A stretch of DNA of 36,520 nt from Myxococcales bacterium (GTDB taxonomy: Bacteria; Myxococcota_A; Polyangia; Polyangiales; Polyangiaceae). Position 1 is the stretch's first letter, and every line of letters starts with the position of its first letter. The notes beneath the pieces are model-generated. The model was given only the letters and a program-made list of their open reading frames with translations, was not told the origin of the DNA and searched no databases. The translations under genes were made by a program, and so were the position numbers. Positions 1 to 36,520 of this stretch are shown here, piece after piece. Where the stretch lies: the NCBI GenBank assembly GCA_016794325.1, contig JAEUKG010001105.1:1-36520 (forward strand). The letters are read 5' to 3'.

Positions 1-621
1 GGCGTGGATCGCCTGGGCCACGAGCTCCTTGCCGCTGCCGCTCTCGCCGAGGACGAGCACGTGCGCGTCGCGCGGCGCGACGAACGCGCACTGGTCGCGC
101 AGAGTCCACGCGACCGGGCTCTCGCCGACCAAGCCGTGCGCGTCGGCCTCGCCGAACGCGAACGCGGGCGCGGGCAAGCTCCGCAGCGGCGTGAGCTTGC
201 GCGGGCGCTCGATCCGCACGAAGACGATCTGCCCTCGGACCTCGACGCAGTCGCCGAGCGCGAGCGAGACCTCCGGCCGCGCCTGCCCTTCGCCGTCCAA
301 GAGCGGGCGCTTCCCGAGGTTCTTGATCCACAGCTCGGCGCCGGCCGGTCGGAGCTCGAGCTGGACGCGCGAGAGCCCCGAGAGGGTGATCGACGCGGTG
401 TCCTTGGTGTCGTACGGCCGCTGACGGGCGAGGAGGACGCGCGGCAGCGGGTCTTCCCCCGAGGGCTCCCCCCGGCCGAAGACGCGCGGCTCGTCGTCGA
501 GGAGGAGCACCTCGCCCACGCGCGAAGGGTCCGCGCACCACGCCACCGCGAGCGCCATCCCCGCCTTCGCGGCCCCGCCCGGACGCGCGTCGTTGGTCTC
601 GTCGGTCGTGTCGGCGGACAT
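1..621 (-). CDS. FHA domain sigma-54-dependent transcriptional activator (partial, 3' end outside window)
   Basis: Partial gene: 207 N-terminal residues are present and the frame runs off the window edge. Residues about 35-135 look like an FHA domain (RVFGRGE at 46-52, an SRVQ in place of the usual SRxH at 84-87, then an NLGKRPLLDG turn at 101). FHA domains normally bind phosphothreonine peptides. A Walker A motif GESGSGKE follows at 192-199, the hallmark start of a sigma-54 AAA+ ATPase domain. By family knowledge it should go on to a GAFTGA loop and a Fis-type HTH, not visible here. The ATG overlaps the stop of the upstream TPR/PEGA-like gene as ATGA, so translation is coupled. A Ser/Thr kinase lies two genes upstream in the same operon and is the obvious candidate input (inference). 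The FHA His is replaced by Gln, so phosphopeptide binding may be altered. Confidence 0.88.
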   Translation of the reverse strand, partial: MSADTTDETNDARPGGAAKAGMALAVAWCADPSRVGEVLLLDDEPRVFGRGEPSGEDPLPRVLLARQRPYDTKDTASITLSGLSRVQLELRPAGAELWIKNLGKRPLLDGEGQARPEVSLALGDCVEVRGQIVFVRIERPRKLTPLRSLPAPAFAFGEADAHGLVGESPVAWTLRDQCAFVAPRDAHVLVLGESGSGKELVAQAIHA

Positions 622-1571
622 CAGAACGTGCCCAGTAGCACGTTCCGTACCGCCGCCGAGCGCGGGGCGGTGAAGTGCGCGACGAAGCCGCCGATCGCGG
701 CGAGCGCGCCCACCCCGATCGCCACGTTGGCGGTCCAAGCGAGCGTGCGGGCGGTGCTCATCGCGCGCACGCCCTCGGCGTCGCACGTGGTCGGGGTCGG
801 GCAGTGATCGTCGCTCACCCCCTTGCTGGCGAGCGCGACCGCGCCGACGACGAGGCCCGCCGCCGCCGCCACCCCGCCGCCGATCCAGAGCCCCGTCGCG
901 AGGGGCCGCCCGTCGCTCCCCGGCGCGGCCCCGGGAGACGGTGGTGGGGTCGTCGCTCGCGGGGGAGGGGCCGCGGGGAGCGCCGCGAGCGCGGGCACGT
1001 CGATGGTGACGCGCGCCGAGTCCGCGGTGACGACGAAGGGGTGCGTCCACGGCGCGTGGCCGGGCGCGCTCGCCTCGAGGGTGTGCGAGCCGGCGTCCAT
1101 CGGCAACGCGCTCCGCCACGACGTGGCGCCGAGCTTGGTCCCGTCGAGCTTGATCTCGAGGCCGGGGGTGGCGCCGGCGACGCGGAGCTCGAGCCTGGGT
1201 ATCCGAGGTTGGATAGCCGCGAGCCGCTCGCGGACGAGGGCCTCGCGGTCCTTGCGCCCGTCGCGCACCGCGGCCCCGAGGGCGTCGGCGTAGGTCGCGT
1301 ACGCCGAGGCGAGCTGCCCCTGATTCTCCAAACATGACGCGAGGTTGAGCAGGGTCCCCCCGGCGGGGTCGAGGCGCTGGCTCTCGGCGAGCTTGGGGCA
1401 CGCCTCGTCGAAGTGGCCCGCGGCCATCAGCGCCACGGCCTCGTCGAAGAGCACCTGCGCGAGCGCGCCGGTGCGCGCGTCGGGGCTCTGCGCCTCGGCT
1501 CGGGACGCGATCGTCGCGAGCCCGCACACCGCGAGGGCGGCGATGCGGGCGCGGGCGCTACCTCCGTTCAT
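621..1571 (-). CDS. Exported TPR/PEGA-like membrane protein
   Basis: 316 aa. An N-terminal signal-like segment (residues 8-27, ending AEA before QSPD) is followed by a helical TPR-like region at about 38-125 (FDEAVALMAAGHFDEACPK, then LNLASCLENQG), which usually mediates protein contacts. A PEGA-like beta segment follows at about 128-195 (LELRVAG, LEIKLDGTKLG, GSHTLEASAPGH), then a Pro-rich linker. Two hydrophobic helices at about 226-248 and 281-303 would sit in the membrane. The TPR-PEGA-TM layout next to a Ser/Thr kinase is common in myxobacteria, though function is unknown. The start overlaps the end of the kinase gene by 14 bp and its stop overlaps the next gene, so the three genes form one operon. 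I infer an envelope-associated partner of the kinase. Confidence 0.85.
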   Translation of the reverse strand: MNGGSARARIAALAVCGLATIASRAEAQSPDARTGALAQVLFDEAVALMAAGHFDEACPKLAESQRLDPAGGTLLNLASCLENQGQLASAYATYADALGAAVRDGRKDREALVRERLAAIQPRIPRLELRVAGATPGLEIKLDGTKLGATSWRSALPMDAGSHTLEASAPGHAPWTHPFVVTADSARVTIDVPALAALPAAPPPRATTPPPSPGAAPGSDGRPLATGLWIGGGVAAAAGLVVGAVALASKGVSDDHCPTPTTCDAEGVRAMSTARTLAWTANVAIGVGALAAIGGFVAHFTAPRSAAVRNVLLGTF

Positions 1572-2775
1572 GCGTGAGGATCATGCCAGATGCGGGCGGC
1601 GTCGGGGTAGCCCCGCCGTCGCGCGGAGCCACGGCCTCGGGGGCGATCGGGCGCGCGGCTTGCGCGCTCGTGGGGCCCGCCGACGTCGCGTGCGTGGCCG
1701 TCGCCGGGGCGTCGCTCGAGGTTGCGGCGCTCGCGCGGAGCGGCGCGTCGGCGAAGACGACCACCGAGGTGGTGCTCGCGAAGGGAGCGGCGGCCCGGGC
1801 CGCGCTCGTCGGCGGAGCTCCTCCGAGGGCGAGCCCCGCGATCGCGGCCGCGACCGCCGCCGCGCCTCCCGCGGCCGCGAGGTACGTCGCGCGCGGCGAG
1901 CGCGCCCGCCCGTCGCGCGCGTCCTCGAGCGCGCGCTTCACGTCGCCGAGCGCCGGTCGGGCGGCGCGGTCGCGCGAGAGCATCCGCATCACGCAGCGCG
2001 CGAGCCCCTCCGGCACCTCGGGCGCGACCTTCGAGAGGTGCGCGATCGCGTCGTCGGTCGTGATCGCCTTGAGCACCTGCCCGACCGACTCCCCGCGGGT
2101 GGGGACGACGCCCGCGAGCGCCTCGTACAGCGTCACCCCCAGCGACCACACGTCCGCGCGGCCGTCGACGTCGCTCTCGGCGTAGAGCTGCTCCGGCGCC
2201 ATGTAGAAGCTCGTGCCGAGCACCTCGCCGGTGGTGGTGAGCGGCTGGGCCGCGGTCGGCTCCTCCGCGCGCGCGAGCTTGGCCACGCCGAAGTCGAGCA
2301 CCTTCACGACCCCGCCGGGGCACAAGAACACGTTGTCGGGCTTGAGGTCGCGATGCACCACCCCGACCGCGTGAGCGGCCTCGACGGCGGCCACGATCTG
2401 GAGGGCGATCGGCGCGAGCGCGCGCGCCGGCAGCTTGCCGTCGCGCCGCAGGAGCTCCGCGAGCGTCTCGCCCTCGAGGAGGTCCATCACCAAGAACGGC
2501 AGCCCGCTCTCGAGGGCGCCCACGTCGTGGATCGTCGCGACGTTGTCGTGGCGCACCGTCGCCGCGGCGCGGGCCTCGCGCAGGATGCGCGCGTGGCTTC
2601 GCGAGTCGCTCGCGCGCTCGGGGCTCAAGAACTTCAGCGCCACCGGCTTCTGGGTGACGAGGTGCGTCGCCGCCCACACCTCGCCCATTCCGCCGGAGCC
2701 GACGCGCCGCTCGAGCCGGAAGCGATCCCCGGCGACGAGGCCTGGGTGGAGCTCCTCGGATACGACTTCCAGCAT
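1558..2775 (-). CDS. Hanks-type Ser/Thr protein kinase with one membrane helix
   Basis: 405 aa from the chosen ATG. All catalytic motifs are intact: Gly loop GSGGMGEVW (26-34), VALKF with K48, HRDLKPDN with catalytic D143, DFG at 161-163, and MAPEQ at 192-196. A hydrophobic stretch at about 298-320 predicts one membrane helix, followed by an Ala/Pro/Thr-rich tail with no recognisable sensor domain. It should be an active cytoplasmic kinase anchored in the inner membrane. In-frame starts at 2793 (ATG) and 2844 are possible; I prefer 2775 because a TATCAT hexamer at 2792-2797 would place the transcript start just upstream of it. First gene of an operon with a TPR/PEGA-like protein and an FHA-sigma54 activator, so phospho-signalling to transcription is a reasonable inference. 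Confidence 0.92.
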   Translation of the reverse strand: MLEVVSEELHPGLVAGDRFRLERRVGSGGMGEVWAATHLVTQKPVALKFLSPERASDSRSHARILREARAAATVRHDNVATIHDVGALESGLPFLVMDLLEGETLAELLRRDGKLPARALAPIALQIVAAVEAAHAVGVVHRDLKPDNVFLCPGGVVKVLDFGVAKLARAEEPTAAQPLTTTGEVLGTSFYMAPEQLYAESDVDGRADVWSLGVTLYEALAGVVPTRGESVGQVLKAITTDDAIAHLSKVAPEVPEGLARCVMRMLSRDRAARPALGDVKRALEDARDGRARSPRATYLAAAGGAAAVAAAIAGLALGGAPPTSAARAAAPFASTTSVVVFADAPLRASAATSSDAPATATHATSAGPTSAQAARPIAPEAVAPRDGGATPTPPASGMILTHERR

Positions 2776-2791
2776 GGCGACGCGGAGTGTC

Positions 2792-2797
2792 ATGATA
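2792..2797 (-). promoter_or_regulatory. Possible -10 element of the kinase operon
   Basis: On the minus strand this reads TATCAT, 16 nt before the ATG at 2775. It fits TANNNT but spacing is longer than in the start-adjacent set elsewhere in the window, and no -35 box is evident. Confidence 0.3.
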
Positions 2798-2806
2798 GGA
2801 GAGGGG

Positions 2807-3820
2807 GTGATCCACGAGCAAGCGATGCTCCGCTCCACCCGCACGAACCGAGCGCGCCTGGCGGCGCTCCTCGCCCTCGCGAGCGTGGCGTTGGGCGTCG
2901 GGTGTCACCTCGTGATCGGCGTCGAGGAGCGCTCCCAGGGCGACGTCGACGCTTCGACGCGCGACGCGGACGCGCGCGACGACGCGGAGGTGGGGCCCGG
3001 GCCCGCCGACGGAGGGTCGGACGGGCGCGAGGGCTGCGACCTCGCAAAGCCCTTCGGTACGCCGGCGCCGCTCTCCGCGCTCAACTCCGTCGACGGCGAG
3101 TTCGGGGCGACGCTGTCGGTCGACGAGCTCGAGATCTTCTACACCACCACCGCGACCGGCCGCGCCGTGGTCCACCGCGCCGTCCGGCGCAAGCGCACCG
3201 ACCCCTTCGACCCTGGCGCGGTCGTCGCCGAGCTGGCGACGATCCCGCCGCCGCACTGGAGCGTGGCGCTCGGCCGGGACGACAACGAGATCTTCGTGAC
3301 CGGAAGGAGCCCTCCGCGCGACATCTACCGGGCGACGCGCCCGCGTCGCGACGCGCCGTTCAGCGGCGCGGTGCGCGTGGCCTTCGAGGGTTGGGACGCA
3401 GGCGCAGCCGAGGAGCAGGTGTTCGCCAGCGCCGCCGGGCAGCTCTACCTCGGCGTCCAGCAGGGCCCGCAGTTCGACCTCTATGTCGCGCCGCCGGACG
3501 ACGCCGGCGGCAACCTCGCCCCCGTGCCGCTCGTCTTCTTCAACACGACGGGGGCGAGCGAGGCCTGGCCCGTCCAGTCGTTCGACGGTCTCACCTTCTA
3601 CTACTCCTCGGGGGACGGGATCTCCGAGGAGATCTTGCAGTCGCGGCGCTCCAACGTGGCCACGCCGTTCCCCGCGGGGACGGCGCTGACCTTCCCCGCG
3701 TCTCCGCGCAAGCACCCGCTGTGGCTCTCCCCCGACGGCTGCCGGCTCTATCTCTCGCAGGATAACGTGCCGGGCGGCGGCGGAGGCGCCGACCTCTTCG
3801 TCGCCGAGCGCCCGCCGTGA
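2807..3820 (+). CDS. PD40/TolB-like beta-propeller lipoprotein
   Basis: 337 aa. A signal peptide with Arg-rich n-region and hydrophobic core ends in a lipobox (LGVGC), so the mature protein should be lipid-anchored. Right after the Cys comes an Asp/Ala/Gly-rich tether (DVDASTRDADARDDAE and onward). The rest shows repeated propeller-like strands of the PD40 type (SVDELEIFYTT, GRDDNEIFVTG, SFDGLTFYYSS, SPDGCRLYLSQ), typical of six- or seven-bladed WD40-like domains. No enzyme motif seen. The GTG at 2807 has AGGAG five bases upstream; an ATG at 2825 also gives a good signal peptide. Divergent from the kinase operon. Role is probably binding or scaffolding at the envelope. Confidence 0.85.
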   Translation: MIHEQAMLRSTRTNRARLAALLALASVALGVGCHLVIGVEERSQGDVDASTRDADARDDAEVGPGPADGGSDGREGCDLAKPFGTPAPLSALNSVDGEFGATLSVDELEIFYTTTATGRAVVHRAVRRKRTDPFDPGAVVAELATIPPPHWSVALGRDDNEIFVTGRSPPRDIYRATRPRRDAPFSGAVRVAFEGWDAGAAEEQVFASAAGQLYLGVQQGPQFDLYVAPPDDAGGNLAPVPLVFFNTTGASEAWPVQSFDGLTFYYSSGDGISEEILQSRRSNVATPFPAGTALTFPASPRKHPLWLSPDGCRLYLSQDNVPGGGGGADLFVAERPP

Positions 3821-3860
3821 GCGCCCTCCGGGCGCCCGCCCACCGCCCACCGCCCGCGCC

Positions 3861-3883
3861 CGCGCCTGGGCTCGCCCAGCGCG
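3861..3883 (+). terminator. GC-rich hairpin after propeller lipoprotein gene
   Basis: CTGGGC-TC-GCCCAG with flanking CGCG on both sides forms a strong stem-loop 40 bp after the stop codon. A smaller hairpin (GCGCCC-TCC-GGGCGC) lies just after the stop. There is no T-run, so intrinsic termination is only possible, not shown. Confidence 0.35.
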
Positions 3884-3937
3884 CCCCTGCGCCGTGGCAC
3901 GACCCCTGCTGAGAGACCCCGCATCGGGAGGTCTACG

Positions 3938-4525
3938 ATGGTCGCCAATCGGAGCGGATGGGTGGTGGCGGGGGTGGTCGCGTGTGCGATGTTCGGCGGC
4001 GCGCGCGACGCGTCGGCGGTGCAGGGGGCCGAGTGGGAGATCCGGAGCGGGGGTGTGCTCGTCGGGATGGGAGACGCCGAGAACCGCACCAACAACACCG
4101 CGGCGGTGTGGTGCACGGGCACCGCGTGGCAGGCGACGGCGAAGTCCGTCCCCTACTTCTTCACGAGGAGCGGCGACTACACCAAAGACGTCGCCATCTA
4201 CCAGGAGAAGCGCGCGCCGAACGGCGACCCGAAGGTGGAGCTCTACGCGACGCTCAAGGCCAACGGTCGCCTCGAGCTCCCGAACGGGAACCGGCGCGCG
4301 ATCATCCAACAGGAGGTCGGCGGCGGGGGCACCACCTACAAGACCACGTTCCGCGAGGAGTTCGGCGCGCTCCAAGGCTACGTGTACTGGTCGCCGGTGC
4401 CCGGGAGCTCGGGCTTCTACGACGCCAAAGACAAGAAGATCGGGACGTTCGGCAGCAAGATCGACCGCGACATGCGCATGCTCGCGCTCTTCTACTTCCT
4501 CGTGTACCCGGGCTACTGCACGTAG
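3938..4525 (+). CDS. Small secreted protein of unknown function
   Basis: 195 aa. A Sec signal peptide (hydrophobic VVAGVVACAMFGG, cleavage likely after DASA at residue 27) leads into a mature domain of about 168 residues. It has alternating short beta-type segments, two cysteines (C59 in VWCTG and one next to the C-terminus in GYCT) that could form a disulfide, and no catalytic motif I recognise. The start is well supported by GGGAGG about seven bases upstream of the ATG, a proper Shine-Dalgarno in contrast to many neighbours. It sits among exported proteins but appears separately transcribed. Function unknown; periplasmic or extracellular by signal. Confidence 0.8.
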   Translation: MVANRSGWVVAGVVACAMFGGARDASAVQGAEWEIRSGGVLVGMGDAENRTNNTAAVWCTGTAWQATAKSVPYFFTRSGDYTKDVAIYQEKRAPNGDPKVELYATLKANGRLELPNGNRRAIIQQEVGGGGTTYKTTFREEFGALQGYVYWSPVPGSSGFYDAKDKKIGTFGSKIDRDMRMLALFYFLVYPGYCT

Positions 4526-4563
4526 GCGGCCGGGCCGGGCCGCCGCCGACGGCGCGGGGTTTT
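4525..4563 (+). terminator. Candidate terminator hairpin with distal T-run
   Basis: GGCGGCC (4525-4531) pairs with GGCCGCC (4538-4544) around a 6-nt loop directly at the stop codon. A second short stem (GCCG/CGGC) and then TTTT at 4560-4563 follow. The T-run is not adjacent to the main stem, so this is a moderate call. The same T-run borders the next gene's -10. Confidence 0.35.
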
Positions 4564-4565
4564 GC

Positions 4566-4571
4566 TATCCT
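4566..4571 (+). promoter_or_regulatory. Start-adjacent -10 element TATCCT
   Basis: TATCCT preceded by GC lies 5 nt before the ATG at 4577. Transcription would begin at or next to the start codon, so the mRNA is probably leaderless. No -35 box visible. Confidence 0.55.
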
Positions 4572-4576
4572 GAGGC

Positions 4577-5482
4577 ATGCGCTTGTCTCGCTTCGCCCTC
4601 GCCGCGTCCGCCGTCACCGCCGTCGTCGCCACCGTCGTCGCCTGCTCGAGCGACCCCGATCCGCCCGCGAAGAAGGCGCCGTTCGGCTGCTGCGAAGAGG
4701 CCGCCCCTCCGCGGTGCACGCGCATCGCGTTCGGTCGCGCCAAGCGCACCGCGGACGACACGTGCATCGACGCGCGCGACGGCGCGATCCCCGATCCGAA
4801 CGCCCCCGGCTGGACCCAGGAGGTCGACGCCGACGGCTGCAAGAAGTGGGTCCCAGCCCCGGGGACGAAGACGATCGCCTGCGGCGGCGCCGATGGCGGC
4901 CTCGACGGCGGGGCGGACGCGCCGGCCGACGCGCCGTTCGACGCGCCGCCGACGCCGGGCCTGTACGTCGCGATCTGCCGCACGGTCGTCGGCGCGAGCG
5001 ACGCCAACGACCTCCGCTTCTGGGTCGACGCCGCGGTCGCGTCGCCCGCCTCCGACGCCGGAGGCGGTGAGGCCGGCGCCGACTCCTCGATCACGCTCGT
5101 CATGACCCCGCTCGTCGGGTGGAAGGCGGGCGCGCCCGCACCCCCCGCGACGGTCACCGCGTCGCTCAAGCTCGGGGCGCCGGTGACGGCGACGAGCCCG
5201 GTCGCCGCCAACAAGGTGTATCGTGCATCTTTCGGAGCAGCGACCCTCCTCGCCGACGCGAACAGCATCTCCGGGCGCGAGCTCGTCTTCTCCGAGCTCA
5301 CCCTCGACGGGACGTTCTCGGGGCTCGGCAAGGGCTTCTGCGGGCAGCTGTCGGCGAAGCTCACCCAGCCCGTCGCCCTGGAGCTGAAGGGCGACCAGAA
5401 CACGTGCCTCTTCTTCCCGACCTCCGAGGGCGCCCCGCTGCCGGAGCCCGCGCCCGCCGACTTCGTGTGCGCGCTCCCCTGA
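4577..5482 (+). CDS. Cys-rich lipoprotein, unknown function
   Basis: 301 aa. Signal peptide and lipobox (VVAC, C23) predict a lipid-anchored envelope protein. The N-terminal half is rich in cysteines (FGCCEE, PRCTR, DTCID, DGCKKW) and includes a WTQEVDADGCKKWVP stretch; a Gly/Asp/Ala spacer (DGGLDGGADAPADAP) at about 97-113 links to a C-terminal half with more cysteines (ICRTV, FCGQL, TCLFF, FVCALP), consistent with disulfide-stabilised exported domains. No recognised catalytic motif. Start placed by a -10 hexamer five bases upstream. The internal Asp/Ala linker is like those after the lipobox in neighbouring lipoproteins. Confidence 0.8.
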   Translation: MRLSRFALAASAVTAVVATVVACSSDPDPPAKKAPFGCCEEAAPPRCTRIAFGRAKRTADDTCIDARDGAIPDPNAPGWTQEVDADGCKKWVPAPGTKTIACGGADGGLDGGADAPADAPFDAPPTPGLYVAICRTVVGASDANDLRFWVDAAVASPASDAGGGEAGADSSITLVMTPLVGWKAGAPAPPATVTASLKLGAPVTATSPVAANKVYRASFGAATLLADANSISGRELVFSELTLDGTFSGLGKGFCGQLSAKLTQPVALELKGDQNTCLFFPTSEGAPLPEPAPADFVCALP

Positions 5483-5545
5483 GCGCCGATCGCTCGCCGA
5501 CCCGATTTCGTTGAGACGCCTGCGACATGTGGGTGTCACGGGGTC

Positions 5546-8017
5546 ATGAGGCCTCGCGTCGCGCTGCTCGTCCTCGTCTCGTCGTTCGCCTGCGGGGAGG
5601 GGTCGGCGCCCACCGCCGGCTCGGAGCCGCCGCTCGCGCCGCCGAAGGAGCCGGGCGGCGAGGTCGGCGCGCGCCGGGTGTGGGTGGCGACGGACCCGGG
5701 CCTCGGCGCGCCGCTGCGACGCCGCGTCCTCGATCACCTGCGCGCACGGTACGGCGCGGGCGTCACCGAGGTCGACCCCACGCGCGTCCCCGCCGTCGGT
5801 CCGAGCGACGTCACGATCGGGCTCGGCGACACCGCCCTCACCCGCGAGCTCGTCTCGGCCGCGGACGTCGCCTCCCTCCCGTCGGAGGGCTTCGTCCTCC
5901 GGGCCGACGCTACCGGACGGCGGATCGCGGTCGACGGCCGCGACGGACGCGCGCGCGACCGCCGCGGGGTCGCGTTCGGCGCGTACGCGCTCCTCGAGCG
6001 GCTCGGCCAGCGATTCCTCCACCCCCTCGCGCCGTCGCCCGCCGCCGGTGACCCGCCGGTGCTCGCGTCGCTCGACGTTCGCGAGTCGCCGCGCTGGCGG
6101 CTCCGGGGGCTCCAGCTCCACACCATGCACCCGACCGAGCTCGCCGACATGCTCAACGGGTGGGGCCCCGGCGGGCCCGACGACGAGGCCGGCTTTCGCG
6201 CCACCCTCGACGAGTGGGAGCGCTTCCTCGAGTGGATGGTGGCGAACCGCCAGAACCACGTGCACTGGGTGCTGCTCGAGGCCGACTCCTGGGCGACGTT
6301 CGCCCAGAGCCCGACGCGGCAGGCGCGCCTCGCCGAGCTCGTGTCGCGCGCGCACGGCTTCGGCGTCGAGGTGGGGATCGACGTGCCGATCGCGCTCCAG
6401 CAGCAGCACACGTTCCGCCTCCTCACCAAGCAGGGCGAGCTCGGCGACGAGCTCGCGCAGATCCGCGCGCGCGTCGACTGGCTCATGGCCGCGGGCTTCG
6501 ACTACCTCGCCACCGAAAACGGCACGACCGAGTTCACCCACCCGCCGCCGGCCCGCATGTTGGCGTGGATGAGCGAGCTCGCGCGCCACCTCGACGAGCG
6601 GCACGGCAAGCCCTCGTTCATCAAGATCCACGCGTCCACCGGCCAGTCGGCCGCCGGCTACCCCGACCCGCGGACCGGCGCGCCGATCAACTTCAACTTC
6701 CTCCCGCACTTCGCCGACCCGCGCCTCGGGATCATGCCCCACACCGTCCAGCACTACGGCCTCGACGATCGCGCGCCGACCTACGGGAACAAGGATTTCG
6801 CGTACATGCGCGACTTCCTCCGCTACGAGGTCGGTCGCCGGCCGGTGGTGTGGCACCCCGAGACCGCGTATTGGGTGAGCTTCGACGTCGACGTCCCTCT
6901 ATTCCTTCCGGTATATGCCGAGCGGCGGGTGCACGACCTGCGGCTCCTCGCCGCCGACGAGCGGAGCGGGCTCATGAACGGCGGCGGCCGGATGGACGGC
7001 CAGATGACGTTCTCGAGCGGCTGGGAGTGGGGCTACTGGCTGAACGACGTGGTGACGGCGCGCGCGTCGTGGGACCCCCACGAGGAGGCGCCGAGCGACG
7101 ACGCCGCCCTCCGCGCGATCCTCGAGCCGCTGTTCGCCCCTGCCGGCGCGACGAGCGGGCGCCTCGTCGACGCCGTCGCCGCCGCCGCGAAGTCGCAGAA
7201 GGCGCTGCTCATCGACGGGACGGTGGGCGGCGTGACCCCCGCGAACCCCGAGCGGCGCAACGGCCAGGCGTACCTCCAGGGCTTCGAGGCGTGGGACGAC
7301 GTGAGCGCCCTCGGCGCGGCCATCCCCGGCCTCGGGGCCGCGCAGATGACGCAGCCCGCGCGCCTCGGCCTGGTCGAGATGCGCACGCCCATCCACCCGC
7401 CGCCTCGCTACACCGGCGAGGTCGAGCCGCTGCTCGCGGCGATGGACGCCGACTTCGGGGCCCGGGCCGACGCGATGGAGGCGATCGCGAGAGACACGAC
7501 GGGGCCGCTCGCCGCGCTCGCGAAGGAGCTCGCGGACGCCGCGCGCGTCACCGCGCTTCGGGCTCGCCAGGTCCACGGCTTGTACGACTACGTCGACGGG
7601 ATCGGCCCCGCGTCGCCGGGCCGCTTCGCGCGCCTCGCCGTCGCGCGCAAGGCGCTCGACGACGCGGCGGTCGTCGTCAAGCGCCGCGAGGCGGAGTACC
7701 GCGTGCCGCTCGTGCGCGTCGCCGGGTGGAGGAGGAACCCGACGTCGTACCCCTTCGGCTATCTCTGGACGGTGCACACGCTCCACTACCTCTGGCGCGA
7801 CGAGGGCAAGGCCGTCGACGCGCCCCGGAGCCCTTGCTACCTGAACGTCCTCAACATCGCCGACATCGGGATGGGCGAGGGGATCGCGACCGACGGCGGG
7901 CGCGCGCTCCGGAGCGCCCTCGACGCCGCGGGGATGGGCGATCGCTACGCCGAGTGCGCGTCCGAGCCCGCCAGCGAGCCCGTCTACCCTCCCGACGGGC
8001 TCCGGACGCGTCCTTGA
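5546..8017 (+). CDS. Glycosidase-like lipoprotein (GH20/GH67-type N-domain plus barrel)
   Basis: 823 aa. A short signal peptide ends in a lipobox-like SSFAC (C16). Residues about 45-165 resemble the alpha/beta domain before the barrel in GH20, GH67, GH84 and GH115 enzymes, most clearly the segment VAFGAYALLERLGQRFLHP. From about 190 a TIM-barrel-like region follows with His-Trp-rich strands (QNHVHWVLLEADSW, GVEVGIDVPIAL, DYLATENGTTEF, SFIKIHAST, PVVWHPETAYW). A helical C-terminal region follows. This suggests a surface or periplasmic enzyme acting on uronic-acid or hexosamine glycans, but I cannot assign catalytic residues or substrate. Stand-alone gene; ATG at 5546 has no clear Shine-Dalgarno. 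Alternative: a non-catalytic sugar-binding protein of the same fold. Confidence 0.72.
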   Translation: MRPRVALLVLVSSFACGEGSAPTAGSEPPLAPPKEPGGEVGARRVWVATDPGLGAPLRRRVLDHLRARYGAGVTEVDPTRVPAVGPSDVTIGLGDTALTRELVSAADVASLPSEGFVLRADATGRRIAVDGRDGRARDRRGVAFGAYALLERLGQRFLHPLAPSPAAGDPPVLASLDVRESPRWRLRGLQLHTMHPTELADMLNGWGPGGPDDEAGFRATLDEWERFLEWMVANRQNHVHWVLLEADSWATFAQSPTRQARLAELVSRAHGFGVEVGIDVPIALQQQHTFRLLTKQGELGDELAQIRARVDWLMAAGFDYLATENGTTEFTHPPPARMLAWMSELARHLDERHGKPSFIKIHASTGQSAAGYPDPRTGAPINFNFLPHFADPRLGIMPHTVQHYGLDDRAPTYGNKDFAYMRDFLRYEVGRRPVVWHPETAYWVSFDVDVPLFLPVYAERRVHDLRLLAADERSGLMNGGGRMDGQMTFSSGWEWGYWLNDVVTARASWDPHEEAPSDDAALRAILEPLFAPAGATSGRLVDAVAAAAKSQKALLIDGTVGGVTPANPERRNGQAYLQGFEAWDDVSALGAAIPGLGAAQMTQPARLGLVEMRTPIHPPPRYTGEVEPLLAAMDADFGARADAMEAIARDTTGPLAALAKELADAARVTALRARQVHGLYDYVDGIGPASPGRFARLAVARKALDDAAVVVKRREAEYRVPLVRVAGWRRNPTSYPFGYLWTVHTLHYLWRDEGKAVDAPRSPCYLNVLNIADIGMGEGIATDGGRALRSALDAAGMGDRYAECASEPASEPVYPPDGLRTRP

Positions 8018-8033
8018 GCGCTCCGTCGCGGCG

Positions 8034-9320
8034 TCACGCGCGCGACGGGCGCGCGCTCGCGGCGAGCTCGATCACGCTCTTGTAGTGCGCTTGCACGCGG
8101 CCGAGATCGACCGATTCCATGAACGACGTGAAGGCGAAATAGGGGAGCAAGGTGTCCCAGCGCTTGAGCCAGCGCGGCCGGTGTTTGGGGCGCGAGAGGA
8201 GGCCCATCTCGCGCAGGGCGATCATCGCCTCGATGTCGTCGAGCGCGATCCGTCCGCACACGAGGAGCTCGGCCTCGTCGCGGAACCCGCCGCGGATGAA
8301 CGCGGCGAGGAACGCGTACACGTGGAGGAGCCCCGCGAGGTAGCAGGCGTCCTTGGTGAAGGGCGCGCCGCCCTCGACGAGGCCGCCGCGGCACACGCGC
8401 GCGGCGTCGAAATACGCGTCACGCGGCGCCGCGCCGCGCTCGAGCAGCGCCCGGTAGAGATCGAGGAAGCTCGCCCCGTCCTCCGCCATCGCGACGAGCT
8501 TCACCCGCGTCGCGAGCCGCGACAGGCGCGACGACGCGAGCGAGCGGTCGTAGAGCTCGGCGAAGACGGCGAGTCCCTCTTGCGTCGGCGTGCTGCGCGG
8601 ACCGCCGGCCTTGAGGAACGGCGCGTGACGCTGCTCGGCGCCGTTGCGCGCGGTGAACGCGTGCGTCTCGACCTCGTGCACGAAGAGGCCCGCGGCCTCC
8701 CACGGGAGGAACGTGGCGTCGGCGCGGACGCGGACGCGCGACATGCCGGCGATCGCCTTCGACGCGCACTTCTCGTCGACGACGACGTCGATCTTGATCG
8801 ACGGGCGATGGCGCGCGATCCGCGCGTCGAGCTCCGCCTTCAGCGCCTCGGCGTCCATGGGCTCGCGCTCTGCGTCGGCGGTCTCGTCCCAACCGTGCAC
8901 CTGCAGGCGCTCGGTGAGGTGGTCGGCGAGGTCGACGTTGCGCACCGAGAGGCCGAAGAACGTGGACGTGGCGCTGCCGTAGATCTCCCGCGAGAGCTCG
9001 CCGAAGGCCCGGGTGCCGCTCGCGGCGATGAGGCGGTTCCGGTCGATGACGGAGGCGACGACCCGGCGCAGCCACACCGAGATCGCGTGGTCGCCGTCGA
9101 TCGAGGCGATGACCCGCGCGAGCTCGGCGTTGGTGGCGTCGAACGCCGTTCGGTCGAGGTCGTACGAGACCTCGGGGAGGCGCGTCGCCTTGGCCGCGAA
9201 GAACTTCTCCTCGACGTCGCGCGGCCAGCCGATGTCCTCGAGGAGGTTCTGCTTGCCGGGCGCGTTCGCGAGGGCAGCGGCCACGAGCTCGAGCTGCGCG
9301 CGCGCGGTTTCGGTCTTCAC
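8034..9320 (-). CDS. DUF1704/MATCAP-type zinc metallopeptidase (QEGLA motif)
   Basis: 428 aa. Residues 215-220 are HEVETH, an HEXXXH zinc-binding motif, and 247-251 are QEGLA, the two signatures of the DUF1704 family (often called flavohemoglobin expression-modulating QEGLA motif protein). In eukaryotes the same family includes MATCAP (KIAA0895L), a tubulin-tail tyrosine carboxypeptidase whose zinc is held by the HEXXXH histidines and a downstream glutamate; here H215, H220 and E248 would be the ligands and E216 the catalytic base. The bacterial substrate is unknown. No signal peptide, so probably cytoplasmic. Starts with GTG, supported by a TACGCT hexamer seven bases upstream. Convergent with the glycosidase-like gene, 16 bp apart, and not in an operon. 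Confidence 0.9.
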   Translation of the reverse strand: MKTETARAQLELVAAALANAPGKQNLLEDIGWPRDVEEKFFAAKATRLPEVSYDLDRTAFDATNAELARVIASIDGDHAISVWLRRVVASVIDRNRLIAASGTRAFGELSREIYGSATSTFFGLSVRNVDLADHLTERLQVHGWDETADAEREPMDAEALKAELDARIARHRPSIKIDVVVDEKCASKAIAGMSRVRVRADATFLPWEAAGLFVHEVETHAFTARNGAEQRHAPFLKAGGPRSTPTQEGLAVFAELYDRSLASSRLSRLATRVKLVAMAEDGASFLDLYRALLERGAAPRDAYFDAARVCRGGLVEGGAPFTKDACYLAGLLHVYAFLAAFIRGGFRDEAELLVCGRIALDDIEAMIALREMGLLSRPKHRPRWLKRWDTLLPYFAFTSFMESVDLGRVQAHYKSVIELAASARPSRA

Positions 9321-9327
9321 GCGATGA

Positions 9328-9333
9328 AGCGTA
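9328..9333 (-). promoter_or_regulatory. Start-adjacent -10 element TACGCT
   Basis: TACGCT preceded by GC on the minus strand, 7 nt before the GTG at 9320. Supports a leaderless transcript for the DUF1704 gene. Confidence 0.5.
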
Positions 9334-9370
9334 GCCTACTCCCGCGGATCGTAGCGTACGTCGTCGCGCC

Positions 9371-11950
9371 TCAGGAGGCGCGACGGATCCCCGACGCCTC
9401 GGTCGCGTCGAGGCGGCGGAGGTAACGCGCGATCTGCTCGCACGCGCTGGAGAGCGCGAGGTCGAGCGCCGGCGTCGACGCCTCGACGGCGGCGGCGTCC
9501 CCCGCGATCGCGGCCGCTTCGATCGCCCTCGTCGCCACGACCACCGCCTCGAAGCCGAGGTTCCCCGCCCCGCCGCGGAGCGCGTGCATCCGACGCGCGA
9601 GGGCGTCGAGGTCGTCGTGCGTCGCGGCCGCCGCGGCGTGACGCTGGGCGCCCTCCTGGAAGGCTCGCACGACGTCGCGCGTCGCCTCGACGCCGAGCTC
9701 CGCCTCGAGGGTCACGAGGCCCGGCGCGGGCGCCTCCTCCTCCTCCGCGAATCGCTCGTGCGCTCGCGCGCTCCACTCGTCCACCTTCTGCAGGAGCTGC
9801 GCTCGGACGAACGGCTTGGCCAGGTAGTCGTCCATCCCCGCGTCGAGGCACATCGCCCGGTCGCTCGGCTGGGCGTTGGCGGTGAGCGCGATGATCGGCA
9901 CGCGGGCGCGCCCGCTGTCGAGCCCGCGGATCGCCTTGGTCGCGCCCAGCCCGTCGAGCTCGGGCATCTGGACGTCCATCAACACGAGATCGTAATGGCG
10001 CGCGCGCACGGCGCTGACCGCCTCGAGCCCGTTGGCGGCGGCGTCCACCCGGTGCCCGGCCTTCTCGAGGTAGCCCATCGCGACGCGGACGTTGATGTGG
10101 TTGTCGTCCACGACGAGGAGCCGGAGCTTGCGCGGACCGTCCTCGGCGACGGCGGCGGGAGGCGGGGAGGGAGCCGGCGCTGGCGGAGGAGGAGGGGCGG
10201 CCGTCGGGGGTCGCGCGGGGAGGGGTGCCGGCGGCTCGGGAGCGGGGCGGACGTCGTCGACCACCGCTGGCGGAGCCTCGGTCGCGCGCGCGGGCCCCGG
10301 CGCACGCCGGGCGTGGGTCGCGATCGCCTGACGGAGCGCCGACGGTCGGACCGGCTTCGTGAACACGACGTCGAAGCGACCGGAGGTGTGCGCGCGGCGC
10401 AGCGCCTCGGGGCCGTCGGACGACGCGAGCACGAGCGGGGTCGAGGCGAGCTGCGGGAGGGCCTTGAGCATCGCCGCGAGCGCCTCGCCGTCCATCCCCG
10501 GCATCTGGTGGTCGACGATCGCGATGTCGAACGGCGCGCCGTCGGCGATGGCCTTCACGAACGCCACGAGGGCGGCGTCGCCGCTCGCGGCGGTGGTGGC
10601 CTGCACGCCCCAGGCGCGGAGCTGGCGCTCGAAGATGCGCAGGTTCGTGGGGTTGTCGTCGACGACGAGCACCCGCAGATCCGGGGCGAGGACGTCGGTG
10701 CTCGCGCCGTCGGCGACCTCGAGCGGCACCACGAGCCAGAACACCGTCCCGCGCTCCTCGCCGGGGTGGAAGCCGATGTCGCCGCCCATGAGCTGGACGA
10801 TGCGCTTGCAGATCGCGAGCCCGAGGCCCGTGCCGCCGAAGCGGCGCGTGCTCGACGAGTCGACCTGCACGAACTCCTGGAAGAGCCGAGCGCCCGCCTC
10901 CTTCGGGATCCCGATCCCCGTGTCGCGCACCTCGAACCTCACCCGCGCGCGGCCATCGTCCGCGTAGCCCTCGAACGACGCCTCGACCGTGACCTCGCCG
11001 GACTCGGTGAACTTCACGGCGTTCCCCACGAGGTTGAGGAGCACTTGGCGGAGGCGGCCGGCGTCGCCCATGACGCGCGAGGCCACGTCGGCGCCGACGA
11101 TGCACCCGACCTCGACCCCCTTCGCGTGGGCGCGGGGCGCGACGATCTCGACGACGCTCTCGATCACGGGAGCGAGCTCGAAGTCGTTCTTCTCGAGCTC
11201 CATCTTCCCGGCCTCGATCTTCGAGAAGTCGAGGATGTCGTTGATGATTTGGAGGAGGGCCTCGGCCGAGTCGCGGATGGCGGAGGCGTAGGACGACTGC
11301 ACCCCGTCGAGCTCGGTGTCGAGGAGGAGGCCGACCATGCCGAGCACGCCGTTCATCGGCGTGCGGATCTCGTGGCTCATCGTCGCGAGGAAATCGGACT
11401 TCGCCCGCGACGCGGCCTCGGCCTTGGCCGTCGCGTCCCGGAGCGTGGTCTCGGTCTCCTTCCGGAGCGAGATGTCACGGACGACGCAGACCGAGAGCGA
11501 CTCGCCGGCTTCGGTGAGCACGCTCCGCGAGCACTCGACGGCGAAGGTCGACCCGTCCTTGCGGTGGCCGACCGCCTCGAAGACGCCGGACCCGGCCGCC
11601 GCGTCGAAGAGGTTGCCGAGCGGGCAGCCGACGAGGTCGCCGGGCGCGTGCCCGAACATGCGCGCCACCGCGAGGTTCGCGCGCTCGATCGCGCCGTTGT
11701 CGCGGACGGTGAGGATGCCCTCGGCGACGTTGGCGAGCACGGCTTGCTCGCGCGCCTCGCTCTCGGCGCGCACCCGCGCCGAGAGCTCGGTCACCTCCTC
11801 GCTCATCAGGCGGTTCGCGCGGTCCTGCCGCTCGCGCTCGAGGTCCGCCTCCTCGTACGCGCGGTCGACCAGCGTGACCAGGCGCTCGGCGTCGAGCGAC
11901 CCGTCGGGCTGGCGGCTCCGCTTGATCTGGCGTTCGAGGAGGCGATGCAT
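9371..11950 (-). CDS. Hybrid sensor histidine kinase (PAS-HisKA-HATPase-REC-REC-Hpt)
   Basis: 859 aa, no membrane segment, so cytoplasmic. Order: coiled-coil-like helix 30-70; PAS at about 70-165; HisKA with [10 protein letters not shown] (phospho-His H193); HATPase_c with NAVKF (310-314), DTGIGIP (343-349) and GGTGLGLAI (372-380); first receiver with D480 in [10 protein letters not shown] and K532; Pro-rich linker 556-600; second receiver with D659 in [10 protein letters not shown] and K712; and an Hpt domain with H789 in [11 protein letters not shown]. All phosphorelay residues are intact in both receivers. The gene begins 3 bp after the FIST-domain gene, so it is co-transcribed, and FIST is the likely sensory input. 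No output domain, so phosphate should pass from Hpt to a response regulator elsewhere. Confidence 0.93.
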
Positions 11951-11953
11951 CGC

Positions 11954-13075
11954 TCAGGCGGCCTCCGAGAGGGTCGTGATCGTCATGGTCTGGTTGTGGA
12001 GCTCGCAGATCCCGGTGGCGCTGTGGGGCGAGAGCTCTCCGTAGGAGTAGAAGCCGAGCGTCGCGCACTTCGGGCCGAGCACGTCGCACACCGCCTCGAC
12101 CTCGTCGGAGACGGTCTGGCCGAGGAAGAGCTTGCGGCCGATGCAGCTCACGAGGATCGCGAGGGAGTCGCTGTCGCCGTGCGCGGCGTCCTCCGCCGCC
12201 CGCGCGGCGCCCTCCACGAGCCGTTGTTTGGAGCCTCGCATGAGCTGGACGGTCGCCCCCATCGGGATGTCGCCGGCGAACGTCATGCTCTTGGTCGCCT
12301 CGTCGACTCCGACGACGGTGCGCACGAGGTCCGCCTCACGGGAGTCGCTGCGGCGCAGGCACAGCGGGAAGAGGAGGGCAGTGCCGGGCAGGCCTTCGGC
12401 CTCCTTGCCCAGGTACCTCTTGTAGAGGTCGAGCGCGGGCTGCCCGTCGAGCTCGTAGAGCACGCTCCCGGCGGACTTGGTGACGAGGCGCTCCGGACCG
12501 AAGACCTCCCAGCCGCCGACGCTGCCGTGACCGATGGTGAGGGACTCGCCGTGGAGGCCGACCGCGGCGATCACCCCGATGCGGGGGAGCGCGTCGGCGC
12601 CGACCTGGGTCGCGCCGAAGCGCGCGCCGTCGCCGGCGAGGCCGCCGGTGATGATCACGCCGTCCCCGAGGACGCTGCGCAGCCCGGCGACGAGCTCGCT
12701 GCCGTTGACGCGGGTGCCGTCCGCGAGCACGAAGAGGCACCGGAGCGTCGGGGTCGCGAGCTCCTTGGCGAGCCGCGTCCCGGCCGCGAACGAGTCGCTG
12801 GCCACGCCGATGTTCGTCTCGGCGAGCGACACGCGCGTCTTCTCGAACGAGACCGCGGCGGTGACGACCGACCCGTCGTGCACGTCGGAACCGACGATCT
12901 CGCCGCCGGTCGTGCACCCGGTGATGCGCGCCTTGGGGTAGCGCGCGCGGATCTCCTCCCATCGCTCCGCCGTCAGCGCCTCCGGCGCGCCGAAGTAGAG
13001 GACCCAGTCGGCGTCTGCGACCGCCTCCTGGCTCCACCCACCTTCACTGGTGTGTACGCTCGTCGTAACGCGCAT
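11954..13075 (-). CDS. FIST (FIST_N + FIST_C) signal-sensing protein
   Basis: 373 aa, soluble. The N-terminal half has FIST_N features (WVLYFGAPEAL, RITGCTTGGEIVG, then a VFVLADG-like strand LFVLADGTRVNGSE and ITGGLAGDGARF), and the C-terminal half is FIST_C (GGWEVFG, VTKSAGSVLYELDGQPALDLY, and the last GFYSYGELSP with CELHNQT). FIST domains are sensory modules; one well-studied group, NosP, binds haem and nitric oxide and controls a histidine kinase encoded next to it. Here a hybrid kinase follows after 3 bp. I cannot tell from sequence whether haem is bound. The ATG is well supported by GGAGG about seven bases upstream. A perfect inverted repeat lies 22 bp upstream. Confidence 0.9.
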   Translation of the reverse strand: MRVTTSVHTSEGGWSQEAVADADWVLYFGAPEALTAERWEEIRARYPKARITGCTTGGEIVGSDVHDGSVVTAAVSFEKTRVSLAETNIGVASDSFAAGTRLAKELATPTLRCLFVLADGTRVNGSELVAGLRSVLGDGVIITGGLAGDGARFGATQVGADALPRIGVIAAVGLHGESLTIGHGSVGGWEVFGPERLVTKSAGSVLYELDGQPALDLYKRYLGKEAEGLPGTALLFPLCLRRSDSREADLVRTVVGVDEATKSMTFAGDIPMGATVQLMRGSKQRLVEGAARAAEDAAHGDSDSLAILVSCIGRKLFLGQTVSDEVEAVCDVLGPKCATLGFYSYGELSPHSATGICELHNQTMTITTLSEAA

Positions 13076-13096
13076 CTGTCGCCTCCGTTGTGCCCA

Positions 13097-13110
13097 GGTC
13101 ACCCGTGACC
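13097..13110. promoter_or_regulatory. Perfect inverted repeat upstream of FIST-kinase operon
   Basis: GGTCAC-CC-GTGACC, two 6-bp arms around 2 bp, ending 22 bp before the FIST start codon. Position and symmetry suit a dimeric repressor operator; a chance palindrome is possible. Confidence 0.35.
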
Positions 13111-13151
13111 CTCGCTCCGGGGAACGGCAGTCCCGGCGCCGCCCGTAGGCG

Positions 13152-13179
13152 AAAAAAGCGCGTCGTGTGGTCTCACCAC
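13152..13179 (-). terminator. Candidate terminator after envelope lipoprotein gene
   Basis: On the minus strand GTGGT-GAG-ACCAC forms a 5-bp stem soon after the stop codon, followed 9 nt later by TTTTTT (13157-13152). The T-run is one of very few in the window. It would separate this two-gene unit from the FIST-kinase operon. Confidence 0.45.
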
Positions 13180-13185
13180 CTACAG

Positions 13186-13827
13186 CTACAGATCCACGAG
13201 GAGGCCGGGCCCGAAGTAGGCCGACCACCCGCGGACGGGCACCGTCCCCTTCGGGGCGGCGAGCACCGACACCTCGGGGACGAGGCGGAAGCGATCCGAG
13301 ATCCGCGCCTCGAAGTAGGCGAAGCCCCCGAACGACAGCCCATGGGCGCTCCCGCCGGTCGCGGGGAGGTAGTAGCCGTAGAGCATGCGCGGCCCGAACC
13401 CGACGCCGAGCGTCTTGTTCAGCCGCCGCCCGAAGATCATCGGGAGGTGCCCCCACACGTAGAGCGAGTCCACCGTCGACGGCGTGCCGACGAAGCGCGA
13501 CCCTCCGAGGCGAGGCGCGATCGCGGCCGACCAGGGGCCGTCGAGAAACCTGTATTTTACACCGATATCGAGGCCCCAGAGATAGGCCGCGACCTGGGCG
13601 TCGAGATCGCGAGCGATGCCCCGGCGCAGCGCGAGCTCGGCGCTGCCCGCGGGGGTGGACGTCTCCTGAGGGACGTCTCGGAAGAGCGCGCCTCCGGCCG
13701 ACGCCGCGAGCTGCCACTTCCCGGGCGCCACCGTCTCCGGGGTCTGGTGCTGAGCGAGCGACGGGCACCCCGCGCAGGCGAGCGCGCACGCGGCGCCGAT
13801 CGCGAGCTCAAGGCCTCGGGTGCGCAC
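13186..13827 (-). CDS. Outer-membrane-type lipoprotein, unknown function
   Basis: 213 aa. From the GTG at 13827 a signal peptide (LELAIGAACALACAGC) ends in a lipobox, cysteine 22 or so, so the protein is a lipoprotein. The mature part is rich in alternating hydrophobic/aromatic strands (WQLAASAGGALF, YLWGLDIGVKYRF, GWSAYFGPGLLVDL at the very C-terminus), resembling an outer-membrane beta-barrel or a periplasmic beta-rich fold. The start is supported by GGAG seven bases upstream. It overlaps the end of the upstream esterase-like gene by 20 bp, so the two are co-translated. Function not recognised. Confidence 0.75.
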   Translation of the reverse strand: MRTRGLELAIGAACALACAGCPSLAQHQTPETVAPGKWQLAASAGGALFRDVPQETSTPAGSAELALRRGIARDLDAQVAAYLWGLDIGVKYRFLDGPWSAAIAPRLGGSRFVGTPSTVDSLYVWGHLPMIFGRRLNKTLGVGFGPRMLYGYYLPATGGSAHGLSFGGFAYFEARISDRFRLVPEVSVLAAPKGTVPVRGWSAYFGPGLLVDL

Positions 13828-14830
13828 GGAAGAACTCCACGATGAGATCGCTGCCGAAGTCGCGCGAGACTCGCCCGACGATCGACTGGGGGAAATAGGG
13901 GTTTCCGTCGGGCCACGTGTGCCCGCCGCCCTCGACGCGGACGAGCTCCACCGCCGCGCGGCAACCTCGGTACGTGCGCCGGGTGGCGCGCGTGCCGTCG
14001 CCGGGGTCGTTGTCGGGGAGGGGCGCCTCGTCCGGAGCCGTCGCGCAGGTGTTGCGGAAGCGCCAGCCCTCCATGGACTCCTCCACCCCGATCTTGGTCC
14101 CCGGGTCGTTGCTCTCGAGGCAGCTCTCGGTCCCTTGCGTGTACCCCCAGCACGGGTCCTCGGTGCCGTGGATCTGCAAGACGGCGACTCCGGGCGCGCA
14201 CGCGCCGCCCGTCCCCGCGTGCTGGTTCGTGCCTCCCACCGCGACGATGGACGCGACGACCCCGGAGCGCTCGCACGCGATCCGATGGCTGATGGCGGCG
14301 CCGTTCGACAATCCCGTGAGGTGTACACGCTTCGGATCGACGGGGACGACCTGCCTCACCGCGCGCAGCAGGTCGTCGAAGTAGCGCATGTCGTCGACCC
14401 CGGACTTGCACGCCGGGCCGCTCGCGCAGTTGAAGCTGCCCGCCCCGCCGCCGGCGTTCCAGGTGCGCACGTTCCGCAGCGGGCGGCTCCCGGTGCCGTC
14501 GGGCCTCACGACCGCGAAGCCCGAGGCGCGAGCGACGGCCGAGAGGCACGTCGCGCGATCGACGTCGCCGTCGCGGCACGTCACCGTCGCCGCGGCGCGC
14601 CGGTTGCCCCCGCCGCCGTGGAACGCGAACACGACGGGGAGCGGCGTTCGGCCGTCCCAGCCCGCGGGCACCTCGAGATCGAAGGCCCGGTCCGTCCAGC
14701 TCGGGACGGGGCAGGTGATCGAGCCGCCCGGCCCCACGTCTCCAGCGTGGCACTCGTCGATGCCTGGCACGCACCCCGCGCCCAGCGACGAGGCGAGGGA
14801 GAGGGCAGCCATCACGACCTTGGCGCGCAT
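13808..14830 (-). CDS. PHB depolymerase / feruloyl-esterase-type lipoprotein
   Basis: 340 aa. Lipobox LGAGC (C20). An alpha/beta hydrolase of the LpqC/poly(3-hydroxybutyrate) depolymerase-feruloyl esterase group: oxyanion-region FAFHGGGGNRR (68-78), nucleophile GLSNG with S175, acid D225 in HGTEDPCWGY, and catalytic H304 in GGGHTWPDG. Several Cys pairs suggest disulfides, fitting export. It should hydrolyse ester bonds in polyester storage granules released by prey or in plant-wall phenolic esters; the substrate cannot be told from sequence. The ATG follows a TAGACT hexamer by nine bases. Its 3' end overlaps an envelope lipoprotein gene. Confidence 0.88.
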   Translation of the reverse strand: MRAKVVMAALSLASSLGAGCVPGIDECHAGDVGPGGSITCPVPSWTDRAFDLEVPAGWDGRTPLPVVFAFHGGGGNRRAAATVTCRDGDVDRATCLSAVARASGFAVVRPDGTGSRPLRNVRTWNAGGGAGSFNCASGPACKSGVDDMRYFDDLLRAVRQVVPVDPKRVHLTGLSNGAAISHRIACERSGVVASIVAVGGTNQHAGTGGACAPGVAVLQIHGTEDPCWGYTQGTESCLESNDPGTKIGVEESMEGWRFRNTCATAPDEAPLPDNDPGDGTRATRRTYRGCRAAVELVRVEGGGHTWPDGNPYFPQSIVGRVSRDFGSDLIVEFFRAHPRP

Positions 14831-14839
14831 CGAGCGCCC

Positions 14840-14845
14840 AGTCTA
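14840..14845 (-). promoter_or_regulatory. Start-adjacent -10 element TAGACT
   Basis: TAGACT on the minus strand, preceded by GG, 9 nt before the ATG at 14830 of the esterase-like gene. Its TA overlaps the candidate plus-strand -10 at 14844-14849. Confidence 0.45.
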
Positions 14846-14849
14846 CCAT
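14844..14849 (+). promoter_or_regulatory. Possible -10 element TACCAT for SanA/YdcF-type gene
   Basis: TACCAT 16 nt before the ATG at 14866, sharing two bases with the divergent -10. Spacing would give a leader of about nine bases. Confidence 0.3.
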
Positions 14850-14865
14850 CGTCCTTCGCCGCGGA

Positions 14866-15558
14866 ATGCCCGTACCCACCTCGGCGTTTCGACCCTCTGC
14901 GATGAGCCCTCGAGCCAAGCGCGCGCTGATCCTGTCGTCGTTCGCCGTCTTCGGCGCGGCCGCGATCGCGGTGTGCAACGCGGTGGTCACGGCCGACGCC
15001 GCGTCGCGCACCACCGAGGTCGCCTCGGCGGAGCGCGCAGACTGCATCCTCGTGCTCGGGGCCGGCGTGTGGGCGACGGGCCCGTCGCCGGTCCTCGAAG
15101 ACCGGCTGGAGACCGCGCTCGCGCTCTACCGCGCGGGCAAAGCGCCGCGGATCCTGGTGTCCGGCGATCACGGCCGGCCGGAGTACGACGAGCCGGGGGC
15201 GATGGCGGCCTGGCTCGAGGCGCGCGGGGTCCCCGCCGAGCACGTCTTCCTCGACCACGCGGGCTTCGACACCCACAGCACCATGGTGCGCGCTCGCGAG
15301 GTGTTCGGGGTCGAGCGCGCGATCGTCGTCACCCAGAGGTTCCACCTCGCGCGCGCGCTGTACCTCGGCAACGCCGCCGGCATGGCGGTCCAAGGCGTGG
15401 CCGCCGATCGCCGCCCCTACGAGCGCGCGCGCTGGTACGACGCGCGCGAGACCGTGTCGCGCGCGCGCGCGGTCGTCGACGCCGTGACCGCGCGCCGCCC
15501 GCGGTACCTCGGGCCGACGTTCGACCTGTCGGGGGACGGCCGCGCGACGCGGAGCTGA
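14866..15558 (+). CDS. SanA/YdcF-type (DUF218) membrane-anchored protein
   Basis: 230 aa (218 if the ATG at 14902 is used, which gives a more compact n-region MSPRAKRALILSSF). One N-terminal membrane helix is followed by the DUF218 fold: ADCILVLGAGVW, then LEDRLETALALYRAG, PRILVSGDHGRPEYDEP, and VTQRFHLARALYLG. Members such as SanA and YdcF/ElyC have been linked to envelope barrier function and peptidoglycan/lipid-carrier metabolism, but the reaction remains unclear. The soluble domain should face the periplasm. Divergent from the esterase-like gene, monocistronic. Confidence 0.85.
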   Translation: MPVPTSAFRPSAMSPRAKRALILSSFAVFGAAAIAVCNAVVTADAASRTTEVASAERADCILVLGAGVWATGPSPVLEDRLETALALYRAGKAPRILVSGDHGRPEYDEPGAMAAWLEARGVPAEHVFLDHAGFDTHSTMVRAREVFGVERAIVVTQRFHLARALYLGNAAGMAVQGVAADRRPYERARWYDARETVSRARAVVDAVTARRPRYLGPTFDLSGDGRATRS

Positions 15559-15601
15559 CCGCGGCGCGCGGCTCCACCTCGCTCGCCCCGCCCCGATGCG
15601 C

Positions 15602-15607
15602 TACTGT
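15602..15607 (+). promoter_or_regulatory. Start-adjacent -10 element TACTGT
   Basis: TACTGT preceded by GC, 7 nt before the GTG at 15615. A GGAGG lies between, only one base from the GTG, too close for normal Shine-Dalgarno use. Confidence 0.5.
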
Positions 15608-15614
15608 TGGAGGC

Positions 15615-16838
15615 GTGAGACGCGCCGCTCCTTCGCTCGCGTTCGTTTCCGCTCTCGGCGTGGCCGCGTCGCTCGTCCACTGCGGAGCGTTCGACACGGC
15701 GGAGACGACCAACGCGCCGGACGCGTCCCCGTCCGAAGGCGGCGTCTCGGACGCCAACCTCCCGATCGGCGACGGCGGCGCCGACGCTCCGTCGAACGGG
15801 GACGGAGGCCCGAGCGCGTGCGTCGATCCCGTCGCGCCCACGCACCCTTGCTTCGAAGGAAGCGGCTCGTGCGACGGCGACCTCGTGGCGGTCAACAGCC
15901 TCAGCGGCCCTGCCCCCGACGGCGGGACGCTCACCCTGGGCTACCCTCACGGGCTCGCGCTCGACGGCGGCGCCACCTACTTCGCCGCGCTCGTCGACGC
16001 GGCGCTCGCGCGGGACGGAGCGGGCCTCGGGTTCGTCTTTCGCTGGGACGGGACCAAGGTGGAGCGGCTGACGGCGGCGCTCGACAGCCCGGGCTTTCTC
16101 GCCGCGCGGGACGGCTACCTGTATTACCGCAACCGGAAGAACGCGACGGACTGGGTCGTCGAACGCCTCAAGCTGCCCGTCGCAGCGTGCGAGGGGAGCG
16201 CGTGCCCTGCGCCGGAGATCGTCGCCCTCGTCTCGGGCGCGCCGATCTCGCGCGTCCACCCCGTCACGCCCTCGCTGCTCCTCTTTCGGGTGGGAGACAC
16301 CCGGCTCTTCCGCTCGGTACCCCCAGTCGGCGGAGCTCAATGGGCGACGACGGACATCAGCCCGGGGACGCCGATGCCGCCGTCCACGCTCTCGACCGGG
16401 CCCCGCGCGTTCTGGGGCGTCGACTCGGCGTTGTGGAAGGTCGACGCGAGTGCCTCCGCCTATTTCGTGGGGGGCGTGGCGCCGGGGGCGCCGAAGGCGA
16501 AGCTCGTCACCTCCACCTGCGACGCGGTCTACGTCTACGACGACGCCCTCACCACCAAGCCGCTCCACTCCGCGACGTCCGGCGGCTACAAGGAGGTGGA
16601 CTGCGGCGGCGCGGTTTGCGCGGTCACCCTCTCCTTCGACCTCGCGGCCGACGCCAAGTTCGTCTACGTCGCCCGGCCGAACAACCAGGGCCTCCAGGCG
16701 ATTCCGCGCGGGGGCGGGCCGCCGGTGCGCATCAACAGCGGCGCCGACGCGTGGGACGTCGCGGTCGACGACGACTACGTGCTCCTCACCGATCTCAACG
16801 GCAAGGCCGTTCGTCGCATCCGCAAGCGCCCCAAGTAG
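15615..16838 (+). CDS. Propeller-like lipoprotein with DA-rich tether
   Basis: 407 aa from GTG. Signal peptide and lipobox ending SLVHC at about residue 22, then a tether rich in Asp, Ala, Gly and Ser (DASPSEGG, DGGADAPSNGDGG). The mature domain has repeated strands typical of a beta-propeller with short turn motifs (LALDGGATYFAAL, AARDGYLYYRN, ATSGGYKEVDCGG, LAADAKFVYVAR, VAVDDDYVLLTD). No catalytic residues recognised. It matches the class of single-copy exported propellers common in these genomes, of unknown ligand. Monocistronic, with a start-adjacent -10 hexamer. Confidence 0.83.
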   Translation: MRRAAPSLAFVSALGVAASLVHCGAFDTAETTNAPDASPSEGGVSDANLPIGDGGADAPSNGDGGPSACVDPVAPTHPCFEGSGSCDGDLVAVNSLSGPAPDGGTLTLGYPHGLALDGGATYFAALVDAALARDGAGLGFVFRWDGTKVERLTAALDSPGFLAARDGYLYYRNRKNATDWVVERLKLPVAACEGSACPAPEIVALVSGAPISRVHPVTPSLLLFRVGDTRLFRSVPPVGGAQWATTDISPGTPMPPSTLSTGPRAFWGVDSALWKVDASASAYFVGGVAPGAPKAKLVTSTCDAVYVYDDALTTKPLHSATSGGYKEVDCGGAVCAVTLSFDLAADAKFVYVARPNNQGLQAIPRGGGPPVRINSGADAWDVAVDDDYVLLTDLNGKAVRRIRKRPK

Positions 16839-16925
16839 GGGCGCCGAGCGGAGTCGGCCAAGGCGCGCGCAGCTTTGGCTACACCGTCGCCTCTCGCCGT
16901 CCGGTCACCGCGAGCGCAGGCCTGC

Positions 16926-16931
16926 TACGTT
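16926..16931 (+). promoter_or_regulatory. Start-adjacent -10 element TACGTT
   Basis: TACGTT preceded by GC, 6 nt before the ATG at 16938. Favours this ATG over upstream in-frame starts. Confidence 0.5.
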
Positions 16932-16937
16932 TGCGGC

Positions 16938-17819
16938 ATGGTGCGTCGTCTCGCGGCGGCTTCGGGCGGCTCGTCGTTGGTGCTCCTCGTCGCCGCGTGC
17001 GGCCTCGACGACTTGACCGGCGGCGCCGTCGACGCGGGCGCCGCGGACGCGAGCTCGACGCCGGGCGCGGACGCCGCGCGGGACGGCGCCTCCGCCACGC
17101 CCGAGGCGGGCGCCGACGGAGGGTCCGCCGGTTGCGCGGGCTTCCCTCCGACGGTGAAGTTCTGCGACGACTTCGACACCGGCGACTCGACGCTCGAGAA
17201 GTGGCCGCTGGCGACGGTGGATCCGGGGAGCGTCGTCGAGAAGAGCGCGGCGCAGTCCAAGAGCGCGCCGCGCGCGGCGCGTTTCCGCGCTGGAGCGCCG
17301 GCGTCGGTGAAGCCGTCGGACGGCATCGGCGCCAGCCTGCGGAAGACATTCCCGGACTCGCCTCCCAAGATCCGCTGGTCGTTCTCGATGATCGTGCCCG
17401 AGGCGCCGAAGACCACCGGCTCGTTCGTCGCCTTCGCGCCGATCGCGTTCAACGTCCCGACGGGCTACCTCGACGTCCGGCTGGAGTCCGAGCGCAACGC
17501 CGCGGGCGCGCTGACGACGCGCATCCAGCAGACGATCGAGGTCGCCCAGCCCTACGACTACATCGAGGCCACGCTCTCGGATCCGCTGCCGGTCGGGCGG
17601 TGGTTCCGGGTGGAGGTGAACATCGACGTCCAGTCGCACACGGTGAGCGTCTCGTTCGACGGCAAGGTCGAGGCGACGATGACGCTCGACGCGAAGTACA
17701 AGCCGTCGCCGTTCATCGCCCGCGCCGGGATCCACTACGTGAGCGCGAAGAACGACGCCCCGAGCCCCGTCGACGGCTGGGAGATGTTCTTCGACGACGT
17801 CGTCGTCGACTACGACTGA
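16938..17819 (+). CDS. DA-rich lipoprotein with LamG/ConA-like lectin fold
   Basis: 293 aa. Signal peptide with lipobox LVAAC (C20 or so), followed by a long Asp/Ala/Gly tether (DAGAADASSTPGADAARDG). The folded part begins FCDDFDTGD and has a jelly-roll pattern: strands such as IRWSFSMIVPE, GYLDVRLESE, WFRVEVNIDVQSHTVSVSFDGKV in short segments, and ending WEMFFDDVVVDYD. This is typical of LamG/concanavalin-like domains found in secreted glycan-binding or glycan-cleaving proteins. No active-site Glu pair is evident, so binding is more likely than catalysis. The last 10 bp overlap the convergent hydrolase gene. Confidence 0.8.
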   Translation: MVRRLAAASGGSSLVLLVAACGLDDLTGGAVDAGAADASSTPGADAARDGASATPEAGADGGSAGCAGFPPTVKFCDDFDTGDSTLEKWPLATVDPGSVVEKSAAQSKSAPRAARFRAGAPASVKPSDGIGASLRKTFPDSPPKIRWSFSMIVPEAPKTTGSFVAFAPIAFNVPTGYLDVRLESERNAAGALTTRIQQTIEVAQPYDYIEATLSDPLPVGRWFRVEVNIDVQSHTVSVSFDGKVEATMTLDAKYKPSPFIARAGIHYVSAKNDAPSPVDGWEMFFDDVVVDYD

Positions 17820-18778
17820 GCGCGGCCGAGCCGCTCGAGGGCGTCGAGGGCGGCGCGGCGCATCGCGCGGCGCCCGGAGAAGAGGGCGGACACGTGGCCG
17901 CCCCGGATCCAGCGGAGCTCGGCGCCCCAGTGGCGCGCGAGGCCGAGCGTCCCCTCGCGGGAGACGAAGCCGTCGGAGCGGGCGCCCACGAGCACGCTCG
18001 CCTCCACCGCGACTGGCGGAGGGAAGCGCGACATGTCGGCCACGCCGAAGAGCTCGGCGAGCCGCCTTCGCCCCTCGGCGGGGCTCGGGTCGAGCGCGTC
18101 GAACGCCACGCTCCGCGACAGGAGCCCCTCGGTGTAGATGGTCGACGGGCGCAGCGTGGCCGCCATCGGCACCACCGCGAACGGACGGCGGACGAGGGCG
18201 CCCGCGAGCGCGGCGATGGCGCCGCCCATGCTGTAGCCGGTGACGCCGACGCGACCGAAGCCGTCGAGCTCGAGCCTCCGCACGAGCCCGTCGACCTCGG
18301 CGACGGTGGCGACGCTCATCCGCAGCTGGTCGAGCACGGTGGGGAGCGACGCCGAGCGCTGGCCGCGCGCGCGGCGGGCGCCGTAGTAGGCGTTCTCGAG
18401 CAGGAAGACGTCGACCCGCTCGCGCTCCGCGAGCGGCGCCCAGATCGCCTCGCGCAGGTCGTACCCCTCCTCGCGCGACGCGGCCAAGACGACGAGCGCT
18501 CCCCGCGATGTGTTCCGTGCGGGATAGTGCCGGACGCGGGCGCGGGCGACCTCCCGCGGGAGCCATGCCTCGGCCGGCGAGTCGAACGCGCGATCGACGG
18601 CGCGCCGCGCGCGGGCCCGGGCCGCTGGCCGCTCGTCCTCGAGGGTCACCGCCTCGCCGCGCGGAGCCGCGAGCCCGCCACGCACGAGGGCCTCGAGGTC
18701 CGCTCGATCGCCCCAGCCCTCGGTGAACATCGGGTCTCGGGCGCCGAGCCGCGCGAGGAGCACGTCGACGAGCCTCAC
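17810..18778 (-). CDS. ABHD18-like alpha/beta hydrolase
   Basis: 322 aa. Nucleophile elbow GYSMGG with S183, preceded by strand GRVGVT; oxyanion-region and lid segment with LLENAYYGARRARGQ (127-141); late acid strand region VLVGARSDGFVS and a catalytic His in RGGHVSALF. The LENPYYG-like and GYSMGG pattern resembles the ABHD18/DUF2048 group of hydrolases. No signal peptide, so cytoplasmic. Substrate unknown; a lipid or ester is likely. Begins with GTG, six bases after TAACCT. Its 3' end overlaps the convergent lipoprotein gene by 10 bp. Confidence 0.82.
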   Translation of the reverse strand: MRLVDVLLARLGARDPMFTEGWGDRADLEALVRGGLAAPRGEAVTLEDERPAARARARRAVDRAFDSPAEAWLPREVARARVRHYPARNTSRGALVVLAASREEGYDLREAIWAPLAERERVDVFLLENAYYGARRARGQRSASLPTVLDQLRMSVATVAEVDGLVRRLELDGFGRVGVTGYSMGGAIAALAGALVRRPFAVVPMAATLRPSTIYTEGLLSRSVAFDALDPSPAEGRRRLAELFGVADMSRFPPPVAVEASVLVGARSDGFVSREGTLGLARHWGAELRWIRGGHVSALFSGRRAMRRAALDALERLGRAQS

Positions 18779-18784
18779 TCCGCC

Positions 18785-18790
18785 AGGTTA
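18785..18790 (-). promoter_or_regulatory. Start-adjacent -10 element TAACCT
   Basis: TAACCT on the minus strand, preceded by GC, 6 nt before the GTG at 18778. Leaderless transcript likely. Confidence 0.5.
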
Positions 18791-18830
18791 GCGCGCGGTG
18801 TGGACCGCCGTTGTCACCCGTTCCGATGAC

Positions 18831-18866
18831 GTTCAAGTGCATGAAACAACAAAAGATTTCAATTTC
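18831..18866. promoter_or_regulatory. AT-rich island upstream of Cys-rich peptide gene
   Basis: About 36 bp that is strikingly A/T-rich for this window, containing a TTCA-N6-TGAA inverted pair (18832-18845) and runs such as AACAACAAAAG. It lies 63 bp before the peptide start codon in the divergent intergenic region with the hydrolase. Probably a promoter or regulator site, but no clear -35/-10 pair could be placed. Confidence 0.35.
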
Positions 18867-18928
18867 GGACACGGGTGCATCGATCTCCGCGCGCCCTCCG
18901 TCTGTCGTCTCGAAAGGCGGAGACGAAC

Positions 18929-19183
18929 ATGAAGCGATTCAGCGTGGTGGCGGTGGTGGTGGCGGCGATCTCGATCCTCGCGGGCGGCGCGGCCTCGGCG
19001 AACGTGGGCGCGCAGGACGACGTCGAGGCGGCGGAGGCGTGCGCCGCCGCGCAGCGCCCCGGCAGCGTGCTCGCGACTCCGCAGTGCACCTACCTCGAGA
19101 AGTGCTGCGGCGGGAACACGCCGAACGCTCCGAAGTGCTGCGAGGGCTACTTCAAGAAGTGTGGCGGCGGCAAGGGTCAGTGA
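18929..19183 (+). CDS. Small Cys-rich secreted peptide
   Basis: 84 aa. A clear Sec signal peptide (MKRFSVVAVVVAAISIL, cleavage likely after AASA at about residue 25). The mature peptide of about 58 residues carries seven cysteines: EAC, QC, KCC, KCC, and KKC, with a repeated KCCxG arrangement (EKCCGGNTPNAPKCCEG). It ends in a Gly/Lys-rich tail. This is a compact disulfide-rich secreted peptide; no toxin or inhibitor family is recognised. A well-placed GGAG is six bases upstream of the ATG, so it has a true Shine-Dalgarno and likely a longer leader. Seven cysteines leaves one unpaired, which could dimerise. Confidence 0.8.
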   Translation: MKRFSVVAVVVAAISILAGGAASANVGAQDDVEAAEACAAAQRPGSVLATPQCTYLEKCCGGNTPNAPKCCEGYFKKCGGGKGQ

Positions 19184-19195
19184 TCGGGCGGCGGC

Positions 19196-20182
19196 TCACC
19201 GGTCCGGCGGGGGTCGGTTCGACGGGTGGCCGCGCCGCGCGTCGGCGTGCGCGAGCCAGCCGAGGATCGCGCGGACGCTCCCCGTCGCGAGCCCGATGCA
19301 CGTGTCGGCGGCGCCGTAGTACAGGTGGATCGTGTCGCCGTCGTCTCCCATCGTGTATCCGCATGGGAACACGACGTTGGGGACGTCGCCGCGGCACTCG
19401 TAGTCGGTCTCCGGGCCGAAGATCCACTCGTCGCCGCGCGCGATGACGGCCTCGGGCGAGTCGAGCGCGAGGAGCGCGGCGCCGAGCCGGTAGAGGCTGC
19501 CCGAGGCGGTGTGGCGGACGCCGTGGTAGAGCATCAGCCAACCGCCTGGCGTCTCGATGAGCGGCGGTGACAGGCCGACCTTGTTGGCGTCCCACCACGC
19601 GCCCTTTCGAGCCGGGAGGACGAGGCGGTGCCCGCCCCAGTTGCGGAGGTCGGGCGAGAACGACACCCAGATGTGCGCCCCGAGGTCGGTCATCGGCCGG
19701 TGGATGAGGGCGAACTCCCCGTGGATCCGCCGAGGGAACAGCGCGGCGTCTTTGTCGTCGGGCTGCATGACGAGCCCGAAGCGCTCGAAGCTGCGGAAGT
19801 CCTCCGTGAGGCACAGCGCGACTCCGGGCCCACCCTTGCTGAACGCAGTGTATGCGATGGCGTACCTTCCGAGCTCCTCGACGAAGGTGATCCGCGGGTC
19901 TTCGATCCCCCAGAGCTCTTCGGGGAACCCCTCGGCGTCGGGCAGGAGCGTCGGGGACTCGTCGATGCGCCAGTCGTCGATGCCGTTCGCGGAGCGCGCC
20001 GCGCACAGGTGCGAGTGGCCTCGATGGTCCTCGACTCGGCAGAGGAGCAGGGTCGTGCCGTCGCGGAGGCGCGTCGCGCCGGCGTTGAACACGGTGTGTA
20101 CGGGGTAGGGCCAGTCCGCGGCGGTGAGGATCGGGTTCGCGTGACTGCGGCGGAACAGCGCCGCGCGAGCGTTCGCGGTCAC
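19196..20182 (-). CDS. GH130 family glycosidase / mannoside phosphorylase
   Basis: 328 aa from GTG. Diagnostic GH130 features: HANPIL near the N-terminus, VFNAGA (31-36), GIEDPRI (92-98) with the EDPR at the active site, and KDAALFPRRI then ALIHRP (144-163), a pattern matching phosphorylase subfamilies where Arg/Lys/His bind phosphate. GH130 enzymes cleave beta-mannosidic bonds, mostly by phosphorolysis, giving mannose-1-phosphate. Five-bladed propeller fold by family. The start overlaps the glycosyltransferase stop as GTGA, so they are co-translated. The pair may build and recycle a mannose-containing glycan in the cytoplasm (inference). Confidence 0.9.
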   Translation of the reverse strand: MTANARAALFRRSHANPILTAADWPYPVHTVFNAGATRLRDGTTLLLCRVEDHRGHSHLCAARSANGIDDWRIDESPTLLPDAEGFPEELWGIEDPRITFVEELGRYAIAYTAFSKGGPGVALCLTEDFRSFERFGLVMQPDDKDAALFPRRIHGEFALIHRPMTDLGAHIWVSFSPDLRNWGGHRLVLPARKGAWWDANKVGLSPPLIETPGGWLMLYHGVRHTASGSLYRLGAALLALDSPEAVIARGDEWIFGPETDYECRGDVPNVVFPCGYTMGDDGDTIHLYYGAADTCIGLATGSVRAILGWLAHADARRGHPSNRPPPDR

Positions 20183-22503
20183 GAGACGACGCGCTCCCCG
20201 GCGCGCGGCGGCGTCAGGGCGCGCGCGGCGCGGAGCGTGGGGCCCGCCACGCGCTCGGCCGACCGCAGCTCCAAGAGCGCGAGCAAGAACGAGACGGTCG
20301 ACTCGGCGCCCTGGTTCTCGTTCGGGCGGTCGGCGTGGAGGCCGTCGCGGCAACCTCCGGTGACCGGATCGTAGAGCGGGGTGCCTCCGGAGTTCTGGCC
20401 CAAGAACCAGCTGAACGCCGCGCGCGCGCGGCCGAGCCACGCGGCGTCGCCGGTGGCGCGATGCGCGTCGAGGCACGCCGAGAGCGTCGCCGCCGCCTCG
20501 ACGGGCTGCTGGTCGTACATCGCGCGCTCGCCGCCGCGCACCCAGAAGCCGTCGGACCCGATCGGCGCGAAGAGCCCGCCCACCGTCTGCGCTTCGCAGA
20601 GCCACTCGAGCGTCGCGAGGCCGTCGCGCGTGGTTCGTTCGTCGTCGAGGCGGGCCCCGGCCGCGAGGAGCGCCTGCGGGAGCCGCGCGTTGCAGTAGGT
20701 GAGGCGGTCTTCGAACCACGGCCACTCCGGCGTCTTCGTCACCGCGAGCCGCTCGAGCAGGCGCCCGCGGAGCCGCGTCATCGTCGCGAGCAGGGCGGGC
20801 TCGCCGGGCCGAGCGCGCAGGTACTCGTCGATCCCGATCATGGTGTAGGCCCACGCGCGCGGGCTCGTCAGCCCGTCGGCGGCGGGGAGCGCGGCATCGA
20901 AAAGGCTGCGCGCCAAGGCCGACGTTCCGCGGGCGCGCGACCGGCCCACGACGGCCCCGAGCGCCCACAGCGCGCGCCCGTGGCAGTCGTCGCTGGCGCG
21001 GGCGGTCGACCACGTCCGCTCGAAAGACATGAAGTTCCGGAAGCGGCCCGTGCCGGTGTCGAACGCGTAGCTCACGAAGGCCAGGTACCGCGCGGCGAGT
21101 GCGCGCACGGAGCGCGCCGGCTCGACCGCGGACTCCTCGAGCAGCGTCGTCACGAGGAGCGCGCGCGCGTTGTCGTCGACGCAATATCCGTCCTCGTAGC
21201 GCGGCACGGTGTGGAGAGCGTGCTGGAGGATGCCGGTGTCGTCGGTGAGCACCCGGAGGTGGCTGAGATCGACCTCGGGCAGGTCCACCGGGCGCTTGGC
21301 GAGGGTGCGCGCCTTGAACGTCGCCCGGCGCTGCCCGCCTCGCGACTGGGTCGCCTTGGCGAACGACGCGAGGTATCCGCGCGCGACCATCGGCCACGAC
21401 ATCCCACGTCCGCGCGCGGCAGCGCGCTGCTCGAGCGAGTGGCGCCGGGTCTCGTTGGAGAGGAGGTCGACGACCTGCCGCGCGATGGCGCTCGCGTCGC
21501 GCGGCGGGACGAGCGCCCCGCAGCCGCCGTCCAGGAGCTCACACGCGTACCGGTAAGGCGTCGAAATGACGGCCTTTCCAGAGCCCACCGCGTAGGCCAG
21601 CGTCCCCGAGGTGATCTGCTCCGTCTGCAGGTACGGCGTGACGTACACGTCGGACGCGGACAGGAACGTCATGAGCTCCTCTTGGCTCACGAAGCGATCG
21701 TGGAACACGACGTGCGAGTCGACGCCCAGGCGCTTTGCGCGCGCCTCGAGCATGAAGCGGTAGCTCTCTCCATCGCTGTCCTTCACGTGCGGGTGGGTCA
21801 CGCCCACCACCACGTACAGGGCGCTCGGACGCTTCGCGACGATGCTCGGGAGCGCGTCGATGACGTATTCGATCCCCTTGTCGGGAGAGAGGAGCCCGAA
21901 GGTCAAGATCACGTCGTGGTCGGCGAGGCCGAGGCTCGCCTTGGCGTCGACGGCCTGAGGCAGCGCGGGGATCCCGTGCGGGATGAGGTCGATCTTCTGC
22001 GGGTCGACGCCGTGGACCTCCTGCAAGAGCGCCGCCCCGCTCGCGCTCATGACGACGAGCCGCTCCGACGTCGCCGTGAGCTCGTTCATCACCGCGCGCT
22101 GCATCGGGTTCGGCTCGCTGAGGACGGTGTGCAGGGTCGTCACGAGCGGCATCCGCAGCTCGCGTACCAAGTCGAGCAAGAACGCGCCCGCGTTGCCGCC
22201 GAAGATCCCGTACTCGTGCTGAAGCGAGACGACGTCGACGTCGCTCACGTCGAGGAAGTCCGCGGCGCGTCGGTACGACGCGATGTCGCCCTCACCGAGC
22301 TCGAACGCCACCCGCGGCGGGTAGTCGTACGATCGCCCGGGCTCGTTCATCGCGAGGACGACGCACTCCGCGCCCGACCGCTCGCTCGCGATCGCGTCGG
22401 CGAGGTCGGTCGTGAAGGTCGCGATGCCGCAACGCCGCGGGAGGTGGTTACCGACGAGCGCGATCTTGCGGACTTCTCCGCTCCAGCCAGAGGCTCGGTG
22501 CAT
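20179..22503 (-). CDS. GT4 glycosyltransferase fused to an alpha/alpha-barrel glycosidase-like domain
   Basis: 774 aa, about double a normal GT4 enzyme. Residues about 11-380 are a GT-B glycosyltransferase (NHLPRRCGIATF at 19-30, LQHEYGIFGG at 94-103, GLLSPDKGIEYVIDAL at 203-218, ITSGTLAYAVGSGKA at 297-311). The usual second Glu of the E-x7-E motif appears to be Tyr or Ala here. Residues about 395-760 look like an all-helical barrel (DDTGILQHALHTVPRYEDGYCVDDNARAL, GRALWALG, GEPALLATM, YDQQPVEAAATL) of the six-hairpin type, seen in glycosidases and epimerases. No signal peptide. The ATG has a GAGGGAG upstream. Its stop overlaps the GH130 start by four bases. Suggests a coupled polymer-synthesis/remodelling enzyme, probably mannose-based. 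Confidence 0.85.
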   Translation of the reverse strand: MHRASGWSGEVRKIALVGNHLPRRCGIATFTTDLADAIASERSGAECVVLAMNEPGRSYDYPPRVAFELGEGDIASYRRAADFLDVSDVDVVSLQHEYGIFGGNAGAFLLDLVRELRMPLVTTLHTVLSEPNPMQRAVMNELTATSERLVVMSASGAALLQEVHGVDPQKIDLIPHGIPALPQAVDAKASLGLADHDVILTFGLLSPDKGIEYVIDALPSIVAKRPSALYVVVGVTHPHVKDSDGESYRFMLEARAKRLGVDSHVVFHDRFVSQEELMTFLSASDVYVTPYLQTEQITSGTLAYAVGSGKAVISTPYRYACELLDGGCGALVPPRDASAIARQVVDLLSNETRRHSLEQRAAARGRGMSWPMVARGYLASFAKATQSRGGQRRATFKARTLAKRPVDLPEVDLSHLRVLTDDTGILQHALHTVPRYEDGYCVDDNARALLVTTLLEESAVEPARSVRALAARYLAFVSYAFDTGTGRFRNFMSFERTWSTARASDDCHGRALWALGAVVGRSRARGTSALARSLFDAALPAADGLTSPRAWAYTMIGIDEYLRARPGEPALLATMTRLRGRLLERLAVTKTPEWPWFEDRLTYCNARLPQALLAAGARLDDERTTRDGLATLEWLCEAQTVGGLFAPIGSDGFWVRGGERAMYDQQPVEAAATLSACLDAHRATGDAAWLGRARAAFSWFLGQNSGGTPLYDPVTGGCRDGLHADRPNENQGAESTVSFLLALLELRSAERVAGPTLRAARALTPPRAGERVVS

Positions 22504-22753
22504 GGGTCTCCCTCGGATCCGGGCGCGAGGAAGAGCCGCGGGAGGTCGTCACGCCCGACGACTCCCAGCGAGGAGCCTCCACTATGGACCCCCGGCGAGA
22601 CCATCGCAACGCCGGCGTGTCGTCGGTGCGCCGATGGCGAGAGTCCGCGCGCAGAGAGGTCTCTTCGAGCCGCGTTCGAGCTCTGCGGGCTCGCGCCGAG
22701 CGCCGGGCGCGTCGACCGAGCCCGCGGGCCGCGCTCGGCGGCGCCGTTCGCGC

Positions 22754-23074
22754 TCAGACGGCCCGAATGTCGTTGAGGAGCTGGGTGACGCCCGCCCAGT
22801 CCACCGTCGGTAGGTCCACACCGTCCGCCTGCCGCACCCACGCGCGCGCGACGGCGGTGAGCGCCGCGGCGCGGGTGTGGTCCGTTGCCTTGACCAGCAC
22901 TCCGGAGGAGTGCGTCGAGGTGACCTCGAGGCACCAGTGGAGCGCCCCCTCGGCGTCTTCGGACGGCGCCATGCGGATCCGCAGCGGCGTGCCCGCGTGG
23001 TCGAGCTCGTACACCACCCACGAGCGGCCTCGAACGCGCCGAATCAGCAGAACCCGTTGGGAGCTAGCAGACAC
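22754..23074 (-). CDS. Conserved-looking small protein, unknown function
   Basis: 106 aa from GTG 23074. Begins with a basic strand-rich part (RVLLIRRVRGRSWVVYELD, RIRMAPSEDAE, LHWCLEVTS) and ends in helices (AALTAVARAWVRQ, VDWAGVTQLLNDIRAV). No motif recognised. The open frame extends upstream to 23257, but that part has low-complexity coding character; the GTG is preferred because a TACCGT hexamer (23105-23110, minus) and a GAAGAGGA purine run would place a short leader before it. Downstream 250 bp to the glycosyltransferase start contain no gene that I can support. Confidence 0.6.
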   Translation of the reverse strand: MSASSQRVLLIRRVRGRSWVVYELDHAGTPLRIRMAPSEDAEGALHWCLEVTSTHSSGVLVKATDHTRAAALTAVARAWVRQADGVDLPTVDWAGVTQLLNDIRAV

Positions 23075-23306
23075 GCACCCAGCATCCTCTTCTCTGACGG
23101 CGTGACGGTACGGCACCCGAAGCCGCCAGGAATCGAGCGAGGGCTGCTGCGGCTTCGCCTCGAGGACGAACGACTGCGCAACGGACTGACGGTAGGCCCA
23201 TGGCGCCACTCGCGCAAGCGGCGCGAGCGCGAGCGCGACGGTGCCCCGCCCTGTCACGTATGTGTCAGCGCTTCGCGCGTCGCGGCTCGCGGGCGTGCCG
23301 AGTGCC

Positions 23307-23312
23307 TATGTT
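23307..23312 (+). promoter_or_regulatory. Start-adjacent -10 element TATGTT
   Basis: TATGTT preceded by CC, 7 nt before the ATG at 23320. It overlaps an in-frame ATG at 23308, which argues against that earlier start. Confidence 0.45.
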
Positions 23313-23319
23313 GCTCTCC

Positions 23320-23760
23320 ATGATGAGTTCCAACGAGAGCGCGCGACTCGAGAGGCTGGTCGTGGCCTGCCACGACGACCGGCGCGCCTTCAGCGACGCC
23401 GCGTCGGCTCACCCCGCGCACCACGACGAGCTGACCCAGCTCGCGCGCCGCCGTGACACCTTCATCGTCGCGCTCGAGGCGGTGCTGCGGGCGCACGGCA
23501 AGGAGCCGAGTCGGCGTGGGTCCACGCTCGCCTGGTGGAACCGAGTCACGGCGTCGGTCCGGGTGGCCGTCGCGGGAGCGACGAACATGAGCGACACGTT
23601 CCGTTCCTGCGTCCGCCAAGAGAGTCGGACGCTCGAGGACTTCGAGCACGCCGAGCGAGCTGGCTCGTCGTCGAGGGAGGTCGCCGAGCTCGTCCAGGCT
23701 CAGCTCCGCGAGATCGAGGCCGATCTGGCCCGCGTGCGCCACCTGTACGGGTGGTCGTGA
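23320..23760 (+). CDS. DUF2383/PA2169-type four-helix bundle protein
   Basis: 146 aa, all helical. Early acidic/His-rich helix (ARLERLVVACHDDRRAF) and RDTFIVALEAVLRAHGKEPS followed by STLAWWNRVTASVRVA match the DUF2383 group, small ferritin-like bundles that are often stress-associated; metal binding has been proposed for the family but I cannot show it. Ends with VQAQLREIEADLARVRHLYGW. No signal peptide. Overlaps the next micro-gene as TGATG, so the two are coupled. Start chosen by the -10 hexamer seven bases upstream. Confidence 0.75.
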   Translation: MMSSNESARLERLVVACHDDRRAFSDAASAHPAHHDELTQLARRRDTFIVALEAVLRAHGKEPSRRGSTLAWWNRVTASVRVAVAGATNMSDTFRSCVRQESRTLEDFEHAERAGSSSREVAELVQAQLREIEADLARVRHLYGWS

Positions 23761-23945
23761 TGGCCCCCGCCTCGCCGACGGTCGACTGCCACGCGCGCCT
23801 TCGAGAGCTCGGCGGCGCGCTCGCCGGCCGGGCCCGGGTCTCCGCGCCTGGGAGCCGGCTCGATCGCGAAGAGCGCGACGCTCGCGACCTCATGCGATTG
23901 CTCGACCTGATTCGCGATGCGCGCGCGACCCTCGCCGTCGCGTGA
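23760..23945 (+). CDS. 61-aa helical protein coupled to the DUF2383 gene
   Basis: 61 aa. ATG overlaps the preceding stop (TGATG), a classic termination-reinitiation arrangement. The protein starts MAPASPTVDCHARLRELGG and ends with a strongly helical charged segment (REERDARDLMRLLDLIRD). No known domain. The coupling suggests a partner or small subunit of the four-helix protein. Its stop lies 3 bp from the convergent LysR gene. It is short and could be spurious, but helical periodicity and coupling support it. Confidence 0.55.
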   Translation: MAPASPTVDCHARLRELGGALAGRARVSAPGSRLDREERDARDLMRLLDLIRDARATLAVA

Positions 23946-23948
23946 CCC

Positions 23949-24884
23949 TCAGCCGTAGGGCCGCACGATCTTCGCGGCCGACACGGCCTCGCGGACGGCG
24001 GCGACGAAGGCGCGGATCTTCGGCGTCGCTCGCCGCGCCCCCGCGTGCACCGCGTGCACCGGCGTCTCGATCCAGCAGGGCTCGAGGAGCGGGACGAGGC
24101 GCCCGTCGGCGACGGCCTCGGCGGCGAACGGCTCCACCGTGCGCAGGATCCCCACGCCTCGGATCGCGAGCTCGCGCGCGAGCCGGAAGCTGTCGACGCG
24201 CGCGCGGCCGGAGACGGCGACCTCGACCTCGGCGCCACCCCAGCGGAACGACCAGCGAGGCGTCGTCGCCGCGCCGACGACGATGCACTGGTGCGACGCG
24301 AGCTCGTGCGGCGTCGCCGGCGCCTCGTGACGCGAGAGGTACTCGGGCGACGCCCAGCACCCGGTGACGGTCGCGCCGAGCTTGGTGGCGTACAGGTCCG
24401 CGGCGTCGGCGATGGGCCACGCGCGCAGCACCACGTCGACCTCGCCGGAGCGCAGGTCCGCGTAGTCGACCGAGAGCTTCACGTCGACGCGCAGCGCTGG
24501 GTGGCGCTCGAGGAGCTTCGCGACGACCTCCGGCAAGACCTCCTCGCCGAACACGGGCGCGGCGGAGACCCGCAGCGTGCCCGAGGGCTCGGTCGCGCCG
24601 CGCCCGATCTCGGCCTCGGCCTGACCCACGAGCGCCTCGAGCGCCTCGCACCGCTGCGCCAGCGCGAGCCCCGCCTCGGTGAGCGCGAAGCGTCGAGCGT
24701 CGCGCAGGACGAGCGCGGCGCCGAGGGTCTCCTCCAGCTCCGCGAGGCGTCGGCTCACCGTCGACTTCGGCATCCCCAGCGCCGCGGCCGCGCCGCGCAC
24801 GCCGCCCTCGCGCGCCATCGCCGCGAAGACCATCATCGCGCTCGGGTCGAGCGCGAGCGCCGCGCGTCGCTTCTTTCCGGCCAC
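23949..24884 (-). CDS. LysR-family transcriptional regulator
   Basis: 311 aa. N-terminal winged HTH: MMVFAAMAREGGVRGAAAALGMPKSTVSRRLAELEE is spread over residues about 17-52, with the recognition-helix pattern GMPKSTVSRRLAELE. The C-terminal half is a periplasmic-binding-like effector domain (GTLRVSAAPVFGEEVLPE, LRSGEVDVVLRAW, WASPEYLSRHEAP). It should bind DNA as a tetramer and respond to a small metabolite. The start at 24884 (GTG) is favoured over the ATG at 24923 by a TAAGCT hexamer eight bases upstream. It is divergent from a frameshifted propeller lipoprotein gene, which may be its target (inference from position only). Confidence 0.9.
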   Translation of the reverse strand: MAGKKRRAALALDPSAMMVFAAMAREGGVRGAAAALGMPKSTVSRRLAELEETLGAALVLRDARRFALTEAGLALAQRCEALEALVGQAEAEIGRGATEPSGTLRVSAAPVFGEEVLPEVVAKLLERHPALRVDVKLSVDYADLRSGEVDVVLRAWPIADAADLYATKLGATVTGCWASPEYLSRHEAPATPHELASHQCIVVGAATTPRWSFRWGGAEVEVAVSGRARVDSFRLARELAIRGVGILRTVEPFAAEAVADGRLVPLLEPCWIETPVHAVHAGARRATPKIRAFVAAVREAVSAAKIVRPYG

Positions 24885-24892
24885 GATCCGCG

Positions 24893-24898
24893 AGCTTA
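24893..24898 (-). promoter_or_regulatory. Start-adjacent -10 element TAAGCT
   Basis: TAAGCT on the minus strand, preceded by GC, 8 nt before the GTG at 24884. It lies inside the longer reading frame from 24923, arguing that this longer start is not used. Confidence 0.5.
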
Positions 24899-25032
24899 GC
24901 GGAGCGCGGGTGGGCTGTCCCACCTCGTGGACGTCACGTCCACCGCGCCGCCGCTGCCGAAGCCCACCAGCGCGGCTTACGTCGGTGGGGACCGCAGCAT
25001 CGCGGACACCTCACGACCCAGGAGCCCTCCTC

Positions 25033-26150
25033 ATGTCCACTCTCCGAACCTCTGCCACGATCGCCGCGACCCTCACCCTCGCGCTCGGCGGCGCCTCGCT
25101 GCTGGTCGCGTGCGTCGGCGACGCGCCAACGGCCTCCGCGCCCCCCGCGACCGTCGCGGCGGACGGCGGGGCGGCCGACGCCGCTCCTCCTCGCGACGCC
25201 GCGAACGCGGTCGACGCCTCCGACGCCGCCGTCGCCGCGAGCGTCGCGACCGTGCGCGCGTTCGACGGGAGCAAGTTCGAGCTCCCCGAGGGCCTCGCCG
25301 TCCGCGACGGCGCCGCCTTCGTGAGCCTCGCGCCCTTGGGCCAGATCCTGAAGGTCGGCGCCGACGGTGTGGCCGCGCCCTACGCCACCGTGCCCCCGGG
25401 GTACGACGGCGGCTACACCCTCGGGCTCTCGGGCTCGCGTTCGACGCGAGCGGCGCGCTCTTCGTCGCGCAGACCAAGAACGCCGACACCGCGCCCGTCA
25501 CGCCGGGCATCTACCGCATCCCCGCGGGCGGCGGCGCGGTCACGACTCCGCTCGCGACGCACGCGCAGATGGTGTTCCCGAACGGCCTCGCGTTCTTGCC
25601 GTCGGGGAAGCTCCTCGTCACCGACTCCGCCACCGGGCAGATCTTCGCCGTCGATCCGGCGAGCGGCGCGACGTCGGTGTGGAAGGCCGATCCCGCGCTC
25701 GCCGGCTCCGCGGCCTGCGCGGCGCCGCTCCCGTTCCCGATCGGCGCGAACGGGATCGTCGTCGCGGGCTCCGACGTGTTCGTCACCAACACGTCGAAGG
25801 GCTCGATCACCCGCGTCGCCGTCGCGGCCGACGGGAGCGCGGGCGCGCTCTCGACCGTCCTCGAGGACTGCGCGTACGCGGGCCTCGCCGGCGTCGCGCG
25901 CGCCGCCGACGGCTCGCTCGTCGTCGCCCAGAACGGGGCCCCCGGCCGCTTGTTGCGCGTCTCCCTCGGCGCCACCCCGAGCGTGACTGCGCTCGTGCCC
26001 GGCAAGCCGCTCGACGGGCCCGGGAGCGTCGCGATCGCGTCGTTCGGCGGGAAGAAGACGGCGCTCGTCACGAGCACCGCGTTCTTCACCGTGGGCGTCG
26101 ACGGAGGAGCGCCCGCGCCCGCGCTCCAGGCCTTCGCGCCGCTGCCGTGA
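25033..26150 (+). pseudogene. SMP-30/NHL-like propeller lipoprotein, frameshifted by 8-bp duplication
   Basis: Lipoprotein with signal peptide and lipobox LLVAC, a DA-rich tether (DGGAADAAPPRDAANAVDA), and a six-bladed propeller (PEGLAVRDGAAFVSL, GQILKVGADG, FPNGLAFLPSGKLLVTDS, IFAVDPASG, and NGIVVAGSDVFVTN). The reading frame is broken at 25420-25435, where CTCGGGCT occurs twice in tandem. Removing one copy gives GYTLGLAFDASGALF, a perfect propeller blade, and restores one continuous frame of 369 codons to the TGA at 26148. As sequenced, translation would read out of frame about 130 residues in. AGGAG eight bases before the ATG supports the start. Either a real mutation, a phase-variable repeat or an assembly error. 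Confidence 0.8.
25420..25435 (+). repeat. 8-bp tandem duplication disrupting the propeller gene
   Basis: CTCGGGCT at 25420-25427 is directly repeated at 25428-25435. The extra copy adds 8 bp, shifting the frame by +2. Confidence 0.85.
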
Positions 26151-26153
26151 GGG

Positions 26154-26648
26154 TCACGCGAGGAAGACGACGGAGGTGAGGCAGGCGCGCTCCGCCGGCG
26201 TCGCGGGGGTGACGCGGATGCGCACCTGCTTCACCACGCCCGGGGGCAGCCGCCACGTCTCGGAGCGGAAGCTCGGCCCGTAGGGGCGGAACGCGAACGC
26301 GCGCGAGCCCAGCTCCTCGAAGGCCTCGCCGTCTCCCACCGCGAGATCGAGCGTCAGCTGCGTCATGCCGCCGCGGTGCTCGCTCTCGACGACGATGGAT
26401 CGGATGTCCTGAGGCTCGTCGAACGCGACGAGCACCGTCTGCTCACCGCCGCTCGAGGCGATCCACCGGCTCCCGCCGGGCCCCCGCTGACGGTCGAAGA
26501 CGGAGTCGATCGGGAAGCACGCCTGCTCCGACGAGACGCTCACGCGCGCGACGTCGACGACGTCGAGGCCGGCCGGCACGCCGACGGCGGCCCGGCCTCG
26601 CACGATGGGCCTCCACGGAGAGGCGCCCGAGTCGCGATCGTCGTTCAT
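26154..26648 (-). CDS. Discoidin (F5/8 type C)-like small protein
   Basis: 164 aa without signal peptide. The pattern WIASSGGEQTVLVAFDEPQ, then IRSIVVESEHR and WRLPPGVVKQVRIRVTP, is that of a galactose-binding/discoidin jelly roll (a sheet closing on the ligand face); segments are quoted in short pieces. F5/8C domains bind sugars or lipids, but this one is cytoplasmic by prediction, which is unusual. Ends RACLTSVVFLA. Starts at the ATG six bases after a TAGACT hexamer. Convergent with the propeller pseudogene, 3 bp apart. Confidence 0.72.
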   Translation of the reverse strand: MNDDRDSGASPWRPIVRGRAAVGVPAGLDVVDVARVSVSSEQACFPIDSVFDRQRGPGGSRWIASSGGEQTVLVAFDEPQDIRSIVVESEHRGGMTQLTLDLAVGDGEAFEELGSRAFAFRPYGPSFRSETWRLPPGVVKQVRIRVTPATPAERACLTSVVFLA

Positions 26649-26654
26649 GACTGG

Positions 26655-26660
26655 AGTCTA
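26655..26660 (-). promoter_or_regulatory. Start-adjacent -10 element TAGACT
   Basis: TAGACT on the minus strand, preceded by CC, 6 nt before the ATG at 26648. Identical hexamer to that of the esterase-like gene at 14840. Confidence 0.5.
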
Positions 26661-26703
26661 GGCCTCGCGGGCCCGATCGCCTAACTCCGCGACCCGTTGC
26701 ATC

Positions 26704-26719
26704 GATCTCGTGCGAGATC
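26704..26719. promoter_or_regulatory. Perfect 7-bp inverted repeat upstream of discoidin-like gene
   Basis: GATCTCG-TG-CGAGATC lies 56 bp before the start at 26648 and 44 bp upstream of its -10. Could be an operator for the discoidin-like gene or, on the minus transcript, part of a terminator after the TerB-like gene. No T-run follows. Confidence 0.35.
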
Positions 26720-26834
26720 TCGTCGTCGGCGCCGCGGTGCGTGCTCGGACCCGGGAGCTGTTCCGCGCGCCCTCGCCGCCTCGACCTCTCGAGCGATCTC
26801 GACGCAGCCGGTCGCGGTGTCGACTCCGCGAGCG

Positions 26835-27203
26835 TCACACGCCGGGGACGCTCGATCGCAGGCGGCGCGCGATGCGCTCCTCGAGCGCGGTCGCCTCGAT
26901 GCCGAGGGTGGCGGCGGACGCGAGGAGGAGGGCGCGCTCTTCGGGCTCGACCTTGCCGTCGACGACCGCGGCCTCGACGAGGAGCGCCATCACCCGCGCC
27001 TGGACGTCGGGGGCGAGCCCGCGCAGGGTCTGCGTCGTGCGCCCGAAGTCGTTGGCGGAGAACGGAACGGCCTCGCGCTCGGGGACGCCGAAGCGCTCGA
27101 CCACGCGCCTCAGGAAATCGCGCTCCGCGTCGGCGATCACGCCGTCGGCGGAGATGACGGCCTCGATGAGCTGGCAGACCTTCTGGCGTTCCTCGACGTC
27201 CAT
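26835..27203 (-). CDS. TerB-like protein
   Basis: 122 aa. Fits the TerB/tellurite-resistance-type all-helical fold: KVCQLIEAVISADGVIADAERDF (quoted in parts: VISADGVIADAE, then FLRRVVERFGVPE) and ALLVEAAVVDGKVEPEERALLL, where two DG-containing loops with acidic residues would face each other. TerB domains are implicated in metal binding and envelope stress; a specific role here is unknown. The ATG is 8 bases from a TATTCT hexamer. Divergent from the flavoenzyme gene. Confidence 0.82.
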   Translation of the reverse strand: MDVEERQKVCQLIEAVISADGVIADAERDFLRRVVERFGVPEREAVPFSANDFGRTTQTLRGLAPDVQARVMALLVEAAVVDGKVEPEERALLLASAATLGIEATALEERIARRLRSSVPGV

Positions 27204-27211
27204 GTCCGCCG

Positions 27212-27217
27212 AGAATA
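27212..27217 (-). promoter_or_regulatory. Start-adjacent -10 element TATTCT
   Basis: TATTCT on the minus strand, preceded by GC, 8 nt before the ATG at 27203. Close to a TATAAT-like consensus for this GC-rich genome. Confidence 0.5.
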
Positions 27218-27286
27218 GCGCGAGCGGGCCGATCGCGCCCGGCCAAAGTCGCGCGAGGAGGCGGTGACGCGCGCTCCGCTTCTCGC

Positions 27287-27292
27287 TACGGT
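27287..27292 (+). promoter_or_regulatory. Start-adjacent -10 element TACGGT
   Basis: TACGGT preceded by GC, 8 nt before the GTG at 27301. Diverges from the TATTCT element at 27212. Confidence 0.45.
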
Positions 27293-27300
27293 GCCGCCGC

Positions 27301-28839
27301 GTGAACCCACCCTCGGCTCCGACCACCCACGTGGACGACCTCGTGATCGGCTCGGGGATGGCGGGCCTCTCGGCCGCGGCCATGCTCGCGCGGGCGGGGC
27401 GCAAGGTCCTCGTCCTCGAGGCGCACGACTCGCCGGGCGGCTACGCGCACACCTTCCGCGTGCGCGATTTCCGCTTCTGCGCGCAGGTCCACTACGTCTT
27501 CGGCTGCGGCGAGGGCGAGACGATCGACCGCCTGCTCGGCGCGCTCGGCCTCGCCGCCGAGGTGCCTTGGGTGCGGCTCGACCCCGAGGGCTTCGACCAC
27601 GTCGTGGTCGCCGGCGATCGCGTGCGCGTCCCGAACGGCCTGCGCAAGTACGAGCAGCGCCTCGCCCGCCGCTACCCCGACGCCGCGCGGCCGCTCCACC
27701 GCTACTTCCGCCTCGTCGAGGCGGTGGCCGCCGAGCTCGATCGCGACGAGGAGCTCCCGAAGACGCTCTCGCCGGTCACCCTCCTTCGGTCCGCGATCCG
27801 CTACCGGCACCTCCTCCGGCACTCGCGCTCCACCCTCGCCGACGTGTACGACGCCGTCGGCATGCCGCCGCGCCTCCGCGCCATCCTCGCGGGCCAGAGC
27901 GGCGACTACCTGCTCCCGCCGGAGCAGGTGTCGTTCATCCTCCACGTGGCGCTCGTCCACGGCTACGACCGCGGCGCCTACTATCCGCGTCGGCACTTCT
28001 ACCACTTCGTCGACGCCGTGGTCGGCGCCATCCGAGGTCGGCCGGGCTGCGACGTGCTCCTCGAGCGCACCGTCGACCGCATCCACGTGGACGGGGGCCG
28101 CGTCACCGGCGTCACCACCACGAGCGGCGAGCGCTTCACCGCCGACCGCTACCTCTCGAACGTCGACCCGCGTCGCACCCTCGAGCTGGCCGGGCTCTCG
28201 CGCTTCTCCGACGCCGACCGATCGCGCGCCGACTACGACTACTCCGCGAGCACGGTGACGCTCTACCTCGGGGTGAAGGGGCTCGACCTGCGTGAGCACG
28301 GCTTCGGCTCCTTCAACGTGTGGCACTATCCGCACGAGGATATTGGGCGCATGTACCGGGACCAGCTCGAGCGCCACGACCTCTCGGACCCGTGGCTCTT
28401 CATGTCCACGCCGACCCTCCACAGCGACGAGCCGGGGACGTGCCCGCCCGGGCACCAGATCCTCGAGATCGCGACCGCGTGCGACCACCGTCGCTTCGCC
28501 GACCTCCGCCGCCGCGACCGCCGCGCCTACAACCGGGAGAAGAAGAAGATCCGCGATCGGATCCTCGAGATCGTCGAGGCCACCTACGTGCCCGGCCTCC
28601 ACGATCACCTGGCGCTGCGGGTGACGGGGACCCCGGCGACCAACGAGCGCTTCTGCCGAGCGCCCGAGGGCAACGCCTACGGATCCGCGCTCACGCCGAA
28701 GAACGTCGACCTCCGTCGCCGGCCGTACCGCACCTCGCTCGAGAACCTGTGGCTCGCCAACGCGACCGCCGGCTTCCCGAGCGTCGCGGGCGCGGTGGGA
28801 GCCGGCCTCAAGGTGTTCGACGAGATGCAGCGCGGCTGA
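27301..28839 (+). CDS. Phytoene-desaturase/retinol-saturase-like FAD oxidoreductase
   Basis: 512 aa. Rossmann FAD-binding motif GSGMAGLSAAAML (17-29), followed by LVLEAHDSPGGYAHT. The region with HYVFGCGEG and the C-terminal NLWLANATAGFPSVAGAVGAG matches the phytoene desaturase / all-trans-retinol 13,14-reductase / carotenoid isomerase (CrtI/CrtISO) superfamily. Such enzymes desaturate, saturate or isomerise polyene lipids. No signal peptide. No other carotenoid genes occur in the window, so a carotenoid role is not established. First gene of a run with an E2-type acyltransferase and a propeller protein. Confidence 0.88.
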   Translation: MNPPSAPTTHVDDLVIGSGMAGLSAAAMLARAGRKVLVLEAHDSPGGYAHTFRVRDFRFCAQVHYVFGCGEGETIDRLLGALGLAAEVPWVRLDPEGFDHVVVAGDRVRVPNGLRKYEQRLARRYPDAARPLHRYFRLVEAVAAELDRDEELPKTLSPVTLLRSAIRYRHLLRHSRSTLADVYDAVGMPPRLRAILAGQSGDYLLPPEQVSFILHVALVHGYDRGAYYPRRHFYHFVDAVVGAIRGRPGCDVLLERTVDRIHVDGGRVTGVTTTSGERFTADRYLSNVDPRRTLELAGLSRFSDADRSRADYDYSASTVTLYLGVKGLDLREHGFGSFNVWHYPHEDIGRMYRDQLERHDLSDPWLFMSTPTLHSDEPGTCPPGHQILEIATACDHRRFADLRRRDRRAYNREKKKIRDRILEIVEATYVPGLHDHLALRVTGTPATNERFCRAPEGNAYGSALTPKNVDLRRRPYRTSLENLWLANATAGFPSVAGAVGAGLKVFDEMQRG

Positions 28840-28921
28840 TCGCGCCCCGCTGGCGCGTTCTCGAAAGCGGTTGGCGCCCGTCCGAAAGAACGGCGCCCGC
28901 CGCCGTGCTTCGCTGCTCGGC

Positions 28922-29731
28922 ATGACGCACTTCGAGCCCGAGCCCGAGCCCTCGACGTTCCGGCGCATCGCCGCCAGCATGTGGGGTCGGCCCCGCGATC
29001 CGAGCATCCACGGGGTCATGGACCTCGACGCGACGTCGCTCATCGCGTTCGTCGACCGCTACCGCGGCGAGACCGGCCGGCGCCTCACCGTGACCCACCT
29101 CGTCGCCGCGGCGGTGGCGCGGACGTTCGCCGACAACCCCGATCTCAACACCAAGGTCCGCCTCGGCGGGCGCATCGAGCGCCGGCGCACCGTCGACGTC
29201 TTCGTCTCGGTCTCGACCGAGGGCGGCCGCGATCTCGGCGGCGCCAAGGTCGAGGCCGCCGATCGCCTCGAGCTCGGCGCGCTCGTGGGGGCGATCGAGG
29301 GCGGCGCTGGGCGCGCGCGACGCAAGGAGGACGCGACCGCGTCGTCCACCTCGGCCCTCCGGCGCTTGCCCGGGTGGGCGCTCGGGCCCGTGCTCCGCGC
29401 GACCGACTTCGTCACCAACGAGGCCCACGCGGACTGGCCGAAGCTCGGCCTCCCCGCCGACCCCTTCGGGACCGCCATCGTCACCAACGTGGGCTCCTTC
29501 GGCGTCGACACCGCGTTCGCGCCGTTCGTGCCGCTCGCCCGGTGCGCGATGGTGCTCCTCATCGCCGAGATCAAGCCGCGCCCGTGGGTCGTCGACGGGC
29601 GCGTCGAGGCGAGGCCGGTCCTCCGCCTCTGCGCCACCTTCGATCATCGCACCATCGACGGGCACGGCGCCGGCCGCGTCGCCCGCGGGATCCGCGCGCA
29701 CCTCGATCGCCTCACGGAGGTCGCGTCGTGA
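28922..29731 (+). CDS. Stand-alone E2-type (2-oxoacid dehydrogenase) acyltransferase domain
   Basis: 269 aa. Lacks the lipoyl and peripheral-subunit-binding domains of a normal E2. Only the CAT-like catalytic fold is present, with the active-site signature DHRTIDGHG (241-249; H242 and D246) and the FGTAIVTNVGSFGVD strand (182-196), which are diagnostic. It should transfer an acyl group from a CoA-type donor without a swinging lipoyl arm. Its stop overlaps the next gene as GTGA, so the propeller gene is co-translated. Gap to the upstream oxidoreductase is 82 bp. A lipid or natural-product acylation role is inference. Confidence 0.88.
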   Translation: MTHFEPEPEPSTFRRIAASMWGRPRDPSIHGVMDLDATSLIAFVDRYRGETGRRLTVTHLVAAAVARTFADNPDLNTKVRLGGRIERRRTVDVFVSVSTEGGRDLGGAKVEAADRLELGALVGAIEGGAGRARRKEDATASSTSALRRLPGWALGPVLRATDFVTNEAHADWPKLGLPADPFGTAIVTNVGSFGVDTAFAPFVPLARCAMVLLIAEIKPRPWVVDGRVEARPVLRLCATFDHRTIDGHGAGRVARGIRAHLDRLTEVAS

Positions 29732-30945
29732 GCGCCTTCGACTACTACATCGCCCTCGACGGCAACGGGCTCAACGGCTTCGAGGGCTTCGCCGGGGTCG
29801 CTCGCCTGAGGTGCGACCCCGACCGCGATCGCTGGGACGTCCTCGTGCGCTTCTACGACGGCGTCGCCGGCGGCCACGCGCTGTCGATCGCGCCCGGGGG
29901 CGCGGTCGGCTTCCTCGGCAACCTCTCGCAGCAGCTCCTCTTCTTCGATCCCGAGACGCTGGAGGAGGTCACCCGCGCGTCGACGCTGCGCTTCCGCGCG
30001 CCCGAGGTCTTCTACGAGAGCCAGACCCACGTCGCGTGGACGTCGGACCGGACGTTCGTCACCGCGCTCGGGCCCGAATTCTGCGAGCTGTCGCTCGACG
30101 ACCTGGGGCGCGCGCGCCCGGTCGGCGCGCACGGGGTGACGCTCCCGCACGCGCTCAAGCGCTCGCCGTCGGGCCGCTACCTCTTCTACGGGGCGATGGA
30201 CCACGACCGCCTCGGCTACGCCAACTGCGCCGGGATCTTCGACCTCGAGCGCGCCACGGCGCGGGTGGTGAAGCTGCCGGCCACGGCGTGGCACCTCGGC
30301 GTCCACCCGACGCGCGACGTCTTCTACGCGCCCACCCAGCGCTGCGCGCCGCAGGGCGACATGGAGTTCTGCGAGTACACGATCGCGCACCTCAAGAACT
30401 ACCTCTTCGAGATCGACGGCGAGCGCGCCGAGGTCACGCGTCACCTCGCGATCCCCAAGGATCTGCCGGCGACGTTGACCTCGGACGTCGTCGTCACCGA
30501 CGAGCACGTGATCTACAACGCCTGCGCCAGCGGCACGCTCGTCATGGTCGATCGCGGGACGATGAGCGGCGTCCGCTTCGTCGACGAGCGGCCGCGTCGC
30601 GGGCGGGCGCTCGGGACGCTGCCGGTCGCGGTGGCGAACCTGGTGGAGGGCCTCTCGCGCGCCAACCTCCCCACCAGCACCCACCACTTCCTCAAGGCGC
30701 TGCGCGCGGCGCGCATGTCGCCGGTGGACGGCAGCTACGGCTTGCAGCGGAGCCCATGCGGGCGCTTCGTGCTCTCGGCGCACCGCGGCCTCAACGAGGT
30801 GCTCGTGTACGACTACCCGTCGATGACGCTCCGGCGGCGGGTCCCGTTCCCCTCGATCCGCGAGAGCTTCCCCCAGCACTTCGGGCGGCTCTCGGATCCG
30901 CGCCTCGGGTTCCACCACACCGCGCTCCTCGCCCGCGCGGCGTGA
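29728..30945 (+). CDS. Cytoplasmic beta-propeller-like protein of unknown function
   Basis: 405 aa from GTG overlapping the acyltransferase stop (GTGA). No signal peptide. Repeated strand-turn units suggest a six- or seven-bladed propeller (GGAVGFLGNLSQQLLFFD, SPSGRYLFYGAMD, GVHPTRDVFYAPT, RSPCGRFVLSAHR, all in short pieces). It is rich in histidines in turn positions (LPHALKR, MDHDR, WHLGVHP, THHFLK, GFHHT), so metal or substrate binding is possible. No enzyme family is recognised. The co-translation with the E2-type acyltransferase implies a shared pathway. Confidence 0.83.
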   Translation: MSAFDYYIALDGNGLNGFEGFAGVARLRCDPDRDRWDVLVRFYDGVAGGHALSIAPGGAVGFLGNLSQQLLFFDPETLEEVTRASTLRFRAPEVFYESQTHVAWTSDRTFVTALGPEFCELSLDDLGRARPVGAHGVTLPHALKRSPSGRYLFYGAMDHDRLGYANCAGIFDLERATARVVKLPATAWHLGVHPTRDVFYAPTQRCAPQGDMEFCEYTIAHLKNYLFEIDGERAEVTRHLAIPKDLPATLTSDVVVTDEHVIYNACASGTLVMVDRGTMSGVRFVDERPRRGRALGTLPVAVANLVEGLSRANLPTSTHHFLKALRAARMSPVDGSYGLQRSPCGRFVLSAHRGLNEVLVYDYPSMTLRRRVPFPSIRESFPQHFGRLSDPRLGFHHTALLARAA

Positions 30946-30975
30946 GGGCCGCTTCTCGCGGCGCTCGCCCGGCGG

Positions 30976-30981
30976 TATCGT
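30976..30981 (+). promoter_or_regulatory. Start-adjacent -10 element TATCGT
   Basis: TATCGT preceded by GG, 6 nt before the GTG at 30988. Gives the AraC gene its own promoter although only 42 bp separate it from the gene upstream. Confidence 0.5.
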
Positions 30982-30987
30982 CGAGGC

Positions 30988-31788
30988 GTGCGACGCGTCT
31001 CGCTCCGCGAGCTCCTGGAGGCGCCGGTCGGGCGCTGCGTCGCCGGCGCTCATTTCCTCTATTTCTACCCGAGCGACGCGCTCTGCGGCTTCTCGCTCTG
31101 GGGCCGGCCCGACGTCGACGACATGTCGCGCCTCGTCGAGGCGCTGCGGGTCGAGCTCGGTCGCGAGAGGCACGTCTCGCTGGTCGACGCGGGCGGGGTC
31201 GAGGCGGTGGACGCGTCCGCGTTCGACGTGCTCCGCCGGTACGTCGACGAGAGCCACGACGCGCTCGGCCGCGTCGTCGCGAAGCTCGCCGTCGTGCTCC
31301 CGCGCGGAGGCCTCGCGCGCGCGGCGGTCGCCGGCTTCTTCGACGTCGCGCGCGCGCCCTACCCGGTGCGCACCTTCGACGCGACCGAGGGCGCCCTCGC
31401 GTGGCTCGGAGCCCCCGCGACCGCCGAGGTCGCCGCCGCGATCGCGCGCGAGCGCGAAGCCGCGCTGGGGCGCCCGCCCGTCGTCCTCGAGCTCCGGGCG
31501 TGGCTCGAGGCCCACATCGGCGACGTCACGGTGGGGGCGGCGGCGCGCGGCGTCGGCCTCTCGACGCGATCGCTCCAGCGGCGCCTCCGCGAGGCGTCGA
31601 CGAGCTTCCAGGCCGAGCTGCGCGCGGCGCAGGTCGCGGTCGCGCGCGAGCGCCTCGCCGGGTCCGAGGCCCCCATCACGAGGATCGCGATCGAGCTCGG
31701 CATGACCCCCGCGCACTTCAGCGCGGCCTTCAAGGACGCGACGGGGCTGCCGCCCAGCGAGTGGCGAGAGCGGCACCGCCGGGGGTGA
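30988..31788 (+). CDS. AraC-family regulator with STAS-like N-terminal domain
   Basis: 266 aa. C-terminal two-HTH AraC domain: VGAAARGVGLSTRSLQRRL, then ITRIAIELGMTPAHFSAAFKDATG (shown in parts) with the second-HTH pattern GMTPAHFSAAF. The N-terminal part lacks the usual cupin; instead it has a strand-helix layout (VSLVDAGGVEAVDASAFDVLRRYV and LAVVLPRGGLARA) resembling STAS/SpoIIAA-like domains that bind small ligands or partner proteins. This domain pairing is uncommon for AraC proteins. Likely regulator of the preceding gene cluster by position. GTG start supported by the TATCGT hexamer. Confidence 0.84.
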   Translation: MRRVSLRELLEAPVGRCVAGAHFLYFYPSDALCGFSLWGRPDVDDMSRLVEALRVELGRERHVSLVDAGGVEAVDASAFDVLRRYVDESHDALGRVVAKLAVVLPRGGLARAAVAGFFDVARAPYPVRTFDATEGALAWLGAPATAEVAAAIAREREAALGRPPVVLELRAWLEAHIGDVTVGAAARGVGLSTRSLQRRLREASTSFQAELRAAQVAVARERLAGSEAPITRIAIELGMTPAHFSAAFKDATGLPPSEWRERHRRG

Positions 31789-31847
31789 TCCGAGGTGCGC
31801 GCGCAGGGGCCGCGCCCCCGGCGCAGGGGCTGCGCGTGGCCGTCGAA

Positions 31848-32423
31848 ATGTCGAGCGAGATCGCGCCCTCGGCCACGCACGAGTTTTGCTCCAGGACGAG
31901 CCTCATGGTGCACTCGGAAGCCCAAGCCGCGCTCCGCATCCTCCTCGCCGTCGCCTGCGCCGACGGGCAGCTCGCCTCGGACGAGGAGCACTTGCTCGAC
32001 GTGATCGCCGACCGCCTCCACGAGGAGGCGACCTCCCACGTCCTCGACGGCGCGGTCGACGTCGAGCGCGAAGCCAAGCGCATCAAGAGCGCGGAGGGGC
32101 GCCGCGCGACGTTCGAGGCGGCGGTCGCGCTCGCCAACGTCGACGGCACGTGCTCTCCCGCCGAGCACGTGCTCCTCGGGAGGCTCAAGGCCTGGCTCGA
32201 CCTCGACGCCTCGCTCGACCTCGCCGCCGAGGAGGCCAAGAGCGCGGCCCGGGTGGCGCGCGTGCGCCAGTCGCTCGAGTCGGCGACGGTCGACTTCCTC
32301 ACGCAGGTCCGAAGGGCCTCCGAGGGCAAGGACGAGATCGATCCGCGCGAGTACGATCAGATGGTCCGCGAGCTCGCGGCGCGCAAGCACGAGCTCCTCT
32401 CCGAGGCCCTCGAGGACGGCTGA
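31848..32423 (+). CDS. TerB-like protein (second copy)
   Basis: 191 aa from ATG 31848; a later ATG at 31905 (172 aa, MVHSEAQAAL) is equally possible. The core has LRILLAVACADGQLASDEEH and FEAAVALANVDGTCSPAEHVLL, each an acidic loop after DG like TerB/TerB-like family loops, in a largely helical protein. C-terminal third is a charged helix. No signal peptide. It ends 13 bp from the convergent membrane-protein gene. Shares its fold with the 26835-27203 protein but low visible similarity, so not a recent duplicate. Confidence 0.72.
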   Translation: MSSEIAPSATHEFCSRTSLMVHSEAQAALRILLAVACADGQLASDEEHLLDVIADRLHEEATSHVLDGAVDVEREAKRIKSAEGRRATFEAAVALANVDGTCSPAEHVLLGRLKAWLDLDASLDLAAEEAKSAARVARVRQSLESATVDFLTQVRRASEGKDEIDPREYDQMVRELAARKHELLSEALEDG

Positions 32424-32436
32424 CCGGCGACTCGGA

Positions 32437-33015
32437 TCAGAGCGCGCCCCGTACGCCGAGGGTCGCGCCGCCGCGGGCCACCTCGAGCGTCGGCCCGAAG
32501 TGGGGTGGTGCCCACGACAGGGCGGCCGCGTCGAGCAGGGACGCGGCGGCGATGCTCGTCGGCACGGTCAGCGCGAGGCAGATGAAGGCCTTCGCGCCGT
32601 CCGACGCGACGCGGTCGGACTCTCGCGTCGACCCGTCGAGCTGACGCCACGCGAAGAACCCACCGAAGCCCATGAGCGCCCCCACCACCGGCGCGCCGAG
32701 CCGCAGCCCGACGCTCTTCACCGCGCTCAGCGGTCGCCCGTGCGCGACGTGCGCGATCGACGCGCCGAAGACGTACGTCGTCGCGGCGCTCAGGAGCAAG
32801 ACGCCGCCCATGCGGTCGTCGAAGCCGTAGACCGCGAGCGATCCCACGAGGAGCGTCCCCGCGAGCGCGTCGGTGCCGAGCACCCATCCGCCGTACCACT
32901 CACGCCGCTTGACGGCGCGCTCGAGCGCCCAGTCGTTCTGCAGCCGCGTGTCTTCGGAGCGCGCCTCCGCCGGGCGCGCCTCGACGGCTTGGGTGTCGGC
33001 GAGCGCGGGGTCCAC
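32437..33015 (-). CDS. Multi-pass membrane protein, unknown function
   Basis: 192 aa from GTG. After a charged, soluble N-terminus of about 40 residues come four hydrophobic segments: about 43-63 (WVLGTDALAGTLLVGSLAVYG), 70-90 (GGVLLLSAATTYVFGASIAHV in parts), 106-121 (APVVGALMGFGGFFAW) and 143-163 (FICLALTVPTSIAAASLLDAA). No family recognised. It follows a small lipoprotein gene by 6 bp on the same strand, so the two are probably co-transcribed. Convergent with the TerB-like gene. Confidence 0.75.
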   Translation of the reverse strand: MDPALADTQAVEARPAEARSEDTRLQNDWALERAVKRREWYGGWVLGTDALAGTLLVGSLAVYGFDDRMGGVLLLSAATTYVFGASIAHVAHGRPLSAVKSVGLRLGAPVVGALMGFGGFFAWRQLDGSTRESDRVASDGAKAFICLALTVPTSIAAASLLDAAALSWAPPHFGPTLEVARGGATLGVRGAL

Positions 33016-33021
33016 GGTCGA

Positions 33022-33237
33022 TCAGCGCCCGTTCGGCTCGCCCAGGGCGTCGCAGCGCACCCGGGTGATGCCGGTGTTGGTGACGCGGAGCTCGCCGTCG
33101 ACGGTGCTGGTGGCGATGGGGCTCGCGCTGCGCGAGATCGGCCCCTCGACGCTAGACGTACCGGAACACGCGACAGCCCCCATGGCGACCATCCACCCTA
33201 GCGCGCCGGCCACCCGTACGCGACGGCCGCACCACAC
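33022..33237 (-). CDS. Tiny lipoprotein
   Basis: 71 aa from GTG. Signal peptide with basic n-region (CGRRVRV), hydrophobic core (AGALGWMVAMGAVA) and a lipobox Cys at residue 24 or so (GAVACSG). The mature part is only about 48 residues, with one further Cys (VRCDALGE). No family recognised. It precedes a membrane protein gene by 6 bp, suggesting a paired envelope function. Upstream lie a (GT)7 tract 13 bp before the GTG and a long inverted repeat, so expression may be variable. Confidence 0.6.
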   Translation of the reverse strand: MWCGRRVRVAGALGWMVAMGAVACSGTSSVEGPISRSASPIATSTVDGELRVTNTGITRVRCDALGEPNGR

Positions 33238-33249
33238 GTTCGTCGAGAA

Positions 33250-33263
33250 GTGTGTGTGTGTGT
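33250..33263. repeat. (GT)7 dinucleotide repeat
   Basis: Seven GT units (CA on the minus strand), 13 bp before the small lipoprotein start codon at 33237. Located in its likely promoter or leader, where length change could alter expression. Confidence 0.8.
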
Positions 33264-33264
33264 G

Positions 33265-33287
33265 GTTGCGTGCAAAATGCACGTAAC
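33265..33287. promoter_or_regulatory. Near-perfect 10-bp inverted repeat next to GT tract
   Basis: Arms GTTGCGTGCA and TGCACGTAAC around AAA, with one G-U-type mismatch. Directly abuts the GT tract. Candidate operator or RNA hairpin. Confidence 0.4.
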
Positions 33288-33482
33288 CCCCTCTCCTGCT
33301 CCGGATCGAAGAACGGCGGCAGGACCTGCGTGAGTCGCTCGGGTCGCGCGCACCGGCGCGCCGCGCTTGCGGTCTGGCGGAGGAGGCGCGGCCCGAGCTC
33401 CGAGCGTCTCCTCCCCGAGAGCGGTGACGGGGGGAAGGCGAAGAACGAGCGCGCCGCGTTGGGCTTGGCGGCCGGACGACGG

Positions 33483-33488
33483 TAGTCT
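33483..33488 (+). promoter_or_regulatory. Start-adjacent -10 element TAGTCT
   Basis: TAGTCT preceded by GG, 6 nt before the GTG at 33495. Leaderless transcript likely. Confidence 0.5.
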
Positions 33489-33494
33489 GAAGGC

Positions 33495-33740
33495 GTGATC
33501 GACACCGATCCGCGGGCCGACGCGCGATACCACGAGCTCCTGCGCGCGCAGCCTCCCCATGCGCGCCTCGCGCGGGCGCTCGCGCTGTCGCGCTCGGTGC
33601 GTGAGCTCGCCGTGGCGGGCATCCGTGCGCGCCACCCGAACGCCGACGAAGCCGAGATCCGAGTGCGCCTCGTCGTCCGCCTCTACGGGCGCGATCTGGC
33701 AGCCTGCGTCTACGGCGCAGTGCCCGACGATGCCGTCTGA
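33495..33740 (+). CDS. 81-aa helical protein, unknown
   Basis: 81 aa from GTG. Helical, Arg/Ala-rich, with a central pattern ELAVAGIRARHPNADEAEIRVRL (in parts: VAGIRARHPNADEAE) and a final LYGRDLAACVYGAVP. Short proteins with an xxAGIRxRxPxA-E-E core occur in many bacteria and are sometimes antitoxin-like, but no toxin partner is next to it here, so I make no functional call. Monocistronic by its own -10 hexamer. Stop is 9 bp from the convergent pseudokinase gene. Confidence 0.65.
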   Translation: MIDTDPRADARYHELLRAQPPHARLARALALSRSVRELAVAGIRARHPNADEAEIRVRLVVRLYGRDLAACVYGAVPDDAV

Positions 33741-33749
33741 ATCGGCAGT

Positions 33750-34748
33750 TCAGCCCTCGGGCTCGGGGTCGTAGAAGACGCAGCTCCCCGCGAGCGGGAC
33801 CAGCGCGCCGAGCGTCTTCACGCGCTCCACCGACAGCCCGCACTCGGCGCAGTCGCGGATCGCGGGGCGCGCCGTCGCGGCGAGATCGTCCCAGCGCTTC
33901 AGGCACGGCCTCGCGACGGGCCCGTCGAAGAGCCGGCTCGCGAAGTCGCTCGCGCCCGCAGCGCTGCGGGTGCGCGCCCGCGCGCGCCGGAGCGCGTCCG
34001 CCGCGACCTCGGCCTGCTCGTCGGCCGACGCGTCGGGCACGTGCGCGAGCGCCAGCGCGAAGGCGGCGGCGTCCTCGTGGCGCTCGGCGGGATCTCGCGC
34101 GAGGCCGCGCGCGACGGCGTCGTCGAGCGTCGAGGGGACGCCGGCGGCCTCGGAGAGCGGCGGTGGCCGAGGACCCTCGAGGATCGCCGTGAGCGTGTCG
34201 AGGTCGGTGCCGCGCGCGAACGGCGGCGCCACGCCGCAGAGCGTCCAGGTGAGGGTCGCGAGCTGGAAGACGTCGCTTCGCCGGTCGACGTGCGTGCCCC
34301 GGGTGAGCTCGGGCGAGAGCCACGCGAGCCCTCGCGGCACGACGCCGGCGCCCATCCGCCCGTGGCTCGCCGTCACGCGCGCGAGCGGCGGCAGGAGCCT
34401 CAGGCGACCGTCGGCGGCGAAGCCGAGCGTCCGCGGCGAGAGATCGCGCATCGGGCCCGGGAGGGCGCCCAGCGCGCGAGCGGCCTCTCGCGCGCGCGCG
34501 GCCGCCCAGCGCACCCGCCCCTCCGGCGAGAGCACCGCGCGCGCCGCGAGAGCGACGTCCCGGAGCTCGCACGGCGGGTCGGGCTCCATGACGAGCACCG
34601 CACCGCCGGCGGTCTCCTCGAGGGCGTGGATGGTCACGAAGCCCTCGCGCGGCGTCGCCCAGTCGTGGACGAGCTCGCGGAGCGCGCTCAGCGCCTCCGT
34701 ATCCTCGGCGAGATGATGGGGCACGCGGACCGCGACGACCTCGGCCAT
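33750..34748 (-). CDS. Protein-kinase-like pseudokinase
   Basis: 332 aa from ATG 34748. The C-lobe is kinase-like: WLSPEL (143-148, in place of APE), RRSDVFQLATLTWTLCGVAPPF (in parts, 156-177), and GLARDPAERHEDAAAFALAL. But catalytic parts are degraded: there is no Gly loop or VAxK lysine, HRDLKxxN has become MRDLSPRTLG (100-109) and DFG is absent. Likely a catalytically dead scaffold or allosteric partner of a true kinase. A C-terminal CAEC plus a later SCVF could form a metal-binding or disulfide site. Start at 34748 is favoured by a TATCGT hexamer six bases upstream, not the ATG at 34766. Confidence 0.82.
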   Translation of the reverse strand: MAEVVAVRVPHHLAEDTEALSALRELVHDWATPREGFVTIHALEETAGGAVLVMEPDPPCELRDVALAARAVLSPEGRVRWAAARAREAARALGALPGPMRDLSPRTLGFAADGRLRLLPPLARVTASHGRMGAGVVPRGLAWLSPELTRGTHVDRRSDVFQLATLTWTLCGVAPPFARGTDLDTLTAILEGPRPPPLSEAAGVPSTLDDAVARGLARDPAERHEDAAAFALALAHVPDASADEQAEVAADALRRARARTRSAAGASDFASRLFDGPVARPCLKRWDDLAATARPAIRDCAECGLSVERVKTLGALVPLAGSCVFYDPEPEG

Positions 34749-34754
34749 CCCGAG

Positions 34755-34760
34755 ACGATA
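34755..34760 (-). promoter_or_regulatory. Start-adjacent -10 element TATCGT
   Basis: TATCGT on the minus strand, preceded by GC, 6 nt before the ATG at 34748. Same hexamer as before the AraC gene at 30976. It overlaps the longer in-frame ATG at 34766, arguing against that start. Confidence 0.5.
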
Positions 34761-34787
34761 GCGCACCCCCGCGCGCCGCGCCTCCGC

Positions 34788-36434
34788 TCAGGGCTTGGGG
34801 GCGCGGTAAAACGTGTAGTTTGCATGCTTGGCGGCGTCGTAGCGCTCGACCGTGCCCGCGAGCTCGGCCCGCACGCTCCGGTTCTCGTTGCCCGACGCGT
34901 CGATGCGGCTCGGATCGAACGGGTGGAACGAGAAGATGCGGTCGACGCCCCAGATGTCGCCGTAGAGGACGGCCTGGCTCACGAGGTCGCCGATGAACGT
35001 GCCGCCCTGGTCGTGGCACTTGGTGCAGGTGCTCTCGCGGACCTCGAGCGCGCCCGAGTCGAAGCGGGTGGGGACGATCGAGAGCCCCTGCGCGGGCCCG
35101 GTGGGTCCGAACGCCTTCTGCGCGCCGCTCACCTTCCACGACGTCCCGTAGGCGGACACGAACGTCGTCTGCCCGAGGAGCTCGCGCACGAGCGCGTCGT
35201 CGCCGAAGTAGGGGAGGGGCGCGTCGACGTTGCCGTCGATGGTGACGAGGTTGCCGTACGCCGGCGAGTCGAGGCGCTTGGCCGTCAGCGTGGCGGGGTT
35301 CTCGAGGGCGTCGACGGCCGCCTTGAGGCCGGCCGCGCTCGACCAGCTCGGTCGCTTGGCCTTGATCGCGCTCGCGAGGGTCTTGGCGGTCGGGAACGGG
35401 CGGAAGACGTTCGTCGCCCACTTGTCGGCGAGGCGCTCGCGGGTGCGGATCTCGGTCGTGAGGAGCGCGGCGCCGTCCTTGATCATGACGATCTCGCCGA
35501 CGATCGCGCCCTTCGGGAACGACCAGGTCCAGCGCGTGTTGGGGAAGCCGCCCTGCTGGCTCGTCTCGACCTTGTAGACGATGGGCGCGAGCTTGCCCGC
35601 CTCCTCGGGGAGGTTCACGAAGTCGACGACGACGGTGTTGGTGGACTCGTCGGTGCCCGCGGTGTGGCCGAAGGGGAAGGCCCAGGTGGTGCCGTCGGCG
35701 GAGAAGAGCTTCTTGCCCTCGGGCACGATGAGGCTCTTGCCCTGGCTGTTGAGCCGCGCGCCGAAGGGGATGCCGGCCCCGTCGCCCACCGTGTCCTGGT
35801 ACGCGCCGGGGATGGTCGCCTTGTCCCAGAACAACGTCGACGGGCTCTTCAGGATCTTGTCGAGCCGCTCCCACGCGACCTTGGGCAGCGCCGCCTTGTA
35901 GCTCGCGAGGGTGGCCGCAGGGACGATCTGCCGCACCGCGAGGCTCGAGGGGTCGATCGACACCGCGGTGACGCTCGGGCTCTTGCCGTCGCGCCACGCC
36001 CGGATGGCGTCGAGCTCGGCGGTGCTCACCGCGACGCGCGGGGCCGGCGGCATCGAGCCGCCCTCGATCGTCTTGACGATCTTGTCGGCGGTCGCGGCGT
36101 CGGCGCCCGCCCCGAGGTCGAGCCACGTCGACGCGTGGTGGCATTCGATGCATCGTGCACGGAAAATGGGAGCGACGGCGGCGAAGCCGCTCGGGTTCAC
36201 CGCGGGGCCCTGGTTCGTCGGCGCACCAGGATCGTAGTCGCCCTCACCGGGCGCCGTGCCGGGCGGATCTTTCTTCTTCTTGCCCTCGTCGCCGTCGACG
36301 ACGCTATCCCCCTGGAGGGGGTTGAGCGGCGCGACCTCGCAGGCTGTCGCCATCAGGGTGCTGGTCGCGAGCAGCAAGCCGAGGACGTGGTTCGCGCGCA
36401 ACGAGCGGAGTTTCGTGATCGGGCTTCGGGGCAT
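34788..36434 (-). CDS. Lipid-anchored di-haem c-type cytochrome-like protein
   Basis: 548 aa. Signal peptide with lipobox LMATAC (C32), a Lys/Asp/Gly-rich spacer, then a first haem-binding motif CIECHH (C95, C98, H99) followed by GGSMPP (M128), the likely axial Met. A second CxxCH is CTKCHD (C470, C473, H474). Between them is a beta-rich region with no known motif (about 160-455). Two c-haems in a periplasmic lipoprotein imply electron transfer; the central region might be an enzyme or binding domain of unknown substrate. This arrangement resembles planctomycete-type cytochrome lipoproteins (PSCyt1) at the N-terminus. ATG start has no clear Shine-Dalgarno. No maturation or oxidase genes adjacent. 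Confidence 0.85.
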   Translation of the reverse strand: MPRSPITKLRSLRANHVLGLLLATSTLMATACEVAPLNPLQGDSVVDGDEGKKKKDPPGTAPGEGDYDPGAPTNQGPAVNPSGFAAVAPIFRARCIECHHASTWLDLGAGADAATADKIVKTIEGGSMPPAPRVAVSTAELDAIRAWRDGKSPSVTAVSIDPSSLAVRQIVPAATLASYKAALPKVAWERLDKILKSPSTLFWDKATIPGAYQDTVGDGAGIPFGARLNSQGKSLIVPEGKKLFSADGTTWAFPFGHTAGTDESTNTVVVDFVNLPEEAGKLAPIVYKVETSQQGGFPNTRWTWSFPKGAIVGEIVMIKDGAALLTTEIRTRERLADKWATNVFRPFPTAKTLASAIKAKRPSWSSAAGLKAAVDALENPATLTAKRLDSPAYGNLVTIDGNVDAPLPYFGDDALVRELLGQTTFVSAYGTSWKVSGAQKAFGPTGPAQGLSIVPTRFDSGALEVRESTCTKCHDQGGTFIGDLVSQAVLYGDIWGVDRIFSFHPFDPSRIDASGNENRSVRAELAGTVERYDAAKHANYTFYRAPKP

Positions 36435-36520
36435 GCCGAGATGTCAGCAAATGGCGCACCATGTCCGCACGTTCGGCCACCACCGAAGATTGCACCGCCG
36501 CGCGAAATTCGGCGCGGCGC
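36435..36520. other. Intergenic region upstream of the cytochrome gene
   Basis: No gene seen. Contains an imperfect palindrome GCCGCGC...GCGCGGC (36497-36518) around GAAATTCG near the window edge, and a TGACAT hexamer 6 nt before the cytochrome ATG that partly resembles the start-adjacent -10 elements but lacks TA. Confidence 0.4.

Follow-up and report, generated by a model that had tools for sequence, protein, structure and literature searches.

The MATCAP family has been known to include tubulin carboxypeptidases only since 2022–2023, and the bacterial gene at 8034–9320 of the window (the whole 36,520-nt stretch of DNA analysed here) raises the question of what reaction, and what substrate, a member of this family would have in a bacterium. 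The human enzyme TMCP1/MATCAP is a chelator-sensitive metallocarboxypeptidase that is inactivated by mutation of its motif glutamate (E281A), and human TMCPs also take off added glutamates (PMC10499314). For bacterial members, no tested activity or role was found in the literature searched; one Photobacterium member has been recorded as 27.5-fold higher at 1% than at 3% NaCl (PMC10308900). The best explanation for the window protein, which we regard as fairly likely, is a cytoplasmic, single-metal HExxxH carboxypeptidase of the MATCAP type. The features on which the argument draws are as follows.

8034–9320, minus strand: MATCAP-family (PF08014) metallopeptidase gene, GTG start, 428 aa (from Pfam, GC3 and purifying selection)
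8661–8678, minus strand: HEVETH codons, residues 215–220, with two predicted metal-binding histidines and the predicted catalytic Glu216 (from alignment)
8568–8582, minus strand: QEGLA codons, residues 247–251, with the presumed third metal ligand Glu248 (from alignment)
8340–8360, minus strand: FTKDACY codons, residues 321–327, with Lys323 and Tyr327 as candidate substrate-carboxylate or oxyanion residues
9321–9370, minus strand: 50-nt gap from the kinase end to the MATCAP start, with no sigma-70 consensus match
9371–11950, minus strand: hybrid histidine kinase, PAS-HisKA-HATPase-REC-REC-Hpt, upstream of and co-directional with the MATCAP gene (from domain matches)
11954–13108, minus strand: FIST-N/FIST-C sensor protein, whose stop codon lies 3 nt before the kinase start (from domain matches)

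The reading frame is intact at exactly 8034–9320 on the minus strand, with 428 codons, and its GC3 of 0.95 and codon composition are those of a real gene. In comparison with five homologues of 57–65% identity at the protein level, 73–80% of second codon positions are identical, while third positions, at 52–64%, lie near the level given by GC content alone, which indicates that the gene is under purifying selection. The reading frame, the HEVETH motif with its E216 numbering, and QEGLA are all as given in the preliminary description.

The assignment to DUF1704, now named MATCAP (PF08014), made in that description from the two motifs, is borne out by a match over practically the full Pfam profile (342.7 bits, E 3.1e-102, cut-off 27, profile positions 1–364 of 365), which spans residues 38–402 of the protein. 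In an alignment of 41 homologues, counted from residue 2, His215, Glu216, His220, Glu248, Arg311, Lys323, and Tyr327 are invariant, as are Gly249 of QEGLA and the F, T, K, D, and Y of FTKDACY. A search of PDB sequences with the window protein alone gave no match, and a family (A1) profile was needed to reach human MATCAP (7z5g, 7z5h, and 7z6s; E 2.8e-10 to 5.8e-9). The profile alignment places HExxxH on HEIGTH, QEGLA on EEGLA, RG on RG, and FTKDxxY on FSKDxxY (FSKDQVY), so that the proposed HExxxH-plus-glutamate metal site is in register with that of the human protein. The human proteins MATCAP/TMCP1 and TMCP2 (KIAA0895L and KIAA0895) have in common with the window protein the PF08014 domain, HExxxH, [QE]EGLA, RG, F[TS]KDxxY, and the fold, whereas the window protein is encoded by a bacterium and carries HEVETH rather than HEIGTH and QEGLA rather than EEGLA; the identity to human MATCAP is only ~17%, at which neither the reaction direction nor the substrate can be carried over. 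As judged from these alignments, the family and the predicted metal site are very probably assigned correctly.

The predicted structure points in the same direction. AlphaFold predicts the structure with high confidence (mean pLDDT 91.6, pTM 0.90), and a Foldseek search of the PDB returned E values below 0.001 only for human MATCAP chains (4e-7 to 1.6e-6, probability 1.00), in keeping with the MATCAP-like fold that had been anticipated; on the other side, the TM-scores are moderate (0.44–0.51 by query and 0.56–0.63 by target). The next matches were two M32 carboxypeptidases, B. subtilis BsuCP (3hq2) and T. cruzi TcMCP1 (3dwc), which are likewise helical metallocarboxypeptidases and show a weak fold resemblance (E 0.007–0.02). 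M32 peptidases, however, use HEXXH, whereas the window protein has HExxxH, and membership of M32 was rejected on the motif and on these E values. Peptidase family M49 (DPP III), which shares HExxxH, was also set aside: the 50 top-ranking PDB matches in Foldseek include no DPP III. In a simple hydropathy test, no signal peptide, membrane segment, or N-terminal hydrophobic stretch was found in the window protein, which agrees with the cytoplasmic location proposed earlier.

In the mechanism suggested by these comparisons, His215, His220, and Glu248 would hold one divalent metal, Glu216 would activate the attacking water, and the conserved basic and hydroxyl residues Arg311, Lys323, and Tyr327 would hold the carboxylate at the end of the substrate or stabilise the transition state; an intracellular protein or peptide would thereby lose one or a few of its C-terminal residues. 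The invariant residues, the profile and fold matches to human MATCAP, and the chemistry of the human enzyme together make an active enzyme likely, and the window protein is probably an active metal-dependent carboxypeptidase. From the same comparisons we infer metal binding, peptidase activity, and substrate class; the carboxypeptidase direction of the reaction is put forward with less confidence than the family and the metal site, and action on endogenous cytoplasmic proteins appears a reasonable proposal. That the fold has been kept for another reaction, or for binding, is highly improbable: the lack of a tested activity for any bacterial member in the literature leaves room for a non-peptidase role, but the catalytic residues are all invariant and match those of the active human enzyme.

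Whether the window protein can be named after its better-annotated relatives depends on its place within the family. The source genome (an assembly of 8.7 Mb in 1300 contigs, 88% complete) encodes three divergent MATCAP-family members: the window protein and two paralogues on other contigs, C781 and C691. The C781 paralogue, which has HEGWVH, scores marginally above the cut-off of the NCBIfam QEGLA equivalog TIGR02421 (339.0 bits against 338.65); against this profile, Pseudoalteromonas and Legionella proteins, also with HEGWVH, score 367–369, and a Sinorhizobium protein with HEIGVH scores 351. The window protein reaches only 214.9 bits, and a close relative (L096) 211.3. The TIGR02421 proteins belong to the same Pfam family, have QEGLA, and are 28–34% identical to the window protein; those tested, however, mostly carry HEGWVH and score 339–369, whereas the window protein, with HEVETH and 215 bits, falls in a separate clade. 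The label "flavohemoglobin expression-modulating", already called weak in the preliminary description, does not fit the window protein, given the score below the NCBI cut-off and the separate clade, and the origin of the name "flavohemoglobin" was not found in the literature searched. The C691 paralogue (3701–4888 of locus L095) is very divergent, with HEVEAH and without the FTKDxxY motif; next to it lies an oppositely oriented PIN-PhoH gene. A single phage record with a MATCAP homologue was also seen (OQ572403.1, "Pseudomonas phage Y1", flagged UNVERIFIED); the homologue has HEGLVH and 31% identity, and may be host DNA.

The HE[VI]E[TI]H proteins account for 36 of the 78 rows in the tree and form a single clade with support of 100/99, in which one row has HEVSTH; the HEGWVH proteins group apart, and other motif types fall into further clades. 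The human row, a fragment covering 38% of the columns and placed at the end of a very long branch, takes no firm position. The difference extends to active-site helix residues that are fixed by group, Glu218, Thr219, and Thr246 in the window clade versus Trp, Val, and Val in the HEGWVH paralogue. Window-type members (above 300 bits) occur in 17 of 60 genomes of their own order, the source genome included, and across 379 genomes sampled from the whole phylum they are confined to that order, Polyangiales, with matching contigs from Sorangium, Minicystis, Byssovorax, and other Polyangiaceae; the cultivable Sorangium cellulosum So ce26 (L038) and Minicystis rosea (L035) are among the carriers. A second match at 28–33% identity is present in 14 of these 17 genomes and is consistent with the HEGWVH paralogue, for which the motif was checked in some. 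By sequence, the HE[VI]E[TI]H proteins are a Polyangiales-type MATCAP subfamily on its own branch among the genomes sampled, and the window protein adds a distinct clade to an already known family. The window subfamily would have diverged from the HEGWVH paralogue found in most of the same genomes, and this divergence suggests that it probably has a substrate of its own. Bacterial genomes thus hold several distinct MATCAP clades, some linked to a ligase and others not, and the common name is misleading for the window clade; for experimenters, the distinction guides the choice of the paralogue to assay and of the controls to set beside it.

The surroundings of the gene offer no lead to that substrate. 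No conserved gene neighbour of the window clade that would indicate a substrate was found, the most widespread neighbour family reached no more than 10 of 37 loci (this largest cluster being loosely joined and mixed), and the patchy occurrence within one order provides no phenotype to which the clade could be tied. Both flanks are known for 25 window-clade loci. In 13 of these, the genes on either side are encoded on the opposite strand, where random orientation would give 25% (p 0.003), and in 15 the upstream gene is divergent. The window clade is thus a stand-alone gene. The preliminary description took the gene to have its own promoter and to lack an operon partner; the stand-alone character holds for the clade but not for the window, where the gene is the third of a co-directional FIST–kinase–MATCAP run. 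With the co-directional kinase gene, itself preceded by FIST, ending 50 nt before the MATCAP start, and with no sigma-70-like promoter or terminator found by a consensus scan of 7000–10500, an own promoter is not demonstrated in the window; the hexamer TAGGCT at 9333–9338, 12 nt before the GTG, is an unproven candidate −10 element, and in the source genome transcription of the kinase may continue into the MATCAP gene. On the other side, an intact 823-aa ORF (5546–8017, plus strand, GC3 0.96) is convergent with the MATCAP gene; searches of Pfam (to E 1), NCBIfam, and PDB sequences returned nothing for it.

This arrangement would also allow the protein to be a co-transcribed output or modulator of the upstream FIST–histidine kinase pathway, as the shared direction, the gaps of 3 and 50 nt, and the lack of a detected promoter before the MATCAP gene might suggest. 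We consider this distinctly improbable, since the other window-clade loci have no FIST–kinase pair beside the MATCAP gene, and the FIST–kinase pairs of relatives (L130 and L131) have no adjoining MATCAP gene; a conserved FIST–kinase–MATCAP operon was rejected because relatives carry either without the other. The window FIST protein and kinase are distantly NosP/NahK-like and fall well short of the cut-offs for NosP and NahK, so the echo of nitric oxide and flavohemoglobin is probably a coincidence, and a role of that kind through these neighbours was likewise rejected. A general intracellular oligopeptide-degrading metallopeptidase, a housekeeping enzyme with no dedicated protein substrate, would be in line with the M32 carboxypeptidases as the next structural neighbours, with the stand-alone gene geometry, and with several paralogues in one genome. 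It is nevertheless unlikely, for the human enzymes of the family act preferentially on defined C-terminal tails (PMC10499314), and a gene present in only 17 of the order's 60 examined genomes fits a housekeeping role poorly.

An alternative modelled on tubulin tyrosination and glutamylation is that the enzyme edits C-terminal residues added by an ATP-grasp amidoligase encoded elsewhere in the genome. An N-formylglutamate amidohydrolase (FGase), a longer MATCAP protein, and a GSH-S/RimK-type ATP-grasp ligase are encoded together on Sinorhizobium pSymB (4148–7949 of locus L116) and in the Polyangiales relatives L151–L153 (3680–7448 in L151; 1967–5918 in L153, where the amidohydrolase and the ligase are fused), which suggests a ligase/peptidase pair; surveys of amidoligases in the late 2000s reportedly discussed ATP-grasp genes next to such peptidases. 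The removal of added glutamates by the human TMCPs argues in the same sense, as does the presence of one FGase and one GSH-S-like ATP-grasp in the source genome. For the window protein itself, such editing is quite unlikely. The MATCAP proteins of the triads share with it the MATCAP domain, HExxxH, and QEGLA but differ in length (630–710 aa), in a long N-terminal extension, in carrying HE[IL]G[TV]H, and in their linked genes, and they fall in a clade separate from that of the window protein (100/99). Moreover, no ATP-grasp or FGase gene was found near a MATCAP gene in the window or in 79 loci from the three paralogue groups scanned, nor near any group A (window-clade) or group B gene examined, and the FGase and ATP-grasp of the source genome are located on different contigs, among unrelated genes.

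The reading of the window protein as a MATCAP carboxypeptidase acting on its own cytoplasmic substrate can be set within a wider scheme, which at present we regard as improbable: a bacterial C-terminal editing cycle resembling the tubulin code, in which ATP-grasp ligases would add residues and MATCAP-type carboxypeptidases would remove them; the core of this cycle would be the conserved FGase–MATCAP–ATP-grasp cluster, and the HE[VI]E[TI]H clade would be a Polyangiales branch dedicated to editing a protein target of its own. Should bacterial members indeed trim defined protein tails, C-terminal editing would be older than the eukaryotic cytoskeleton. A search of the source genome for a tubulin-tyrosine ligase (TTL) gave no match, with the control likewise silent. 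FtsZ, as the relative of tubulin that is present, was also considered; the protein ends in the usual conserved C-terminal peptide in genomes with and without the enzyme alike, which lends no support to FtsZ as a substrate, and its tail was rejected as a candidate on this ground. One genome (G034, contigs C23 and C79) contains three FtsZ_C domain matches, where its relatives mostly have one.
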